Of a stretch of DNA of 64,000 bases, positions 1-64,000 are shown one piece after another. The stretch is from Methanococcoides sp. Lineage in GTDB: Archaea > Halobacteriota > Methanosarcinia > Methanosarcinales > Methanosarcinaceae. Position 1 is the first letter of the stretch. Every line of letters starts with the position of its first letter. Under the pieces are notes generated by a model. The model was not told the origin of the DNA and did not search any database. It was given only the letters and a program-made list of their open reading frames with translations. The stretch covers positions 1-64,000 of the forward strand of contig JAIORJ010000109.1 in the NCBI GenBank assembly GCA_021108185.1. The letters run 5' to 3'. A program made the position numbers and the translations under genes.

Positions 1-783
1 GAGGGAACTCTGGAAAAAGTTGATATCTGGGAAAGCAAGGAAAATGCCCGAAGATACTGGGAAATGTCACAGAACAAGGGTGCTGACCGCATTGAACAGA
101 CTTTAAGTTAGCTCGATCTTAAAGTGGATTCGCGTGTTCTCGACATTGGTTCCGGACCGGGTGCTCTGGCCATCCCTATCTCCAAACGTGTTCGGGAAGT
201 GGTGGCAGTTGAACCCTCGGACGGGATGATGTCCGTATTGCAGGAAAATATCGAGGAGCTGGGGATCAGCAATGTCAAGTGCATTCACAAAGGCTGGGAA
301 GATATTGATATTGATGAACTTGGTGGGAAGTTCGACATTGTCATTGCTTCTTATTCGCTGAATGTGCCCGATATAAGGCAAACGTTCGAAAAGATACAGG
401 CGGTTTCCAGTGGCTCTGTTTATGTTTACTGGTTTGCAGGGGAGACATCCTGGGATGATCAATACCGTGCCATATGGCCTGCTCTGCATAATGAGGAATA
501 TCACAGTTCCCCTAAATGCAATGTCATGTACAATGTCCTTTATGACATGGGTATATTTCCCAATATGGAGGTGTTCCCAATGCAGAGAAGTATGACCTTT
601 TCTTCCATGGATGAAGCGGTCAAACACTATGTTCCGCATTACAGGGCATACACTGATGCACAGGTCTCAATACTCCGGGAATATCTGAAAGAGATCCTGC
701 CGGTCAATGAAGATGGTTCCATACTGCACCTTGGGGATACCACGCGGGTCCGGATGTGGTGGGACAACGCTTCTGATGATTGA
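1..783 (+). CDS. Class I SAM-dependent methyltransferase, 5' partial, with an internal in-frame TAG
   Basis: The frame is open from the left edge to TGA at 781-783 except for one TAG at 109-111. Upstream of it the codons read as a normal methyltransferase N-terminus (WESKENARRYWEMSQNKGAD, then IEQTLS). Downstream, LDLKVDSRVLDIGSGPG brings in SAM motif I, followed by an acidic motif II (VVAVEPSDGM) and FDIVIASYSLN. The only start after the TAG is GTG at 124, immediately before motif I, which would remove the usual N-terminal helix. In this lineage TAG can be read as pyrrolysine, so one uninterrupted protein is the simplest reading; a recent nonsense mutation is the alternative. The methyl acceptor is unknown. 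The gene is convergent with the MATE gene, 7 bp away. Confidence 0.75.
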
Positions 784-790
784 AAAACGA

Positions 791-2158
791 TCAGGAAAAA
801 TCTGGATGGATGTCCTTTTTGAAAAGACTGTATTCCTTTGCCAGCATGACGAAGGTCACCAGAAAAGAGAGTCCGTCAGATAATGGGAATGCCATCCATA
901 CTCCCTGAAGTTCAAAGAAACGAGGGAGTATCAGGACAAGTGGTATCAGGAAGAGCACCTGTCTGCTAATTGATAGGAAGAACGCTGGCTTCGCTCTTCC
1001 CAGTGTCTGATATATGGATGCTCCTACGATCTGGAATCCGACCAGGGGCAGTGCAAGTGCCATTATCCTCATTGCTGCTTTTCCTGCCTCTATCAATTCT
1101 TGGTCAGTGGTGAATATGCTGAACAACTGTTTTGGGAATATGAAGAGCAGTAAGAACCCTGCAATTGATACCACTGTAGTTATTTTCATGGCCAATGCTG
1201 TAGAACTGATGACCCTTTCGTAGTTCTTTGCACCATAATTGAACCCCACTATAGGTTGCAGGCCCTGTACAATGCCTATCATTGGCATGAAAGTGAACAT
1301 GAACAATCTATTAACGACACCAAATACTGCTATCGGAATATCTCCTCCGTAAACAGCAAGCACATTGTTTATCACTATCACCATAAGGCTGCCCGATGCA
1401 CTTCTTGCAAATGAGGAAGTTCCGATGGTGACCATTTCTTTCAGTATCTCGGGGTGGGGTACGAAATATCTGATGTGGAAATTAAAACTGCTCATTCCCT
1501 TTGTGAAATAATATAGGAGGTAGAGGGCACTTACCACCTGTGAAATAACGGTTGCAATAGCTGCACCTTTTATACCCATATTCAGTCCAAAGATGAATAT
1601 GGGGTCAAGGATTATGTTAAGCCCTGCTGATATTACCATTGTAAACATGGCCACTCTTGCATTTCCTTCCGCACGAACAATGTTATTTAGTGTCATGGAA
1701 AATGCAAAGAAGATCGTGCCGTAGAGGATTATCTTTGTATAATCGTATGCAAATGGCATGATAGTTTCTGTGGCACCGAACATTCTCAGCAGGGGTTCAA
1801 TGTAAACGATACCTAATATCGTCATAACGATGCTAAGTGCAAGTATGGCAGTTATGGCGTTTCCGAGTGCGATATCTGCACGTTCGTGTATCCTTGCACC
1901 TAAGCTTCTGGAGATGATGGACGCACTTCCTATGCCTATTGTTAGTGCTATTCCCATGATTATCATCTGGATCGGGAAGGCAATGGTTATCCCTGCAATA
2001 CCCTGTACACTTTCCGCTCCAAGTGCCCGTCCTACAAAAATAGTATCTACAAGACTATAGAGGGCCTGGACTATCATTCCAATGGTCGCAGGCAGTGAAA
2101 GCTTAAAAAGGACCTTTTTAATGCTATCTTCTGAAAGCATTCTGGCTCTCTCGTTCAT
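791..2158 (-). CDS. MATE family efflux transporter
   Basis: This 455-residue integral membrane protein has the length and about 12 hydrophobic segments of the MATE family, in two similar halves. MATE proteins export drugs or metabolites in exchange for Na+ or H+. Typical features are the N-terminal LPATIGMIVQALYSLVDTIFVG segment (split here for length: LPATIGMIVQ then ALYSLVDTIF) and the GxxxxNxxLDPIFIF-like loop near residue 190. The ATG at 2158 is preceded on the minus strand by GAGGAAA, with a TATA-like TTATAA near 2199-2206, so it probably has its own promoter divergent from the UbiA gene. The substrate cannot be told from sequence. Confidence 0.9.
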   Translation of the reverse strand: MNERARMLSEDSIKKVLFKLSLPATIGMIVQALYSLVDTIFVGRALGAESVQGIAGITIAFPIQMIIMGIALTIGIGSASIISRSLGARIHERADIALGNAITAILALSIVMTILGIVYIEPLLRMFGATETIMPFAYDYTKIILYGTIFFAFSMTLNNIVRAEGNARVAMFTMVISAGLNIILDPIFIFGLNMGIKGAAIATVISQVVSALYLLYYFTKGMSSFNFHIRYFVPHPEILKEMVTIGTSSFARSASGSLMVIVINNVLAVYGGDIPIAVFGVVNRLFMFTFMPMIGIVQGLQPIVGFNYGAKNYERVISSTALAMKITTVVSIAGFLLLFIFPKQLFSIFTTDQELIEAGKAAMRIMALALPLVGFQIVGASIYQTLGRAKPAFFLSISRQVLFLIPLVLILPRFFELQGVWMAFPLSDGLSFLVTFVMLAKEYSLFKKDIHPDFS

Positions 2159-2334
2159 AGGTATTTCCTCAGAAGTCTGTGGGATGAAAAGAAAACACCT
2201 TATAAATCAGTTCCGTATTTATCTTTTTTAGTGTGACCTTTAGGATTCTATGACTTAACCGGTCGGCACTACAAAAGTAGTTCAATGGTATAATTGTATA
2301 CTAAATTAATAATATCAGGGAGTTATGCAATCTT
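2159..2334. promoter_or_regulatory. Divergent promoter region between the MATE and UbiA genes
   Basis: The stretch has no coding potential. A TTATAA element near 2199-2206 faces the MATE gene. A near-palindromic TATAATTGTATA block near 2288-2302 lies about 35-45 bp before the UbiA start and is its likely TATA region. An AGGGAG sequence near 2316-2321 is a weak ribosome site for the UbiA gene. Confidence 0.45.
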
Positions 2335-3264
2335 ATGTCTATGGGTGAAAAAACATCTTTCTCATTAGATAATGTCAGATTTCCGAAAAACAACCAATAT
2401 TCATATCATTTCCCGGATATTTCAAGTCTGTGGCCAACGCTACATCTTTTGAATAGTTCTACACTGGTGTCGATCTCCGGCGCTTTAAGGATATACCTTG
2501 CTTTCCTTTTATTACAGTTACAATTCAATGTCCTTTCCTGCATAGGTGGCGGCCTGGTGGTATATTCTGTATATACTCTCGATCGCGCACTTGATTCTGA
2601 GGAAGACGCAGTGAACAGGTCTGAGCTTATCGGAGCAAGAAGGGATATTGCACTTTTTGTGTCATTGCTGACATTCCTTATTGGTGCTTATTTCCTGTTC
2701 CTTGATGGTTTATTGCTTCTTGCTTTTTTGCCTCTGGTGACCGGTTTCCTTTACAGTAAAGGGATCAAGGTCGGAAAACATCATCTCAAGCTCAAAGGCG
2801 GTCTCGGTGTGAAGAATCTGGTTGTCGGCATAACCTGGGGTGCATTCATTGCAGGTATTGCAGGCTGGTATGCAGAAAGCATATTGTCTGTGTTTGCTGT
2901 GTTCCTTTATTTTGGGTGCAAACTTTTCGTAAACTCTTCGGTGTATGATTTCAAAGATCTCAAAGGCGATGCCCTGGCAGGAATAAAGACACTTCCTGTA
3001 AGTCTTGGCGAACAAAAGACACGTGCTATCCTTCTGGGAATCCACCTGTTCTCTCATTCCCTTCTATCGATCCTGATAATGTCAGATTTTCTTGCCTATG
3101 AACCGATTTTACTGGTCTACAGCTTCATTGCAGGTCTTGTCTGTATCAATCGTTTTGCAGCCCCGGTTGAAAAAGAGTCAAAGAACAGGTTGTACAAACG
3201 ACTGTTCGTTGTGGATGGCGAATCGAGTATGATCGTAGGGCTAAGGGCAATCATGGGAGTTTGA
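2335..3264 (+). CDS. UbiA family prenyltransferase
   Basis: This 309-residue multispanning protein belongs to the membrane aromatic/glycerol prenyltransferases. Two Asp-rich sites that bind Mg-diphosphate are visible: YTLDRALDSEED near residues 80-92, a DRxxD variant of the usual NDxxD, and YDFKDLKGDALAG near 205-217. About eight hydrophobic segments surround them. The family transfers isoprenyl chains to quinone, heme or archaeal lipid precursors. The N-terminal 40 residues are an unusual soluble extension. ATG codons at 2335 and 2341 are both possible starts. The acceptor is undetermined; a polar-lipid or methanophenazine-type role would be a guess. Confidence 0.75.
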   Translation: MSMGEKTSFSLDNVRFPKNNQYSYHFPDISSLWPTLHLLNSSTLVSISGALRIYLAFLLLQLQFNVLSCIGGGLVVYSVYTLDRALDSEEDAVNRSELIGARRDIALFVSLLTFLIGAYFLFLDGLLLLAFLPLVTGFLYSKGIKVGKHHLKLKGGLGVKNLVVGITWGAFIAGIAGWYAESILSVFAVFLYFGCKLFVNSSVYDFKDLKGDALAGIKTLPVSLGEQKTRAILLGIHLFSHSLLSILIMSDFLAYEPILLVYSFIAGLVCINRFAAPVEKESKNRLYKRLFVVDGESSMIVGLRAIMGV

Positions 3265-3278
3265 TATTGTGTGGAAGA

Positions 3279-4079
3279 TCAAAGGGATTTTATCTCCCTT
3301 GCTTTCTCTTTATAATACTCAAATAACTCTTTTCCCCATTGCACAGCAGCTTCGTCGTGTCCTATTAAATCGTTTTGTGGGTCATATGTACCGTTCTTGA
3401 AGAACAATGACATGGAAAAGAAATTGTCAGTTACAATGAATGCGACCTTTGCTTCATCTATCAGGTAGAGCTTTGTATTGTCAGAGTTCAGATACGTCTC
3501 CAGTGAATCTCTGTATTCGTCCTTCACCTTTTCGAAAACATTTTTTGCCAGAACAAGCTTTGTAGGAACATCATTTTTGGCTAGACTGACAAAGAATTTC
3601 GGATATACCGGGATAAAGATGGTAGAAACTCCATCTATTTCGCTTGATTTTGTGATGTTTCCAAGGAAATTCTTATGGGAGTCATATATGTTTTCCAGAC
3701 CTTCCTGGTGGACAGAGCATTCACTAAGGTCACCGATCCTATCAAGAAGCTTTTGTGGTATTCCATCAAGTAAGTGTTCTTTCCAGAAATCTTCGTTCCT
3801 TTCTATAGCATCAAGGGTTTTTATCAGCGGCTTTAGATACTTGGATGCCACCTTTCCGATCGGTGTAATGTGGTACTTTTTTTCATCTTTGAATATGAGG
3901 TTTGAAGCTACCATCTCTTTTATTCGGGGTGATATCTCTGGCGAGCTCACCTTGAAATATTCCCTTATTTGTGATAATGTACGAGGTTCTTCTTCTATGA
4001 AGAAAAGAAGGTCTTTTCTTTTTTCTGAAAATGTGAGAACGCTTAGCAATCCACTTGATTTCATTTCCCTCAACTCCAT
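3279..4079 (-). CDS. Winged-helix regulator of the methanogen FilR1 type
   Basis: This 266-residue soluble protein has an N-terminal winged helix (residues about 15-80: SEKRKDLLFFIEEEPRTLSQ, then recognition helix SSPEISPRIKEMVASNLI) and a C-terminal alpha/beta domain of about 170 residues. The layout matches the methanogen-enriched ArsR-like regulators carrying a FilR1 middle domain, often involved in filament formation or methanogenesis control. No metal-binding cysteine cluster is seen. Its promoter (minus strand, about 4100-4135) has a TTTAAATATTT TATA block followed by GGTGTCCATTA, a sequence also present before the lipoprotein gene at 33817. Targets are unknown. Confidence 0.75.
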   Translation of the reverse strand: MELREMKSSGLLSVLTFSEKRKDLLFFIEEEPRTLSQIREYFKVSSPEISPRIKEMVASNLIFKDEKKYHITPIGKVASKYLKPLIKTLDAIERNEDFWKEHLLDGIPQKLLDRIGDLSECSVHQEGLENIYDSHKNFLGNITKSSEIDGVSTIFIPVYPKFFVSLAKNDVPTKLVLAKNVFEKVKDEYRDSLETYLNSDNTKLYLIDEAKVAFIVTDNFFSMSLFFKNGTYDPQNDLIGHDEAAVQWGKELFEYYKEKAREIKSL

Positions 4080-4325
4080 GGTGTTGGGTGTACCGATTAC
4101 ATATATAATTAATGGACACCTTTTAAATATTTATTATCAAATACTTGGATTTTTTAAAACACAACTACCCTTTTTCTTTAAGTTTTGATAGTATCCACTC
4201 GATAAGTTCGTATCAATGGTTCGTACTCCCAGTTCCACCAAATATACAATTGAAAATTATCTTACTTCTACTGTAAATATGTGGCGATAGCTCTAAAGGA
4301 AAGATCTGTCATAAAAAAGAAGAGA
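4080..4325. other. Intergenic region: filR-type promoter
   Basis: No gene was found here. On the minus strand it contains the TATA region and the GGTGTCCATTA element of the winged-helix regulator. The remainder is AT-rich and unremarkable. Confidence 0.4.
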
Positions 4326-4345
4326 ATGTGTGCAAAAACACACAT
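4326..4345 (-). terminator. purH terminator hairpin
   Basis: Seven-base arms ATGTGTG and CACACAT enclose a six-base loop just after the purH stop. On the minus strand the hairpin is followed by a pyrimidine tract ending in a run of T. Confidence 0.6.
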
Positions 4346-4356
4346 CCAAGATGTTA

Positions 4357-5973
4357 TCAGTGTAGGAAGTGTCTCATTCCAGTGAACACCATTGAGATGT
4401 TCAGACGATTTGCAGTAGCAATGACCTCATCGTCCCTTATGGAACCGCCTGGTGAGATTATGTATCTTATCTTGCTTTCATCAGAATAGATTATACTGTC
4501 ATCGAATGGGAAGAACGCATCAGATGCCATGACTGACTCTGAAAGTATGGATTGCCAGTATTCTTCAAAGCTCATATCCGGCTTTTCCCTTTCATAGATG
4601 ATCTCAAGGTTCTCTTTTGCTTTTGTTGCTGCAAGTTTGCGTATGGAATCAACACGGTTTGGCTGTCCTGCTCCCATTGCTATCATAACGTAGCATCCGT
4701 CCTTGTATTCGTATGCAAGTGTCACGGAATTGGATTTTGTGCTCTTGCAGGCGCAAATACAGAATTCGGACAGTCCGCGTTTCTCTTCAGGGTATGCAGT
4801 TTCAGTAACACAGTCCCACTTCTCGTAAAGCCCGATGTTCCTTGTCTGTTTCAGCATTCCTCCGATCACATATTTGTATGTGGTCTCGGTATCAAATGCA
4901 TCATTGAACTGTGGCAATTCAAGAAGGCGCAGATTTGAGCTCTTATCTTTCAGATATTCAAGGGCATCATGCTCGAATCCTGGTGCTAGGATGATCTCCA
5001 CGAACTTACCCTTAAGGAACTCTGCGGATTCAAGGTCGAAAACGGTATTGGTGCAGATTATACTACCAAATGCTGATACAGGGTCACCATCCCATGCATG
5101 CTCCAAAGCTTCGCAAAGAGTGTTACCGGTTGCCAGTCCGCATGGGTTATTGTGTTTGACAATGGCAACTGCGGGATTCTCGTTGCCTACCTCTTTGATG
5201 GTCTGGAGGGCATTGTCCGCATCTACATAGTTGTTGTATGAAAGTTCCTTTCCATGCAATTGCTTTGCATTTGAGAGTGCAGGACCAATGATCGCCTCAT
5301 CCTTGTAGAATGTAGCTTCCTGATGCCAGTTCTCTCCATATCTGAGCTTTGTACCCTCAGTGAAGTTCATACGCAGGACATCTTCATCGAGGAGGGTCTT
5401 GCTCAGGTACGTATCAATATTGCTGTCATAATTTGCAGTGTGCCTGAATACCTTGACCGCAAGTTTCTCGCGGGTGGTGTCAGAGACCACGCCGGCAGAC
5501 CTCAATTCCTTGAGGACCTCTCCATAGTCTTCAGGGTCTGATATTACTGTTACAGACTTGTAGTTCTTAGCGGCAGAACGAAGTAAGGTTGGTCCTCCGA
5601 TATCGATGTTCTCGATAGCTTCGTCAAGGTTCACACCCTCTTTCGAGACTGTTATCTCGAAGGGGTAAAGATTGACAGCTACCATGTCGATAAGCTCGAT
5701 GGATTCCTTCTCAGCTTCTCCCATGTGTTCAAGATTTCCTCTCATACACAGCAATCCGCCGTGTATTCTTGGGTGGAGTGTTTTTACACGTCCTCCCATC
5801 ATTTCAGGAAATCCGGTAACTTCTGAGACGTCGATCGTCTCAATACCCGCATCGCGAAGCATCTTCGCAGTTCCACCAGTCGATATAATCTCTATGTTCA
5901 GTTGCTCTAGTCCCCGTGCGAAATCCACGATTCCAGTTTTGTCAGAGACGCTTAGCAGTGCCCTTTTTACCAA
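4357..5973 (-). CDS. purH: Bifunctional AICAR formyltransferase / IMP cyclohydrolase
   Basis: The protein carries out the last two steps of purine synthesis: formylation of AICAR and closure to IMP. At 538 residues it is full length. The N-terminal MGS-like cyclohydrolase domain (residues 1-190) has ALLSVSDKTGI, ISTGGTAKML and GGRVKTLHPRIHGG. The C-terminal transformylase domain has the catalytic KHNNPCG motif near residues 268-274. The start appears to be TTG (5971-5973), with GGTGA five bases upstream; the next Met is too far inside. A 13-bp palindrome at 6022-6034 lies just upstream of its TATA-like element. Many archaea lack the fused PurH and use PurP/PurO, so the bacterial-type fusion is notable but common in Methanosarcinales. 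Confidence 0.95.
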   Translation of the reverse strand: MVKRALLSVSDKTGIVDFARGLEQLNIEIISTGGTAKMLRDAGIETIDVSEVTGFPEMMGGRVKTLHPRIHGGLLCMRGNLEHMGEAEKESIELIDMVAVNLYPFEITVSKEGVNLDEAIENIDIGGPTLLRSAAKNYKSVTVISDPEDYGEVLKELRSAGVVSDTTREKLAVKVFRHTANYDSNIDTYLSKTLLDEDVLRMNFTEGTKLRYGENWHQEATFYKDEAIIGPALSNAKQLHGKELSYNNYVDADNALQTIKEVGNENPAVAIVKHNNPCGLATGNTLCEALEHAWDGDPVSAFGSIICTNTVFDLESAEFLKGKFVEIILAPGFEHDALEYLKDKSSNLRLLELPQFNDAFDTETTYKYVIGGMLKQTRNIGLYEKWDCVTETAYPEEKRGLSEFCICACKSTKSNSVTLAYEYKDGCYVMIAMGAGQPNRVDSIRKLAATKAKENLEIIYEREKPDMSFEEYWQSILSESVMASDAFFPFDDSIIYSDESKIRYIISPGGSIRDDEVIATANRLNISMVFTGMRHFLH

Positions 5974-6021
5974 AAAATCACCAAGTTAGATTGTTATATA
6001 TGTTGTATAAATGTTCTGGTT

Positions 6022-6034
6022 GGCCATTATGGCC
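6022..6034. promoter_or_regulatory. Palindrome upstream of purH, candidate operator
   Basis: GGCCAT and ATGGCC flank a single central T. The site sits between the stop of the neighbouring ferredoxin/PAPS-reductase gene and the minus-strand TATA-like ATTTATAC near 6005-6013, the position expected for a regulator of purH. It has no T-tract, so a terminator is less likely. Confidence 0.35.
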
Positions 6035-6048
6035 GTCAATTCCAAAGT

Positions 6049-7950
6049 TCACCCAAATTTCACAACCGGGCAAATTGTAACACAAGCACCACAATGAGTG
6101 CATTTACTGCTTATGATCGCCTTTCCGTCTTCTATAGTTATACAGTCTTTAGGACACTTTCCTACACAGACCCCACAACCCATACATTTCAAAGTCCGTC
6201 TTACAGCTCTTTCGATCTGGGTCATGAACTCTCTTGCATCTGTTTCGTTATTGCCTCTTGCAGTTACTGTTCCTGATGCGAATATCTGTGCACGGTCATC
6301 TTCGTGATGCACAGAAGCAACACCCTCGATATAGGCAACTTTACCTGCTGTACGGAGCAATCCGGTGGTTTCCAGAAGTTCCATGTCCAGTGCAATGCCG
6401 AAACTGCCTTCAGCTGACATTCCACCTTCGCGGCATGGTCTGTATCCTGAGGTTACACTGAATTTCAGCTCACCTTTAACATCACTCTTTGGTATGATAT
6501 TGATCCCCTTTTCCTCTGCTATTTTTGCAATAGCCGGTGGCAGGGTCTGCCATCTCCATAGTCCGTGCTCTACCCACTCTTTCGAGAGTCCCATCTTCTC
6601 CGCATATTCAAGCAGATGGTCATTAAGCCGTTGTTCCAGTTCAGGATGTGTTTCTTTCAGCCTGTACAGGTCCGACAATGAAGATGATGGGCATAACCAG
6701 CATCCTATGCGGTCGAATCCCCTCTCGTACATTATATTATAGGGTACGCCGGTCTTGAATATATAGAGCCAGACGTGCATTGCTGTCCAGTCCTGTATGG
6801 GGGACGCTCCGATCTGGTTGCCTACCCACGGGTTCTTCCAGACACGCTCGCTGTTCGCCCTTGCAGCGGACTCGTACTTTCTCTGCCCGATAAAAGTAAG
6901 GCATCCATCTTCATAATTGTCATTGATTATCTGTGAGATAGGTCCAAGTTTACAGACCTTGCAACACCAGCGTGCTTCCACTGACGGAGGTCCGAAGTCC
7001 CCTACAGATTCCCAGAAAGCTTCTCCTGCGTCCTTTGTCCGAAGAGGGCGCTGATAATGTTCCACTATGTCCTTCACATTCTCTATGGTCTCAGGGAATT
7101 CAAGTCCTGTGTCAGCGAAAAGGAGTTCGTAATCATCAAGGCACTCACTGACAAGCTGTAATACTGCAAGGCTGTCCTTTCCTCCTGAATAGGAGACGCT
7201 AACCGGCCGGTTCACAGTTTCATTAGTATGTTTGATGAACTGGTGTGCTTTATCTTCGAAGAGCGCAAGTATCTCGGAATTCGCTTTGACAGCATCATCC
7301 CATGTCTGTCCGCCTTCAGGCACATCTATCTTTTCAGGCTTGCCTTTCCATCTGTTCTTGACACCAACACCCTTTTTGTGCTCGATCATGTCCGCACCAC
7401 TCATGCGTGCCCTTCCGACTGCAACGATCTCACCTTCAGGTGTAAGCACAACAGTCTCGTCAGACACCTGTATCTGTGGATCGGCATCTATGATCCCCGG
7501 AGCCAGTACGCTTGCCCCTTTCAGGATAAAACTGACTGCACCGCTATCAAGCACTACCCAGCCCTTCATCTCTTTCAGGTCCTTGCCTTCAAAAAGGCGT
7601 CTTGCACCGGCCAGTCTCGGCAGGAGTACCCACTTCAGACTATCCATTTCAAAACGGAAACTTGCAAGGACCTCGCCATCAACGATTATCTCTTCCATCC
7701 TGTCATCGTAGGGTGCTTTATTGAGCACAGCCAAGTGCCCTTCAGGTATCAGGGGCGCATTGAACTGTTCCAGTGAGACCGCATTTATATTGTCTATATC
7801 ATACTGGAATGCTGGTCTGATGTCGCCAGGCGGGGTGACACTTACTTTTGTAGTTGTCTTGCCGCAGCTGCATTTTTTCCCGAGTACGGGTACATTACAG
7901 TCTTTACACCAGTGCAGAAGCAGTTTTCCCAGATATACAGGTTTTGACAT
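6049..7950 (-). CDS. PAPS-reductase-like PP-loop protein with PUA-like and double 4Fe-4S ferredoxin domains
   Basis: This 633-residue modular protein starts with a zinc ribbon (WCKDC and CSCG, residues 14-29), then a PUA-like domain (about 130-200). A PAPS-reductase/N-type ATP pyrophosphatase domain follows, with PP-loop SGGKDS at 255-260, a Cys cluster at 329/330/333 and GCWLC at 416-420. An uncharacterised segment (about 490-580) leads to a C-terminal ferredoxin with two Cys quartets (589/592/595/599-603 and 617/620/623/627). Similar proteins occur across methanogens. The fold suggests nucleotide-activated sulfur or redox chemistry, perhaps on RNA given the PUA domain, but the substrate is unknown. 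I place the start at ATG 7950, just before the zinc ribbon; upstream in-frame codons overlap the preceding gene. It follows the Cas4-like gene at 52 bp. Confidence 0.8.
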   Translation of the reverse strand: MSKPVYLGKLLLHWCKDCNVPVLGKKCSCGKTTTKVSVTPPGDIRPAFQYDIDNINAVSLEQFNAPLIPEGHLAVLNKAPYDDRMEEIIVDGEVLASFRFEMDSLKWVLLPRLAGARRLFEGKDLKEMKGWVVLDSGAVSFILKGASVLAPGIIDADPQIQVSDETVVLTPEGEIVAVGRARMSGADMIEHKKGVGVKNRWKGKPEKIDVPEGGQTWDDAVKANSEILALFEDKAHQFIKHTNETVNRPVSVSYSGGKDSLAVLQLVSECLDDYELLFADTGLEFPETIENVKDIVEHYQRPLRTKDAGEAFWESVGDFGPPSVEARWCCKVCKLGPISQIINDNYEDGCLTFIGQRKYESAARANSERVWKNPWVGNQIGASPIQDWTAMHVWLYIFKTGVPYNIMYERGFDRIGCWLCPSSSLSDLYRLKETHPELEQRLNDHLLEYAEKMGLSKEWVEHGLWRWQTLPPAIAKIAEEKGINIIPKSDVKGELKFSVTSGYRPCREGGMSAEGSFGIALDMELLETTGLLRTAGKVAYIEGVASVHHEDDRAQIFASGTVTARGNNETDAREFMTQIERAVRRTLKCMGCGVCVGKCPKDCITIEDGKAIISSKCTHCGACVTICPVVKFG

Positions 7951-8002
7951 TGTAGATGGACACTGGAAGAATACATAAATAAGTGTTGGGTGCTCGGATA
8001 TC

Positions 8003-8821
8003 TTAGAAGAATTTAGAGGCAAGGGTGGACTTGTTTGTGCAGAACTGTGTGAAATTACAATGTTCGCACATCTTCCCTTCTTTACGTTCAGGCAGGTTTC
8101 CGTCCTTTATTCTATCAACGCGGTCACGTATCTTAAGTACCTGTCTTCTGTCCTCTGGTCTGACCTTCACTTTTCGTATCTTCCCTTCCTTTGCGTATTC
8201 CACAAAACCTAGCTCTACAGTTTCCCCGCTGTTCTCCTCTACCAGCATTGAAAGAGCTGCAATATGTATCCTATCGTTCCCCCAAACTCCGTTTTCAGGG
8301 CATCTTCCGGTTCTTATGGAAAGGGGTGCCATCCTTTCTTCATATTGCACTATTGCAGAAGGGATGCCTGTCAGTTTCAGTCTGTCTGAATGAAGTACAG
8401 GTTCTGTTCTATGGGGCATTATACTTTGCATGAACTCAGCTTCGCTGCTCTTGAAGACCGCATCGGAAAGGTTTGTTGCAATATTATCAAGCAGTTCAAA
8501 GACGTTCTTTTCGGCAGTCTCTATCACATCAAAAGGGACATTTTTTAGCTCAGTGGAGTAGATGATGTCAAGTTCGCTCTTTACACGTTCGAATTCTGCG
8601 CGAAGTTCTTCCAAAATGCTTTCTTTTGTGGGCTTTGCTTTTTTGATAATGTCTGCATAACCCATGGCTAGCTCCTTTATCATCATATGTTCAATATATC
8701 CTGAACTGATGGTTGGCAGAAGCTCTTGCTCTCGGTATGTATAATATACTTGTCTGGGGCATTTTAAGTACAGAAGAAGTTCCGATACATTAGCATGTAA
8801 TTTCAGATCTGCCAGGGACAT
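8003..8821 (-). CDS. Cas4/RecB-like Fe-S protein with degenerate nuclease motifs
   Basis: This 272-residue protein has the Cas4 layout: one N-terminal Cys in YLKCPRQVYY (C21) and three C-terminal Cys (C252, C255, C261 in CEHCNFTQFC), the four ligands of the Cas4 Fe-S cluster. The PD-(D/E)xK residues appear lost. The GxxD Asp is Ser155, the ExK pair is Ser168/Arg170, and the QxxxY motif reads H186-A-A-L190. It is therefore probably not a nuclease. No CRISPR array or other cas gene is in the window. The next gene on the strand is the PAPS-reductase-like Fe-S protein, 52 bp on, so a shared role is plausible. Function is unknown. Confidence 0.75.
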   Translation of the reverse strand: MSLADLKLHANVSELLLYLKCPRQVYYTYREQELLPTISSGYIEHMMIKELAMGYADIIKKAKPTKESILEELRAEFERVKSELDIIYSTELKNVPFDVIETAEKNVFELLDNIATNLSDAVFKSSEAEFMQSIMPHRTEPVLHSDRLKLTGIPSAIVQYEERMAPLSIRTGRCPENGVWGNDRIHIAALSMLVEENSGETVELGFVEYAKEGKIRKVKVRPEDRRQVLKIRDRVDRIKDGNLPERKEGKMCEHCNFTQFCTNKSTLASKFF

Positions 8822-8943
8822 GGTTTATAACAGATTATCGGCATTTTATAAATAGTTGAACCATATAATAGATTTTATTCGACAATTGTCGAAAGAGCGT
8901 TCGGTACATATATATGTGTGACACTCATACAGTTTATTGAAGC
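8822..8943. promoter_or_regulatory. Divergent promoter region between the Cas4-like and HTH genes
   Basis: A minus-strand TATTTATAAA box near 8843-8853 fits the Cas4-like gene. A plus-strand ACATATATATGT block at 8906-8917 lies about 27 bp before the HTH start region, implying a very short leader. The perfect 16-bp palindrome listed separately lies between the two. Confidence 0.55.
8878..8893. promoter_or_regulatory. Perfect 16-bp palindrome, likely operator of the HTH regulator
   Basis: TTCGACAATTGTCGAA is its own reverse complement. It sits 13 bp upstream of the TATA block of the HTH gene and about 25 bp upstream of the opposing TATA box, so a bound dimer could affect both promoters. Confidence 0.6.
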
Positions 8944-9684
8944 ATGACCAAAGATATGGCCAATGAAAATATTCGTCAGCGTCTAGCTGAAAAAATGGCA
9001 GGCGAGATCACCTTATCCGAGAAACCCGGTGAGGCGCTGAAAAAATGGAGACTTAACTTCGAAATTGCCCAGACTGATCTTTCGGGCTATCTAAAAGTAT
9101 CTCCTTCTGTGATCAGTGATTATGAAAGTGGAAGGCGAAAGTCTCCAGGAACTCTCATTGTCAGCAAGATAGTCGCTGCTCTTTTGGAGATCGATACTTC
9201 AAAGGGCGGACAGAAAATACACAGTTATGAAGGCATGCTTTATGCCGATCCGGGAGCTAAGGCGGTGTATGCGACCTATGAATATACATATCCTATACAG
9301 CTCGCCAAACTTGCTACCCTGATCGAAGCGGATGTTGTGAACAAAGGTGTGGAAAAACCCCTTTACGGTTTTACGGTTGTGGATAGTAAGAAGGCCATTC
9401 TTGAGCTTTCTTCCCATGAGTTCCAGAAACTCTATGGGTGGAGTACCGAACGTGCATTGATATTCACCAAGGTATCCACAGGAAAATCACCAATGGTGGC
9501 TATTCGCGTGACCAATCTGAAACCGGGGGCGGTTGTCATCCATGGGATTCGTGGCAACCAGGTCGATCCGATGGCAAAGAAGATGGCAGAGATCGACAGG
9601 ATACCACTTCTCGCAACAACGATGGACATTGATGAACTGGTCGAAGTGCTGAAAAAGTACAGCCAGTATCATGTGATTGAATAA
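8944..9684 (+). CDS. Cro/CI-type HTH transcriptional regulator next to the mevalonate operon
   Basis: This 246-residue protein has a helix-turn-helix of the XRE/Cro type at residues 30-75 (LKKWRLNFEIAQTDLSGYLK, then VSPSVISDYESGRRKSPG). A C-terminal domain of about 150 residues, of a kind found in archaeal regulators, may sense a ligand. It lies 56 bp upstream of HMG-CoA synthase on the same strand, which suggests control of isoprenoid synthesis and probable autoregulation through the palindrome at 8878-8893. ATG 8944 follows the TATA block closely, so the mRNA is nearly leaderless. The regulated pathway is an inference from context. Confidence 0.8.
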   Translation: MTKDMANENIRQRLAEKMAGEITLSEKPGEALKKWRLNFEIAQTDLSGYLKVSPSVISDYESGRRKSPGTLIVSKIVAALLEIDTSKGGQKIHSYEGMLYADPGAKAVYATYEYTYPIQLAKLATLIEADVVNKGVEKPLYGFTVVDSKKAILELSSHEFQKLYGWSTERALIFTKVSTGKSPMVAIRVTNLKPGAVVIHGIRGNQVDPMAKKMAEIDRIPLLATTMDIDELVEVLKKYSQYHVIE

Positions 9685-9740
9685 TGATCGCCTTGAGATC
9701 GATTTTGAAAAACTTGAACATATAAACAGGTGAATGATTT

Positions 9741-10790
9741 ATGAGTGTAGGAATTGTTTCTTACGGTGCTTATATCCCCAAATTCAGGATAAAAGTAGAA
9801 GATATTGCCCGTGTATGGGGAGATGATGCGGATATTCTCAGTGCAGGTCTGATGGTATATGAAAAATCAGTTCCTGACCTTGATGAGGATACTGCGACCA
9901 TTGCAGTGGAAGCTGCAAGATCTGCGGTTTCACGTCACAATATAGATGCTAAGCGTATAGGGGCCGTTTATACGGGTTCTGAAAGTCACCCTTATGCTGT
10001 AAAACCCACCAGTACGATCGTTGCTGAAGCTATTGAAGCAACTCCTGCGCTGACCGCTGCGGATTTCGAGTTCGCATGTAAGGCAGGCACTGCCGCTATG
10101 CAGGCATGTATGGGACTGGTTGGCAGCGGAATGGTTGACCTTGGCATGGCCATAGGTGCCGATGTATCCCAGGGCGCTCCTGGGGATGCACTGGAATATA
10201 CTGCAGCAGCAGGTGGTGTTTCCTATATTATCGGTAACAAGGAATCTGAGATGATCGCAGTTATCGAAGACACCTACTCATTTACCACCGACACTCCTGA
10301 TTTCTGGAGACGTGAAGGTATGCCATATCCGGAACACGGCGGCAGGTTCACAGGAGAGCCCGGTTATTTCAAGCATGTGACCGGCGCTGCAAACGGTCTT
10401 ATGGAAAAGATGGGCACAAAACCTTCTGATTATGACTATGCTGTTTTCCACCAGCCAAATGGGAAATTCCCTTCAAGGGTGGCAAAGATGCTGGGCTTCA
10501 CTAAAGAACAGATCAAGCCCGGTCTGGTAGTTCCATGGCTTGGGAACACATATTCCGGTTCATGTATGATGGGTATTGCCGCAACACTCGACCAGGCAAA
10601 ACCGGGTGACAGGATATTTGCAACGGCATTTGGTTCCGGTGCAGGCGGAGATGCGTTCAGTTTCAGAGTGACCGACAAGATCGATGAGGTCCGTGATGCT
10701 GCGCCAAAGGTTCTAGACCTTTTGAAAGATCCTGTATACATGGATTATGCAATGTATGCCAAACACAAAGGTAAGATAAGGCTTGCATGA
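9741..10790 (+). CDS. Hydroxymethylglutaryl-CoA synthase, archaeal type
   Basis: The enzyme condenses acetyl-CoA and acetoacetyl-CoA to HMG-CoA, the committed entry to archaeal lipid isoprenoids. The 349 residues show the thiolase fold with nucleophile C113 ([10 protein letters not shown]), Glu81 in GSESHP and the FHQPNGKFP histidine loop. AGGTGA lies 9 bp before ATG 9741. The stop is 10 bp before the thiolase start, and the third member of the archaeal complex, a DUF35 protein, follows. In archaea these three proteins form one complex that channels acetoacetyl-CoA; that is known of the family, not shown here. Confidence 0.95.
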
Positions 10791-10800
10791 GGGTGTTGAT

Positions 10801-11973
10801 ATGAGAGACGTAGCAATTATTGGTGTTAAGAACACAAATTTCGGTGAGATGTGGGATCGATCCTTCAGGGACATCGTTGTCGAAGCAGGTGTCGGTGCGA
10901 TTGAGGATTCCGGTATATCTGGTGAAAAACTGGACGGCATGTACGTTGGTAACATGAGCGGAGGACAGTTTGTAGAACAGGAGCACATTGGTGCCCTGAT
11001 AGCTGATTATTCAGGTCTTTCCTTAGACCTTCACATTCCATCCACACGTGTCGAGGCAGCATGCGCTTCAGGCGGTCTGGCGTTCAGGCAGGCTGTAATG
11101 GCAGTAGCTTCCGGTCACGAGGACCTTGTAATGGCAGCAGGTGTGGAGAAGATGACCGATGTTTCATCAGCGGCAGCTTCAGCAGCACTTGCAGCAGCAG
11201 CAGACCGCGAATGGGAAGGCATCATGGGTGCGACATTCCCTGGTCTTTATGCAATGATAGCAAAGATGCACATGCATCAGTATGGTACCACAAGCGAACA
11301 GCTTGCTTCAGTTGCTGTGAAGAACCACAAGAATGGATCAATGAACCCGATCGCACAGTACAAGAATCGTATCACCATAGACAATGTCCTTAATTCCATT
11401 ATGGTGGCTGACCCCTTGCACATATTCGATTGTTCACCTATCACAGACGGTGCATCAGCATTGGTACTTGCTCCTGCGGATATCGCACACGAGTACACTG
11501 ACACTCCTATCTATGTGAAGGCGACAGCACAGGCAAGCGATACAATTGCTTTGCATGACCGCCGTGACATCACAACACTGGATGCATCCGTAGCTGCAGG
11601 AAAGCGTGCTTATGAGATGGCGAAGATGACCCCTGCGGACATCGATCTTGTGGAGGTTCACGACTGTTTCACGATTGCAGAGATATGTGCCATCGAAGAC
11701 CTTGGCTTTGTAAAGAAAGGTCTGGGTGGTAAGATGACCGAAGATGGTGAGACGGCTATTGGCGGAAAGATCCCTGTGAACACTTCCGGTGGTCTGAAAG
11801 CATGTGGTCATCCGGTTGGTGCTACTGGTATCAAACAGCTCGTTGAGGTCACCCAGCAACTTCGTGGGGATTCAGGTCCTCGTCAGGTCGATGGCGCAGA
11901 GGTCGGGATGACTCATAATGTCGGAGGATCCGGCGCGACAGCAGTTGTAAACATCTTATCGAGGAAGAGGTGA
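10801..11973 (+). CDS. Acetyl-CoA C-acetyltransferase (archaeal thiolase)
   Basis: This 390-residue thiolase makes acetoacetyl-CoA from two acetyl-CoA. Visible motifs are the nucleophile region [14 protein letters not shown] (Cys near residue 82), VHDCFTIAE and the C-terminal [17 protein letters not shown] with the catalytic His and Gly-rich loop. I choose ATG 10801, preceded by GAGGG, rather than an in-frame ATG inside the HMG-CoA synthase gene. It is co-transcribed with that gene and with the DUF35 gene 6 bp downstream. Confidence 0.92.
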
Positions 11974-11979
11974 TTAAGA

Positions 11980-12381
11980 ATGTCTGTAGCAAGATTCTGG
12001 AGAAAGCAGATCAACAGGTACAATATTGTGGGAACTCACTGCAAGACCTGTGATACACACTACTATCCACCACGCAACGTTTGTCCGAAATGCAGGCGTG
12101 ATGGTGATATCGAGGCTTACAAGTTCGCTGGTCCGGGCAAGGTAGTGACCTACACCATAATTCACACCGCAGCAGAAGGATTTGAAATGCAGGCACCATA
12201 TGCGCTTGCCATTATCGAACTGGATGAAGGTCCAAGGTTCACAAGTCAGGTGGTTTGTGATCCAAAGGAAGTTTCTATTGGTATGAGGGTCAGGCCTGTG
12301 TTCAGAAAGCTCGGTGAGAGCGGTGACAAGGGTATGATCTATTACGGAACGAAGTACGTCCCGGATAATGATCGAAATTGA
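11980..12381 (+). CDS. DUF35 OB-fold/zinc-ribbon partner of thiolase and HMG-CoA synthase
   Basis: This 133-residue protein has a rubredoxin-like zinc ribbon at residues 24-41 (CKTCDTHYYPPRNVCPKC) followed by an OB fold. It matches the small DUF35 protein that bridges thiolase and HMG-CoA synthase in the archaeal complex. It lies third in the operon and overlaps the next start by 14 bp, so translation is probably coupled. Confidence 0.88.
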   Translation: MSVARFWRKQINRYNIVGTHCKTCDTHYYPPRNVCPKCRRDGDIEAYKFAGPGKVVTYTIIHTAAEGFEMQAPYALAIIELDEGPRFTSQVVCDPKEVSIGMRVRPVFRKLGESGDKGMIYYGTKYVPDNDRN

Positions 12382-12883
12382 AATAAAAGTGCGTGCCGAA
12401 CATGCCCCTGTAAAGGACAGGGTCGTAAAGCTCGGTGCGCAAAAAGTTCGTACGGAAGATCACGTTGATGTGTACTACAATTCACCTCATCGTGATTTTG
12501 CCAAAACGGACGAAGCATTGAGGTTGCGTAGTGTCGATGGTGGCACACGCATGACCTATAAGGGCAAGAAGCTCGATGAAGTTTCCAAGACGCGGGAGGA
12601 ATTTGAGACTCCAGTGGATGGTGTGGCTGCCCGGAGCATCCTCAATGCACTTGGTTTTTTTGAGTCCGGTGTCGTGAAAAAGACGCGTGATATCTACAAA
12701 TACGACGACATAACTATCTGTTTTGATAATGTCGAAGGTCTAGGTGAGTTCGTGGAAGTTGAACTTGTTGCGGATTCGGACATTGAGGGTCATAGGGAAA
12801 AGCTCTTCGGCTTCCTTGAGATGATAGGGTCAAAAAAAGAAGATTCCATCAGGACATCTTACCTTGAGATGCTGATAGATTGA
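12368..12883 (+). CDS. CYTH domain protein (class IV adenylate cyclase / triphosphatase family)
   Basis: The 171 residues form a CYTH tunnel fold beginning with the signature ExExK (EIEIK at residues 3-7), followed by alternating charged strands (ALRLRSVDGGTRMTYKGKKL). The fold binds triphosphate compounds with divalent metal; members act as adenylate cyclases or inorganic/thiamine triphosphatases. The archaeal substrate is unknown. The ATG overlaps the end of the DUF35 gene, making this the last gene of the operon. A strong hairpin follows. Confidence 0.85.
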   Translation: MIEIEIKVRAEHAPVKDRVVKLGAQKVRTEDHVDVYYNSPHRDFAKTDEALRLRSVDGGTRMTYKGKKLDEVSKTREEFETPVDGVAARSILNALGFFESGVVKKTRDIYKYDDITICFDNVEGLGEFVEVELVADSDIEGHREKLFGFLEMIGSKKEDSIRTSYLEMLID

Positions 12884-12896
12884 GTTAATTTTGTTA

Positions 12897-12920
12897 AGGG
12901 GGAAGTCCCCCTCATTTTTT
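12897..12920. terminator. Bidirectional terminator between the CYTH gene and metG
   Basis: AGGGGG and CCCCCT pair around an AAGT loop, followed by a T-run at 12915-12920. The T-run merges into the metG stop on the other strand, so the hairpin probably serves both convergent genes. Confidence 0.65.
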
Positions 12921-14974
12921 CAGTGTATGCAGGTTCCTGGATTTGTTTCCTTTTCCGGCTGTAAAAGGATGGCGTTATCAGCAGCATCCACTCCAGCAAG
13001 TACCATTCCGTTGGATTCGACACCACAAAGTTTTGCAGGTGCAAGGTTTGTGAGGACTGCGACCTGTTTTCCTATAAGCTGTTCAGGCTCATGTGATTCT
13101 TTTAAGCCTGCAACTATCTGGCGTGTTTCCTCTTCCCCAAGGTCCACCTGAAGTTTTAGTAATTTCTTTGATTTTTTGATAGCTTCAGCGGATACGATGG
13201 TTCCAATGCGTATATCCATTTTTGAGAAATCGTCGAATGTGATCAAATCTTTCATCTCCTCTATTTCTTTTACTTCTTCTACTTCTTCTGTGCCACTTTC
13301 CTTTGCAATTGCTTCCTTTACCCTTGCAGCAGATATGGCTTCCATCTCTTCGGTCTTCTCATCTTCTATCTTCTCAAAGAGGATGGATGGTTTTTCAAGT
13401 GTGGTTCCACTCTTTACGAGTTCAGTGGCTTCCATATAATTTGTTTCATGGACGTCTGTTTCCATGCCTATCTGTTTCCATGCCTCTTCCATCTTTTCCG
13501 GAAGTATGGGTTCAAAGAGCAGACAGAGTGCTTTTGTGATCTGGGCACAGTTCTTGACAACTTCTCCACATGCTTCCTTGTTCTCTTTTATGAGCTTCCA
13601 GGGTTCATTCGACTGGAAATATGTGTTTCCATATGAAGCAAGTGCCATTACAGTGTCCGCATATTTCTTGAACTCGTAGTTCTCCATGGCCTCTTTTGCA
13701 TTTTCAATGGTTGTGTTGATCTCGTCAAGGATGTCCTGGTTTACCTCTCCTTCCGGTATCTCTCCGAAGTTCTTATGTGTGAACAGCAGTGTCCTGTACA
13801 GGAAGTTTCCGAAAACACCTACGAGTTCGGTGTTGACCTTATCCTGGAACACTTTCCATGAGAAATTAAGCTCCTTTGTATGTGAGGTATAACTTGCAAG
13901 GTAGTAGCGTAGCAGGTCCTGATGGAATCCATGGTCAAGGTAATCCTCGTCCACCCAGACAACATATCCGCGGCTCTTGGAGAATGTCCTGTCCTCGATC
14001 TTTACCATTCCTGAAGCGACGACCGCATCTGGCTGATTATATCCGGCACCTTTGAGCATTGCAGGCCAGAAGATGCAGTGATGGTAGATGATATCCCCGC
14101 CGATGAAGTGGATGATACTTCCGTCATCTTTCCAGAACTTCTCCCAGCTCTCATTATTTGCTTCTGCCCATTCTTCTGTAAATGCAATGTATCCGATAGG
14201 TGCATCCACCCAAACGTATACCACAAGGTCCTCATGTCCCGGGAATTTGATTCCCCAGTCAAGACTCCTTGTGATGCACCAGTCGGTAAGTTCCTGCTTT
14301 ACCCAGCCGAGGGCATAATTTCTTGCATTGAGGGTTCCGCCAAGCCCTTCAAGATGTTCCAAAAGGAAGTCTTTGAACTGTGAAAGCTTGAAGAAGAAAT
14401 GCTCTTGTTGTTTATATTCAGCAGGTCCGTTGCATGTGGTGCAGGCGGGATGTTCAAGTTCTCCCGGTTCAAGATGCTTTCCACAACCCTGGTCGCATTC
14501 GTCTCCTCTTGCTTCTTTTTTGCAGTGAGGGCATGTTCCCTTTACGTACCTGTCCGGAAGGGAACGGTCGCAGGAAGGGCAGTATGCTATCTCGATGGTC
14601 TTTGGGTATACATAACCGTTCTCTATGAGTTTGCTTACTATTTCGGTTGTACGGTTATGGTTGGTGGGGTCATCTGTGGTGCCGAAAGCATCGAACATGA
14701 CGCCCATTTTCTTGAAGGTCTCATCGAAGTGTTTGTGATATACCTTTATGATCTCGGTAGGTGTCGTTTTAAGTTCCTCTGCATTGAACACGATGGGAGT
14801 TCCGTGTGTGTCGGAACCACAAACGAATGTGACTTCCTGTCCTGTCTTTCTTAAGGACCTTGTGAATATGTCTGCGGGAACATAGGTGCGTAAATGACCT
14901 ACATGCGCCTTTCCATTGGCATAAGGCAGTCCGCATGTGACAAGAACTGGTTTCTCTGATGGGAATTTGGACAT
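12920..14974 (-). CDS. metG: Methionyl-tRNA synthetase with fused C-terminal tRNA-binding domain
   Basis: This class I synthetase charges tRNA-Met. The 684 residues carry the HIGH-like HVGH motif in [11 protein letters not shown], a KMSKS-type FSKSRG loop, and a double zinc knuckle (CPSC, CPHC, CDQGC, CTTC; residues about 145-190). The anticodon-binding helical domain follows. A Glu-rich linker (about 540-570) leads to an EMAP-II/OB-fold tRNA-binding domain ([20 protein letters not shown], about 573-684). In some archaea this last domain is a separate protein; here it is fused. Confidence 0.96.
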
Positions 14975-15106
14975 TATTGGTCTCCATGATCATTAGTTTT
15001 CTTTTGCATAGTGTGCAATCGTAAAATATATTTCGCTTATATGTGTCCCTAAGAGAAGCTTTTTGAATGGTCAGGTACAATTTACAATATATATTAGGGG
15101 TGTTGG

Positions 15107-16339
15107 ATGAGCTATAACACAGATCCAGAAAAAGATAATGAGGGTAACGATGAGCTTATGGAAGAGCTCCTTGAGGAATCCGTATTGGGAGCTCCCGATC
15201 TTGGTGCATTGGAATATTCACAGGAACCTGAATATACGGAGATACTGGACAATGTTCATGAGCAAGGAGGCTCAGTGGACAATGTTGTTGTGGAGACTTC
15301 CAAACCCTATGATGCTGGTCCTGTGAAGAAGACCCCTTACGTGGATGTGGGGGATAAAAGGGTTCCATATGGAAATGAACCTATGTCCTCCAGAGAACCG
15401 CCTCAGTACACACCTCCTGAAAAGAAGGACCGCAAATGGCAATATATTGCGGTCATCTCAGTACTGATGTTGATTATAGGCGGCAGTTTCGCAGTTATCT
15501 ATATGTCATTTGGTGGGGACATCTATACTACCGACGATAAGGTCGCAGTTATATATGTACAGGGTTTCATGCTGACAGGAAACCTCCCCTCTGGCTTTGG
15601 TTATGCTACTTCTGAAGATGTCTGTAACAGCCTGCGTAAAGCAACCGAGGATGATAGCGTAAAGGCCATTGTCCTGAGGGTGAACAGCGGCGGTGGTTCT
15701 CCTGTGGCTGCAGAAGAGATCGTTACTGAGATCAAGAGGGTACAGGACATGGGAATTCCTGTGGTCATCTCCATGGGTGACGTGGCAGCGAGTGCTGCAT
15801 ATTATATCTCCGCGCCGGCAGATCTCATTGTTGCAAATCCTTCCACGACCACCGGAAGTATCGGTGTCATCAGTGTCTATACCAATAGGTCTGAGTTCTA
15901 CGACAACGAAGGTATTGAGTTCTATGTCTCCAAATCGGGTTCATTCAAGGACGTGGGTGGCGATTGGAGGGGACTTACTCCTGAGGAGAAAGAATATGTG
16001 GATAATGTTGTGCTCGATGTCTATGACCTGTTCATTACCAGTGTTGCAGAAAACCGTAATATGACAAAGGGTGAAGTGAAAGATATTGCAGATGGTCGTA
16101 TCTACATCGGTAAGGAAGCACAGAAGCTCGGGCTTGTGGACGAGCTTGGTAATTTCTATGATGCCATTGATGCAGCGGCTGAACTTGGTGGTATCGAGGG
16201 AGAACCTGTGGTCTATTATATTAACAAACCATCTCTTTCAAGCATACTGTTCGGTTCGGAAGAAACGATGTCCTCACAGGCTGCAGAGCAGTTAGCGAGT
16301 TATTATACTGAAAGTCCGGTGGGATATTTGATCGAATGA
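15107..16339 (+). CDS. sppA: Signal peptide peptidase SppA-type serine protease
   Basis: This 410-residue membrane-bound peptidase cleaves remnant signal peptides. An acidic cytoplasmic N-terminus of about 110 residues, longer than in most family members, precedes one membrane helix (about 112-133). The protease domain has NSGGGSP near 193-199, nucleophile Ser229 in GDVAASAAYYIS and the general base Lys281 in the SGSFKD loop. A second gene with a coiled-coil membrane protein follows 26 bp downstream, probably in the same transcript. Confidence 0.9.
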   Translation: MSYNTDPEKDNEGNDELMEELLEESVLGAPDLGALEYSQEPEYTEILDNVHEQGGSVDNVVVETSKPYDAGPVKKTPYVDVGDKRVPYGNEPMSSREPPQYTPPEKKDRKWQYIAVISVLMLIIGGSFAVIYMSFGGDIYTTDDKVAVIYVQGFMLTGNLPSGFGYATSEDVCNSLRKATEDDSVKAIVLRVNSGGGSPVAAEEIVTEIKRVQDMGIPVVISMGDVAASAAYYISAPADLIVANPSTTTGSIGVISVYTNRSEFYDNEGIEFYVSKSGSFKDVGGDWRGLTPEEKEYVDNVVLDVYDLFITSVAENRNMTKGEVKDIADGRIYIGKEAQKLGLVDELGNFYDAIDAAAELGGIEGEPVVYYINKPSLSSILFGSEETMSSQAAEQLASYYTESPVGYLIE

Positions 16340-16365
16340 TGTAAGTTCATCTCTGGGGGATATGG

Positions 16366-17127
16366 ATGTTGGAAGGTGCTCAGTTCGGAACGTTCCTTTT
16401 TGGTGCGTTTGGTGCTCTATTGCTGGTTTATATATCCAAGGATGTGGCCATTCCTGAATTCCGTCCTCTTTATGATATTTCTGATATGCAAAGAGAAGCT
16501 CGCAGACATCGCAAGCATATAGAGAAAACCGAGTCGGACATAGATTCTTTGCAGGATCGATTGAGGTCTGCTTCGATATCCGATGATGCACAGGTTCTGT
16601 CACGTGTGTTGGAAAGTTATCTGACGGAAGTAGAAGCTGAAAGGGCCCGTTTGCATGTTCTGGAAAAAGAGATAAAGAATGGTCAGCTCCTCTCTCGCGG
16701 ACTCGGATTCTTTTTTTATATCGTTCTGGGTGGCGTATTTGGAACTCTTCTTTCCGGTCAGGTAAATATTACGTTCGTTTCTGAGGGCGTGTCCAATTTT
16801 CTAGAGTCATTTGTTATTGGTGCCACCTGGACAAGTTATCTTTCTTCTATAGGTATCCGTTCTACTCAAAGGAGGGTAGGTGGGCAGGTGGACAAGCTAA
16901 GGGATGAGTTCTCACGTGATATGGAACGATATAGGAAAGACCTTAAGGAACAGATATTTGAGACCGCGAACAGGGTGAATGCTGATTTGGGTGTGGAAGA
17001 AGGCTCGAGCTATGAGCTCCTTTGGTCTGCAGTTTCAGAAAAGCTTGATGATACCGGGCTTAAGTTCGTTGATGAACTGGATGAGACAAAACGTGTTATT
17101 GATAATGATGTAAAAGGTCTCCTTTGA
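16366..17127 (+). CDS. Membrane protein with coiled coil, function unknown
   Basis: The protein is 253 residues. It has a hydrophobic N-terminal segment (about 5-23), a long charged coiled-coil segment (about 40-100), two further hydrophobic stretches near 110-130 and 140-160, and a C-terminal charged helical region. I do not recognise a named family. GGGGGA lies just before ATG 16366. Its place right behind sppA suggests a membrane-associated role, but nothing more specific is supported. Confidence 0.7.
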   Translation: MLEGAQFGTFLFGAFGALLLVYISKDVAIPEFRPLYDISDMQREARRHRKHIEKTESDIDSLQDRLRSASISDDAQVLSRVLESYLTEVEAERARLHVLEKEIKNGQLLSRGLGFFFYIVLGGVFGTLLSGQVNITFVSEGVSNFLESFVIGATWTSYLSSIGIRSTQRRVGGQVDKLRDEFSRDMERYRKDLKEQIFETANRVNADLGVEEGSSYELLWSAVSEKLDDTGLKFVDELDETKRVIDNDVKGLL

Positions 17128-17134
17128 GACCTTT
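17113..17134. terminator. Hairpin between convergent genes
   Basis: Nine-base arms AAAGGTCTC and GAGACCTTT enclose a CTTT loop. The structure covers the stop codon of the coiled-coil gene and lies 7 bp from the stop of the opposing isomerase gene, so it could end transcription in both directions. Confidence 0.5.
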
Positions 17135-17141
17135 GACCTTT

Positions 17142-18068
17142 TCAACCCATTTTTGTAAATTCCCATCCGAGATGTTCTTTGATGATGGTGTAGGCCATCT
17201 GTGGTGGGAATGCACCTACCTCTGTTATTATCATGTCAATATATTCTGCAGGGGTTATGTCGAATGCGGGATTCTTGACCTTCACATTTGGCATTCCTGC
17301 AAGAACCTCTGCATCTATGACCTCTTCAGGTGATCTTTCCTCAATATCGATCAGGTCCCCTTGAATGGTCTTCGGGCTGAACTTGAACGTCTCTGCCACA
17401 CACAAAAGGTTCTTCCTTGCCTCATTTGCAGCAAGTGCAAGCTGGGATGTACCCACTTTGTTCACGAGTGCACCGTTGATGGTTATTGCATCCGCACCTA
17501 CTATTACGGTGTCAACATCCTTCATGCAATACCTTACTGCAGAATCCACGATCAGCGTGGTTGGGATGCCATGATCGTTAAGTTCCCTTATGGTAATGAG
17601 TCCCTGCCTTCTTGGTCTTGATTCGGTGGCAATGACGGATATATCTTTACCCTGTTTAAAAGCGGTTGTTATGACCGAAAGAGCAGCATGGGAATTGCAG
17701 TGTGTCATTATGACATCGCCGTCACGTATCCTCTTTGCACCTATCTCTCCCATCTTCTCAAGAGCCTGGCCTGCCTGTTCCAGGAACTTGTCCGCGTTAC
17801 GGATGATCTCTTCCCTTGCTTCTGAGACTTCTGTTGCAGTGTGGCGTTTTGTAAGCTGGACTGCATTTGGGAGGGATACTGCTGTGGGCCTGGTCTGGAT
17901 CAGTATATTGGCAGCTTCATCGACCTTTTTATTAAAGTCTTTGATGTTCGTCACCTTTATACTGAGCACATAATCACGAAGTGCTGCAGATGCTGCTTCA
18001 GCTATCCTTCCAGCTCCTCTTATCTCCATCGTGCGGATCTTTTCCGCGGTATCAAGTAATTGCTGCAT
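17142..18068 (-). CDS. Ribose-1,5-bisphosphate isomerase (eIF2B-like family)
   Basis: The 308-residue protein belongs to the archaeal eIF2B-related isomerases that convert ribose-1,5-bisphosphate to ribulose-1,5-bisphosphate in the AMP phosphorylase/RuBisCO route. Diagnostic stretches are MEIRGAGRIAEA near the N-terminus, TRPTAVSLPNAV, a catalytic-Cys region MTHCNSHAA, ATESRPRRQG, VGADAITINGALVNKVGTSQ and ERSPEEV. ATG 18068 gives the usual N-terminus; upstream codons run into the next gene. The AMP phosphorylase and RuBisCO genes are not in this window. A regulatory eIF2B-like role is less likely given these catalytic motifs. Confidence 0.88.
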   Translation of the reverse strand: MQQLLDTAEKIRTMEIRGAGRIAEAASAALRDYVLSIKVTNIKDFNKKVDEAANILIQTRPTAVSLPNAVQLTKRHTATEVSEAREEIIRNADKFLEQAGQALEKMGEIGAKRIRDGDVIMTHCNSHAALSVITTAFKQGKDISVIATESRPRRQGLITIRELNDHGIPTTLIVDSAVRYCMKDVDTVIVGADAITINGALVNKVGTSQLALAANEARKNLLCVAETFKFSPKTIQGDLIDIEERSPEEVIDAEVLAGMPNVKVKNPAFDITPAEYIDMIITEVGAFPPQMAYTIIKEHLGWEFTKMG

Positions 18069-18108
18069 ATCAATATATTTGAAGGGAAGGCATTTATATG
18101 TATTCGCT

Positions 18109-18522
18109 TTATGCCACTTCCGATACCTGGATGCGCTTTCCGATGTAGTAGGGAATCCCCAGTAACAATGCATAGTATATCCATATCAAGAGATGTGAAT
18201 GGTAGTTCCTGTCGGCTATCGTCAGGTACATTGCAAGGTCAAGTGCCAGATTAACACTAAGAAATGTGATGCCAAGCAATTTTGCTTCTTCAGCTTTGTC
18301 CTTTGTATCCTTGAGATATGTCTTTGTGAAATATATTGTAAGAATTGGCAGAACAACTAATAAAGGTAAAGCTATCGCAGGCATTTTTGAGATGTATTCT
18401 ATTGCCGGGATCGTTGAAAGCGCAGGTGTAATGAACACAATACACTCCCAGATAAAACCGATAAACCAGATTGCCAATGAGTATCTCACTGCGGAAAGTG
18501 GTCTATATGGTATATTGATCAA
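18109..18522 (-). CDS. Small multispanning membrane protein, unknown
   Basis: The protein is 137 residues with about four hydrophobic helices and a basic loop near residues 65-80 (TKTYLKDTKDKAEEAKLLG). I do not recognise the family. It lies 40 bp upstream of the ribose-1,5-bisphosphate isomerase gene on the same strand. Confidence 0.65.
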   Translation of the reverse strand: MINIPYRPLSAVRYSLAIWFIGFIWECIVFITPALSTIPAIEYISKMPAIALPLLVVLPILTIYFTKTYLKDTKDKAEEAKLLGITFLSVNLALDLAMYLTIADRNYHSHLLIWIYYALLLGIPYYIGKRIQVSEVA

Positions 18523-18614
18523 CTAAGTACCTCCGCCCTCTAATCAGTAATCTCATATTTAAATGTTAGCTTCCATCCCACTTATTTAAATCAAATCAGA
18601 ATTAACTATCCTCC

Positions 18615-19979
18615 ATGAAAAAAATAACATCGATCAATCCTGTATATGGGACGGTTAATGGTGAATTCGAATTTCATTCTCTTGATAAGGTAGACCTTAT
18701 CCTTAAAAGATCGAGCGAAGCATTCCAGTACTGGAGATCTCTGGAGGGTGCTGAAAGGGCTGTGTATCTTGAAAATGTTGCAAAGGTGCTTCGAAACGAT
18801 AAACAGGAATTGGCAGAGACCATCACCATGGAGATGGGGAAGCCTATCAGACAGGCACTTGCAGAAGTTGAGAAATGTGCCAGCATGTTCGACCACTTTG
18901 CTGCTAACATCTGTTCTTTCCTTGAACCTGATATTGTGAGGGAGAGCCCTTCTGCCTTTATCTCATACGATCCAATGGGGGTCGTGCTTGCTATCAAGCC
19001 CTGGAATTTCCCTTTCTGGCAGGTATTGAGTGCTGCTTCACATATTCTTGCAGGCGGGAACACCATGGTGTTAAAACACTCCGGTTATGTTCCCATATGT
19101 GCGCTTAAGATCGAATCAGTTTTCGAGAAAGCCGGATTTCCAGAGGGTGTTTTCCAGACCCTTCTTGTGGATGGGCCTACTGCTTCTTCGTTGATATCGA
19201 GGCCGGAAATTGCAGCTGTCTCCTTTACAGGAGGATTGCCTGCCGGGCAGAAGGTCGCTGAGGTCGCTGGTCGCAACATGAAGAAATGCGTGCTCGAACT
19301 TGGAGGTAGCGATCCTTTCATTGTGCTGGAGGACGCAGATATTGAAAAGGCTGCAAAGGCAGGGGTTGCCGGAAGGTTCCTCAATACCGGACAGACCTGC
19401 ATCTCTTCCAAACGTTTCATCATTGAAAGTTCGGTGGTCGATGAGTTCACTTCTGCATTTGTGGAATACACACGTAAGCTCAAAATAGGCGACCCTCTGG
19501 ACAGGGGCACTGACATTGGTCCTCTCGTACGCGAGGGGCAGGTCTCATTGCTCGAAGGCCAGATCGGGAATGCCGTTTCAATGGGGGCAAAAGTGGAACT
19601 TGAAGGCGGTAGGATCGAGGGTGATGGGTATTACTTCTCTCCTGTGGTGTTGTCCAACGTATCTCTTGATATGCAGGTCATGAAGGAGGAAACGTTCGGT
19701 CCGGTGGCACCGATAATCTCAGTGGGGGATGAGCTGGAAGCTCTGAAGGTTGCTAATGCCACAGAGTTTGGTCTGGGTGCAAGCATCTGGAGCAGCGATA
19801 AGGAGAATGCATCGTTCCTTGCGTCTCAGGTAGAGTCCGGGGTAGTTGGAGTGAATGGTTTTTTCAAACCGGAAGCCGACCTGCCTTTTGGCGGAGTTAA
19901 AAAAAGTGGTATTGGGAGAGAACTCTCTCGATTTGGTTTCTATGAATTTATGAACATCAGGTCCACGGTGTTATTTTAA
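18615..19979 (+). CDS. NAD(P)-dependent aldehyde dehydrogenase, succinate-semialdehyde type
   Basis: The 454-residue enzyme oxidises an aldehyde to the acid. The catalytic Cys262 (NTGQTCISSKR), Glu228 (LELGGSDPF), Asn131 (PWNFPFW) and cofactor Lys154 are all present, so it should be active. Closest in feel to GabD/Sad-type dehydrogenases, but substrate assignment from motifs alone is uncertain. A TATA-like CTTATTTAAAT lies about 30 bp before ATG 18615, giving a nearly leaderless mRNA. The Trm5-like gene follows after 10 bp. Confidence 0.88.
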   Translation: MKKITSINPVYGTVNGEFEFHSLDKVDLILKRSSEAFQYWRSLEGAERAVYLENVAKVLRNDKQELAETITMEMGKPIRQALAEVEKCASMFDHFAANICSFLEPDIVRESPSAFISYDPMGVVLAIKPWNFPFWQVLSAASHILAGGNTMVLKHSGYVPICALKIESVFEKAGFPEGVFQTLLVDGPTASSLISRPEIAAVSFTGGLPAGQKVAEVAGRNMKKCVLELGGSDPFIVLEDADIEKAAKAGVAGRFLNTGQTCISSKRFIIESSVVDEFTSAFVEYTRKLKIGDPLDRGTDIGPLVREGQVSLLEGQIGNAVSMGAKVELEGGRIEGDGYYFSPVVLSNVSLDMQVMKEETFGPVAPIISVGDELEALKVANATEFGLGASIWSSDKENASFLASQVESGVVGVNGFFKPEADLPFGGVKKSGIGRELSRFGFYEFMNIRSTVLF

Positions 19980-19989
19980 TAAACTGCAG

Positions 19990-20802
19990 GTGGATATTCA
20001 TTCAATGAGCATGATGCAAAAAATAGCTGACATTCCTGAAGAGCTCCTTGGGAATGTCCCCAAGCGATTCGATATTGTCGGTGATATTGCGGTTGTTTCT
20101 ATTCCTGCTGAGCTGGAGCTTTACAAATTACAGGTGGCAGAACATATTGCTTCAATGAGGGGGAATATTCGCGGTGTGCTCAATAAGGTCACCAGACTTG
20201 AAGGTGAGCATAGGGTTGCCGGGTTCGAGGTCTTGTTAGGGGGCGAGCCGGTCACCACTCATGAGGAGTTTGGTTTCAGGTATGGGATGGACCTGCGTGA
20301 AGTTTTCTTTAACGGAAGGCTTGCGTTCGAAAGGCAGAGGGTGTCTTCCAAAGTGAGGACAGGTGAAGATGTCATTGTTCCGTTCTGTGGCATTGGTCCT
20401 TTTGCTATACCTGCTGCATCAAAGGGTGCAAAAGTGGTTGCAATTGAAAAGAACCCTCATGCATGTAGGTGGCTTTTTGAGAATGTGCAGTTGAACCAAG
20501 TTGGTGGGAACATTCATCCCATTCTGGGGGATGCATCGGACATTGGCAGTTTTCTTAAGGCTCGGTTCGACCGTGCGATTATCCCCATTCCTTATGGAAT
20601 GGATGGTTTTCTTGAGAAGTTGTTACCTTTTGTGAGAAAGGGTGGGAATGTTCATTTTTATGCTTTTAAGAAACGATCTCAAATAGAGGGATTGTTGGAA
20701 GAGTATTCTGATATGGGTCTTGATGTTGTTGAGCATCGAAGGTGTGGGAATATTGCGCCGAGTATTAGCCGTTGGGCGTTCGACATGGTCAAGGAGTGCT
20801 AA
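19990..20802 (+). CDS. Trm5/TYW2-like tRNA methyltransferase family protein
   Basis: This 270-residue class I SAM enzyme has the Met10/Trm5 N-terminal signature (GEHRVAGFEVLLGGEPVTTH, FGFRYGMDLREVFFNGRL), then the SAM-binding VPFCGIGPFAIPAA and VVAIEKNPHA. Trm5 makes m1G37 in tRNA; TYW2/Taw2 acts in wyosine synthesis. The usual catalytic NLP motif after the DRAII strand reads PIPYG here, and the protein is shorter than typical Trm5, so the exact reaction is uncertain. GTG 19990 and ATG 20005 are both possible starts. Confidence 0.8.
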   Translation: MDIHSMSMMQKIADIPEELLGNVPKRFDIVGDIAVVSIPAELELYKLQVAEHIASMRGNIRGVLNKVTRLEGEHRVAGFEVLLGGEPVTTHEEFGFRYGMDLREVFFNGRLAFERQRVSSKVRTGEDVIVPFCGIGPFAIPAASKGAKVVAIEKNPHACRWLFENVQLNQVGGNIHPILGDASDIGSFLKARFDRAIIPIPYGMDGFLEKLLPFVRKGGNVHFYAFKKRSQIEGLLEEYSDMGLDVVEHRRCGNIAPSISRWAFDMVKEC

Positions 20803-20922
20803 TGTTTCAGAAATATTGTGTGAGTCCATTAATTATCATTTCTTAATGGGATGGGTGTTCGTTCGTGAAGACCTATGAAGTGAAAAAGAGTTAATAAAAT
20901 ATTGTGCATTGGAGTTATTTTT

Positions 20923-22362
20923 ATGACAGAAGATAATGAGGTTCAGATCGCTGATATGAGTATTGTTATAGTTTGTTCTACTGTGGACCCGGCAAGTCAG
21001 AATATAAAAGAGCATTTGCTAAAGCTCAGAGATTGGGTCGAAATGAGTGTTCCAGATGGTATCTTTGATGATCTTTCTGCGGTGTATCGGAGTGGGAATT
21101 TTCATATTGTCGAGGTTACTGGACATCATGTCTATCAGGATGGAATCGACAGGAAGATCAAAGAGGCAGGTTTGCCATGCGATCTTCTCATTTTCGCTTC
21201 CAAACATAAAAGTGCTGATGGCAGGCGGCTTTTGACCGCACACTTTACGGGAAACCCGGGTTCTGCTGATTTTGGTGGGTATCCTGGTGAGCTTTCTAAG
21301 GCTGCTCCGTTCGCGCTCCGCTGCTTGCTTAGGAATATGGCCGAGCTGTCGGAGGGTATCGGGTTCGATGTTTCGATGGAGTCCACTCATCATGGTCCCT
21401 CTGATCTTGATGTTCCTTCGGTCTATGCAGAGATCGGTAGTTCTGGGGTCGAGTGGGTCGATCGGGATGCGGGGGAGGTCGTTGCACGTTCTATCCTTTC
21501 CGTGAGGCAGGGAAGTTGTCCTGTGGCTGTTGGATTTGGGGGTGGGCACTACGCTGCAAGACAATCCGGGATCGTTCTGGGCTCGGATGTTTCGTTCGGT
21601 CATAATTTCCCGAACTATCAGCTTCAATTTGTTGATGGGGATATGTTCAGGAAGGCAGTTGAGAGGTCGGGTGCAGATCTTGTGTATTGTGACAGGAAGG
21701 CGATGTCCTCTGAGGAGAAGAAACGGATAAATGAGATTGCAGATGAATGTGGACTTGAGGTATTGAGGGAAAGTGACATCAAAGAGATGGACGGGGTCTG
21801 CTGGGATGTTTTCAGGATATTTTGGCATAAGGTTCGGGATGAGGGTCTTTCCGGGCGAGTTAAGGTCCCTGCTGGGATGAAAGATAAGTTGAGTGAGAAT
21901 GCTTGCGATATTTTTGAGTTCGATGTGTCTAATGTTGTTACTGTTGTAGTTGACAATGAACTTCTCAAATTGGTAAGGTCTGTTGATGTAGGTGGTGTGA
22001 AAAGGTTGCTTAATATGTCGAATGTTGTCTATTCGGAACGCGATGATGCAACAATATCAAATCATTTCTATACTTTCTGGAATCGTGATGCAGAGAACTT
22101 CCTTACCTTTATTGTAGATGAATGCATTAAAATACTAAAAGGGCGTTATGATTCTGAATGCGTTTTCGAAGAAAATGTGTTGTATGTTTCGGATGAGAGA
22201 TTCAGTCCTGAGCTCGCGCGAAAGTGGGGAGTTCCTTCCGGTCCTATGTTTGGGAAACTGGCAAAAGGTCAGTCCGTTATGATCGAGGGAAACACTATCC
22301 GACCAGAAATGGTCCATGAGAGAACACAGAAGAGTCTTGTGTTAAGGAATGCGATCTTTTGA
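20923..22362 (+). CDS. dtdA: D-aminoacyl-tRNA deacylase, archaeal DTD2 type, with C-terminal extension
   Basis: The enzyme removes D-amino acids mischarged on tRNA. Residues 1-280 have the DTD2/GEK1 fold with LIFASKHKSADGRRLLTAHF, STHHGPSDL and VAVGFGGGHYA. A further 200 residues end in WGVPSGPMFGKLAKGQSVMI, which resembles the GPxFGKLxxG exosite stretch of RNase Z. I start at ATG 20923, 9 bp after GGAG. The gene is preceded by a non-coding stretch of 120 bp and stands alone between the Trm5-like gene and ftsZ. Confidence 0.9.
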   Translation: MTEDNEVQIADMSIVIVCSTVDPASQNIKEHLLKLRDWVEMSVPDGIFDDLSAVYRSGNFHIVEVTGHHVYQDGIDRKIKEAGLPCDLLIFASKHKSADGRRLLTAHFTGNPGSADFGGYPGELSKAAPFALRCLLRNMAELSEGIGFDVSMESTHHGPSDLDVPSVYAEIGSSGVEWVDRDAGEVVARSILSVRQGSCPVAVGFGGGHYAARQSGIVLGSDVSFGHNFPNYQLQFVDGDMFRKAVERSGADLVYCDRKAMSSEEKKRINEIADECGLEVLRESDIKEMDGVCWDVFRIFWHKVRDEGLSGRVKVPAGMKDKLSENACDIFEFDVSNVVTVVVDNELLKLVRSVDVGGVKRLLNMSNVVYSERDDATISNHFYTFWNRDAENFLTFIVDECIKILKGRYDSECVFEENVLYVSDERFSPELARKWGVPSGPMFGKLAKGQSVMIEGNTIRPEMVHERTQKSLVLRNAIF

Positions 22363-22455
22363 ACGATGTAGATAAATATAATACGAATCTCTATATATAT
22401 TACGAATATCAATATTCCATACATTTGATCATGTTGCTATAGTGGAGGATATGTT

Positions 22456-23562
22456 ATGAAATCCATAGTAGAAGAGGCATTAGCTCGATCTGTAGAAGAG
22501 ACGCAAATCCGTTCCGGCGACGTTTCACAATCTGATAATGTTAATGCGGAACTTGAGGCAATGCTGAAGGATCTGCAGACTAACATCAAGGTTGTAGGAT
22601 GTGGCGGAGGGGGTTCGAACAGCGCTCAGCGTATGCAACAGGAAGGCATCAAAGGTGCTGAAGTCGTTGCTGTGAACACGGATGCTCAGCATCTCCTGAA
22701 TGTTACTACCGAAAGGAAGATCCTTATTGGTAAGAAGAAGACAAGGGGTCTTGGTGCAGGTAGTCTGCCTCAGATCGGTGAGGATGCTGCACTTGAGAGC
22801 ATCGATGAGGTGCGTTCGATAGTGGATGGCTCCGATATGGTGTTCATTACTGCAGGCCTTGGTGGCGGTACCGGAACAGGTTCCGCTCCAGTTGTCGCAG
22901 AGGCTGCAAGGGATGCTGGTGCTTTGACGATCGCTGTGGTCACTCTTCCATTCTCCGTAGAGGGGCATGTAAGGCGTGAGAACGCAGAAGCAGGTCTTGA
23001 AAGGCTCAGGGATGTCGCTGATACTGTCATTGTCGTTCCGAACGATAAACTTCTTGAGGTTGTTCCAAGGTTGCCATTGCAGGCAGCGTTCAAGGTTTCC
23101 GATGAGGTTCTGATGAGGGCTGTGAAAGGCATTACAGAGCTTATTACAAAACCAGGTCTTGTGAACCTTGATTTTGCTGATGTAAGGACCGTTATGCAAA
23201 ACGGTGGCGTTGCAATGATAGGTCTTGGTGAGGCTGATGGTGAGAACAAGGCTGTTGAGTCTGTTCAGAAAGCATTAAGGAGTCCTCTTCTTGATGTGGA
23301 CATATCCGGTGCGACATCTGCTCTTGTGAATGTTGTCGGTGGTCCGGATATGACTATTGCAGAGGCTGAGAGCGTTGTTCAGGAAGTATATAGCAGGATC
23401 GATCCGAATGCAAGGTTGATCTGGGGTGCCCAGGTGGACCCTGATCTTGAAAATGCAGTGCGTACTATGCTTGTCGTTACTGGTGTGAGATCCCCACAGA
23501 TCTACGGAAGTGGGAATTCCAAGAACGTGACGCGGAAATACGGGATCGATTTCGTAAAATGA
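22456..23562 (+). CDS. ftsZ: Cell division GTPase FtsZ
   Basis: This tubulin-like GTPase forms the division ring. The 368 residues contain the nucleotide-binding [11 protein letters not shown], the tubulin signature [17 protein letters not shown], and the T7 loop [11 protein letters not shown]. An N-terminal extension of about 45 residues precedes the GTPase core. GGAGGAT lies 5 bp before ATG 22456. Upstream, AT-rich TATA-like blocks at 22369-22403 contain two TACGAAT direct repeats. Archaea of this group usually have a second FtsZ elsewhere. Confidence 0.95.
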
Positions 23563-23737
23563 TCAGGGGATCTATCTCCTTATCTTTTTAATTTGTTCTG
23601 TATGATACGGTGCTGTTCAATCGAAAGGTATTTTATTTAGTACGTTATTTAAACGATACTACAATTTTATAGTCGGATCGATCGTTGGTGAATTGTATCG
23701 TATCAACTCGTACATATCAATAATACTAAAACTGGTT

Positions 23738-23956
23738 GTGAAAAGTTTGGCAGAGAATATGTTAAAATCGGCTAAGATAAACCGCAATGTCGTTCAGGTC
23801 CTCAAGTCATATGTGAGGATACTGAAATTATCCAAGAAGCCTTCCAGAGAGGAATTCCTCATGATCGCTAAGGTCGCTGGTGCCGGAATTCTTGTGATCG
23901 GCCTTGTTGGTTTCCTTATTTATGTGCTGTTGACCGTAGCTCCACAGTGGGTGTAA
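23738..23956 (+). CDS. secE: Preprotein translocase subunit SecE (Sec61 gamma)
   Basis: This small single-span protein completes the SecYE translocon. A conserved amphipathic stretch (YVRILKLSKKPSREEF) is followed by one membrane helix (GAGILVIGLVGFLIYVLL). The start is uncertain: GTG 23738 gives 72 residues, ATG 23759 gives 65, and neither has a clear ribosome site. The stop lies 4 bp before the spt5 start, the order common to archaea. Confidence 0.88.
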   Translation: MKSLAENMLKSAKINRNVVQVLKSYVRILKLSKKPSREEFLMIAKVAGAGILVIGLVGFLIYVLLTVAPQWV

Positions 23957-23960
23957 CTTT

Positions 23961-24425
23961 ATGGGTGAAGATGCCGCTATATTTGTTGTAAAGACAACTG
24001 CAAATCAGGAACGTTCGGTTGCTGCTATGCTGGCTCAGGTTGCAAAGAAGGATAATCTTGATATCAGGTCGATAATTGCTCCTGATGAGCTCAAAGGTTA
24101 TGTACTTCTGGAATCTTCCGATTCCGGAGCCGTGGAACAGGCGATCCAGACAGTTCCTCATGCGAGGACTGTTGTAAAAGGTCAGTCTAGTATAGCGGAG
24201 ATAGCACATTTCCTTACGCCAAAGCCAACCGTTACAGGTATTACAGAAGGTGCTATTGTCGAAGTGACCTCTGGTCCTTTCAAGGGCGAAAAGGCACGTG
24301 TGAAGCGTGTTGATGAAGGCCATGAAGAGATCACTGTGGAACTGTTCGATGCAGTCGTACCAATACCTATAACTATTCGTGGTGATACTGTACGGATACT
24401 TAGGAAAGAGGAAACAAATTCCTGA
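23961..24425 (+). CDS. spt5: Transcription elongation factor Spt5 (NusG family)
   Basis: The 154-residue protein has the NGN domain (residues 1-90, FVVKTTANQERSVAAMLAQV) and a KOW domain (about 95-150, GAIVEVTSGPFKGEKARVKR). It clamps RNA polymerase with Spt4 to raise processivity and couple transcription to ribosomes. It is part of the secE-spt5-L11 block. A perfect hairpin (TGAATAG / CTATTCA, 24427-24443) follows its stop. Confidence 0.95.
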   Translation: MGEDAAIFVVKTTANQERSVAAMLAQVAKKDNLDIRSIIAPDELKGYVLLESSDSGAVEQAIQTVPHARTVVKGQSSIAEIAHFLTPKPTVTGITEGAIVEVTSGPFKGEKARVKRVDEGHEEITVELFDAVVPIPITIRGDTVRILRKEETNS

Positions 24426-24426
24426 G

Positions 24427-24443
24427 TGAATAGATTCTATTCA
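24427..24443 (+). other. Hairpin between spt5 and L11
   Basis: TGAATAG and CTATTCA pair around ATT directly after the spt5 stop. No T-tract follows, so this may be an attenuating or processing hairpin rather than a full terminator. A TATA-like TTTATAAA near 24474-24481 precedes L11. Confidence 0.4.
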
Positions 24444-24502
24444 TAGATCTAATCTATAAACTTATTTAATTAATTTATAAAATTTAAAAAGGTGTTGCTC
24501 GA

Positions 24503-24988
24503 ATGGCAAGTGTAGTAGAAGCATTGGTTCCTGGCGGTAAAGCAAATCCTGGTCCTCCACTGGGCCCTGCGTTAGGACCTCTTGGTGTTAATATTAAAGA
24601 CGTGATCGAAAAGATCAATGAAAAGACAAAAGATTACAATGGGATGCAGGTTCCTGTTAAGGTTATCGTTGCTGACGATAAGAGTGTTGAGATCGAAGTG
24701 GGTACTCCACCAACATCCGCATTGATCCTTAAGGAACTTAACATCGAAAAGGGTTCAGGAGAGTCCGGTACCGTTGTTGTTGGCAATCTTGAGATCGCAC
24801 AGGTCGCAAAGATCGCACGTATGAAGAAAGACGATATTCTTTCCTATTCGCTTAAGGCTGCAATCAAAGAAGTCATGGGGACCTGTGTTCCTATGGGTGT
24901 AACGATTGAAGACCTTGATCCAAGGGAATGCCAGAAAGCTGTTGATGAGGGCAAGTTCGACGAGTCTCTCGCAGCAGAAGCATGGTAA
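24503..24988 (+). CDS. rpl11: Ribosomal protein L11
   Basis: This 161-residue protein of the GTPase centre binds 23S rRNA with the L10/L12 stalk. The conserved N-terminus ([20 protein letters not shown]) and the C-terminal RNA-binding helix ([15 protein letters not shown]) are present. GGTG lies 8 bp before ATG 24503. It is separated from L1 by 250 bp containing a hairpin and a second promoter, so L1-L10-L12 can be made independently. Confidence 0.97.
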
Positions 24989-25034
24989 TTAAAGAGATAC
25001 TAGTATCTTTTTAATATCTATATCAAATTCAAAC

Positions 25035-25056
25035 GAGTTGGTCAGTCTTTCTGGCT
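25035..25056 (+). terminator. Hairpin after L11
   Basis: GGTCAG and CTGACC arms pair around a nine-base loop in the L11-L1 gap. TTTTAAA follows at about 25067 and may be the TATA box of the L1 promoter rather than a termination tract. Confidence 0.4.
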
Positions 25057-25089
25057 GACCGACAAGTTTTAAACAGATGCTTTAATATT

Positions 25090-25238
25090 AAAGCTTCGTA
25101 ATTGAGATGAGAATCTCCTTACTTTACCGTAGTAGGCCGGAGCGGCCGCAGAGGCGGGTATGCAATTATTGTATGCCTACCGGATGCAGATGCTATCTGT
25201 GTCAGAACATATGTTCAATAACTACGGGGAGGAATAGA
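25090..25238 (+). promoter_or_regulatory. Structured leader of the L1-L10-L12 mRNA, candidate autoregulatory RNA
   Basis: Four hairpins lie in series: GAGAT/ATCTC with a GAGA tetraloop (25104-25117), GGCCG/CGGCC (25135-25147), a nine-pair stem with a TTA loop (25157-25177), and CAGAT/ATCTG (25187-25199). Immediately after comes GGGGAGG, the ribosome site of L1. Archaeal L1 is known to repress its own mRNA by binding a mimic of its 23S rRNA site, so this leader is the natural candidate. The exact L1 motif was not confirmed. Confidence 0.55.
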
Positions 25239-25880
25239 ATGGTAGAAGAAACTACTTTAGATCTAGTAAAACAGTTAATTGAAGGTTCCCCGGAACGTAA
25301 GTTTTCCGAGAGCTTGGATCTTGCAATTAACTTAAAGAATCTCGATATGAGTCAGCCTAAGAATCGTGTGGATGAGGAGATAATCCTTCCTAACGGCCTT
25401 GGTAAGACCATGAAGATCGCTGTTTTTGCAAAGGGTGAGGTTGGACTCAACGCAAAGGATGCTGGCTGTGACTATGTCCTTACGGAAGAGGATATCAAGG
25501 AGCTCGGCGAGGATAAATCAAAGGCAAGAAGTCTCGCAAACGAGTGTGATTTCTTTATCGCAGAAGTCCAGTATATGGCTCAGATCGGTAAAGCCCTTGG
25601 TGCTATTCTTGGTCCTCGCGGAAAGATGCCTGTACCATTGACCCCTGACAGGAACGTTGCTGATCTTATCAACAGCACAAAGAACTCAATACGTGCCCGA
25701 TCAAAGGATAAATTGACCTTCCACGTGTCAGTTGGTCGCAGGGATATGGCTGTCGAGAAACTTGCAGAGAACATCGAAACAGTTCTTGTTAGAGTTGAAC
25801 ATTCTCTTGAGAAAGGTAAACACAACCTTAAATCAGTCTATGTTACAACTACTATGGGTAATTCTGTGAGGTTGGTATAA
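25239..25880 (+). CDS. rpl1: Ribosomal protein L1
   Basis: This 213-residue protein forms the L1 stalk and is a classical translational repressor of its own operon. The conserved GAILGPRGKMPVPLTPDRNV loop and the C-terminal TTTMGNSVRL are present. ATG 25239 follows GGGGAGGAA, the strongest ribosome site in the region. In-frame codons upstream fall inside the structured leader and are not coding. The stop shares one base with the L10 start. Confidence 0.96.
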   Translation: MVEETTLDLVKQLIEGSPERKFSESLDLAINLKNLDMSQPKNRVDEEIILPNGLGKTMKIAVFAKGEVGLNAKDAGCDYVLTEEDIKELGEDKSKARSLANECDFFIAEVQYMAQIGKALGAILGPRGKMPVPLTPDRNVADLINSTKNSIRARSKDKLTFHVSVGRRDMAVEKLAENIETVLVRVEHSLEKGKHNLKSVYVTTTMGNSVRLV

Positions 25881-26896
25881 TGGGAGAACTTCACCACAGT
25901 GAACACATTCCTCAATGGAAGAAAGATGAGATCGAGGAAATTAAGAGCCTCATTGAATCATATCCATTATTTGGTGTTATTGGTATTGAAGGAATTCCTG
26001 CAAAGCAACTTCAGTCAATGAGAAGGGACCTAAAGGACTTTGCAGTCCTTAAAGTTTGCAGAAACACTCTAACAAGAAGGGCACTTGACCAGTCATCTGA
26101 TGATGTCAAGAAGATGGATGATTATGTTGATGTGCAGACCGCACTCATATTCACAAAACAGAACCCTTTCAAACTCTACAAGTTGCTTGAGAAAAGTAAG
26201 ACTCCTTCCCCTATTAAAGCGGGAATGGTAGCTACTAGCGACATTATTGTAGAGGCAGGCCCAACAAGCTTCCCACCAGGTCCTATACTTGGTGACATGC
26301 AGGGTGCAGGTATTCCTGCATCGATTGATGGCGGAAAGGTTGTCATCAAGGAAACAAAGGCTGTTGCAAAGGCCGGCGAGGTTGTATCTCAGAAACTTGC
26401 AGCTATGCTGACAAGGTTGGAGATCTATCCACTTGAAGTCGGTCTTGATCTTAGGGCAGTTCTGGAAGAAGGTTCTATCTTCACTCCTGATGTACTTGCT
26501 ATCGATGAGGAACAGGTATTCTCCAACTTCGTACAAGCAGCTCAGCAGGCATTCAATATGTCTGTCAATGCAGCATATCCAACTGCTATGAACATCAACA
26601 CATTGCTTGCTAAGGCGGCATCCGATTCAAGGAACGTTGCAGTCAATGCTATCGTTTACGAGCCAGGAATCATGGATATTCTGCTTGGTAAGGCATACAG
26701 CAAGATGATGGCGATCGCTTCAGCAGCATCCTCCAATGATGATGCTCTTGACGATGAGCTAAAGGAAGCACTCGGTGCAGCAAGTTCTGCTGCAGCTGGA
26801 GCAGCAGTCGAGGAAGTTGTTGAAGAGCAGGAAGAAGTCAAAGAAGAAGAAGAGGAAAGCGACATGGCGTCCGGTCTTGGAGCACTCTTTGGATAA
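25880..26896 (+). CDS. rplP0: Ribosomal protein L10 (P0), acidic stalk base
   Basis: The 338-residue protein binds 23S rRNA through its N-terminal half and carries the L12 dimers on C-terminal helices. The archaeal insertion and the acidic tail (EEQEEVKEEEEESDMASGLG) are present. The tail ends ASGLGALFG, matching the end of L12. It overlaps L1 by one base and is 44 bp before L12. Confidence 0.97.
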   Translation: MGELHHSEHIPQWKKDEIEEIKSLIESYPLFGVIGIEGIPAKQLQSMRRDLKDFAVLKVCRNTLTRRALDQSSDDVKKMDDYVDVQTALIFTKQNPFKLYKLLEKSKTPSPIKAGMVATSDIIVEAGPTSFPPGPILGDMQGAGIPASIDGGKVVIKETKAVAKAGEVVSQKLAAMLTRLEIYPLEVGLDLRAVLEEGSIFTPDVLAIDEEQVFSNFVQAAQQAFNMSVNAAYPTAMNINTLLAKAASDSRNVAVNAIVYEPGIMDILLGKAYSKMMAIASAASSNDDALDDELKEALGAASSAAAGAAVEEVVEEQEEVKEEEEESDMASGLGALFG

Positions 26897-26940
26897 ACTA
26901 ACTATTAAATATAATATTAATAACTAAAAGGTGAATTACA

Positions 26941-27237
26941 ATGGAATACATATACGCAGCACTATTATTGCACAACGCAGGTAAAGACATCACTGAAGAA
27001 TCCGTCTCCGCAGTACTCTCTGCAGCAGGCACAGAAGTAAACGAATCACGCGCAAGGGCACTTGTTGCAGCACTCGAAGATGTAGATATCGAGGAAGCAA
27101 TGGCAACCGCAGCATTCGCACCAGCAGCAGCAGCAGCAGCAGCTCCAGTAGCAGCAGCAGCAGTTGAGGAAGCACCTGTAGAGGAAGAAGCTGAAGAAGA
27201 GAGCGGCATGGCTGGTCTCGGCGCACTCTTTGGCTAA
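26941..27237 (+). CDS. rpl12: Ribosomal protein L12 (P1)
   Basis: This 98-residue acidic stalk protein recruits translation factors. The N-terminal dimerisation domain ([20 protein letters not shown]) is followed by an Ala-rich hinge and the tail MAGLGALFG shared with L10. The GAGGTG-like AAAGGTG precedes the ATG. A strong terminator follows. Confidence 0.97.
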
Positions 27238-27251
27238 GCTATTTTTAAACC

Positions 27252-27287
27252 GATACTCGCATCATGCGAGTATCAATTCTTTTTTTT
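27252..27287 (+). terminator. Terminator of the ribosomal stalk operon
   Basis: A perfect stem with arms GATACTCGCAT and ATGCGAGTATC and a single-base loop is followed by a T-run, the clearest terminator in the window. Confidence 0.8.
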
Positions 27288-27377
27288 AATATAATTTCAA
27301 TCTGTGCTACTTTCATTTGGTTCTAAAAAAGTGTCTGAGATTAATCTCTGACAATTTGAAAGCTCAACTTATATTCG

Positions 27378-28406
27378 TTAAGCTCGTTCTTCGCTATTTT
27401 CCAAAACATCAAATAATGGGATGTTCATTCCGGGGTCCCATTTCTCAATGAATGTAAGCACATGGTATTTCATAAATACCCGTAAAGGCACTGCTCCCAT
27501 CATCGAGACCAGCATTAACAGTATGATCTCTATAAAAACGATAGGTGCAATAATTATCCATGCTGTTTCCCCTAGCATCATCGAAAGAACGAAATAGATA
27601 ACTGCATCGATGATAAGAAATAGCAAGATCGGTATCAATATCAATAAAAAAACAAGAATTATGACAGCTATACTACCGAATGCCCACAGGAACATCCTTC
27701 CGATCCAGTATGCAAACATTTGTTTCCAATCGCGCCTGAAATTTGCGATAACTCTTTCCAGAGATTCAATAAATCCTGTGGAACTGTACATTGCAACAGG
27801 GATACAAAGAACGATGAACGAATTAATTATACTGCTTATTATGGAGAGAATTATTACTACCGCAATGAGGCTGGGGCTGGAAGTTATCAAAAGGGGTAGT
27901 AGGTTTGTTGAAGGATAATGTAAGATCTGCATTATGATGGGCAAAGCCGTCATCAGAAATATTCCCAGGTATACACTTCTCAGTGCCAGCCTTAATATGA
28001 ATAGGTTCAGTCCCATGCGTAGGAACTTAGCTGAATATTCCCGGAATCGAACGTCATTCTTTGTGACGGATTCCACAAGAACGAGGTCCATAACTGAAGC
28101 AAAATATCCAAAGAGCAATACCAATACTAAAATTATTATGAATGCTGCGATCACCCATGACAGATCTGGCATCGACATCTGATCTATAAATGAGTTCAAT
28201 GTAGGGATTTCAGAAAAAGAAGATGAGGGTGTATCTTGGAAATCTAAATTTGAAGAAGGTCCGTTGTAACCTTGCCCTCCTCCTCCACTTGCCAGAGCTA
28301 TAATAATGGCAAGTTTTATCCATTTCCAGATATCAAATGGCTCAAGTAGTGCGACCCGTGTTCTTTTAAAAGCCACGTCGACCGCATCTACTACAAACCA
28401 GCTCAT
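27378..28406 (-). CDS. Multispanning membrane protein (DUF7544-like)
   Basis: The 342-residue protein begins WFVVDAVDVAFKRTRVALLE, continues with a short soluble loop (about 45-70), then at least six strongly hydrophobic segments. The pattern matches a family of archaeal/bacterial membrane proteins of unknown function with an N-terminal interfacial helix. It lies 43 bp downstream of the helicase gene on the same strand and may be cotranscribed. Confidence 0.7.
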   Translation of the reverse strand: MSWFVVDAVDVAFKRTRVALLEPFDIWKWIKLAIIIALASGGGGQGYNGPSSNLDFQDTPSSSFSEIPTLNSFIDQMSMPDLSWVIAAFIIILVLVLLFGYFASVMDLVLVESVTKNDVRFREYSAKFLRMGLNLFILRLALRSVYLGIFLMTALPIIMQILHYPSTNLLPLLITSSPSLIAVVIILSIISSIINSFIVLCIPVAMYSSTGFIESLERVIANFRRDWKQMFAYWIGRMFLWAFGSIAVIILVFLLILIPILLFLIIDAVIYFVLSMMLGETAWIIIAPIVFIEIILLMLVSMMGAVPLRVFMKYHVLTFIEKWDPGMNIPLFDVLENSEERA

Positions 28407-28449
28407 GCAAATAAATACTCTACGGTGTTATAAAAAATAACCGGTTAGG

Positions 28450-30045
28450 TTATTCTCTCTTCTTTTGAACGCCTGTCCTTTTCTTAAAACCGGTGCGTGC
28501 TTTGTCTCCGCTGCCGCCGCCGCTACCACGGTCACCACTTCTGCCACCGCTGCTGCCGCCACTGCCACCGCTGCTACGATCACCATAGCCGCCACCGCTA
28601 CCACGGTCGCCACTTCTGCCGCCGCTGCTACCGCCACTGCTACCGCCACTGCTACGACCTCCGCTGCTGCCGCCGCTGCCACCGCTGCTGCGACCACCAT
28701 AGCCGCCGCCACTGCTGCCGCCACTTCTGCCACCGCTGCTGCCACCGCTGCTGCCACCACTTCTGCCACCGCTGCCGCCACTGCTACGTCGGTCACCGCC
28801 GCTACTGCCACTGCTACGGCCTCCGCCGCCATAGCCGCCACTGCTACGACCGCCACCTCTTCCGCGGTCTTCTCTTCTGCCTCGGGTCTCGCGATGGTCC
28901 CTTGGGCCCTTGTCATCATCTTTTATGAGTACCCTTTCGAATTCCGGTAAGTCTTCCCGCTCGATCTTGAAATTGCGGTGCATTTTAGAGAGCCTTGTAA
29001 AGCCGCCCTTATCCACATCTGCGACCACATTGATGACCTTTCCTTCTTTTCCAGCCCTTGCTGTTCTTCCTATCCTGTGAACATATTCACTGGGGTCATC
29101 TGGAATGTCGAAATTGTACACATGGGATACATGAGGAATATCCAGTCCTCTGGCAGCGACATCGGTGCACACCATTACATGTGCATTGCTGGAGTGGAAC
29201 TTGCTCAGTGTGCCCTTTCTCTTTGCCTGTGTATGTCCGCCATGGATGGCTATTGCATCAATGTCGTTCTTTCTCAGGTTCTTCTGTACGAAATCAACAT
29301 TGCTTCTCGTATTACAGAAAACCATTACAAGTCCTGATTTTTCACTCTTCAGGAGATGTACAAGAAGTGAGAACTTCATCTTCTTAGGAACGTCAACATA
29401 TACCTGTTTCAGTTTATCTGAATCCACGTATGCCTTCGCAAATACCTTTGAAGGGTTATTCATGTATTTGCTTGATAGATACTGGATGTCTTTGGAAACA
29501 GTTGCTGAGAAGAGCATTGTCTGCCTGTCAGTAGGACACTCATCGATGATCATTTCAACATCATCAATGAATCCCATGTCAAGCATTCTGTCTGCTTCAT
29601 CAAGGACCAGCATTTCAACATCACCGAGGTAGATAGTTCCTCTTTCGATATGGTCTAATAATCTTCCTGGGGTTGCAACAACAACATCTGCTCTTTCCAG
29701 CTGGCGTATCTGTGGATTGATAGCTACACCGCCGTATATTGGTGCTACTCTCAATTGTTTATGTCTGGAAAATTCCTTCAATGAGTTCTGAACCTGCTCA
29801 GCCAACTCTCTTGTTGGTGTAAGGACCAGTGCTCTGATTCCATTTCCCTTTTCTATCTTCTGGATGATTCCACAACCAAAAGCGAGCGTCTTACCTGATC
29901 CGGTAGCAGCTCCACCTATTATGTCTTTTCCTTCAAGGATTAGAGGGATGGCCATTTCCTGAATTTCTGTAGGGGCCTCAAATTTCTTCTCCTCTATCGA
30001 TCTTAAGATCGCATCCTCGATACCTAATTTTTTGAATGATTCCAT
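28450..30045 (-). CDS. deaD: DEAD-box RNA helicase with long Gly/Ser/Arg-rich tail
   Basis: Residues 1-375 are a complete helicase core: ATGSGKT (46-53), PTRELA, DEAD (149-152), SAT (180-182) and HRIGRTAR (323-330). From about 380 to 531 the protein is a low-complexity SGG/RGG-type tail with repeated SGGSSGGRSGDRGSGGG-like units, expected to bind RNA non-specifically and promote annealing or condensates. A cold-induced helicase with a Gly/Arg-rich tail and a long leader is known from Methanococcoides burtonii; this gene fits that description, including the leader at 30046-30173. A role in RNA unfolding at low temperature is likely by analogy. Confidence 0.93.
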   Translation of the reverse strand: MESFKKLGIEDAILRSIEEKKFEAPTEIQEMAIPLILEGKDIIGGAATGSGKTLAFGCGIIQKIEKGNGIRALVLTPTRELAEQVQNSLKEFSRHKQLRVAPIYGGVAINPQIRQLERADVVVATPGRLLDHIERGTIYLGDVEMLVLDEADRMLDMGFIDDVEMIIDECPTDRQTMLFSATVSKDIQYLSSKYMNNPSKVFAKAYVDSDKLKQVYVDVPKKMKFSLLVHLLKSEKSGLVMVFCNTRSNVDFVQKNLRKNDIDAIAIHGGHTQAKRKGTLSKFHSSNAHVMVCTDVAARGLDIPHVSHVYNFDIPDDPSEYVHRIGRTARAGKEGKVINVVADVDKGGFTRLSKMHRNFKIEREDLPEFERVLIKDDDKGPRDHRETRGRREDRGRGGGRSSGGYGGGGRSSGSSGGDRRSSGGSGGRSGGSSGGSSGGRSGGSSGGGYGGRSSGGSGGSSGGRSSGGSSGGSSGGRSGDRGSGGGYGDRSSGGSGGSSGGRSGDRGSGGGSGDKARTGFKKRTGVQKKRE

Positions 30046-30205
30046 GATGATTACCTGTTAATTAACGCTTAAAAAAAGACGGAATGCCTTTATTTTACTA
30101 TTTCCCATCACAAACCATTTCAAAAAATTATTGGGATGTTGACAATGATGGGCTATATTCTGACGTTTTTAAGTAGACTTCTCATACATCTTTCTACTTA
30201 TAAAC
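30046..30205 (-). promoter_or_regulatory. Promoter and long leader of the helicase gene
   Basis: A minus-strand TTTATAAG box at about 30197-30205 predicts a start near 30173 and an untranslated leader of about 125 bases, much longer than most leaders here. A T-rich/A-rich inverted stretch lies near 30063-30090. Long leaders are typical of cold-regulated helicase genes. Confidence 0.5.
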
Positions 30206-30320
30206 ATTGTCCTAAAATTCGAATATTCTGATCATTAATACGAAGATTATCCCGGAATCCTATAAATGAATTTATTACCCTCTTATCTTCATGCCCAACT
30301 TGGCCCATTCCGCTATGCAT

Positions 30321-30632
30321 CTAAACAAAAAACCTGATCAAGGCCAGTGTTTCTTCTAATGTTATATTGCTTGTATACCGGTCCTGTTCTTCATTGAGTT
30401 CACTAAAAACATTAGTCTGGACCATATAAGGAAAGCCGATGGACGTATTGAGGGATGCTCTATGTTCCTGGCTCATGTTTGCAAGTGAAATACTTTTTAT
30501 TATGCTGCTTGACCCAATATGCGATCTCTCCTTAATACTTTCTCCATCTAATTTTCTTTGCAAAATTGTTGATCTGTATGTGCCAAGTTTTATCAACTCC
30601 TTTACAAGATATAGAGCACCAAAATTGAGCAC
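30321..30632 (-). CDS. Doubtful small ORF ending in TAG, open again beyond it
   Basis: A 103-codon frame with GTG start ends at TAG 30321-30323. After the TAG the frame stays open for 40 more codons to TAA at 30198-30200. The sequence is not low complexity (KELIKLGTYRSTILQRKLDG), but I recognise no family and see no ribosome site, and the start lies only 2 bp from the opposing radical SAM start, leaving no room for promoters. It could be a real gene, a Pyl-containing one, or a chance frame in a 590-bp gap. Confidence 0.25.
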   Translation of the reverse strand: MLNFGALYLVKELIKLGTYRSTILQRKLDGESIKERSHIGSSSIIKSISLANMSQEHRASLNTSIGFPYMVQTNVFSELNEEQDRYTSNITLEETLALIRFFV

Positions 30633-30634
30633 TG

Positions 30635-31615
30635 ATGATCATGTCCAAGTTTTCACCAACTATAGCTGCACGTGCTGTCTGGCAGATGAGGGTTCGCAAA
30701 CGACCTTTTGTTCTTTCGCATGCAATCAATTCCAGATGCAACATGAGTTGTAAATTCTGTGAGTATTGGAAAACTCCCGGGCAAGAGATGAGCCTTGATT
30801 CGATATTCAAAATGCTTGAGGATGCCCGGTCGTTTGGTATCGGTGTCTATAATGCATGGACTGTAGAACCTCTTCTTCGCGATGACCTTCCTCAGATACT
30901 CAGGTTTGCCAAAGAGCTTGGCATGATCACCTCTCTTATTACTAACGGCAAACTTCTCGAGAAAAGGATAGACGATCTTAAAGACCTTGATTATCTCTCG
31001 GTATCCGTGGATGGCACCAAAAGTTACAAAGAGATCAGAGGGGTCGATCTTGATGTTCTCCTTAACACTATAATGAATGTGAAGGATAAACTTAAGAATC
31101 CGCTTCTTATGAACTGTGTAATAAGCGGGAAGAATCTCGATGATATTGAAGAGCTTGTACAACTTGCACAGGACATTGGGGTAAAGATATCCTTTGAGCC
31201 GATGTATGAGTTCAAAGGGATCGATGATGATGTCTGGTCATCGATGGGTATTCGTGACATGGATAAATATCGGCGCACTATCGATCGTGTCATCGATATG
31301 AAAAGACAGGGCTATCCAATAATCAATTCCATAAGTTATCTTTCAATGATAAAGGACCTCAAAAAAGGATTCAATTGTCATGTCAATAATTTCATTCTTG
31401 ATGTGACCCTCGATGGTTCCATTGAGAATTGTCGGGTCCACAGGGAACCTCTGGGAAATATCAATGAAGGAATTGCAAATGTTTGGAAACGTTCACGTTC
31501 ACAGCAGCACGAAGTGACCAAAAATTGTGAGGGATGTTTCTTCTTCGGTTATGTTGAGAACAGTATGATGTATGACATGAACCTTGAGGTAATGCGTCAC
31601 TATGAATGGATGTAA
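30635..31615 (+). CDS. Radical SAM protein
   Basis: The 326-residue enzyme has the 4Fe-4S/SAM motif CxxxCxxC as C35-NMS-C39-KF-C42 (SRCNMSCKFCEYW), followed by radical SAM barrel elements (LITNGKLL, VSVDGTKSYKEIRG). A C-terminal Cys set (NCRVHRE near 267, CEGCFFFGY near 299-307) suggests a second cluster of SPASM/twitch type. ATG 30635 or 30641 are possible starts. It is monocistronic. The substrate is unknown; lipid or peptide modification are both possible. Confidence 0.85.
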   Translation: MIMSKFSPTIAARAVWQMRVRKRPFVLSHAINSRCNMSCKFCEYWKTPGQEMSLDSIFKMLEDARSFGIGVYNAWTVEPLLRDDLPQILRFAKELGMITSLITNGKLLEKRIDDLKDLDYLSVSVDGTKSYKEIRGVDLDVLLNTIMNVKDKLKNPLLMNCVISGKNLDDIEELVQLAQDIGVKISFEPMYEFKGIDDDVWSSMGIRDMDKYRRTIDRVIDMKRQGYPIINSISYLSMIKDLKKGFNCHVNNFILDVTLDGSIENCRVHREPLGNINEGIANVWKRSRSQQHEVTKNCEGCFFFGYVENSMMYDMNLEVMRHYEWM

Positions 31616-31795
31616 ATGTCCTTTCAGTGACCGTATCTGCCATATTTGACAAAGTAATCTCTTCTTCTTTTAGAAAGGACTTATATATTAAATAAGGTAT
31701 GTTCCTTGTGCCCTGTATGGGGTATTAAAAATATATTAATGGTTCAAGGTACTGCATTCATGCGGGCTTAAATTTAATTATCAGAGGTTTCAATT

Positions 31796-33712
31796 ATGGA
31801 TGGATATCAATTGTTTATGGCAATGCTTTCAGTTTACATATGTGGACTCATAGGCATTGGTTGGTACTTTACAAAAAGGCAGAAAACAGTAACTGATTTC
31901 TGGCTGGCAGGACGTAAGATCGGCACAATAGGAATAGGATTTTCCTCTGCCGCTTCATGGCTGACCGCTGGTGGAATATTAGCAGTTATTGGTTTCTTCA
32001 TGCTACTTGGAATGGGCTCCATTTGGGGTTTTGTAGCTCCTAACATTCTGGCATTGCTTATAATCGCCATTTTTGTCAAGAAGTTCAAGAATCTACCTTC
32101 TATCACACAGGCAGAACTTCTTGAACAGAGGTACAGTTCTGCAATACGTGCTCCTGTGGGTATTATTATCACTATCGTAATGATCCTTTTTGCAGTTGCC
32201 GATATCAAAGGATTCGCTCTTGTGTTGCAGATATTCTATGGTCTGGACCCGATATATGCGGCACTCATCGTTGCTCTTGCCGTTTCCGCTTATGTGACCC
32301 TCGGTGGTCTCAGTGCGGTAGTATGGACCGATGTTGTGCAGTTCGTTTTCCTTTCCATCTTCGCTCTTGCAATGGCGTTCCTGGCGATCGGGACAGCAAC
32401 TTCCGGTTCAGCGGATATCTCTTCCGCATCAGACCTGATCTCAACTGTGCCCACTGACTGGTGGAATCCGTTCATCATAGGCATTCCGATGGTACTTATC
32501 TTCGTTTTCGCTATCATCCCTGGATGGATAACAGAACAGGACCCATGGCAGAAAGTATGGGCAGCTAAAGACTCTACCTCTGCAAGGAATGGTCTTGTAC
32601 TTGGTTCTTTCCTTGTAACAGTAGTATTCACCGCATGTGCGTTCATTGCTATTGGACTGAACTCACTGTATCCTGAGATATCTGCGATGGGTTTCCCTAT
32701 GGGAATGGCACAGGCCGAACCTGCACTTCTGACATTCATTGTCGAAACATTCTCACCTACTGTGATCGGGCTTAGTGCAATTGGTCTTGCAGCAGCATCA
32801 ATGTCCTGTGCGGATACTTTTGCAACCTCAGGTGCATCATGTGTTTCACGTGATATCTACCAGAGATTTATCAAACCGGATGCTACAATGAAGCAGATGC
32901 TCACCATTAACAGACTGAGCGTTCTTTTCATCGTTGCAGCAGCAACAGTTTCCTCGTTCTTCATAAACAGTATCATCGATGCAATTCACATTGCAACGTT
33001 CATCGCAAGTGCATCCTACTTCTTCCCTCTCATGGGTGGACTTTACTGGAAGCGTGCGACAAAAGAAGGTGCATTAGCAGGGCTTGTTATCGGTGCTGTG
33101 GCACAGATATCATTTACTGTGTATGACCTTTTAATGACCGCACCTATGGCACCCCCATATCTTGAGACAGTACATCCAATTCTCATGAGTCATGGTGTGA
33201 TCGTAGGAATGGGATTGAGTGGACTTGCTTTCTTCGGCGTATCCCTTCTGACAAAGCCATCGAGTGTCATCAATCTTGCTCCGTTCTTTAAGGATGCAGC
33301 AGAAGAATTGGCAAGCCACGATGCACAGAAGGTCGATGATCAATCCTCGGAATATAAGAATTTCCTCAAGACTCTCGATGAACAGATCACCGGGGAACGT
33401 GCACACCTGCATTTGAGGCTTGAAGCTTCAGCCACAGTGAACTGGAGCAAGTTCGTCGGACAGCTAAAACAGGCTTATCCTGTATGGGTAACTCCTACCG
33501 GACTTGATTCTGTCTACAGGCTCATCCAAGCTGACATGCTTGCCTGTGTTTCTATCACACGTGGTGAGAATGAAAAGGAGATCTGGTTCGCATCAGAACC
33601 ACCAGTCGATTCTGTTGAAATGCAGAAGAAAGAGGTCTTTATTGCATTCAAAGAAGTATCAAAAGCTCTCGAAGATGTTGGTATTCTCCTGAGCATACCG
33701 AACGAAGACTAA
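31796..33712 (+). CDS. Sodium/solute symporter (SSS family) with C-terminal soluble domain
   Basis: The 638-residue transporter has about 13 membrane helices over residues 1-495 with the SSS signatures (TDFWLAGRKIGTIGIGFSSA; GWITEQDPWQKVWAAKD; SCADTFATSGASCVSRDIYQ). The last 140 residues are soluble and charged, without a recognised domain; similar tails regulate some transporters. The promoter has TTATATATTAAA at about 31680-31692 and a leader of about 80 bases with GAGGT before ATG 31796. The solute, perhaps an osmolyte or carboxylate, cannot be told. Confidence 0.88.
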   Translation: MDGYQLFMAMLSVYICGLIGIGWYFTKRQKTVTDFWLAGRKIGTIGIGFSSAASWLTAGGILAVIGFFMLLGMGSIWGFVAPNILALLIIAIFVKKFKNLPSITQAELLEQRYSSAIRAPVGIIITIVMILFAVADIKGFALVLQIFYGLDPIYAALIVALAVSAYVTLGGLSAVVWTDVVQFVFLSIFALAMAFLAIGTATSGSADISSASDLISTVPTDWWNPFIIGIPMVLIFVFAIIPGWITEQDPWQKVWAAKDSTSARNGLVLGSFLVTVVFTACAFIAIGLNSLYPEISAMGFPMGMAQAEPALLTFIVETFSPTVIGLSAIGLAAASMSCADTFATSGASCVSRDIYQRFIKPDATMKQMLTINRLSVLFIVAAATVSSFFINSIIDAIHIATFIASASYFFPLMGGLYWKRATKEGALAGLVIGAVAQISFTVYDLLMTAPMAPPYLETVHPILMSHGVIVGMGLSGLAFFGVSLLTKPSSVINLAPFFKDAAEELASHDAQKVDDQSSEYKNFLKTLDEQITGERAHLHLRLEASATVNWSKFVGQLKQAYPVWVTPTGLDSVYRLIQADMLACVSITRGENEKEIWFASEPPVDSVEMQKKEVFIAFKEVSKALEDVGILLSIPNED

Positions 33713-33726
33713 GTATATTTAGGTCA

Positions 33727-33756
33727 CACTCCCTTTCTGGGAGTGCCTCTTTTTTT
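33727..33756 (+). terminator. Terminator of the symporter gene
   Basis: CACTCCC and GGGAGTG pair around TTTCT, followed by a T-run at 33749-33756. Confidence 0.75.
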
Positions 33757-33816
33757 CAACAACCTTTTTTAGTAATGGTGTCCATTATTTTTTGAACAAC
33801 TTTTGCGATGTGTATC

Positions 33817-34755
33817 ATGAAAAGATTAGCAATAACATTGGTATTGGTCTTTATTCTTGCAATAATGTCATCAGGTTGCATCAATGAGCTTGCTCCTGTG
33901 ACTGATAATAGTAATGCAACGGTGGAAGCTTCTGATTATGAACTGGAGGTCTTTCATAGTCCTTCCGATAAAAGTGAAGATCTGAATACGACCACTTTTT
34001 ACCTTTCAAGGGACGGAATTACGAACGTTGTTTATATGGTGGCAGAAACCTCGGTGATAGAAATCGTTCCAATGGAGGATGTTTTCAATACTGGAGGCGA
34101 TATTCTTTCCAACGTTGTGATCCTTGCGGACAGGTCCGAAAATGTTTCTGCTTCAGCCGAGACCTTTGAGATGTTTGCATCATCTTCTCCGAAGGACCTT
34201 CCTGTTTTCAACTATACTCTTGAGGATGATGTAATTCGGGGACAGAAACACTTTGTCATGGAATTTGATGAGAACATTACCGGGATCGTTGCTTTTGCTC
34301 TCAATAACCCCAAGGGGCAGGATTTCATGTATGTTCCCACTCATGATTCGACGGTAAGATTTGTGCTACCCAAAGGTTACACTACCGGCAATCCCTTCGT
34401 TGGAAAGGTAATTCCCGGCACAGATGATCGATACATCGATGAACAAGGTCGTGAAGTTCTGGTCTGGTATGACCTTCATGCAAAGTCCGGTACTTTTACA
34501 AATATGGCAAGGGAATATCTTAAGGTCGAGATATCTGAAGAAGACCTGCCCTACAGGACCGTGATGATAAAGTTCTATTCGGAATCTGCGCCAAGGTTGC
34601 TTTTGATAGGTACGAGCATCCTATTCGGTGGGGTGTTGCTGGTACTTGGAAATTACCTCTCCGCAAGAAGGAAACTCCGTAAGGAAAGGAAATCCATTGA
34701 AGATGCTTTCATTGAGAAGAAGGCAGGGGATGGGAAGGGCGGAAATAAAAAGTAA
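33817..34755 (+). CDS. Membrane-anchored lipoprotein (DUF5803-like)
   Basis: The protein begins with a lipoprotein signal peptide (KRLAITLVLVFILAIMSSGC, lipobox Cys near residue 22). An extracellular beta-rich domain of about 220 residues follows, then one C-terminal membrane helix (LLLIGTSILFGGVLLVLGNYL) and a basic tail. This layout matches an archaeal surface family I recall as DUF5803. ATG 33808 is an alternative start. GGTGTCCATTA lies in its promoter, as in the FilR1-type gene. Function unknown. Confidence 0.7.
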   Translation: MKRLAITLVLVFILAIMSSGCINELAPVTDNSNATVEASDYELEVFHSPSDKSEDLNTTTFYLSRDGITNVVYMVAETSVIEIVPMEDVFNTGGDILSNVVILADRSENVSASAETFEMFASSSPKDLPVFNYTLEDDVIRGQKHFVMEFDENITGIVAFALNNPKGQDFMYVPTHDSTVRFVLPKGYTTGNPFVGKVIPGTDDRYIDEQGREVLVWYDLHAKSGTFTNMAREYLKVEISEEDLPYRTVMIKFYSESAPRLLLIGTSILFGGVLLVLGNYLSARRKLRKERKSIEDAFIEKKAGDGKGGNKK

Positions 34756-34758
34756 TGA

Positions 34759-35505
34759 TCAAAGGATAAGTTCCATTCCGTCATATCCCAGTGGATATGT
34801 TTTAACGGCTTCATCGTGAGGTTTGAAGTAATGGCTTAAATGGGTCATTACAACCTTTTTTGCGTTGATCCTTTCAGCCATTCCCCTGGCTTCCTTTGCA
34901 TCCATGTGTTTCTTTACATGGAATCCTACGTCATGGGGTATGATGGCATCCACTATGAAAATATCAGGGTTCTGTATAAGTTCAATGCTTTTTTCAGGGA
35001 TGTTCTCATCAGTATCCCCGCTGATGACCACTTTTTTGTCACCTTCACATATCATCACGCCCACCGCTTTCTTTGCAGGTGGGTGGTTAACCTCGAAAAG
35101 TGTGAACTCCATTCCTATCAGTTCAAAGGACGTATTCAGCGGTATGTCATGCCGTTTTGGTCTGAGAAATGAGACATAATCAAGAATATAGTCCAGCGTT
35201 TCTGTTACTCCATATACATCCACATTGTACTGGACACGATGGAATTCTCCGAATCCGGTATAATGGTCATAGTGACCATGTGTCCATATGACGCCATCGA
35301 CATGCTTGAGCCCTTTTCGCAACATCTGCTCCCGCATGTCCGGGCTGGTGTCGATCAGGACTTTACCTTCATCTGATTCCACGAGTATGGAAAACCGCAG
35401 ACGGTTGCTCTTGGTTCCCTTTATTGCATCGATACATGCGGGACAATCACAACCTATGACAGGTGTTCCGGGAGCATCTCCTGTGCCCAGAAGTGTTATC
35501 TTCAT
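34759..35505 (-). CDS. MBL-fold metallohydrolase, PhnP-like
   Basis: The 248-residue protein has the metal-binding HxHxDH (THGHYDH near residue 76-82), GDTDEN and THLSHYF motifs of metallo-beta-lactamase phosphodiesterases. The N-terminal CDCPAC pair is typical of PhnP, which opens cyclic ribose phosphates. The reaction here is unproven. It follows the AAA ATPase gene on the same strand by 6 bp, so the two are probably cotranscribed, and it is convergent with the lipoprotein gene. Confidence 0.85.
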   Translation of the reverse strand: MKITLLGTGDAPGTPVIGCDCPACIDAIKGTKSNRLRFSILVESDEGKVLIDTSPDMREQMLRKGLKHVDGVIWTHGHYDHYTGFGEFHRVQYNVDVYGVTETLDYILDYVSFLRPKRHDIPLNTSFELIGMEFTLFEVNHPPAKKAVGVMICEGDKKVVISGDTDENIPEKSIELIQNPDIFIVDAIIPHDVGFHVKKHMDAKEARGMAERINAKKVVMTHLSHYFKPHDEAVKTYPLGYDGMELIL

Positions 35506-35511
35506 GAAATA

Positions 35512-36801
35512 TCAGACGCCTCCCTCATTTACCACGTATTCATCGGACTTGATGTTGGCACGTTTGTTGAACTTGAGGACAGCATTGAACAGATCATCCT
35601 GCGTGATGACCGTTCTCTCTCCCACAAGAGCATTGAGTACACTTTCCCTAATGACCATTCTCAGGTCAGAACCGGAGTACCCTTCTGTGAGTGGTGCTAT
35701 CTCAGCATTGTCGAAGTCCCCTTCTATGTCCTTGGTCACGATATCCAGGATAGCTTTTCTCATATTCTCGTTTGGTAATGGGAAGTTCATTATCTCATCG
35801 AATCTTCTCCATGCCGCAGAATCCAGCATTCTGGGGTGGTTGGTCGCTGCCATCAGGAGGACTCCGTCATTGGTCAGACTGATGCTATCTATGGCCTTAA
35901 GAAGGGTGTTGACAGCTCTCTTCAATGCCGCATGTTCATCGGATGCCCTTGTCTTTGCAACGAAATCGAACTCGTCGATGAAAAGTATGCATGGGCTCAA
36001 TCGCTTTGCAAGTGCAAACACTCTATCGATGTTCTTTGCGGTCTCGCCAAGGTATTGATCGGTTATCATGGACAGCCTCACCTCGACAAAAGGTATTGAA
36101 AGGCGTTCGGACATTGCTTTTGCCACGGATGTCTTTCCAGTGCCTGGTGGACCTACCATCAGGATCTTTCCGATGTCATACAATCCTATCTTTTTAAGAT
36201 GCTCGCGGTATTGTATGGCCTTGACTATCTTTTCGATCTCTTCCTTCTGATCTTCTGAAAGGACCATATATCTCATCGGCTGGGCAATATCCTCCGGGGC
36301 GATTATTTGCACCAGCTTAAGCATATCTTCCCCGCCTTCTTCTTCAGATATCTCGCTTATGAGGGATTCTATCCATTCCCTGTCAACTTCCTTTGGTCCG
36401 GTTGAAGCTAGTGCCTTTTTATAATTGGCAGTCTCGGAGCTCTTTTTCTCTTCGTAGTAATATGCCAGGGCCGGGTTCGCATCTATTCTTTCGCCTGCTG
36501 ACTCCTGTTTATGGAACCAGTCTGCTCCCACATCAAAGGAAGTGAACTTTATTCTTGATGTGAGTTCATCGATGCCGATAAAAGGCAATGACAGCACTCC
36601 TTTAAGCTCTTTGATGGCAAAAAGCCCCTCAATGTCCTTGCGGGTTACATTGATAGGCTTTGGCACTCCTTTGTGCGTGCGGCTCCAGTAGTTCTTCCTT
36701 ATGCTCTTCGGAAGATCATTCACATCCATTTCCGGATATTTGTTGTAGATCTCTGCTGTAAGTAGCAGTTCTATAATGTCAAGTGTGGTCGTATCGGACA
36801 T
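35512..36801 (-). CDS. AAA+ ATPase, single-domain, function unknown
   Basis: The 429-residue protein has an N-terminal helical region of about 185 residues with no recognised domain and a C-terminal AAA module: Walker A GPPGTGKT (about 223-230), Walker B ILFIDEFD, sensor ATNHP, and arginine-finger-like WRRFDE. It resembles the FtsH/proteasome-regulatory class but has no protease or N-terminal substrate domain of those families. Cotranscribed with the MBL hydrolase downstream. Confidence 0.85.
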   Translation of the reverse strand: MSDTTTLDIIELLLTAEIYNKYPEMDVNDLPKSIRKNYWSRTHKGVPKPINVTRKDIEGLFAIKELKGVLSLPFIGIDELTSRIKFTSFDVGADWFHKQESAGERIDANPALAYYYEEKKSSETANYKKALASTGPKEVDREWIESLISEISEEEGGEDMLKLVQIIAPEDIAQPMRYMVLSEDQKEEIEKIVKAIQYREHLKKIGLYDIGKILMVGPPGTGKTSVAKAMSERLSIPFVEVRLSMITDQYLGETAKNIDRVFALAKRLSPCILFIDEFDFVAKTRASDEHAALKRAVNTLLKAIDSISLTNDGVLLMAATNHPRMLDSAAWRRFDEIMNFPLPNENMRKAILDIVTKDIEGDFDNAEIAPLTEGYSGSDLRMVIRESVLNALVGERTVITQDDLFNAVLKFNKRANIKSDEYVVNEGGV

Positions 36802-36930
36802 ATTCTAACCTTGTAATTGTGAAAGGACTTTTGCATTCGCCCTGAGGGCAGTCCATTGAACTATAATATTATGTGGTTATTTTAGATATATCTTATGTGT
36901 TCGGAATGAAAAAGATGTATAAAATTCAAT

Positions 36931-37491
36931 TCATTGGACAATTTTAACATGCCCTTTTTTTGGGAAGTATATCTGTGCTGAACTTCTCATCTTTTCAAGG
37001 GTATCTTTGAATTTTGCTTCATCAACGTCCATTTCTAAAGCAATGGAGGAAAACTCGGACACTTTCATTCCTTCTGGTCTGCTTTCAAGGATGGACATCA
37101 TGTCCTTTTCCGCATTATTCTTTTTTCTGCGACCATTATCGATTGGAGTCTTGATCTTGGATAATGTGTTTGGTTTGAATGCTTTATCCATATTTTTGGA
37201 TATTGATGCATCATCTCTGGGTGGCGATAATGAACTAAGTTCCTCTCCAAATGTGGGACATTTGAGGTCGTTAATCGTTGTGCTTTGCTTTTCCCCGATA
37301 AGCTGTGCCTGTATCTTTGTGCGCACAGCTCTTGCTTCTTCAATGTCTTCACCCGTATGGAACGCCCGTAGTTTCCTTATCTGTAGGGTAGTTCCGCAAA
37401 GTTGACATTTTGTGGTCTTTGCACTTTTATCTTCTATGAGCTGTGCAGACCTGCGACATTTAGGGCAGGCTATCACAGAATAAACTGGCAT
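36931..37491 (-). CDS. Zinc-ribbon archaeal protein (DUF5817-like)
   Basis: The 186-residue protein opens with a zinc ribbon (CPKC near residues 8-11 and CQLC near 31-34), a basic low-complexity middle, and a C-terminal winged-helix-like domain of about 60 residues. The order fits an archaeal nucleic-acid-binding family I recall as DUF5817. I start at ATG 37491; upstream codons overlap the divergent rimI gene. Function unknown. Confidence 0.72.
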   Translation of the reverse strand: MPVYSVIACPKCRRSAQLIEDKSAKTTKCQLCGTTLQIRKLRAFHTGEDIEEARAVRTKIQAQLIGEKQSTTINDLKCPTFGEELSSLSPPRDDASISKNMDKAFKPNTLSKIKTPIDNGRRKKNNAEKDMMSILESRPEGMKVSEFSSIALEMDVDEAKFKDTLEKMRSSAQIYFPKKGHVKIVQ

Positions 37492-37581
37492 CACTGACTG
37501 GTTGTCCTGTCTTCTATAAGTATAGAACCCTTTAGGATATTTCCAGATATTTATAATCCATGACACCCATACTGGCATTAT

Positions 37582-38001
37582 ATGATAAGAACCGCCACAA
37601 GGTCGGATCTGCCGGCAGTCGTAGATATAGAGAACCTGTCCTTTGCTGAGCCCTGGGACATGCGTACATTCAGGTCTTATGTTCATCATCCCGGTTTTAT
37701 TGTGCTCGAGGAAGACGGTTCGATCTGCGGGTATGCGATCCTTGTCGTAATAGCGGATGATGCTCATCTGGCAAGTATTGCGATACATCCGGAGTACAGG
37801 CGTAGAAATATCGGTTCTTGTCTTTTAGATAGCTGCATACTGCTTGCAAAGGTGAACTCTTTTCCTCTTTTACGGCTGGAAGTGAGGGAGAAGAACAAGA
37901 CCGCGCAGGATTTCTATCTTGCCAATGGGTTCGAGGCGGTAGCGACCATTCCTGACTATTATCCTGACGATAATGCGATTGTCATGGAAAGGAGAACTTG
38001 A
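37582..38001 (+). CDS. rimI: Ribosomal-protein/N-terminal acetyltransferase RimI
   Basis: This 139-residue GNAT acetyltransferase acetylates protein N-termini. The acetyl-CoA loop (IHPEYRRRNIGSCLLDSCIL, Q/RxxGxG-type) and the C-terminal FYLANGFEAVATIPDYY are typical. Its TGA and the stop of the opposing prenyltransferase gene are formed by one hexamer, TGATCA (37999-38004). Confidence 0.88.
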   Translation: MIRTATRSDLPAVVDIENLSFAEPWDMRTFRSYVHHPGFIVLEEDGSICGYAILVVIADDAHLASIAIHPEYRRRNIGSCLLDSCILLAKVNSFPLLRLEVREKNKTAQDFYLANGFEAVATIPDYYPDDNAIVMERRT

Positions 38002-38661
38002 TCATTTGCCAAAGCGGCGCTGTCTTTTCTGGTAATCCCTTATGATCCTAAGTATGTCCATTCTTCTGAGGCCGTGCCAGTTCACATCGGTAAAATATAA
38101 TTCAGAATAAGCGGATTGCCATAGAAGAAAATTCGAAAGGTGCTTTCCGCCTGCACGAATTATGATGTCGGGCTCTTCGCGTACTGTCAAATGTGATTCG
38201 ATGGTATTTTCATCGATGTCCGCAGGTCTCAATTTCTCATCTTTCACATCATGAAGGATGGAAGTGATCGCCTTTGTTATCTCGTTCTTTCCGCCAAAGC
38301 CGACTGAGAAATGTACCCGGTGGGTGTCACCCACTTTATTTTCGATAAGCTCTCCTTTTTCATTGTATATGTCGAATCCAACATTTTCGGGCAAAGGAGC
38401 CATTATCTCTTTCAATTCATCCAAAAGCAGCGATACTATCTTTGTTTTTGCTTCTTCTTTAACATCAAGGACATCCACGTAAATACTTATTATTTTGATC
38501 TCAAGGGCAAAACACCATTTCAGGAATGCACCCAGTTTCTCTTTTCCGCTATCATCAAGCAGATCGGATTCTGAAAGTATCATTGTGATATGTTCTGGTA
38601 TGTGCCCTTGCATCCCGTTGATCTGGTTCAACAAGTGTCGTTCGTAGAGTGCCCTTATCAT
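38002..38661 (-). CDS. Cis-prenyltransferase-like protein lacking the catalytic motif (NgBR/Nus1-like subunit)
   Basis: The 219-residue protein aligns with undecaprenyl/dehydrodolichyl diphosphate synthases. The C-terminal half keeps IIIRAGGKHLSNFLLWQSAY and YFTDVNW. In the N-terminal half the catalytic MDGNxR motif reads ILSESD at residues 28-33, and the YxFSxENW motif is not conserved. Such proteins (Nus1/NgBR in eukaryotes) are non-catalytic partners of an active subunit. A two-component enzyme making glycosyl-carrier lipids is known in Methanosarcina mazei. The active partner is not in this window. Confidence 0.8.
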   Translation of the reverse strand: MIRALYERHLLNQINGMQGHIPEHITMILSESDLLDDSGKEKLGAFLKWCFALEIKIISIYVDVLDVKEEAKTKIVSLLLDELKEIMAPLPENVGFDIYNEKGELIENKVGDTHRVHFSVGFGGKNEITKAITSILHDVKDEKLRPADIDENTIESHLTVREEPDIIIRAGGKHLSNFLLWQSAYSELYFTDVNWHGLRRMDILRIIRDYQKRQRRFGK

Positions 38662-38702
38662 GTAACGCCAGCTTTGTCCTTATTATTGAATGGAACTTGT
38701 AC

Positions 38703-39890
38703 TTATTTTGCAGTTGAGACTATCTTTACAACATCGCCGTTTTTCAGCTCATGCTTTTCTCCGAGTCTCATCTTTGTTTTTCCGTCAACTGCATAGAGGA
38801 ACCGGTTTCCGATATCAGTGTGGACACGGTATGCCAGGTCGTGTGGGGTAGAACCTTTCTTCATGAGGAAAGCATCAGGGAGCATTCTGTCGTTCTTGTC
38901 TGCCCATTTTCCTTCATCTTCTACCGGATATACCACTATCAGTTCAAGAAGGTCAAAAACGGCTCTGTTGATGCACTCCTGTATACCGGCTCCACCGGTT
39001 CCTAGAGTGGTGATCATCTCTTTCAGGCTTTGCAGTCCTTTTTTCTGTGCTTCGTTGACCTTGTCGGAGATTATCTCGAAATCCATGTCTCCTGGGTTAT
39101 AACTTATTATGCCGTTCTTTGCAGCTGATCTCAATGCAAGTTCTGCTGCAGCGCTGGTGGGTACTACCATGATGTCAAGTTCTTCGAGAGCTTTTACGTT
39201 CTCCTCAGGCGCGACATCTATCTTGTTGGCCGCTATCATCGTAGGTTTGGTGATGGCACGTATGGTCTCACAAAGCTTTGCCATATCTTCATCTGTCCAC
39301 TGGGTGCATTCTTCAGGCATTTTGCAAGCAAGCAGAGCCTGGCGTGCTTGGGATTCATTGACACCTGCACCCAGGAGCTGGTCTGAAACGGCCTGTTCCA
39401 TCTTCATGCCTTCGGCCCTTATCTTTCGTGAAAGCTTGTCCCAGTTCTTTTTCAGGATACCTGTCATCCACATTGCTATCTCGCGGTTCAGGAAGTTAAC
39501 ATCCTCCAGTGGATCGTGCTCTCCTATGTCCACAGGGTTTCCTTCGATATCTGTGCCTCCGGATGCGTCTATTACGTGTATTATGGCCTGTGCCTGTCTA
39601 AGCTCGTCAAGGAACGTATTACCAAGGCCACGTCCCATGTGTGCATCGGGTACAAGTCCTGCGACGTCTATGATCTCAATAGGTACGTACCTTATACCGT
39701 CCTGACAGTTACCACAGCGTTTGTCCCGTTCTGTGCATGGGCAGACTGCCCTTACATAAGTTACTCCTTTGTTCGCATTGATTGTGGTGAACGGATAATT
39801 CGCTATCTCGACATCTGCAAGGGTAGCAGCTTTGAAAAAAGTTGATTTACCTGCATTTGGTTTTCCTGCAAGGCCTATGGTCATTGACAT
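38703..39890 (-). CDS. YchF/Obg-type GTP-binding protein with TGS domain
   Basis: This 395-residue translation-factor NTPase has P-loop GKPNAGKST (8-16), DVAGLV, AANKID and a C-terminal TGS domain (about 320-395). A Cys-rich insertion (CPCTERDKRCGNC, residues 49-61) typical of the archaeal branch may bind metal. It probably acts on ribosomes. Whether it hydrolyses ATP or GTP is not decided by the sequence. Confidence 0.88.
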   Translation of the reverse strand: MSMTIGLAGKPNAGKSTFFKAATLADVEIANYPFTTINANKGVTYVRAVCPCTERDKRCGNCQDGIRYVPIEIIDVAGLVPDAHMGRGLGNTFLDELRQAQAIIHVIDASGGTDIEGNPVDIGEHDPLEDVNFLNREIAMWMTGILKKNWDKLSRKIRAEGMKMEQAVSDQLLGAGVNESQARQALLACKMPEECTQWTDEDMAKLCETIRAITKPTMIAANKIDVAPEENVKALEELDIMVVPTSAAAELALRSAAKNGIISYNPGDMDFEIISDKVNEAQKKGLQSLKEMITTLGTGGAGIQECINRAVFDLLELIVVYPVEDEGKWADKNDRMLPDAFLMKKGSTPHDLAYRVHTDIGNRFLYAVDGKTKMRLGEKHELKNGDVVKIVSTAK

Positions 39891-39978
39891 GCTTTACCAA
39901 TCATCCTTGAAGCATTTAACTTTTGTTCATGGAGTTAGGCAATGGAAATGTTTTATGAAGTTGTGTCTATGAGCAATG

Positions 39979-39986
39979 TTTATATT
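39979..39986 (+). promoter_or_regulatory. TATA box of the tRNA-Arg gene
   Basis: TTTATATT lies about 32-39 bp before the first tRNA base, the spacing of an archaeal tRNA promoter with a short 5' leader removed by RNase P. Confidence 0.5.
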
Positions 39987-40017
39987 GCAGGAAGTTATTA
40001 GGAGGTCTGTCTAACTT

Positions 40018-40089
40018 GTCTCGGTAGGGTAGAGGATATCCTTGGGGCTTGCGGAGCCTTAGACCCGAGTTCGATTCTCGGTCGGGACG
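40018..40089 (+). tRNA. tRNA-Arg(GCG)
   Basis: All arms fold. The acceptor GTCTCGG pairs with TCGGGAC, with discriminator G at 40089. The D arm is GGGT...TCCT, and the anticodon stem GGGGC/GCCTT has loop TTGCGGA with anticodon GCG. The T arm CCGAG/CTCGG has loop TTCGATT. CCA is not encoded and there is no intron. G73 and the anticodon fit arginine (codon CGC). Confidence 0.88.
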
Positions 40090-40103
40090 TACCAGATCTA
40101 TTT

Positions 40104-40134
40104 GGAAGTCAAAGACTTTCACTCTGCTTGGAGT
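40104..40134 (+). terminator. Tandem hairpins after the tRNA
   Basis: GGAAGTC/GACTTTC around AAA, directly followed by ACTC/GAGT, then an AT-rich tract. Probably the end of the tRNA transcript. Confidence 0.4.
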
Positions 40135-40504
40135 ATTTTAATTAACTTCAAGCGGGGTCTTGTTTTATATCAATTTAATCATGAAGCTTACAAGTTCATA
40201 AACGTGCTGATCTTCATAACTGCCAGTTTGTTTACGCAGGATCCGTTTTTTGTCATTGTTATTATTGCCTGTCCGGTAAGCACATGTAATGGTGGTTTGT
40301 GATCATCGACATCACAGTGTAATGTGGGTTTGGGTCGCTTCACTTATTTTTCAGTTTATCACATACTTTTCTACATTCTAATACTGGTTATACTTATATA
40401 GAAGTTCATTCATTTAGAACGAACAGATTGAGCACATAATGTGTAATATCTCAAATATTCAAATAATTGATTTTCTTTATCAATGCTATTAAGGAGGTCT
40501 AAAT
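40135..40504 (+). promoter_or_regulatory. Promoter and leader of the thermosome gene
   Basis: Positions 40135-40380 show nothing I can support as a gene. A TATA box TTATATAG lies at 40394-40401, followed at the expected start site by GTTC-N9-GAAC (40404-40420), a candidate operator. The leader is about 80 bases and contains CACATAATGTG (40433-40443), a TTGAT/ATCAA hairpin, and the strong ribosome site GGAGGT at 40493-40498. Confidence 0.5.
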
Positions 40505-42121
40505 ATCACACCAAATCTGAGAATTCAGGGCAGGGATGCACAAAGTAACAATATCCTTGCAGGAAAGGCAGTTGCAAGTGCAGTCCGCACAACACTTGGT
40601 CCTAAGGGAATGGACAAGATGCTTGTGGACTCCATGGGTGACATTGTTATCACAAACGATGGTGCTACCATCTTGAAGGAAATGGATATCCAGCACCCTG
40701 CAGCTAAGATGATCGTGGAAGTATCCAAGACACAGGATGCTGAGGTCGGGGACGGAACAACTACTGCAGCAGTTCTTTCTGGAGAATTGCTTTCAAAGGC
40801 AGAAGAACTTATCATGAAGGGACTCCACCCAACCATCATATCCGAAGGTTACAGGCATGCTGCAGAGAAATGCCGTGAGATCCTGGAAACTATCACTATT
40901 GCTATTTCCCCGGACGACGAAGCGGCTCTGATAAAGATCGCTGGAACAGCTATCACCGGAAAGGGCGCTGAGTCATACAAAGAGAAGCTCTCAGCTCTCG
41001 CGGTCAAAGCAGTTCGCTCAATAGTCGAAGAGGAAGAGGATGGCTTTAAGGTCAATGTACTTGAGAACATCAAGATCGAGAAGCGCGCAGGCGGAAGTAT
41101 TGATGATTCCGAGCTTGTAGATGGTCTTGTAATTGACAAGGAACGCTCACACCCAAATATGCCTGAGAAGGTAGAGAACGCAAAGATCCTCCTGTTAAGC
41201 TGCCCTGTCGAGTTCAGAAAGACAGAGATGGACTCTGAGATCAAGATCACATCCCCGGGCCAGATGCAGTTGTTCCTGGACCAGGAAGAGAAGATGATGA
41301 GGGAGATGGCTGAGAAGGTCATCGCAAGCGGCGCAAATGTTGTATTCTGCCAGAAAGGTATCGATGATATGGCACAGTACTACATCGAGAAAGCAGGTAT
41401 CTATGCTGTCAGAAGGGTAAAGAAGAGCGATCTTAAGAGACTCAGCAAGGTAACCGGCGGAACAATCATACAGGACCTTGATCAGATCACTACTGCAGAT
41501 GTAGGCACAGCAGGTCTGGTAGAGGAGAAAGAAGTAAAGGGCGGCAAGATGACCTATGTTACAGGTTGCCAGAACTCCAAGGCTGTTACAGTACTTCTCC
41601 ACGGCGGTACCGATCACGTTGTCGATGCACTTGATCGTGCATTGAACGATGCTCTGCATGTTGTCGGTGTTGTCATCGAAGATGGCAAGGTTGTTGTTGG
41701 TGGCGGTTCATCTGAGATCGAACTTTCACTCAGACTCAGTGAGTATGCATCCACACTCAAGGGAAGGGAGCAGCTTGCTGTCAGCAAGTTCGCAGAAGCT
41801 CTTGAAGTGATCCCGGAGGCACTCGCAGAGAATGCAGGTCTTGACCCAATTGACATAATGGTGGAACTACGTTCCCAGCATGAACAGGGTAACAAGAACG
41901 CAGGTCTTAATGTTTACACCGGCAACGTAGTTGACATGTGGGAGAACGATGTTATCGAGCCACTACGAATAAAGACCCAGGCTATAAACGCTGCAATGGA
42001 AGCAACTGTCATGATCCTCAGGATCGATGATGTCGTGGCTTCAACTGGCAGCGCGAACCAGGGTATGGGTCCTGGTGGCCTTCCTGACATGCCTGACCTT
42101 GATATGGACGCTGCATACTGA
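40505..42121 (+). CDS. ths: Thermosome subunit (group II chaperonin) without a canonical start codon
   Basis: This ATP-driven chaperonin folds proteins in a double-ring chamber. The frame encodes 538 residues with the invariant N-terminal [20 protein letters not shown] and [17 protein letters not shown] (phosphate binding) and the C-terminal Gly/Met-rich tail. No ATG, GTG or TTG occurs between the in-frame TAA at 40490 and ATG 40610; starting at 40610 would delete the essential 35 residues. ATC at 40505 lies 6-7 bases after GGAGGT and begins [11 protein letters not shown], so it looks like an ATG changed to ATC. Either an AUC start or a sequence error. Confidence 0.93.
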
Positions 42122-42145
42122 GTCCATTTCAAAACCTTACGATAC

Positions 42146-42179
42146 GTGCCGGTCTTTCCGGCACATTCTATCTTTTTTT
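42146..42179 (+). terminator. Terminator of the thermosome gene
   Basis: GTGCCGG and CCGGCAC pair around TCTTT, followed by a T-run at about 42172-42179. Confidence 0.75.
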
Positions 42180-42243
42180 CACTGTTTTTCACTGAATATC
42201 TGTCTTACTGAAAGTTTGGTATAATCGTAAGCTATTTATCAAA

Positions 42244-42273
42244 TGTTAACCACTCAACAAAATATGGTTAACA
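42244..42273. promoter_or_regulatory. BirA-type biotin operator upstream of bioY
   Basis: TGTTAACC-N14-GGTTAACA, with perfect 8-bp arms, matches the architecture of the BirA operators described for bacteria and archaea (arms separated by 14-16 bp). It lies 25-30 bp downstream of the TATA-like GGTATAAT (about 42218-42225), covering the expected transcription start, so biotin-loaded BirA would block transcription. Confidence 0.7.
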
Positions 42274-42296
42274 GGAATAAACATAAAGGCCCGGAT

Positions 42297-42821
42297 ATGG
42301 TAAGTTCAAATACAGATGTCAGGAAAATGGTCTATGCCTCGTTATTTGCAGCACTGACCTCTATCGGTGCCTACATCACTGTGCCTCTTGGTCCTATCCC
42401 GTTCACTCTTCAGATGGTATTCGTTCTGATGGCAGGTGCAATGCTTGGCAGTAAATGGGGTGGGATAAGTATGGTAGTTTATGTTCTTCTCGGTATTGCA
42501 GGCTTGCCCGTATTCTCCAACGGCGGTTCCGGTCTCGGTGTCATCCTTGGTCCTACTGGGGGATACCTCATAGGTTTCATCGCAGCGGCATTCGTCATTG
42601 GTTATCTCTTTGAGATGAACGGCAGCAATAATCTGTTGAAGAATGGTCTTTTTGTAACGATCGGTTCCGTTGTCATCTTCTGTTTCGGTCTGGCTCATCT
42701 GATGATAGTTGCAGATATGTCATTAATGCAGGCGGTAACTGTGGGTTTCCTTCCATTCATCCTGCCCGGCATTGTCAAGATCTCAGTTGCAACGGGCATT
42801 GCGACGAAATACAAAATATGA
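42297..42821 (+). CDS. bioY: Biotin transporter substrate-binding subunit BioY
   Basis: This 174-residue S-component of an ECF transporter binds biotin in the membrane. Family features are ALTSIGAYITVPLGPIPFTLQ, MAGAMLGSKWGG and GPTGGYLIGF, with six hydrophobic segments. ATG codons at 42243 and 42264 are in frame, but they lie inside the BirA operator; I therefore start at 42297. It is followed by two ATPases and the T-component, and is the only specificity subunit here. Confidence 0.9.
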   Translation: MVSSNTDVRKMVYASLFAALTSIGAYITVPLGPIPFTLQMVFVLMAGAMLGSKWGGISMVVYVLLGIAGLPVFSNGGSGLGVILGPTGGYLIGFIAAAFVIGYLFEMNGSNNLLKNGLFVTIGSVVIFCFGLAHLMIVADMSLMQAVTVGFLPFILPGIVKISVATGIATKYKI

Positions 42822-42839
42822 TCTGAAAAAGGTACTCTG

Positions 42840-43649
42840 ATGATAGAGCTAAAGGGTGTAAGTTACAGCTATCCGAATGGTCATAAAGTGCTTGATAATA
42901 TCGATATTCGGATAGAAAAAGGGTCATTCACAACCATTCTTGGCGATAATGGCAGTGGTAAATCCACTCTCATACGTCACATGAACGGGCTTTTGAAGCC
43001 TTCTCATGGAGTCGTTTCTGTATGCGGGGTGGATACTGCATCTCCCACAGATATCTGGAAAATACGGCAAACTGTCGGGATGGTCTTTCAAGACCCTCAC
43101 TCTCAGGCAGTGGGCGCAACAGTTGAAGAGGATGTTGCATTCGGCCCTGAGAACCTTGCACTGGAGAGCGATGAGATAAGACTGCTTGTTACAAATGCCA
43201 TTGCAAATGTAGGGTTGGAATGTCTTGAAGACTCTCTTCTCATGTCCTTAAGTGGGGGACAATTACAGAAAACAGCGATCGCCGGGGTTCTGGCAATGGT
43301 CCCTGAGATACTGATATTCGATGAAGTGACTTCCATGCTGGATTCGGATTCACGTTCTCAGATCATTGACATTGTACGGCAGCTCAACAAAAGGGGAAAG
43401 ACCGTGGTCTATGTGACGCATCATATGGAAGAAGCTTTGTTTGCTGATAGGGTCATAGTACTTGAAAATGGTTCTATTGCAAGTGACGGCACACCTCGGG
43501 ATGTATTTCGTGAGATATATGCATCAGGTAGAAAAGTGCCTCCACATCTGGAACTTGCCTTCAGATTACAGGACGCAGGTATGATCTCCCCTGACGTGTT
43601 CCCTGTGGATGCTTTATCCTTGAAGGAGGAAATATGTCCATCGAGGTGA
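42840..43649 (+). CDS. ecfA1: ECF transporter ATPase subunit 1
   Basis: This 269-residue ABC ATPase energises the biotin ECF module. Walker A is GDNGSGKST near residues 35-43, signature LSGGQLQK, Walker B ILIFDEVTSML, and H-loop VTHH. Its end overlaps the next ATPase by 16 bp, so the pair is translationally coupled and likely forms a heterodimer. Confidence 0.92.
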   Translation: MIELKGVSYSYPNGHKVLDNIDIRIEKGSFTTILGDNGSGKSTLIRHMNGLLKPSHGVVSVCGVDTASPTDIWKIRQTVGMVFQDPHSQAVGATVEEDVAFGPENLALESDEIRLLVTNAIANVGLECLEDSLLMSLSGGQLQKTAIAGVLAMVPEILIFDEVTSMLDSDSRSQIIDIVRQLNKRGKTVVYVTHHMEEALFADRVIVLENGSIASDGTPRDVFREIYASGRKVPPHLELAFRLQDAGMISPDVFPVDALSLKEEICPSR

Positions 43650-44452
43650 ATGGGCTGCATTTCTCATATGGGAAAGGAAAAAAAAGGCTCACGATATTGA
43701 AGGATGTGACCTTTTCAGTGGGTAAAGGTGAGTTTGTCGGTATCATTGGTAACGTTGGTTGTGGCAAGACAACTCTCATCAAGCATCTCAATGGGCTGTT
43801 GGTCCCACTATCTGGAAATGTGACCGTGGACGGGCTTGCATCTTCAAAAAAAGAGGTATGCAGGAAGGTCGGTGTCCTGTTCCAACAGCCTTCAAAACAA
43901 TTGTTCTGCAAGACCGTTTTTGAGGATATTGCTTACGGTCCCTCGAATTTTGGTATGAAAGGGGATGAATTGGAACATTGTGTACATGATGCAATTGAAA
44001 AAGTAGGTCTTAGTTCCGATATTCTTGGAAGTTCCCCTTTTAGTCTGAGCGGGGGAGAAATGAGACTTGTGGCTCTTGCCGGTGTTCTTTCATCATCACC
44101 TGACTATCTGGTCCTTGATGAACCTACATCAGGGCTGAGCACATTCTACAAGGAACGCCTGTTCAAAACACTTGAGCTGCTCAGACAAAATGGTGTGGGT
44201 ATTGTGCTGGTCTCCCATCATCTTGAAGATGTTCTCGGTGTGGCTGATAAGATCGTATGTCTGAATGAAGGTAAGATGGTCTTTGAGGGTACTCCTGAAG
44301 AATATCTAAGCTCACTGTCCCTCCCGGCTCCGGAGATTACCGTACTCATGAGGGAATTGAGCTCTTCCGGCCTGGCTGTAAAGAAAACGGTCTTTTCCGT
44401 GGAAGATGCTTTCAATGAGATCGTTGGAGCATTGTCTAAAAAAAGGGGCTGA
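43634..44452 (+). CDS. ecfA2: ECF transporter ATPase subunit 2
   Basis: The 272-residue partner ATPase has Walker A GNVGCGKTT, signature LSGGEMRLVALAG, Walker B YLVLDEPTSGL and H-loop VSHH. It differs from the first subunit, as in other EcfA-EcfA' pairs. AAGGAGGAAAT lies before ATG 43634, inside the preceding gene. Confidence 0.92.
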   Translation: MSIEVNGLHFSYGKGKKRLTILKDVTFSVGKGEFVGIIGNVGCGKTTLIKHLNGLLVPLSGNVTVDGLASSKKEVCRKVGVLFQQPSKQLFCKTVFEDIAYGPSNFGMKGDELEHCVHDAIEKVGLSSDILGSSPFSLSGGEMRLVALAGVLSSSPDYLVLDEPTSGLSTFYKERLFKTLELLRQNGVGIVLVSHHLEDVLGVADKIVCLNEGKMVFEGTPEEYLSSLSLPAPEITVLMRELSSSGLAVKKTVFSVEDAFNEIVGALSKKRG

Positions 44453-44456
44453 TCAG

Positions 44457-45224
44457 GTGGAAGGTTTCTTATTCTCCTATGTTGCAGGCAAGTCGATCCT
44501 TCACGGACTTGATCCGCGTGTCAAGATATTTTCGGTAATGTGCCTGAGTATTCTCATATTCAGATCATCTGCCCTTGTTGATCTCCTCGTATTTGCATTG
44601 CTTTTTGTAGGGCTTACGATCCTCGCAGGTTCCGGCTTATCGGGTATAAGGTCGGTCCGACCGTTGTTACCTATCTTTGTCTTTATTTTCCTGATCCATT
44701 CCTTCTTCACCGAAGGTGCAGCTCTGTTCAATTCTCAATTCTCACCAACTTATGAGGGGCTCTTGAAAGGTTCGTTGGTCACCGTAAGGTTCATCCTCTT
44801 AATTCTCTATGGCTCTTTGTTGACCTCAACCACAAGACCGGCGGTGATAACTGCCGGGATAGAAAGAATACTTCGTCCGCTTCCTTTGAGGCGGGTGGGT
44901 GTGACCTCTTTCGAGATGGCGACTATGATGTCTCTAGCCCTTTATTTTGTGCCTCATCTGCTGTGGTATGCGGGGCAGATAAAGGATTCCCAGCTGTCGC
45001 GTGGTTCAAAGTACAGGCGTGATCCCATCTCTGGGACCCTTTCGCTTGCAATTCCGGTATTGAAAGGTTCCATGAGAATGGCCGATGATGTGGCGATGGC
45101 AATGGAAAGCAGGTGCTATCAGGGAAATTTTCGCACCTCTTTGTTCGAGCTGAAAATGACCGCACGTGATGTTTTGGTCTGTTCGATCGTTCTGGGTGTG
45201 ACGGCATTAGTATTATATGCATGA
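44457..45224 (+). CDS. ecfT: ECF transporter T-component EcfT
   Basis: This 255-residue membrane protein couples the ATPases to BioY. The conserved N-terminus (SILHGLDPRVKIFSVM) and two cytoplasmic coupling helices with Ala-Arg-Gly-like motifs (QLSRGSKYRRDP near residue 180; AMAMESRCYQG near 220) are seen. The start is GTG 44457, 4 bp after the stop of the second ATPase, preceded by GGGG. In-frame upstream codons lie within that gene. Confidence 0.9.
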   Translation: MEGFLFSYVAGKSILHGLDPRVKIFSVMCLSILIFRSSALVDLLVFALLFVGLTILAGSGLSGIRSVRPLLPIFVFIFLIHSFFTEGAALFNSQFSPTYEGLLKGSLVTVRFILLILYGSLLTSTTRPAVITAGIERILRPLPLRRVGVTSFEMATMMSLALYFVPHLLWYAGQIKDSQLSRGSKYRRDPISGTLSLAIPVLKGSMRMADDVAMAMESRCYQGNFRTSLFELKMTARDVLVCSIVLGVTALVLYA

Positions 45225-45242
45225 GCATATGTTCATACGTTC

Positions 45243-45599
45243 ATGCAAAGCGATGCTTCCTGTGAGCGTGTTGATACAGATGCCATTGATGCGATAGTCT
45301 CCCATCTTCCAGATGAGGATTCTATACTGAGGATATCCAATATATTCCATGCTTTACGATCGGAACCCCGATTAACAACAATGTACCTTCTCCTTGAGAA
45401 GGACATGTGTGTATGTGAACTGGAACATGCCCTGGGGATGACTCAATCTGCCATCTCTCACAATCTTCGCACCCTTCGCCAGCTTGACCTTGTCAGGGTC
45501 AGGAAAGACGGGCGTTTTGCAGTTTATTCAGTTGCTGATGAGCACGTAAGAGCACTGCTTGAACTATCCCGCAGTCACGCTGTGGGGTGTGTTCAATGA
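45243..45599 (+). CDS. ArsR/SmtB-type metal-responsive repressor
   Basis: The 118-residue winged-helix protein has a CxC pair in the recognition region (DMCVCELEHAL near residues 54-64), the metal-sensing site of many ArsR repressors, and the DNA-recognition helix MTQSAISHNLRTLRQLDLV. Additional Cys residues lie at both ends. It overlaps the permease start by 4 bp (ATGA) and so is coupled to a likely metal exporter. The metal is unknown. Confidence 0.88.
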   Translation: MQSDASCERVDTDAIDAIVSHLPDEDSILRISNIFHALRSEPRLTTMYLLLEKDMCVCELEHALGMTQSAISHNLRTLRQLDLVRVRKDGRFAVYSVADEHVRALLELSRSHAVGCVQ

Positions 45600-46732
45600 C
45601 CTACCTGGAAACCATTCTGGAGGTACTCATTGGTATCGGCTTGAGTTCCTGGAACGTCCTTGCAGAAGCAGCACCTTATCTTTTACTGGGATTCGGAGTT
45701 GCAGGGATCTTGCATGTCTTTGTACCGGATGAAAAGATAATGCAATATCTGGGCCATTCTGCCGGGAAGTTCCGTTCCGTACTGAATGCTTCACTGATCG
45801 GTGTGCCTCTGCCCTTATGTTCCTGTGGCGTGGTCCCTGCAGCACTGTCCTTGAAAAAAAGAGGTGCAACAAATGGGGCAACCTTATCTTTTTTGATATC
45901 CACTCCCCAGACAGGTGTGGATTCAATAGCCATCACATACGCCCTTCTTGATCCCATAATGACAATATTCCGGCCGATCGCGACTTTCATTACTGCATTG
46001 GTGGCAGGGATCGCCGAAGACCTTCTACGCTCCCCTCGGGATGTTTCAGGCAAAGATGTTGTAAAAAGACCGACAACGAACATATTGGAAATGGCTGCGT
46101 TACCTACACCCTCATCCTCTCTTTCCTCCTCATGCAGTTGCAACTCCTGTGGGTCTACGGGAACTGAAAATACTGATACCTTTTCCGGAAGGGTCATCTC
46201 CGGTATCAGGTATGCATACGTGGAACTTCTTGGGGATATAAGCTACTGGCTTATCATTGGTATTGTTCTTGCAGGTATCATCACATATCTGGTACCTGAA
46301 AATCTCGTTGGTTCCCATCTTGGAGGGGGTCTGGTCTCGATGCTCCTTGCACTTGTTGTAGGTATTCCCCTTTACATCTGTGCGACCGCTTCGACGCCTC
46401 TTGCAGCGGTTCTTATTGCAAAGGGCATGAGTCCCGGGGCAGCGTTCGTTTTCCTGCTAGCAGGGCCTGCAACGAATGCAGCTACCATTACAATGGTCCT
46501 GAAGTATCTGGGCAGGAGGTCGACAGGTGTTTATCTGGCTTCAATTGCAGTTTGTGCAGTTGCGGGAGGGCTGCTTCTTGATATGGTCTATTCATATCTG
46601 GGCATTGATGCTTTGTCCATAGTTGGAAGTGCGAGCGATGTCATGCCCGAAGAAGTGAAGACCGGGTTTGCACTGTTGTTACTTCCGTTGATGGCATATG
46701 GGATATATCATCAGAAAAAGTGTGGCGAGTGA
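45596..46732 (+). CDS. SO_0444-type metal permease (DUF318 family)
   Basis: The 378-residue protein has about eight membrane helices in two repeats with GVPLPLCSCGVVPAALSLKK and GIPLYICATASTPLAAVLIA, the family signatures. A Cys-rich cytoplasmic loop (SCSCNSCGS, near residue 175-183) could bind soft metals. Family members export Cu, Zn or arsenic-type species. Coupled to the ArsR regulator by overlapping ATGA. I cannot decide the metal. Confidence 0.85.
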   Translation: MTYLETILEVLIGIGLSSWNVLAEAAPYLLLGFGVAGILHVFVPDEKIMQYLGHSAGKFRSVLNASLIGVPLPLCSCGVVPAALSLKKRGATNGATLSFLISTPQTGVDSIAITYALLDPIMTIFRPIATFITALVAGIAEDLLRSPRDVSGKDVVKRPTTNILEMAALPTPSSSLSSSCSCNSCGSTGTENTDTFSGRVISGIRYAYVELLGDISYWLIIGIVLAGIITYLVPENLVGSHLGGGLVSMLLALVVGIPLYICATASTPLAAVLIAKGMSPGAAFVFLLAGPATNAATITMVLKYLGRRSTGVYLASIAVCAVAGGLLLDMVYSYLGIDALSIVGSASDVMPEEVKTGFALLLLPLMAYGIYHQKKCGE

Positions 46733-46751
46733 TGTTCGTCACTTTTTTTTA
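46728..46751 (+). terminator. Terminator after the metal permease
   Basis: AGTGA and TCACT pair around TGTTCG, overlapping the permease stop, followed by a T-run at 46743-46751. Confidence 0.65.
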
Positions 46752-47035
46752 GAATGGTGGTAGGATAATATCAATATATTTATGAAAATATGTTAAAGAC
46801 AATCTTGGACCTTGGTCCTTAAAGGCCTAATATAAGAGTTAAAAAATGGCATAAGGTCTATATCTAAAAACAGATTATCTCTTTTTAACTTCTTCTGATT
46901 CGGTTTTTCAAAGTTAACAGTGATATGCAAATTCGATACGCTTAAGTACTGTTATTTTTTCTTTATCAATAGTTTTGGTTATATTAGCCTATGTGAACAA
47001 AAACTTTCATTTATAACATAAAGGAGTCATTTTGA
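46752..47035 (+). other. Intergenic region before the hydantoinase-like gene
   Basis: No gene is seen. The region is AT-rich and includes a short GGACC-TT-GGTCC inverted repeat near 46808-46819. AAAGGAGT just before 47036 is the ribosome site of the next gene. Confidence 0.35.
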
Positions 47036-48967
47036 ATGAAATACAGTCTCGGTATCGATGCAGGCGGTACTTATACAGATGCAGTCCTTCTTAGGGATTC
47101 TGATGAAGTCATAATCTCTTCGAACAAAGCGCTTACGACATACCCTGATCCTCTTGGAGGTATCAGGAACGCAATTGATGGGATCGATGAACAATACCTG
47201 AACGATATAAAAGTGGTTTCTGTTTCCACTACTTTATCAACGAACAGTATTCTGGAAGGTACGGGCTTCCCGGTTGGTCTGATCCTTGTGGGTAATTATG
47301 AACTGAACCAGGACCTTCCAACTGAACACTATGCGCAGGTAGAGGGCGGCCATAATTACAATGGTATCCCCACTGCACCTCTTGATGAAGATGCTGTTCG
47401 GGAATTTGCGGAAAAGGTCAAGGACAGGGTGGCTGCATTTGCAGTATCCTCGTATTTCAGTATAAGGAACCATGAACATGAATTGAGGGTCAAGGAGATC
47501 ATAAAAGAATCCACAGGTCTTCCTATTGTATGTGCTCATGAGCTTTCACAGGAACTTGGTGCTTTCGAGAGGGCTGTGACCGCATTCCTGAATGCTCAGC
47601 TGATCCCTGTCACTGAGAAGTTCATGACCACTGTTGAGGAGTATATCTCTTCAAAAGGAATTGATGCAAATGTCTTCATGCTCAAATGCGATGGCTCGGT
47701 AATTGGTATCAGAAGTGCGCTTGAAAAACCGATCGAGTCCATCTTTTCAGGCCCTGCGGGTAGTCTTGTAGGTGCTTCATTTTTGACAGGGAATGATACC
47801 TGTGCCGTTATCGATGTTGGTGGCACCAGCACCGATATTTCGGTCATAATCAACGGGGTGCCCGAAATGAGTGAATCGGGAGCTGTTGTCGGTGGCTGGA
47901 AGACAAGGGTGAAGGCTATCAAGATGGAGACCTCTGCAATGGGCGGGGACAGTGATGTCTGGGTAAAGGACAATCACGTCAATATCGGTCCTCGCAGGGT
48001 AATTCCTCTCTGCCGTGCAGCCGACCTCTATCCCGGTTTTCTGGACCAGCTCAGGGCAAATCCAATGCCTTCCAGGGGTTTACTTGGGATCAACTTCCAG
48101 CCCACTAAATTTTACATAAGAACGGGCTATGATCCCATAGACATAAGCCCACAGGAAATGGATGTTTTCAGATATATCTCCGATGAGCCGACTTCCATAA
48201 GGGAGTTGCATAGCAGGATGAAGAAATATCCTTCGCCAAAGCATCTGGATTCGCTTTTGCAGAAACGTCTGATACAGACAATAGGTTTCACTCCCACTGA
48301 TGCACTTCATGTTCTTGGGAACTATACTGAACATACCGTCGAAGCTTCTGAGATCGGTGCAAAATATCTTGGTTCATTGTGCAAACGTGATGCTTTTGAG
48401 TTTGCATCATTTGTAAAGCAGGAATTTGCAAAGAACATGGCATCTGATCTTATGTCTTTCTTCCTTGAAGGAATTTCCAAGGCGGAGATCCGTAAGATCT
48501 TCGATATAGAATCCCCTACGAAATTCAAGGTGGATATTCCGGTCGTGCTCATAGGTGGTCCTGTAATTGCATACCTTGAGGACCTGCAGTCAATATTAGA
48601 TGCAGAGATCATCGTGCCTGAATATTCAAATGTGGGAAATGCTGCCGGTGCACTGGCAGCAAAAGGTATTCGCAGGGTGGATTTCCTTGTGAGACCTGCA
48701 TCAATGGCAGCACCTGACTGGGAGTTCTATGTCTTTTCCGAGAAAGGACGAGAGAGCTTCTATGAATATGAAGAAGCCCTTGAGTATGCTTCGGAGATCG
48801 GGAGGGAGACCATTATACAGTATATGATGGATGCAGGTATGGACCCCGAGCATGTGAGCGTGGATATAGAGAAACAGGAGATCATCCCTGATGGATGGGC
48901 GCATCCTCTTGAGACGCGTATTCGTGTGATGGGTGTTAGTACGAGTCTGGTTGAAGAGAGATGCTAA
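47036..48967 (+). CDS. Hydantoinase/oxoprolinase family protein (HyuA-like)
   Basis: The 643-residue protein has the ASKHA-type ATP-binding N-terminus (YSLGIDAGGTYTDAVLL) and a second phosphate site (CAVIDVGGTSTDISVI) of the HyuA/acetone-carboxylase family. HyuA enzymes hydrolyse cyclic amides with ATP. Only the A-type subunit is present; no HyuB is adjacent, so the reaction is not established. ATG 47036 follows AAAGGAGT at 8 bp. Confidence 0.85.
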   Translation: MKYSLGIDAGGTYTDAVLLRDSDEVIISSNKALTTYPDPLGGIRNAIDGIDEQYLNDIKVVSVSTTLSTNSILEGTGFPVGLILVGNYELNQDLPTEHYAQVEGGHNYNGIPTAPLDEDAVREFAEKVKDRVAAFAVSSYFSIRNHEHELRVKEIIKESTGLPIVCAHELSQELGAFERAVTAFLNAQLIPVTEKFMTTVEEYISSKGIDANVFMLKCDGSVIGIRSALEKPIESIFSGPAGSLVGASFLTGNDTCAVIDVGGTSTDISVIINGVPEMSESGAVVGGWKTRVKAIKMETSAMGGDSDVWVKDNHVNIGPRRVIPLCRAADLYPGFLDQLRANPMPSRGLLGINFQPTKFYIRTGYDPIDISPQEMDVFRYISDEPTSIRELHSRMKKYPSPKHLDSLLQKRLIQTIGFTPTDALHVLGNYTEHTVEASEIGAKYLGSLCKRDAFEFASFVKQEFAKNMASDLMSFFLEGISKAEIRKIFDIESPTKFKVDIPVVLIGGPVIAYLEDLQSILDAEIIVPEYSNVGNAAGALAAKGIRRVDFLVRPASMAAPDWEFYVFSEKGRESFYEYEEALEYASEIGRETIIQYMMDAGMDPEHVSVDIEKQEIIPDGWAHPLETRIRVMGVSTSLVEERC

Positions 48968-48970
48968 AAG

Positions 48971-49030
48971 GCATTCCAAACGTTCGATATTCTCGAATGC
49001 TCCTTTCTTCTCTTCTTTTTCTTTTTTTTC
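48971..49030 (+). terminator. Terminator after the hydantoinase-like gene
   Basis: GCATTC (48971-48976) pairs with GAATGC (48995-49000), followed by a long pyrimidine/T tract. Confidence 0.5.
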
Positions 49031-49161
49031 TTATATGAGCTGATCTCCCTTTGTCTATCTTCTCTATGTACAAAGTGGAATTTTTTCACTCGCACAAACG
49101 TTGATGTAGTTTCAACTCTTTCTTTAAAATGATAATGTCTTTAGCATAATATGGGGGTGTG

Positions 49162-49344
49162 ATGCTAAATGAAACTCTGCTGTTCGCAAGAATGTATGGA
49201 CAGGATCACCTGTACCTCGGTTGGAATGGTGGCCCTGACAGTTATCAGTGTACTCTTTATCTTGATATACGAGCTTGTAATATCAAAATTCCTTCTGACA
49301 ATGTTCGGCCTCTGACCATACGATATATTGATAAAAAAAGTTAA
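49162..49344 (+). CDS. Possible small protein of 60 residues
   Basis: ATG 49162 follows GGGGGTG closely and the frame runs 60 codons to TAA. The product (LNETLLFARMYGQDHLYLGW at the N-terminus) has mixed composition and no membrane segment. I recognise no family. Converges with the next small gene. A chance frame cannot be excluded. Confidence 0.4.
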   Translation: MLNETLLFARMYGQDHLYLGWNGGPDSYQCTLYLDIRACNIKIPSDNVRPLTIRYIDKKS

Positions 49345-49358
49345 AAGGAATGTAAGGT

Positions 49359-49547
49359 TTACTCTGCAGTCTCTTCTTCGTTCATCTTGTTCCTTTCATG
49401 GTTCAGTATTCTCCGAACCACCAGTTTCTTCTTCCCCAGCCCCATGTTCAGAACTTCCGGATATTTTTCGGTCGCATAGGTATACAGTTCATTTGCACCC
49501 ATAGCTGTAAGATTATCTTCCAGCTTCAATAGTTCGGCCATTTCCAT
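49359..49547 (-). CDS. Small charged protein, conserved-looking, unknown
   Basis: This 62-residue helical protein (MAELLKLEDNLTAMGANELY at the N-terminus; KKKLVVRRILNHERNK later) has a strong ribosome site (GGAGGAAG) 4 bp before ATG 49547, which argues it is translated. No family recognised. Confidence 0.65.
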   Translation of the reverse strand: MEMAELLKLEDNLTAMGANELYTYATEKYPEVLNMGLGKKKLVVRRILNHERNKMNEEETAE

Positions 49548-49724
49548 TTTCCTTCCTCCGTATTTCTTACTCTAATGGATTAGGAGTTAAATATTTAGAG
49601 TTTGTGGTTTTGTCCTTTTCTGAGCATTGATGTGCATTGTTTCATTTTGTCTATAGAAATGATTATAATTGAATGATACATCTAGTAGCAAAAAGACGTT
49701 ATATGAAATTTTGAAGGTAATCCC

Positions 49725-50864
49725 ATGACCAATAACAGTTTTGAACCGATACCAAGCTCATTTATGTTTAAGAGCCTGCTTGATAAGAACACGATAATTA
49801 TGACTGCAAATCCTCGTATAGCCCTTGTGACAAAAGGCATCATGCGAGCAGCAAAAGAAATGGATGCGCCGCTTATTCTTGAGCTGGCAAGATCTGAGTG
49901 CAATCTGGAAGGTGGCTATGCAGGTCTGACTCCTGCTGCGATCTCCAAGATCACAAGAGATGCCGCAAAAGAGCTCGAGTTCGATATGTGGGCATTGCAT
50001 GCGGATCATATCGGTATCAAGAAGGGTACTGATGAAGATATCGAGGCTACAAAAAAGCTTGTCGATGCACAGATCGCGGCTGGTTACACTTCCTTTGCCA
50101 TTGACGCATCCCATCTGTTCAATTTCCAGGGTGGCAATCTGCGTGAAGAACTTGCGAACAATATCGATGCAACAACAAAGATCGGGCTCCACATCAAAGA
50201 GGGTATGGGCGATAAGAAATATGGTCTTGAGGTCGAGGTCGGCGAGATCGGAAGGGAAGATGAGAATGGCAGAGTTCTGACCCAGCCGGAGGAGGCTGCT
50301 ACTTTCATCAAGGCATTGAACGAGAACGGTGTTTATCCTCACTTCCTGGCAATTGCTAACGGCAGTGCCCATGGGAACACCTATGATACTAACGGTAACC
50401 TCATCGAGCAGGTCTCTGTAGATATCGGGCAGACAATTGCAGTGGCACAGGCACTTAAGGACAACGATCTCGATGTAAGGATCGCACAGCATGGGATCAC
50501 CGGTACTCCACGTGACCTTATCCACAATCACTTCCCGCATGGGGATATTGTAAAGGGCAATGTGGCAACCTTCTACCAGAACATCGTCTGGGATATTTTC
50601 AAGGTATATGAGCCGGAACTCTACAAGGATATCTGGGACTGGACAATTGCAAATTACAAGGAAAAGGCTCCGGAAAAGAACGACAATGAGCTATTTGGCA
50701 AGTTCAGCAAATTCTCTATCAAGGAGTTCTTCGACAGGATCTATTCGGTGAGCGAGGATACGCTGGAAGCAATTGATGCAATGTGTTACGCTGAAACCCT
50801 TCTTTTCATCAAGGCTTTCAATGGCGAGGGTACTGCTCAGATGGTCAGGGATTCCCTTAACTAA
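49725..50864 (+). CDS. Class II fructose-bisphosphate aldolase family protein
   Basis: The 379-residue metal-dependent aldolase shows the Zn-ligand pattern: HADHIG near residue 91-96, GEIGREDENG near 172-181, AIANGSAHG and AQHGITGTPRD. The family cleaves or forms fructose- or tagatose-bisphosphate; in a methanogen, gluconeogenic formation is expected. Length and the C-terminal helical extension are longer than in bacterial Fba. Substrate assignment is from family only. Confidence 0.82.
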   Translation: MTNNSFEPIPSSFMFKSLLDKNTIIMTANPRIALVTKGIMRAAKEMDAPLILELARSECNLEGGYAGLTPAAISKITRDAAKELEFDMWALHADHIGIKKGTDEDIEATKKLVDAQIAAGYTSFAIDASHLFNFQGGNLREELANNIDATTKIGLHIKEGMGDKKYGLEVEVGEIGREDENGRVLTQPEEAATFIKALNENGVYPHFLAIANGSAHGNTYDTNGNLIEQVSVDIGQTIAVAQALKDNDLDVRIAQHGITGTPRDLIHNHFPHGDIVKGNVATFYQNIVWDIFKVYEPELYKDIWDWTIANYKEKAPEKNDNELFGKFSKFSIKEFFDRIYSVSEDTLEAIDAMCYAETLLFIKAFNGEGTAQMVRDSLN

Positions 50865-51150
50865 TTTTTTAAAACTCGGATGTGGTCGGTGAGGTCCGAT
50901 CACATAATTCCGGGTTTCTTATTCTCTTTTGCCCTTTCTACAACAATATTTATTCTTCTGGCATGTGTCTCTACATGCAGTGTGTTCATGTCCATTATTT
51001 TTGATAGATGTCTTTATACCCTTTTTCATGCGATCTCCTGTTGATGGATCTCTGTTGATGGATCTCTGTTGATTTTGTAATGGGGTGATCTGGCAGACCA
51101 CAAAACAGTTATATTGGTAACACCGGATTTTCCTATATGGGAGGCACAAT
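50865..51150. other. Intergenic region with hairpin and tandem repeat
   Basis: TGTGGTCGG pairs with CCGATCACA at 50881-50904, a likely terminator structure for the aldolase gene although the T-run precedes it. A 14-bp tandem repeat lies at 51038-51073. No gene is supported; a long open frame on the minus strand appears to be a by-product of the repeats. Confidence 0.4.
51038..51073. repeat. 14-bp direct tandem repeat
   Basis: CTGTTGATGGATCT occurs twice exactly, followed by a partial third copy CTGTTGAT. It lies about 80 bp upstream of the exported-protein gene. Confidence 0.8.
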
Positions 51151-51942
51151 ATGGATCTGAAAAAGAAGTCTTTTATTACCTTGATCGTGCTTATGATGAT
51201 GCTTCTGCAACCAATGACCGTATATGCATTATCTGCAAGTGATGCAAAACAGGCATGGTATGATGCAAAACAGGAAAGTGTCGAAGCTCAGGCTGAACAC
51301 AGGGATGCAAAGGTCGAGTGGGCAGCGGACAAGACCGATGAAAATAACCAGAAGGTGATTGACACTGGAAAATATGCTCTACATGCTTCACTGAATGAAG
51401 TGGAAGCATGGCTTATATGGAAGGATCTGGAAGTGGAAGAGAACCCTGAAATTCCCAATGATCTGAAAGAGAATATTCAGGAAGACGTTGATGTCAATCT
51501 TGGAAAGATAGATGCACTAAGGGTAGAAGTCGATGGTGTGGAAAACAGATTCGAGCTTGGTGTAGTTTTCTTGAAAATAGTAGGAAACTATTTTGAGCTT
51601 GTTTCTGATGTTGCAAGGAACAGTGGGTTTGTGTGGGTTCATATTGCCAACGAAAAAGCAGATACTCTTGATGAATATGAAACAACTTTGCGCACAGTGG
51701 TGGAAGGCATGGAAAATAACGAAGCTATCCTCGAAAAACTTGACCTGGCAAGATCTGATATAGAGGACGCAAAAGAAAATATAAACAATGCGAATGGGGA
51801 ATATGGGCAGGTCCATATTCAGGAAAAACCATTGATCAAGTTCTCCAATGGGAACAATTATCTAAGGATAGCAAGGGGTAATATGATCTCAGCGCATGGA
51901 TATTTGAATGAAGCTTATGGTCTGATCGTCAGGGAGGGCTGA
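51151..51942 (+). CDS. Exported helical protein, unknown
   Basis: The 263-residue protein has an N-terminal signal peptide (KKKSFITLIVLMMMLLQPMT, cleavage after VYA) and then a mature region that is almost wholly helical and charged, with heptad-like spacing (AKQAWYDAKQESVEAQAEHR). No family is recognised. A lipoprotein gene follows 4 bp downstream, so the two are probably cotranscribed and act at the cell surface. Confidence 0.7.
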   Translation: MDLKKKSFITLIVLMMMLLQPMTVYALSASDAKQAWYDAKQESVEAQAEHRDAKVEWAADKTDENNQKVIDTGKYALHASLNEVEAWLIWKDLEVEENPEIPNDLKENIQEDVDVNLGKIDALRVEVDGVENRFELGVVFLKIVGNYFELVSDVARNSGFVWVHIANEKADTLDEYETTLRTVVEGMENNEAILEKLDLARSDIEDAKENINNANGEYGQVHIQEKPLIKFSNGNNYLRIARGNMISAHGYLNEAYGLIVREG

Positions 51943-51946
51943 TAAT

Positions 51947-52246
51947 ATGAAGAAGATGCTAATCTCTATCCTGATCATAGCTACGATACTGTTCGTTAGT
52001 GGGTGTGCTCAAAATGGCGATGTCCCGGAAGAAGGGCCAAATGCTGGTGTTTTGGAAGACCCTTCAGTTGGATCGGGGGGCATGGATGGGGATATGGGGG
52101 CTGAAGTTACAGGTGCTATCACCGAAAGTGAAGAAACTCCAAATGGGTCTGATAATATTACTATATCGCAGGAGGATCTTGACAGGTTAAAGGAAGAACT
52201 TGAAGGGCTTGAGTTTGAAGATGTGGGTGGACTTTCCGGGGACTGA
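51947..52246 (+). CDS. Small lipoprotein
   Basis: The 99-residue protein has a lipoprotein signal (ISILIIATILFVSGC, lipobox Cys20) followed by an acidic, Gly-rich, probably disordered mature part and a short amphipathic C-terminus. Cotranscribed with the exported helical protein upstream. Unknown function. Confidence 0.72.
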   Translation: MKKMLISILIIATILFVSGCAQNGDVPEEGPNAGVLEDPSVGSGGMDGDMGAEVTGAITESEETPNGSDNITISQEDLDRLKEELEGLEFEDVGGLSGD

Positions 52247-52312
52247 TCCCTCATCTTTTTTTAATGACCTTATCTTTTTAATTTTAGAATAACATCCCTC
52301 TAAAAGGGTGGC

Positions 52313-53476
52313 TTACTCATATCGTAATGCATCCAGCGGTCTCATATTTGATGCTTTCCATGCCGGATACATGCCACCTATAAGGCTGGTAGCGATCCCA
52401 AAGATGATGCCTTCTAATATGTAGAGAAGTGTTGCAAATGATAGCAGGTAGGATGTGTTGTCAACGATCAGCGAGAGTATCAAATAACCAGCTCCAATGG
52501 TGAAAAGTCCTCCTATCAGACTGGCAATAATACCGAGAAGCAGGGCTTCCAGAAGGAACATGGTGAGTATATCCCTGCGCGATGCTCCTACGGCTTTCAT
52601 CACACCTATCTCTTTTGTGCGCTCCATTGTTGACATGAGCATTACGTTCAGTATACTTACTCCTGCTACCAGAAGTGAGATAGATCCGATTCCCATGAGG
52701 AACAGGGAGATCGATTTGAATGCTTCATTTATGCTTTCGAGAATTATGTTCGTGGCAAAGACCGTGATGACCTCTTCCTTTTTGTTAAGGAGTTTCTCGA
52801 TATCATTTTTGATGTCGTTCACCTGGTCAAGCTCTTCAGCTTTGATGATCACAAAATCATATTCTTCTTCCTCGTTCGGATAGAGTTTCCGGTACATCTG
52901 TTCAGAAGTGAAAATTCCGGTATCTGTGTCTATGTCAAACCCAATTCCACGTTCTTTAAGGATCCCCACGACCCTGAGGCGTGAATCCCCTATCTCTATT
53001 TTCCCCCCTAGCTTCAGTTCAAGGGTATTTGCAATAGATGCTCCTACGACGCAGTCTGTTGAGCCGGATTTGAAGTATTGCCCTTCATCTATCTCTACTA
53101 ACTTTTCAAGGTCATCCTTATCGATGTCATAGACGGACCCAAAGGTGTATTGGTTCTTGTATTCTACTCTGTCCCCGCTCGAATATACCGGTATTATAGC
53201 ATCTATACCGCTGATCTTCTTCATCTGTTTGACCTGCTTTTCACTTACACCGTCTTCGCCTGGTGCGGGGTAGATAAGCAATTTATCACCAATATCTCCG
53301 AATGAATCGGTTACAGACAATTTCAGGCTGTTACCAAGGATCCCCATTGAAGATATCGCTATCACTCCTATTATGATGCCAATTGCAGCAAGAACGGTTC
53401 GGAACGTCTGTCTTTTGAGATTCCTTCGGGCAAGCTGAAGGTACATATTGTTCCTTATGTCTTCAATTGATATCAT
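52313..53476 (-). CDS. ABC transporter permease, MacB/FtsX type
   Basis: The 387-residue protein has one N-terminal membrane helix (about 22-44), an extracellular MacB-type periplasmic core domain (about 50-245), and three C-terminal membrane helices with the FtsX signature (EIGVMKAVGASRRDILTMFL). Such mechanotransmission permeases do not pump small solutes but drive extrusion or signalling. It overlaps the ATPase gene by 14 bp. Confidence 0.9.
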   Translation of the reverse strand: MISIEDIRNNMYLQLARRNLKRQTFRTVLAAIGIIIGVIAISSMGILGNSLKLSVTDSFGDIGDKLLIYPAPGEDGVSEKQVKQMKKISGIDAIIPVYSSGDRVEYKNQYTFGSVYDIDKDDLEKLVEIDEGQYFKSGSTDCVVGASIANTLELKLGGKIEIGDSRLRVVGILKERGIGFDIDTDTGIFTSEQMYRKLYPNEEEEYDFVIIKAEELDQVNDIKNDIEKLLNKKEEVITVFATNIILESINEAFKSISLFLMGIGSISLLVAGVSILNVMLMSTMERTKEIGVMKAVGASRRDILTMFLLEALLLGIIASLIGGLFTIGAGYLILSLIVDNTSYLLSFATLLYILEGIIFGIATSLIGGMYPAWKASNMRPLDALRYE

Positions 53477-54149
53477 CAGATACCTCTCCGTCCAGCAGCA
53501 TTATGTTCTTGTTTGAATATTCTGCAAGCTTAGGATCATGGGTGACGACTATGAGAGTAGTACCGGCTTTGTTAAGCTGGCTTAAAAGGTCCATGATGAT
53601 CTTACCGGTCTTGGAATCAAGATTTCCGGTCGGTTCATCTGCAAGCAAGATCGGCGGATCGTTCGCAAGAGCGCGTGCAATGGCCACTCTTTGCTGCTGT
53701 CCTCCGGATAGTTCGTTCGGGCGATGGTCAGCGTATTCAATTTCGAGTTTTGCCTGTTCCAATGCATGTAATGCCCTCGCTTTTCTCTCATTTGGGGGCA
53801 TACGGCTGAAGATCATTGGAATTTCTACATTTTCCAGGGCTGTAAGTGTGGGTATCAGGTTGAACTGCTGAAAAATAAATCCTATATTGTCCCTGCGAAT
53901 TGTGGTAAGCTTGTCATCATTAAGCTCTGTGATATCTATATCGTTGATTTTCACAGTGCCAGAAGTTGGTGTGTCAAGGCATCCTACCATGTTAAGAAGC
54001 GTGGATTTGCCAGATCCGGAAGCTCCCATTATTGTCACAAAATCACCTTTTTTGATGGAGATATCAACGCCGTTCAGTGCGTGTATCTCATTTGCACCAA
54101 GGGTGTATATCTTTTTGACATCTTCCATTTGGACGATTGTATCGGACAT
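53463..54149 (-). CDS. ABC transporter ATPase, MacB/LolD type
   Basis: The 228-residue ATPase has Walker A GASGSGKST, signature LSGGQQQRVAIARAL, Walker B ILLADEPTGNLD and VTHDP H-loop, typical of LolD/MacB. I start at ATG 54149, preceded by GGGGGA; ATG 54161 directly abutting the upstream stop is the alternative. Third gene of the four-gene operon. Confidence 0.9.
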   Translation of the reverse strand: MSDTIVQMEDVKKIYTLGANEIHALNGVDISIKKGDFVTIMGASGSGKSTLLNMVGCLDTPTSGTVKINDIDITELNDDKLTTIRRDNIGFIFQQFNLIPTLTALENVEIPMIFSRMPPNERKARALHALEQAKLEIEYADHRPNELSGGQQQRVAIARALANDPPILLADEPTGNLDSKTGKIIMDLLSQLNKAGTTLIVVTHDPKLAEYSNKNIMLLDGEVSDDIN

Positions 54150-54161
54150 GGGTTCCCCCAT

Positions 54162-55379
54162 TTAATCATCAGTTTCCAGTGTTTGTTCTCTCTTCTTCCA
54201 CGAATATGCTATCGCTACGGCGACTGCGATCAACAATATTGCGGCTATCAGCCATGCCCACGTTGCTGGCTTATTGTCATTCTCATATGTGGCAATGTTT
54301 TCCAGATCGATATATCCGGTAACTGATGAATATACATTATCGGTGTCACGAAACTCTATTAGGATGGGTACTTTGGTGACATTGGACGATAATATCTGTG
54401 CTGAAAGTTCAAAACTACTGAAGTCATCTGCTTCCAGCGTGCCTATGAAATAGTTCGCGTAAGGCTGCATAGGTTTAATATCATCCGATCCGGCTACGGA
54501 CACAAGTACGTTCTTTGCATCGGTGGTGCCGAAGTTATTGATATCACCTGTAAAGGTGTACTGTTTTCCGATGTTCTTCACTTCTATGCTTGTAAAAATG
54601 AGGGATGGCTGTTCCACAACGTCGATAGTGGAATCTTTTTTTCCGGAAACGTGGTAATTATCACCATTGAAAAACGATGCAGTAAATGACACCTCTTTTT
54701 CACCGCTTGTGGATGCCATCGTATTGAGCGTAACAGTCACTGTGGACTTGTTCCCTGAAGGGATCACTCCTACAAACACTTCTGAAGGGTTGAATCGCAC
54801 TCCATCCCCTTCAGGTGTTATGATGACATTGTTGACCTCGTTTGGTCGGGTGTTGATTATGTCCAGCTCGATCGTTGAGATCTCATTCATTACGGTGGAT
54901 GGCATTGTGGCCATAATGAGCTTAAGGTCCCGGTTATCGATCTTTACTGGAATGTTGTAGTTAAGATCGTACATGTCGCTGCCACCGACCACTTCCATGT
55001 TAAGGAAATGAATGCCGTTGGTGGCATTGTCCTTTGCACGAACATTGAACGTAAGTTTAATGGTGTCTTTCGGGCCGAGAAGCCCAATATCCGTATAGCC
55101 TTTGCTGATGACATCAATATTTGAATTGCCCGCCAGCGTTATACTGGCTATATAGGCATTCATGTCGAAGGTTTCGTCATCCTCTGTGACATAGACCGTG
55201 CCAGTGGCCATGTTCTCTATATCCATTGTGATCGTGCCGGTATCTCCCGACATGAGCACGGCTGGATCCATCGTATAATCGACAACTACGGTTGGTCTTA
55301 TCTCGGTTTCTGCTGTTGCTGTACCGGTGAGTCCAAGTAATAGCAGTACGAAAATGCTCACGATGATCTTGTTTTTCAC
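54162..55379 (-). CDS. COG1361-type surface protein with signal peptide and C-terminal anchor
   Basis: The product has a signal peptide (KNKIIVSIFVLLLLGLTGTA), several repeated immunoglobulin-like beta domains of the archaeal S-layer-associated COG1361 type (each about 100 residues), and a C-terminal membrane helix (WAWLIAAILLIAVAVAIAYS) with a basic tail. The start is probably GTG 55379 (GTG 55388 also possible). Directly followed by the ABC ATPase, so it likely serves as the extracytoplasmic partner of that exporter. Confidence 0.8.
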   Translation of the reverse strand: MKNKIIVSIFVLLLLGLTGTATAETEIRPTVVVDYTMDPAVLMSGDTGTITMDIENMATGTVYVTEDDETFDMNAYIASITLAGNSNIDVISKGYTDIGLLGPKDTIKLTFNVRAKDNATNGIHFLNMEVVGGSDMYDLNYNIPVKIDNRDLKLIMATMPSTVMNEISTIELDIINTRPNEVNNVIITPEGDGVRFNPSEVFVGVIPSGNKSTVTVTLNTMASTSGEKEVSFTASFFNGDNYHVSGKKDSTIDVVEQPSLIFTSIEVKNIGKQYTFTGDINNFGTTDAKNVLVSVAGSDDIKPMQPYANYFIGTLEADDFSSFELSAQILSSNVTKVPILIEFRDTDNVYSSVTGYIDLENIATYENDNKPATWAWLIAAILLIAVAVAIAYSWKKREQTLETDD

Positions 55380-55380
55380 T

Positions 55381-56001
55381 TCATGCACCTATGAACTTAC
55401 TCGCACTGTATAATATATAAATTCCTACTGGGACCAATACGGATATTGCTGCATTCTTAACGGTCATGTTCCTTGCATGTACCAGTCCGAAGATCCAGAT
55501 GTTCGCACTCCAGAGGGTGACTATTATTCCGACCAATGTCACCAGCTTCAGAGTTGGGTCTGCAAGAATAGCTTCCTCAATAAGGGCAGGGTCTTCGAGA
55601 TTGATATTTTCCAGCGAGAATGATGTTGCTATTACAAAGATGCTTATCACACTGTTTATGATCGAGGGTATCAATCCGTATGCAACGACTTCAAGTACTC
55701 TTTTGAAATCTCCTTCTCCGCCAAGGATGGAAGATATTACGTAGAATATTCCTGCGTAGATCACCCACATAAAAAGTACTCCGATAAAAGCTCCTATCAC
55801 TGCAAAGACCACTCCAATGCTTTCGAAAGCTGCTGCTTCAGGAAGGAGTACCATTATCTTTTGTGTCATTATGGCAGCGCTTATAGCTCCCAGCACTCCG
55901 ATGAACAGCACAATAAGAAGGGGTGTCTTAAGCTCCACTTCGCTTTTCATCTTCTCTTCAAAAAATCCATTTGGATCCGTAAGAACTTGAGTTAGTGTCA
56001 T
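55381..56001 (-). CDS. Yip1-domain membrane protein
   Basis: The 206-residue protein has a short cytoplasmic N-terminus (VLTDPNGFFEEKMKSEVELK, the Yip1 signature) and five membrane helices. First gene of the operon with COG1361 and the ABC pair. Archaeal Yip1 proteins often neighbour surface-protein or transporter genes; function unknown. Confidence 0.82.
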   Translation of the reverse strand: MTLTQVLTDPNGFFEEKMKSEVELKTPLLIVLFIGVLGAISAAIMTQKIMVLLPEAAAFESIGVVFAVIGAFIGVLFMWVIYAGIFYVISSILGGEGDFKRVLEVVAYGLIPSIINSVISIFVIATSFSLENINLEDPALIEEAILADPTLKLVTLVGIIVTLWSANIWIFGLVHARNMTVKNAAISVLVPVGIYILYSASKFIGA

Positions 56002-56063
56002 TACTATTTATGTACAAACTATTGTATATATCATTGCCGGTTTCTTTAAATCGACACGCCGTG

Positions 56064-56390
56064 TTATAATTTCATCAATACATCTTCAAGTGCTAAAACC
56101 ACTTTTCTGTGATCAGGTCCACTTATGACTATTGTCTTCTTTGAGTTCTTTGCACCGGATACGATCGTAATATCCCTTGAACTGATGTTAAAAAAGTCTG
56201 CCACGATCTCTATAAGCTGTCCGTTGGCCTTCCCTTTCTGTGCTGCGGACGTAAGTTTGATCTCTATACGTTCCCGCCACTGGTTATAACCTGCAGGAAA
56301 ACAGGCTTTCTTGGACCCGGGGGTGACCTCTAGGTCGATGGCGATACCATCCTTTGTTTCTTTGATGGCCTTTTCAAAAGATGTGATCAT
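56064..56390 (-). CDS. DUF167 (YggU) family protein
   Basis: This 108-residue alpha/beta protein has VTPGSKKACFP and the SAAQKGKANGQLIEIVADFF stretch characteristic of the YggU family, plus a C-terminal extension of about 10 residues. The family has no established function. It is alone, 62 bp upstream of the Yip1 operon on the same strand. Confidence 0.88.
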   Translation of the reverse strand: MITSFEKAIKETKDGIAIDLEVTPGSKKACFPAGYNQWRERIEIKLTSAAQKGKANGQLIEIVADFFNISSRDITIVSGAKNSKKTIVISGPDHRKVVLALEDVLMKL

Positions 56391-57026
56391 AGTAAGAACT
56401 CTTTGATCGGTATGTTTTAGAAAATGTCGATAATGCTGTAACCTGGCCCACTAACTCCGAAAGTTCATCCTATTGGGATTCCCGCTGTCCCTTCCGGTTT
56501 CCCTCGTGTCAGGCTTATATTGCATTATCGTATGTGCCGCATTGAGGTTGTCTATACAATCACAGAAAGGCTCTGCCATATTCTCATGCAAGGACCTTAC
56601 AATGCGCCAGAGTACAGTACATGGTAGGATGATATAAAGATAACGTTTTGTCTGTGTTTAATTTTCATGTGTTGTTCTTTTGTCATCGTACTCTGGTCGT
56701 ATGGTATTACGCAAAATGGTTTGTTAAAAAGGCTTCAAATAGCTGTTATATTATGTGTTAGCTTTCATTTCCTTTCTGGAACTACTTTTTTTTCTGATCC
56801 ACGCAGTAATCTTGAAGCTCTGGATTCGGTACTTTCCATTCCTCATGACCGGCTGTGCCCGGGGGTTGGGGAGTCAGGGCAGGGATCCCGGTTCTGTGGG
56901 GCATCGAAGGGATGGGCATGTCGGTGCAAGTTGTGGAGTTGTTGAGTTGTGGAGTTCTGGACACTCGGTTTTCCAATGTGGGATTCTTTGATGTTGGCTA
57001 TGATATAAGGCCGGTAATTGGAAGGT
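56391..57026. other. Gene-poor region
   Basis: I find no gene I can support in this stretch. Part of it (56840-56960) is unusually G-rich on the plus strand and contains a direct repeat. Short open frames here lack ribosome sites and protein-like composition. A degraded gene or a regulatory/RNA region are both possible. Confidence 0.4.
56929..56956. repeat. Short direct repeat
   Basis: AGTTGTGGAGTT occurs at 56929-56940 and 56945-56956, a period of 16 bp, inside the G-rich part of the gene-poor region. Confidence 0.7.
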
Positions 57027-57121
57027 AGAGGAAAGGATGCCATGTTCCGATGAATTGTTGTTAATTCTAAGATGTGACTATTAAAATAAAGTGCTATAGG
57101 ACGTTTTCCTCTCTTTTTTTT
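57027..57121 (+). ncRNA. Candidate small RNA
   Basis: AGAGGAAA (57027-57034) can pair with TTTCCTCT (57105-57112), closing a region of about 86 bases that ends in a T-run. A TATA-like GATATAAG lies at 57002-57009, the correct 25 bp upstream. No protein-coding frame is credible. Together this looks like an independently transcribed, self-terminating RNA. It lies 200 bp before gdhA. Confidence 0.4.
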
Positions 57122-57317
57122 ATTTATTGATATGTTTTATGTAGCACAATCTATTTATAACTGATAGCGGTAATATGTATCCTTGTCAAGCCACGGGATG
57201 TAATGGTTACAGTCTTGGTGGCAAAAATGACTATATATTAATAAAAAAGATTATGGTTGCATAAGTTTTTTTATATGTGCCTATTACAATTTAAAAAACT
57301 AAACGTGAGGTAAAATA
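57122..57317 (+). promoter_or_regulatory. gdhA promoter region
   Basis: A TATA box TTTATATG lies at about 57269-57276 and GAGGT at 57307-57311, giving a leader of roughly 20 bases. An inverted repeat TGTAA-TGG-TTACA at 57199-57211 is a possible regulator site 60 bp upstream. The GGTA-N6-TACC pattern I recall for NrpR in Methanosarcina was looked for and not seen. Confidence 0.45.
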
Positions 57318-58568
57318 ATGGCAGAACAAAACCCATTTGAGAATGCAAGAAAGCAGTTACAGAAGTGCGCAGATATCCTTGAGCTCGATGAGGGCATCCA
57401 TGATATCCTGAAGAACCCAATGAGGGAAATGCATGTGTCCCTTCCTGTCCGCATGGACGATGGAAGCATCAAGGTCTTCCAGGGATTCAGGGTACAGTAC
57501 AATGATGCAAAAGGTCCAACAAAAGGTGGTATCCGCTTCCACCCAGACGAGACCGTTGACACTGTCAAGGCACTTGCAGCATGGATGACATGGAAATGTG
57601 CAGTTATGGACATCCCCCTCGGTGGAGGTAAGGGTGGAGTTATCTGCAACCCTAAGGAAATGTCCCAGGGTGAACTTGAGCGCCTTTCAAGGAAGTTCAT
57701 TTCAAGCATCTCAATGATCGTAGGTCCTGACAAGGACATACCTGCTCCTGATGTCTACACCAACCCACAGATGATGGCATGGATGATGGACGAGTTCTCC
57801 AAGTTCGCAGGCAAGAACCAGGCTGGTGTCATCACCGGTAAGCCACTCAGCATTGGTGGTTCCCTCGGTCGTGGCGACGCTACAGCACGTGGTGGTCTTT
57901 ACGCAGTCCGTGAAGCAGCAGTAGAGATCGGCCTTGACCTTAAGGACGCAACTGTCGCAATTCAGGGATACGGTAATGCAGGTTATTTCGCTGGAACTCT
58001 CTGTGAAGAGCTCTTCGGATGCAAGGTCGTCGCTGTAAGTGACAGCCGCGGCGGTGCTGTCAACATGAACGGTATCAGCGCAGAAGCAGCACAGGAGCAC
58101 AAGCAGGCAACCGGTTCAGTTGTTGGTCTCGCAGGTACAGAGCCTATCTCCAACGAAGACATCCTTGAGCTTGATGTCGATATACTTATCCCAGCAGCTC
58201 TTGAGCACGTTATCACACACGATAATGCAGACAAGATCAAAGCAAAGATCGTTGCAGAACTTGCAAATGGTCCAACCACTCCAGAAGCAGATGAGATGCT
58301 TTTCCAGAAAGGCGTACACCTCATTCCTGACTTCCTCTGTAATGGTGGCGGCGTGACAGTATCTTACTTCGAGATGGTACAGAACTTCTACATGTACCGC
58401 TGGAGCATAGAGAGGGTCCACAACAGACTTGACGCAAAGATGACCAACGCATACCACGCTGTTCTCGAAGCTTCCAAGAAATACAATGTCAACATGAGAA
58501 CTGCAGCATATGTCGTAGCTGTCAACCGTGTAGTTGAAGCAATGGCAGACCGCGGATGGTTATACTAA
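57318..58568 (+). CDS. gdhA: Glutamate dehydrogenase
   Basis: The 416-residue hexameric-type enzyme interconverts glutamate and 2-oxoglutarate plus ammonia. Catalytic stretches are [27 protein letters not shown] (Lys pair), and the dinucleotide fold [14 protein letters not shown]. The product is full length. A terminator follows. Placed before npdG and glnA, it belongs to a nitrogen-assimilation cluster. Confidence 0.95.
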
Positions 58569-58606
58569 GCATTGTAAGACATTTTCGAAAAATAACTCTT
58601 GGTTTG

Positions 58607-58635
58607 AAGGGAGGGGGTAATCTTCTCCCTTTTTA
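58607..58635 (+). terminator. gdhA terminator
   Basis: AAGGGAG and CTCCCTT pair around an 11-base loop, followed by T residues. Confidence 0.65.
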
Positions 58636-58753
58636 AACCTGTGATGTCCCTGCAACATTTGTATTATATTCAATAATTCTAAATGTTCGTCATTGGATAT
58701 CGTATTCTACTTATCAAAAAAGATATAACTAACTTGGGAGATTAGAGGTCATT

Positions 58754-59482
58754 ATGAAGATCGCAATCCTTGGTGGAACTGGCAATATTGGTAAAGGCTT
58801 TGCCCTGCGCTGGGGTCAGATGCATGATGTGGTAGTAGGTTCCAGAAATTCTGAGAAAGCTATTACAGTCGCAGAAGAATATACTCGTATCCTGAATGAA
58901 AGGGGTTTTGATTCCAAGATCGAAGGTATGGACAACAAGTCCGCCGCAGAAGTTGCAGATGTTATAATCATTGCAGTTCGTTATGAACAGGTTTCTTCTA
59001 TTATCGAGCTCATAACACCTGTCCTCAAGGACCAGATAATAGTTTCAGTTGTAGTTCCTATGGAAAAGGACCGCTGTTACATACAGCCTGATCCAACTGT
59101 TAATGGACACATTACGATTGATGCTTCCAAGTCCGAGTATAATGCTGATTACTTCTGTTACACAACTCCTGCAGCTGGTAGTGCTGCAGCAGAGATCGAA
59201 CAACTTTTACCATGTGATATTGAAGTTGTATCCGCATTCCACAATGTTCCTGCAAAGAAACTTGCAGACCTTGATATAGAACTTGATTATGATATTGCAG
59301 TATGTGGCAACTGCATGCATTCGAAGAAAATAGTCTTCGGACTTGTAAAGGATATCTCTAATATGCGACCTTTGGATATCGGTCCACTTGAGACTTCCGG
59401 AATGGTCGAATCTCTGACACCATTGGTGATCAATATCGCCATACGCAACAAGATGCATGATGTTGGCATTAGATTTGTTTAA
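58754..59482 (+). CDS. npdG: F420H2:NADP+ oxidoreductase
   Basis: The 242-residue enzyme exchanges hydride between reduced coenzyme F420 and NADP, supplying NADPH for biosynthesis such as glutamate formation. The Rossmann start KIAILGGTGNIGKGFALRWG and VVGSRN (NADP phosphate recognition) are typical. GAGGT lies 6 bp before ATG 58754. Its position between gdhA and glnA suits NADPH supply for glutamate dehydrogenase. Confidence 0.92.
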   Translation: MKIAILGGTGNIGKGFALRWGQMHDVVVGSRNSEKAITVAEEYTRILNERGFDSKIEGMDNKSAAEVADVIIIAVRYEQVSSIIELITPVLKDQIIVSVVVPMEKDRCYIQPDPTVNGHITIDASKSEYNADYFCYTTPAAGSAAAEIEQLLPCDIEVVSAFHNVPAKKLADLDIELDYDIAVCGNCMHSKKIVFGLVKDISNMRPLDIGPLETSGMVESLTPLVINIAIRNKMHDVGIRFV

Positions 59483-59717
59483 ATAAAAAAAGAGATTGTA
59501 TCGGCATGAATATTGATCACCAATGATTATATATCTCATCCCTTACAATATCAATTATCCTCTGATAAAGGGCAACTGAAGGGTTCCAACCGTCAAAACT
59601 TGATCTTGGATTCATAAAAACGAAAATATTCCGTCCCCTCAAAGAGAATCCTCAGTTCCCCTTTTTCTTATCTCTTCTACTCTTCTAACAAAAGAATATA
59701 TATAGAAAGGCAAGTTT

Positions 59718-59744
59718 TAGAGCATAATATCTTATTATACTCTA
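59718..59744. promoter_or_regulatory. Imperfect palindrome at the glnA promoter
   Basis: TAGAGCATAATA and TATTATACTCTA flank TCT, with one mismatch in 12-bp arms. TATATATA at about 59697-59704 is the TATA box, so the palindrome overlaps the transcription start, the position of a repressor site. It does not look like the known NrpR operator. Confidence 0.5.
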
Positions 59745-59785
59745 TATCAAAACAGCACAAAACGATCCATGATGTGGGTGATGCA

Positions 59786-61114
59786 ATGAATATCAATACT
59801 AAAGAAGATGTTCTCAAAGCAATTGAGAGTAACAATGTTAAGTTCATAAGGTTACAGTTCACGGACATTCAGGGTGTCGTGAAAGACGTGGAAATTCCTG
59901 TAACACAGATCGAAAAGGCTCTTAGTGTAGGGATATCCTTCGATGGTTCTTCTATTGAAGGATTTGTTCGTATCAATGAGTCTGATATGGTTCTAAAACC
60001 GGATGTTTCTTCCTTTGCCATCCTTCCATGGAACCAGAAGAAGGGTGTCGTTGCAAGGATGATCTGTGATATCCATCTTCCTGATGGAACTCCTTTTGAA
60101 GGGGATCCGCGCTACGCACTCAAGAAGGTTCTCAAAGAGGCGGAAGAGATGGGTTTCTCACTTAATGTGGGCCCTGAACTCGAGTTCTTCCTTTTCGAGA
60201 AACAGGATGGAAAAGCAACAACTATTCCTCACGACTTTGGCAGGTATTTCGAGTTTGCACCGGCAGACCTTGCAGAGGATATCCGCCGTGATATCGTATT
60301 GACGCTAATGGACCTTGGATTTGATATCGAAGCTTCACACCACGAAGTTGCATTTGGTCAGCATGAAATCGATTTCAAGTATGGCGATGCCCTTACGACT
60401 GCTGACAACGTAACGACCTTCAAGTATGTTACCCGTACCATCGCGAAGCTCAACGGATTGCACGCAACTTTCATGCCAAAACCGATCTTTGGTGAGAACG
60501 GCTCCGGTATGCATGTGAACCTCTCCCTTTCAAAGAATGGCGAGAATATATTCTATGATGCTGATGGTGAGATGCAGATAAGTGATGAAGCACGCTACTT
60601 TATCGGTGGTCTTCTCAAACACGTAAAAGCTATAACCGCAATTTCCAATCCACTTGTAAACTCCTACAAGCGCCTTGTTCCTGGATATGAAGCTCCGGTC
60701 TACATCGCATGGTCTGGTGCCAACAGAAGCTCTCTTATCCGTATCCCTGCGGCAAGGGGCAAGGGTACTCGTGTAGAGCTTAGAAGCCCTGACCCATCAT
60801 GCAACCCTTACATCACTTTCGCTGCCGTTCTTGCAGCAGGTCTTGATGGTATAAGGAACAAGATAGATCCTGGGGATAACAGAGAAGAGAACATATTTGA
60901 GCTCAGTGATAAAGGTCTCAAGGACTTTGGTATCGAAACCCTTCCATCAACACTTAATGATTCTGCAAAGTATCTGGCAGACGATGAGCTCTTAATAGAA
61001 GCACTCGGTACTCATGTGATCAATAGTGTCTTGAGTCTCGCAAAGGCTGAATGGGATTCCTATCGTATTCAGGTACATCCTTGGGAGATCGAAAGATATC
61101 TCAATACTGTGTGA
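59786..61114 (+). CDS. glnA: Glutamine synthetase, type I
   Basis: This 442-residue dodecameric ligase makes glutamine from glutamate, ammonia and ATP. Catalytic stretches include FDGSSIEGF, GPELEFFLF, HHEVAFGQHEIDF, NGSGMHVN and NPLVNSYKRL. No adenylylation Tyr loop is evident, in line with archaeal enzymes controlled by GlnK. I start at ATG 59786, 4 bp after GGTGAT; an in-frame GTG at 59774 is less likely. Confidence 0.95.
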   Translation: MNINTKEDVLKAIESNNVKFIRLQFTDIQGVVKDVEIPVTQIEKALSVGISFDGSSIEGFVRINESDMVLKPDVSSFAILPWNQKKGVVARMICDIHLPDGTPFEGDPRYALKKVLKEAEEMGFSLNVGPELEFFLFEKQDGKATTIPHDFGRYFEFAPADLAEDIRRDIVLTLMDLGFDIEASHHEVAFGQHEIDFKYGDALTTADNVTTFKYVTRTIAKLNGLHATFMPKPIFGENGSGMHVNLSLSKNGENIFYDADGEMQISDEARYFIGGLLKHVKAITAISNPLVNSYKRLVPGYEAPVYIAWSGANRSSLIRIPAARGKGTRVELRSPDPSCNPYITFAAVLAAGLDGIRNKIDPGDNREENIFELSDKGLKDFGIETLPSTLNDSAKYLADDELLIEALGTHVINSVLSLAKAEWDSYRIQVHPWEIERYLNTV

Positions 61115-61143
61115 GAGTTCATACTCTCACTTATCCTTTTTTT
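61111..61143 (+). terminator. glnA terminator
   Basis: GTGAGAGT and ACTCTCAC pair around TCAT, overlapping the glnA stop, followed by a T-rich tract. Confidence 0.75.
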
Positions 61144-61212
61144 CTTCGCTTGTTTATTTGTTTTAGTTCAAAGTTCCATAAATGTTAAATCGATTCATGA
61201 TAAGTTCTTCTC

Positions 61213-61776
61213 ATGACAGATGTGATGCTACTTTGGGACAACCCTTTACTTTTTGAGAAGCTCTTTACAGAGAACGGTCTTAAATGTCAGCGTGTTCTTT
61301 CGACTTCTGTCGGAACGCCTTTTCTTCCTCCCTGTAAGTGTGTGGTCATACCTACAGGATTTGCAAATCCTGCATACACTAAGATATGTCCGGGTATAGA
61401 GAATAATGCTAGATCCTTTGAGAGATTTATTCGCTCCGGGGGTATTCTTGTGGTGTTCGGTGCACTTATGCCTGAATATGGGCACGATTGGTTGCCCATG
61501 AAACTTACCTATATAGAAAAGCACGGGGAGGTCAGGCTGGTGCAGGTGTCATCCCATGAGGTGTCCTGTATTGCAGATGTTCAGGAAAATGTGGAATGCG
61601 ATGGTTATTATTCAGAGACCGATGGGAGGGTCATAATAGAGAACAGTGAAGGAAATGCGGTGCTGGTAGTAAAGGAAATAGGGGATGGGCTGGTGATAGC
61701 CACGACCATCCATGAGTTCCCTTCATCAGCATTCCTCAAATATATCAGTGAAAAAGCAAAACGATCGAAGATATGA
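61213..61776 (+). CDS. Uncharacterised alpha/beta protein
   Basis: The 187-residue protein has alternating strands and helices (VVIPTGFANPAYTKI, GGILVVFGALMPEYG) reminiscent of the class I glutamine-amidotransferase-like fold, but I see no catalytic Cys-His-Glu set. The mRNA appears nearly leaderless. Its TGA and the opposing small gene's stop are formed by one hexamer TGATCA (61774-61779). Function unknown. Confidence 0.65.
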   Translation: MTDVMLLWDNPLLFEKLFTENGLKCQRVLSTSVGTPFLPPCKCVVIPTGFANPAYTKICPGIENNARSFERFIRSGGILVVFGALMPEYGHDWLPMKLTYIEKHGEVRLVQVSSHEVSCIADVQENVECDGYYSETDGRVIIENSEGNAVLVVKEIGDGLVIATTIHEFPSSAFLKYISEKAKRSKI

Positions 61777-62055
61777 TCATTTCTGGCTATTGCGTAGCTG
61801 TTCGATATCTTCCTTTGCGTCAGGATATCTGAGAATGTATAGGCCGCTACATGGTTTTATGAACTGGAATATCAGGTCGTCTCCCTTTATTCCGATGGGT
61901 ATGGAGTCTCCTCCACGGAGCATGATCCCATGTAATTTGTAGCCGCCTTTGACGTGATAGACCTCATCACATTCTTTCTTGATGAAGTCTTCACATTCCT
62001 GAGGTGTGGCTCCTTTGAGGAGGATTTCATAGGGAATATCGTTTATACAGGCCAT
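61777..62055 (-). CDS. Small methanogen protein (DUF1894-like)
   Basis: The 92-residue protein (CINDIPYEILLKGATPQECE, then GGYKLHGIMLRGG) resembles a small family restricted to methanogens that I recall as DUF1894. ATG 62055 lies 3 bp after the purM stop, so it is the last gene of the aspartate kinase-purM operon. Function unknown. Confidence 0.72.
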   Translation of the reverse strand: MACINDIPYEILLKGATPQECEDFIKKECDEVYHVKGGYKLHGIMLRGGDSIPIGIKGDDLIFQFIKPCSGLYILRYPDAKEDIEQLRNSQK

Positions 62056-62058
62056 ATT

Positions 62059-63060
62059 TCACACTATCTCAAGGTCGCGTACACGAATGCCGCTTTCAAC
62101 TATCTTTCCAACTATCTTTCCACCTGTCATCTCTGCAGCCTTTTCCGCATCTGCTTCAGGTAGAATGATGAGGAATCCCATTCCCATGTTGAATGTGCGG
62201 TACATCTCAAGTTCATCCACATTGCCTTCTTCCTGTAGGAACTTGAATATGTTTCCTGGCTCTATGGGGTCAGTGAAGTCAAAACCAAGGTCTGTAACCC
62301 TTTTAAGTTTCAGCAATCCGCTTCCGGTGATGTGTGCGAGTCCGTGAACGTCACATTCCTTTATCACATCAAGGACTTCCATGTAAATGCGGGTCGGTAT
62401 AAGGAGCTCGTCTCCTATTGTAGTCTCTGTGTCGTAAGAGAAATCTTCATGATAGGAATGTCCGGATTCCTTGATTATATTTCTCACAAGGGTGTAGCCG
62501 TTACTGTGAACACCATCGCTGGGTATTCCCACAAGTACATCTCCAAGCTGAACTTTCTCTCCGGTGATCACTTCATCCTTCTTGACCATTCCAAGACATG
62601 TGCCTGCAAGGTCGAAACCGTTCACGATCTCTGGGAGGGTTGCAGTTTCACCGCCTACGATGCTCATTCTTGAGATCTCCGCACCTTTGACAAGTCCTTC
62701 GCCTATCTGGCTTGCAAAGTCGTCAGAGTGTTTCTCAAGGGCAAGATAATCGACAAAACTAATAGGTTCTGCACCGATGGCAAGAAGATCGTTGACGTTC
62801 ATTGCGATACAATCGATGCCTACAGTGTTCCAGCGCTTCATCTCATTTGCTATAAGCACCTTTGAACCGACTCCATCGGTTGCCATTGCAAGTGCATATT
62901 CGCCGAAATCGATAAGTCCTGCGTAGTGGCCGATACTTGTAAGAGGGGCACCGAGACCTTCGCGTTTGTAGGTCATTCCACTCGTAAGTGCCTTGATGGT
63001 CGATTCCTCTTTCTCGATATCGACACCAGAATCTGCATATGTAAGATGTTTCTCGTTCAT
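62059..63060 (-). CDS. purM: Phosphoribosylformylglycinamidine cyclo-ligase (AIR synthetase)
   Basis: The enzyme closes the imidazole ring in purine synthesis using ATP. The 333 residues show LTYADSGVDIEKEE, TDGVGSKVLIA, GIDCIAMNVNDLLAIGAEP, GGETA and HITGSGLLKLKR, and are complete. GAGGG lies before ATG 63060; upstream Met codons run into the aspartate kinase gene, 13 bp away. Confidence 0.95.
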   Translation of the reverse strand: MNEKHLTYADSGVDIEKEESTIKALTSGMTYKREGLGAPLTSIGHYAGLIDFGEYALAMATDGVGSKVLIANEMKRWNTVGIDCIAMNVNDLLAIGAEPISFVDYLALEKHSDDFASQIGEGLVKGAEISRMSIVGGETATLPEIVNGFDLAGTCLGMVKKDEVITGEKVQLGDVLVGIPSDGVHSNGYTLVRNIIKESGHSYHEDFSYDTETTIGDELLIPTRIYMEVLDVIKECDVHGLAHITGSGLLKLKRVTDLGFDFTDPIEPGNIFKFLQEEGNVDELEMYRTFNMGMGFLIILPEADAEKAAEMTGGKIVGKIVESGIRVRDLEIV

Positions 63061-63073
63061 TAAATTCCCTCTT

Positions 63074-64000
63074 TTAGTTGCATCCGCTCTTTTTACCAAG
63101 ACCGAACTCACGATGCAGAACTTTCACTGCTTCTTCTGCATCTTCTTCCTTTACTACAAATGAAATGTTATGCTGGGACGAACCCTGGCTTATCATAATT
63201 ACGTTGATCTTTCCTGTCCCGAGAGCACCAAAGATCTTCCCTGCAACTCCTGGGCTGCCGTCCATTCCAGCACCTACCACAGCGACCACACAGACATCTT
63301 CATCGTATGCGACCTCTCCGAGAACACCTTCATTGAATGCATGCTCCAGAGCTTTAACGGCCCTTTTCAGGTGGGCCTGCTCAACTATGAGTGACATGTT
63401 CGCTTCAGATGAGCTCTGGCTGATCATGATAATGTTAACTCCGGCATTCGCAAGGGTGGAAAAGATCTTTGCAGCAGTACCAATGGCACCTACCATGCCT
63501 GCACCGCATATGTTGATGGCTGCTACCTTTCTAATCAGTGTCACTGCTTTTGCTACCTCTTCACTGCAATTCTGGTCTGCAACGATGAGGGTTCCGGGGA
63601 ATTGTGTGTCAAACGTGTTCTTTACACGTACCGGTATGCCATGGCTGATGGCAGGCTCTATGGCTCTTGGATGAAGCACCTTGGCACCGAAATATGATAG
63701 TTCCATTGCTTCGATGTATGATATCTGTGATATCGTGGATGCTTCCGGTACTATTTTCGGGTCAGTGGTCATGATACCGTGAACCTCTTTCCATAACCAT
63801 ATCTCATCTGCCTGGATCGCAGCACCGACCAGGGATGCAGTAAAATCGGAACCTCCGCGTCCGAGGGTGGTTATGATGCCATTCTCGTCCTCTGCAATGA
63901 AACCTGTGACGACCGGAATTGAATTTTCCACAAGAGGTCCTACAGTTCTCCTTATTTGTGCATAGCTTTTTTGCAGGGGTCTGGCGTTTCCGTAGTTATC
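63074..64000 (-). CDS. Aspartate kinase, 5' part beyond the window
   Basis: The C-terminal 308 residues of an aspartate kinase are present: NYGNARPLQKSYAQIRRTVG, VTGFIAEDENGIITTLGRGGSD, WKEVHGIMTTDP and two C-terminal ACT domains (IMISQSSSEANMSLIV; VIMISQGSSQHNISFVV). The enzyme starts the lysine/threonine/methionine branch, and the ACT domains bind feedback inhibitors. The stop is TAA at 63074-63076; the start lies beyond position 64000. Confidence 0.93.
   Translation of the reverse strand, partial: DNYGNARPLQKSYAQIRRTVGPLVENSIPVVTGFIAEDENGIITTLGRGGSDFTASLVGAAIQADEIWLWKEVHGIMTTDPKIVPEASTISQISYIEAMELSYFGAKVLHPRAIEPAISHGIPVRVKNTFDTQFPGTLIVADQNCSEEVAKAVTLIRKVAAINICGAGMVGAIGTAAKIFSTLANAGVNIIMISQSSSEANMSLIVEQAHLKRAVKALEHAFNEGVLGEVAYDEDVCVVAVVGAGMDGSPGVAGKIFGALGTGKINVIMISQGSSQHNISFVVKEEDAEEAVKVLHREFGLGKKSGCN

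Follow-up and report, generated by a model that had tools for sequence, protein, structure and literature searches.

An in-frame amber codon in a Methanococcoides methyltransferase gene, probably an incidental pyrrolysine codon

The methyltransferase gene and the position of its TAG

The window, a stretch of 64,000 nucleotides that forms bases 1-64000 of contig C8 in a 2.32 Mb Methanococcoides assembly of 230 contigs, opens inside a gene for a class I SAM-dependent methyltransferase that contains a single in-frame TAG (Table 1). In frame 1 the translation reads ...RIEQTLS up to the amber codon and LDLKVDSRVLDIGSGPGALAIP... beyond it, and it runs on to a TGA at 781-783. Window base 1 is also base 1 of the contig, and the start codon of the relatives, an ATG, would lie 87 bases farther upstream, so the gene is 5'-truncated and about 29 codons are lost. 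With the TAG read through, the protein is recognized by Methyltransf_25 (E 7.6e-13) and related Pfam models, of which Methyltransf_23 (28-156) and CbiT (33-115) run across the TAG, and a fold search returned generic class I methyltransferases alone (YcgJ, TmtA and BioC-like). Pfam and NCBIfam give SAM methyltransferase models only, in agreement with the first-pass annotation, which had placed the amber codon inside a methyltransferase and outside the known methylamine methyltransferases. CpaM (corrinoid protein-associated methyltransferase, NF043040), the best NCBIfam match and one that involves the SAM domain, was rejected at 47 bits against a cut-off of 180. Motif I starts eight codons after the TAG and directly after GTG 124, so that a start beyond the amber codon would cut the protein at this motif, as had been anticipated. 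The gene neighbours in relatives, named from sequence, encode putative secreted proteins and a transporter of the MATE type.

Table 1. Coordinates of the features discussed (bare numbers refer to the window; L and C numbers are locus and contig handles).
Feature	Position	Strand	Remark
Class I SAM-dependent methyltransferase, TAG read through	1..783	+	5'-truncated, ends in TGA
In-frame TAG (amber), putative pyrrolysine	109..111	+	equals Glu66 (GAG) of the M. seepicolus ortholog
GTG, first possible restart 3' of the TAG	124..126	+	lineage-specific; GCT in close relatives
SAM-binding motif I, VLDIGSGPG	136..162	+	invariant alignment columns and reading of the family motif
Cluster of differences from M. 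seepicolus	105..183	+	13 differences, 11 at third codon positions; TAG inside
Transporter-like gene	791-2158
pylB	L059:906-1967	-	contig C4; ends in TAG
CobD-like aminotransferase-like protein	L059:3730-5232	+	500 aa, tandem pair
CobD-like aminotransferase-like protein	L059:6083-7579	+	500 aa, tandem pair
HAD-type phosphatase	L057:6467-7144	+	ends in TAG
Kinase or GNAT acetyltransferase gene, single TAG	L046:14000-16741	+
Kinase or GNAT acetyltransferase gene, single TAG	L088:5258-7486	+
Kinase or GNAT acetyltransferase gene, single TAG	L090:6896-9391	+
Kinase or GNAT acetyltransferase gene, single TAG	L097:17572-18153	-
PAS protein, single TAG	C6:47669
Gene with single in-frame TGA	C29:618
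mtmB fragment, profile 410-450	L004:3-125		contig end
mtmB fragment, profile 410-450	L005:1501-1623		contig end
Glu-to-TAG gene in relative G017	L151, near base 622,768		557 aa
Glu-to-TAG gene in relative G017	L124, 87,530		201 aa
Glu-to-TAG gene in relative G017	L167, about 2,055,866		219 aa

An ortholog free of the stop occurs in all ten other Methanococcoides genomes searched (77-96% identity), the closest named relatives being Methanococcoides seepicolus (96%) and M. alaskense (95%). Every one of the other Methanococcoides orthologs found (L008-L017, L037-L039) has GAG (Glu) at the TAG site, and homologues outside the genus show Glu, Asp, Gly or Ser. The alignment proposed in the first-pass annotation thus finds TAG in the window's genome only, and the residue replaced is of the Glu/Lys/Gln type that it had guessed. 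By this comparison the TAG is the product of one G-to-T change, GAG to TAG, in one lineage and at a variable residue. Given GAG in all congeners and E, D, G or S farther out, it is not a conserved functional pyrrolysine. In an AlphaFold2 structure prediction for the complete M. seepicolus ortholog (mean pLDDT 86.6), Glu66 lies directly after the helix of residues 57-65, in the loop before the strand 74-78 that leads toward motif I; this placement, together with the variability of the site, suggests that the residue is solvent-exposed.

Pyrrolysine machinery and use of TAG in the genome

The genome carries the complete pylT-pylS-pylB-pylC-pylD set together on contig C4, including a tRNA-Pyl with a CTA anticodon and a PylS that scores 434 bits (cut-off 178), which answers the check for these genes that the first-pass annotation had advised. 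PylB, PylC and PylD are frames that adjoin pylS and were named from sequence and gene order rather than by a family model; a missed match to PF21360, which suggested that PylC was absent, proved misleading, as a PylC-like frame sits beside pylB. MtmB is present as well, and MtbB with its in-frame TAG served as a positive control, with Dimeth_Pyl matching at 832 bits across the codon (residues 6-467). Fragments of mtmB lie at the ends of contigs C9 and C54, where the assembly was probably interrupted by repeated mtmB copies. Near the pyl cluster lie two tandem, similar, CobD-like proteins with Cys-rich C-terminal parts, and a nucleotidyltransferase-like gene stands between them.

Of the 57 supported or long genes in the window, 35 terminate with TGA, 22 with TAA and none with TAG, which bears out the earlier remark that no confident gene there uses this stop. 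The same holds more widely: among 445 genes under purifying selection, from a comparison in which about 1.5 Mb of this genome was set against 1.2 Mb from a relative with a 92% identical methyltransferase copy, 252 end in TGA, 191 in TAA and 2 (0.45%) in TAG. Of the stop triplets in antisense DNA 21% are TAG, and of those in intergenic DNA 19%; the deficit at gene ends has a P of about 1e-37 at the 19% expectation and of 4e-8 even at 5%. TAG-ended genes amount to 4-5% in Methanosarcina and 1.6% in 'Ca. Methanomethylophilus alvus' (PMC4153887). The two exceptions are pylB and a HAD-type phosphatase. In pylB the TAG is followed by 42 open codons up to a TGA, and the 95% identical pylB of the relative has TAG at the same place; pylB also ends in TAG in M. 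burtonii and others, and this codon has been described as a real stop (PMC2933860). If the pylB TAG is a real stop, termination at UAG may still occur in this genome. The TAG of the phosphatase gene lies 20 codons before a TAA, and the relative has AAA (Lys) there. TAG is therefore essentially unused as a terminator, which is one mark of a 'Pyl code' genome, and the value of 0.45% suggests that Methanococcoides is near full reassignment of the codon.

Because antisense frames overwhelmed a census of all TAG read-through frames, it was replaced by terminal-codon counts, by Pfam domains that span a TAG, and by a paralog and ortholog scan from which mobile, multi-stop and start-site artefacts were set aside by hand. 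Single TAGs inside a Pfam domain of an otherwise intact gene were found in HATPase_c twice (two histidine kinases), in the GAF domain of a GAF/PAS histidine kinase and in a GNAT acetyltransferase, and these four are candidates for further incidental pyrrolysine proteins. A PAS protein also has a single in-frame TAG. Among comparable intact genes the homology scan returned one single TGA and no TAA, the numbers being small, and a strict two-genome count of in-frame stops (2 TAG and 1 TGA here, 1 TAG in the relative) is weakly informative alone. The relative G017 has lineage-specific Glu-to-TAG changes of its own, in three genes whose frames run uninterrupted in the window's genome. Annotated by the standard table 11, the methyltransferase gene and several of the kinases and enzymes described here would come out split or truncated.

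How the UAG codon is probably read

Most likely, in our reading, plain amber suppression inserts pyrrolysine at the UAG, and the codon was fixed by near-neutral drift and has no special role. A G-to-T change would have turned GAG into TAG at a tolerant position in one Methanococcoides lineage, and tRNA-Pyl(CUA), charged by PylS, would let ribosomes read the codon as pyrrolysine. Suppression of this kind would be context-free and would need no dedicated insertion element, and translation would yield the full-length enzyme always or in a good share of cases. In window positions 1-800 neither PYLIS nor any other credible Rfam element was found, the PYLIS_2 of mtbB in the same genome scoring 112.7 bits as a positive control, and RNA folding downstream of the TAG is no stronger than in shuffled sequences (z 1.23). 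In the loop that follows the N-terminal helix and immediately precedes the motif I strand, pyrrolysine would then replace Glu, with no special chemical role in a family that tolerates E, D, G or S there. Near-neutral drift would keep the TAG allele in a genome that has almost given up TAG terminators. We infer the incorporation of pyrrolysine, its efficiency and the retention of enzyme activity. An amber codon introduced in Methanosarcina acetivorans was read through only in part, at an apparent 20-30% (PMC2933860), and truncated protein could therefore make up much of the methyltransferase product.

The T could also have been miscalled at a low-coverage contig end, the true codon being GAG, and an error of sequencing or assembly, while unlikely, would account for a TAG that sits 109 nt inside the edge of C8, one of 230 contigs, is known from this one genome and is absent from relatives. 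Differences private to this genome do pile up around it, with 9 per 100 nt at 100-200 and about 1-2 on average elsewhere. Against such an error, 11 of the 13 differences in 105-183 fall at third codon positions, as random errors would not, and the cluster for this reason looks like genuine coding divergence, perhaps a short recombined allele; moreover, single in-frame TAGs recur well inside contigs elsewhere in the genome. A further 6 private differences occur in 100 nt at 900-1000, inside the transporter-like gene.

The codon might instead terminate translation, the gene being a recent pseudogene or null allele that is dead or dying. The confinement of the stop to one lineage would suit such a loss, as would the several paralogs in Methanococcoides and the wider family, which could compensate for it. 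It is nevertheless quite improbable, since the sequenced part of the gene bears no second lesion, TAG almost never terminates here, and the pyl machinery is present. Among five close orthologs, moreover, this lineage has no private amino-acid change other than the TAG, against 5 private silent changes; the other close lineages have 5-7 private amino-acid changes. On this comparison the sequence downstream of the TAG shows the pattern of purifying selection. The gene is intact downstream, but a very recent null mutation would look alike, and the third-position pattern and the private-change count neither validate the TAG base itself nor exclude a recent null.

Very doubtful, too, is termination or stalling at UAG with a restart at GTG 124, although GCT of close relatives has become GTG five codons after the TAG and the frame for a shortened 219-aa methyltransferase is open. 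The restart product would lose both helices before motif I, which all homologues keep and in which the conserved W39, E43 and A45 lie, and no Shine-Dalgarno sequence is evident just upstream of the GTG on reading of the sequence. The same GTG would serve a nutritional switch for which pyrrolysine had been co-opted, with the full-length enzyme made only at high pyrrolysine supply (methylamines) and the short form otherwise; we regard this as extremely improbable. The first-pass annotation had left open whether the residue is incidental or has a new role. Its incidental reading gains from the pyl set, the Glu ancestry, the rarity of TAG stops and the selection downstream, and its new role is disfavored by the variable E/D/G/S site, the loop before motif I and the single lineage. 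As incidental pyrrolysine, the codon would be one more example of how an ordinary gene in a methanogen with pyl genes can acquire an amber codon and tolerate it.

Comparison with known systems

The methyltransferase shares with MtmB, MtbB and MttB an in-frame UAG, the same genome and the same tRNA-Pyl. Those enzymes are corrinoid-dependent, with pyrrolysine at the active site, a conserved UAG, and PYLIS in mtmB and mtbB, whereas the gene studied here is SAM-dependent and of class I, has its UAG in one lineage and is without PYLIS. A functional active-site pyrrolysine methyltransferase was accordingly rejected on family models, UAG conservation and PYLIS.

At the level of the genome, some archaea reportedly read all TAG codons as pyrrolysine, according to a recently proposed 'Pyl code', and the depletion of TAG observed here fits that proposal. 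Low-TAG genomes such as that of 'Ca. M. alvus', with 16 extra predicted pyrrolysine proteins (PMC4153887), likewise combine depleted TAG stops with scattered lineage-specific TAGs in ordinary genes; the present case differs in concerning Methanococcoides, with 2 of 445 conserved genes in a partial genome sample and evidence from gene sequences.

The closest precedent for the methyltransferase TAG is Thg1 of M. acetivorans (tRNA-His guanylyltransferase; Heinemann et al. 2009). The published accounts describe a non-essential pyrrolysine found in that species only and ascribe it to neutral evolution (PMC3639795, PMC2933860). On those accounts the two share an amber codon in one species, in a non-methylamine gene of a pyl-bearing methanogen; they differ in gene, genus and fold, and pyrrolysine was seen physically in Thg1, where here it is deduced. 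The genome has pylTSBCD, homology extends across the UAG with selection downstream of it, and homologues have sense codons at a variable site. To judge from these features, the TAG of the methyltransferase is most likely another case of the already known incidental pyrrolysine.
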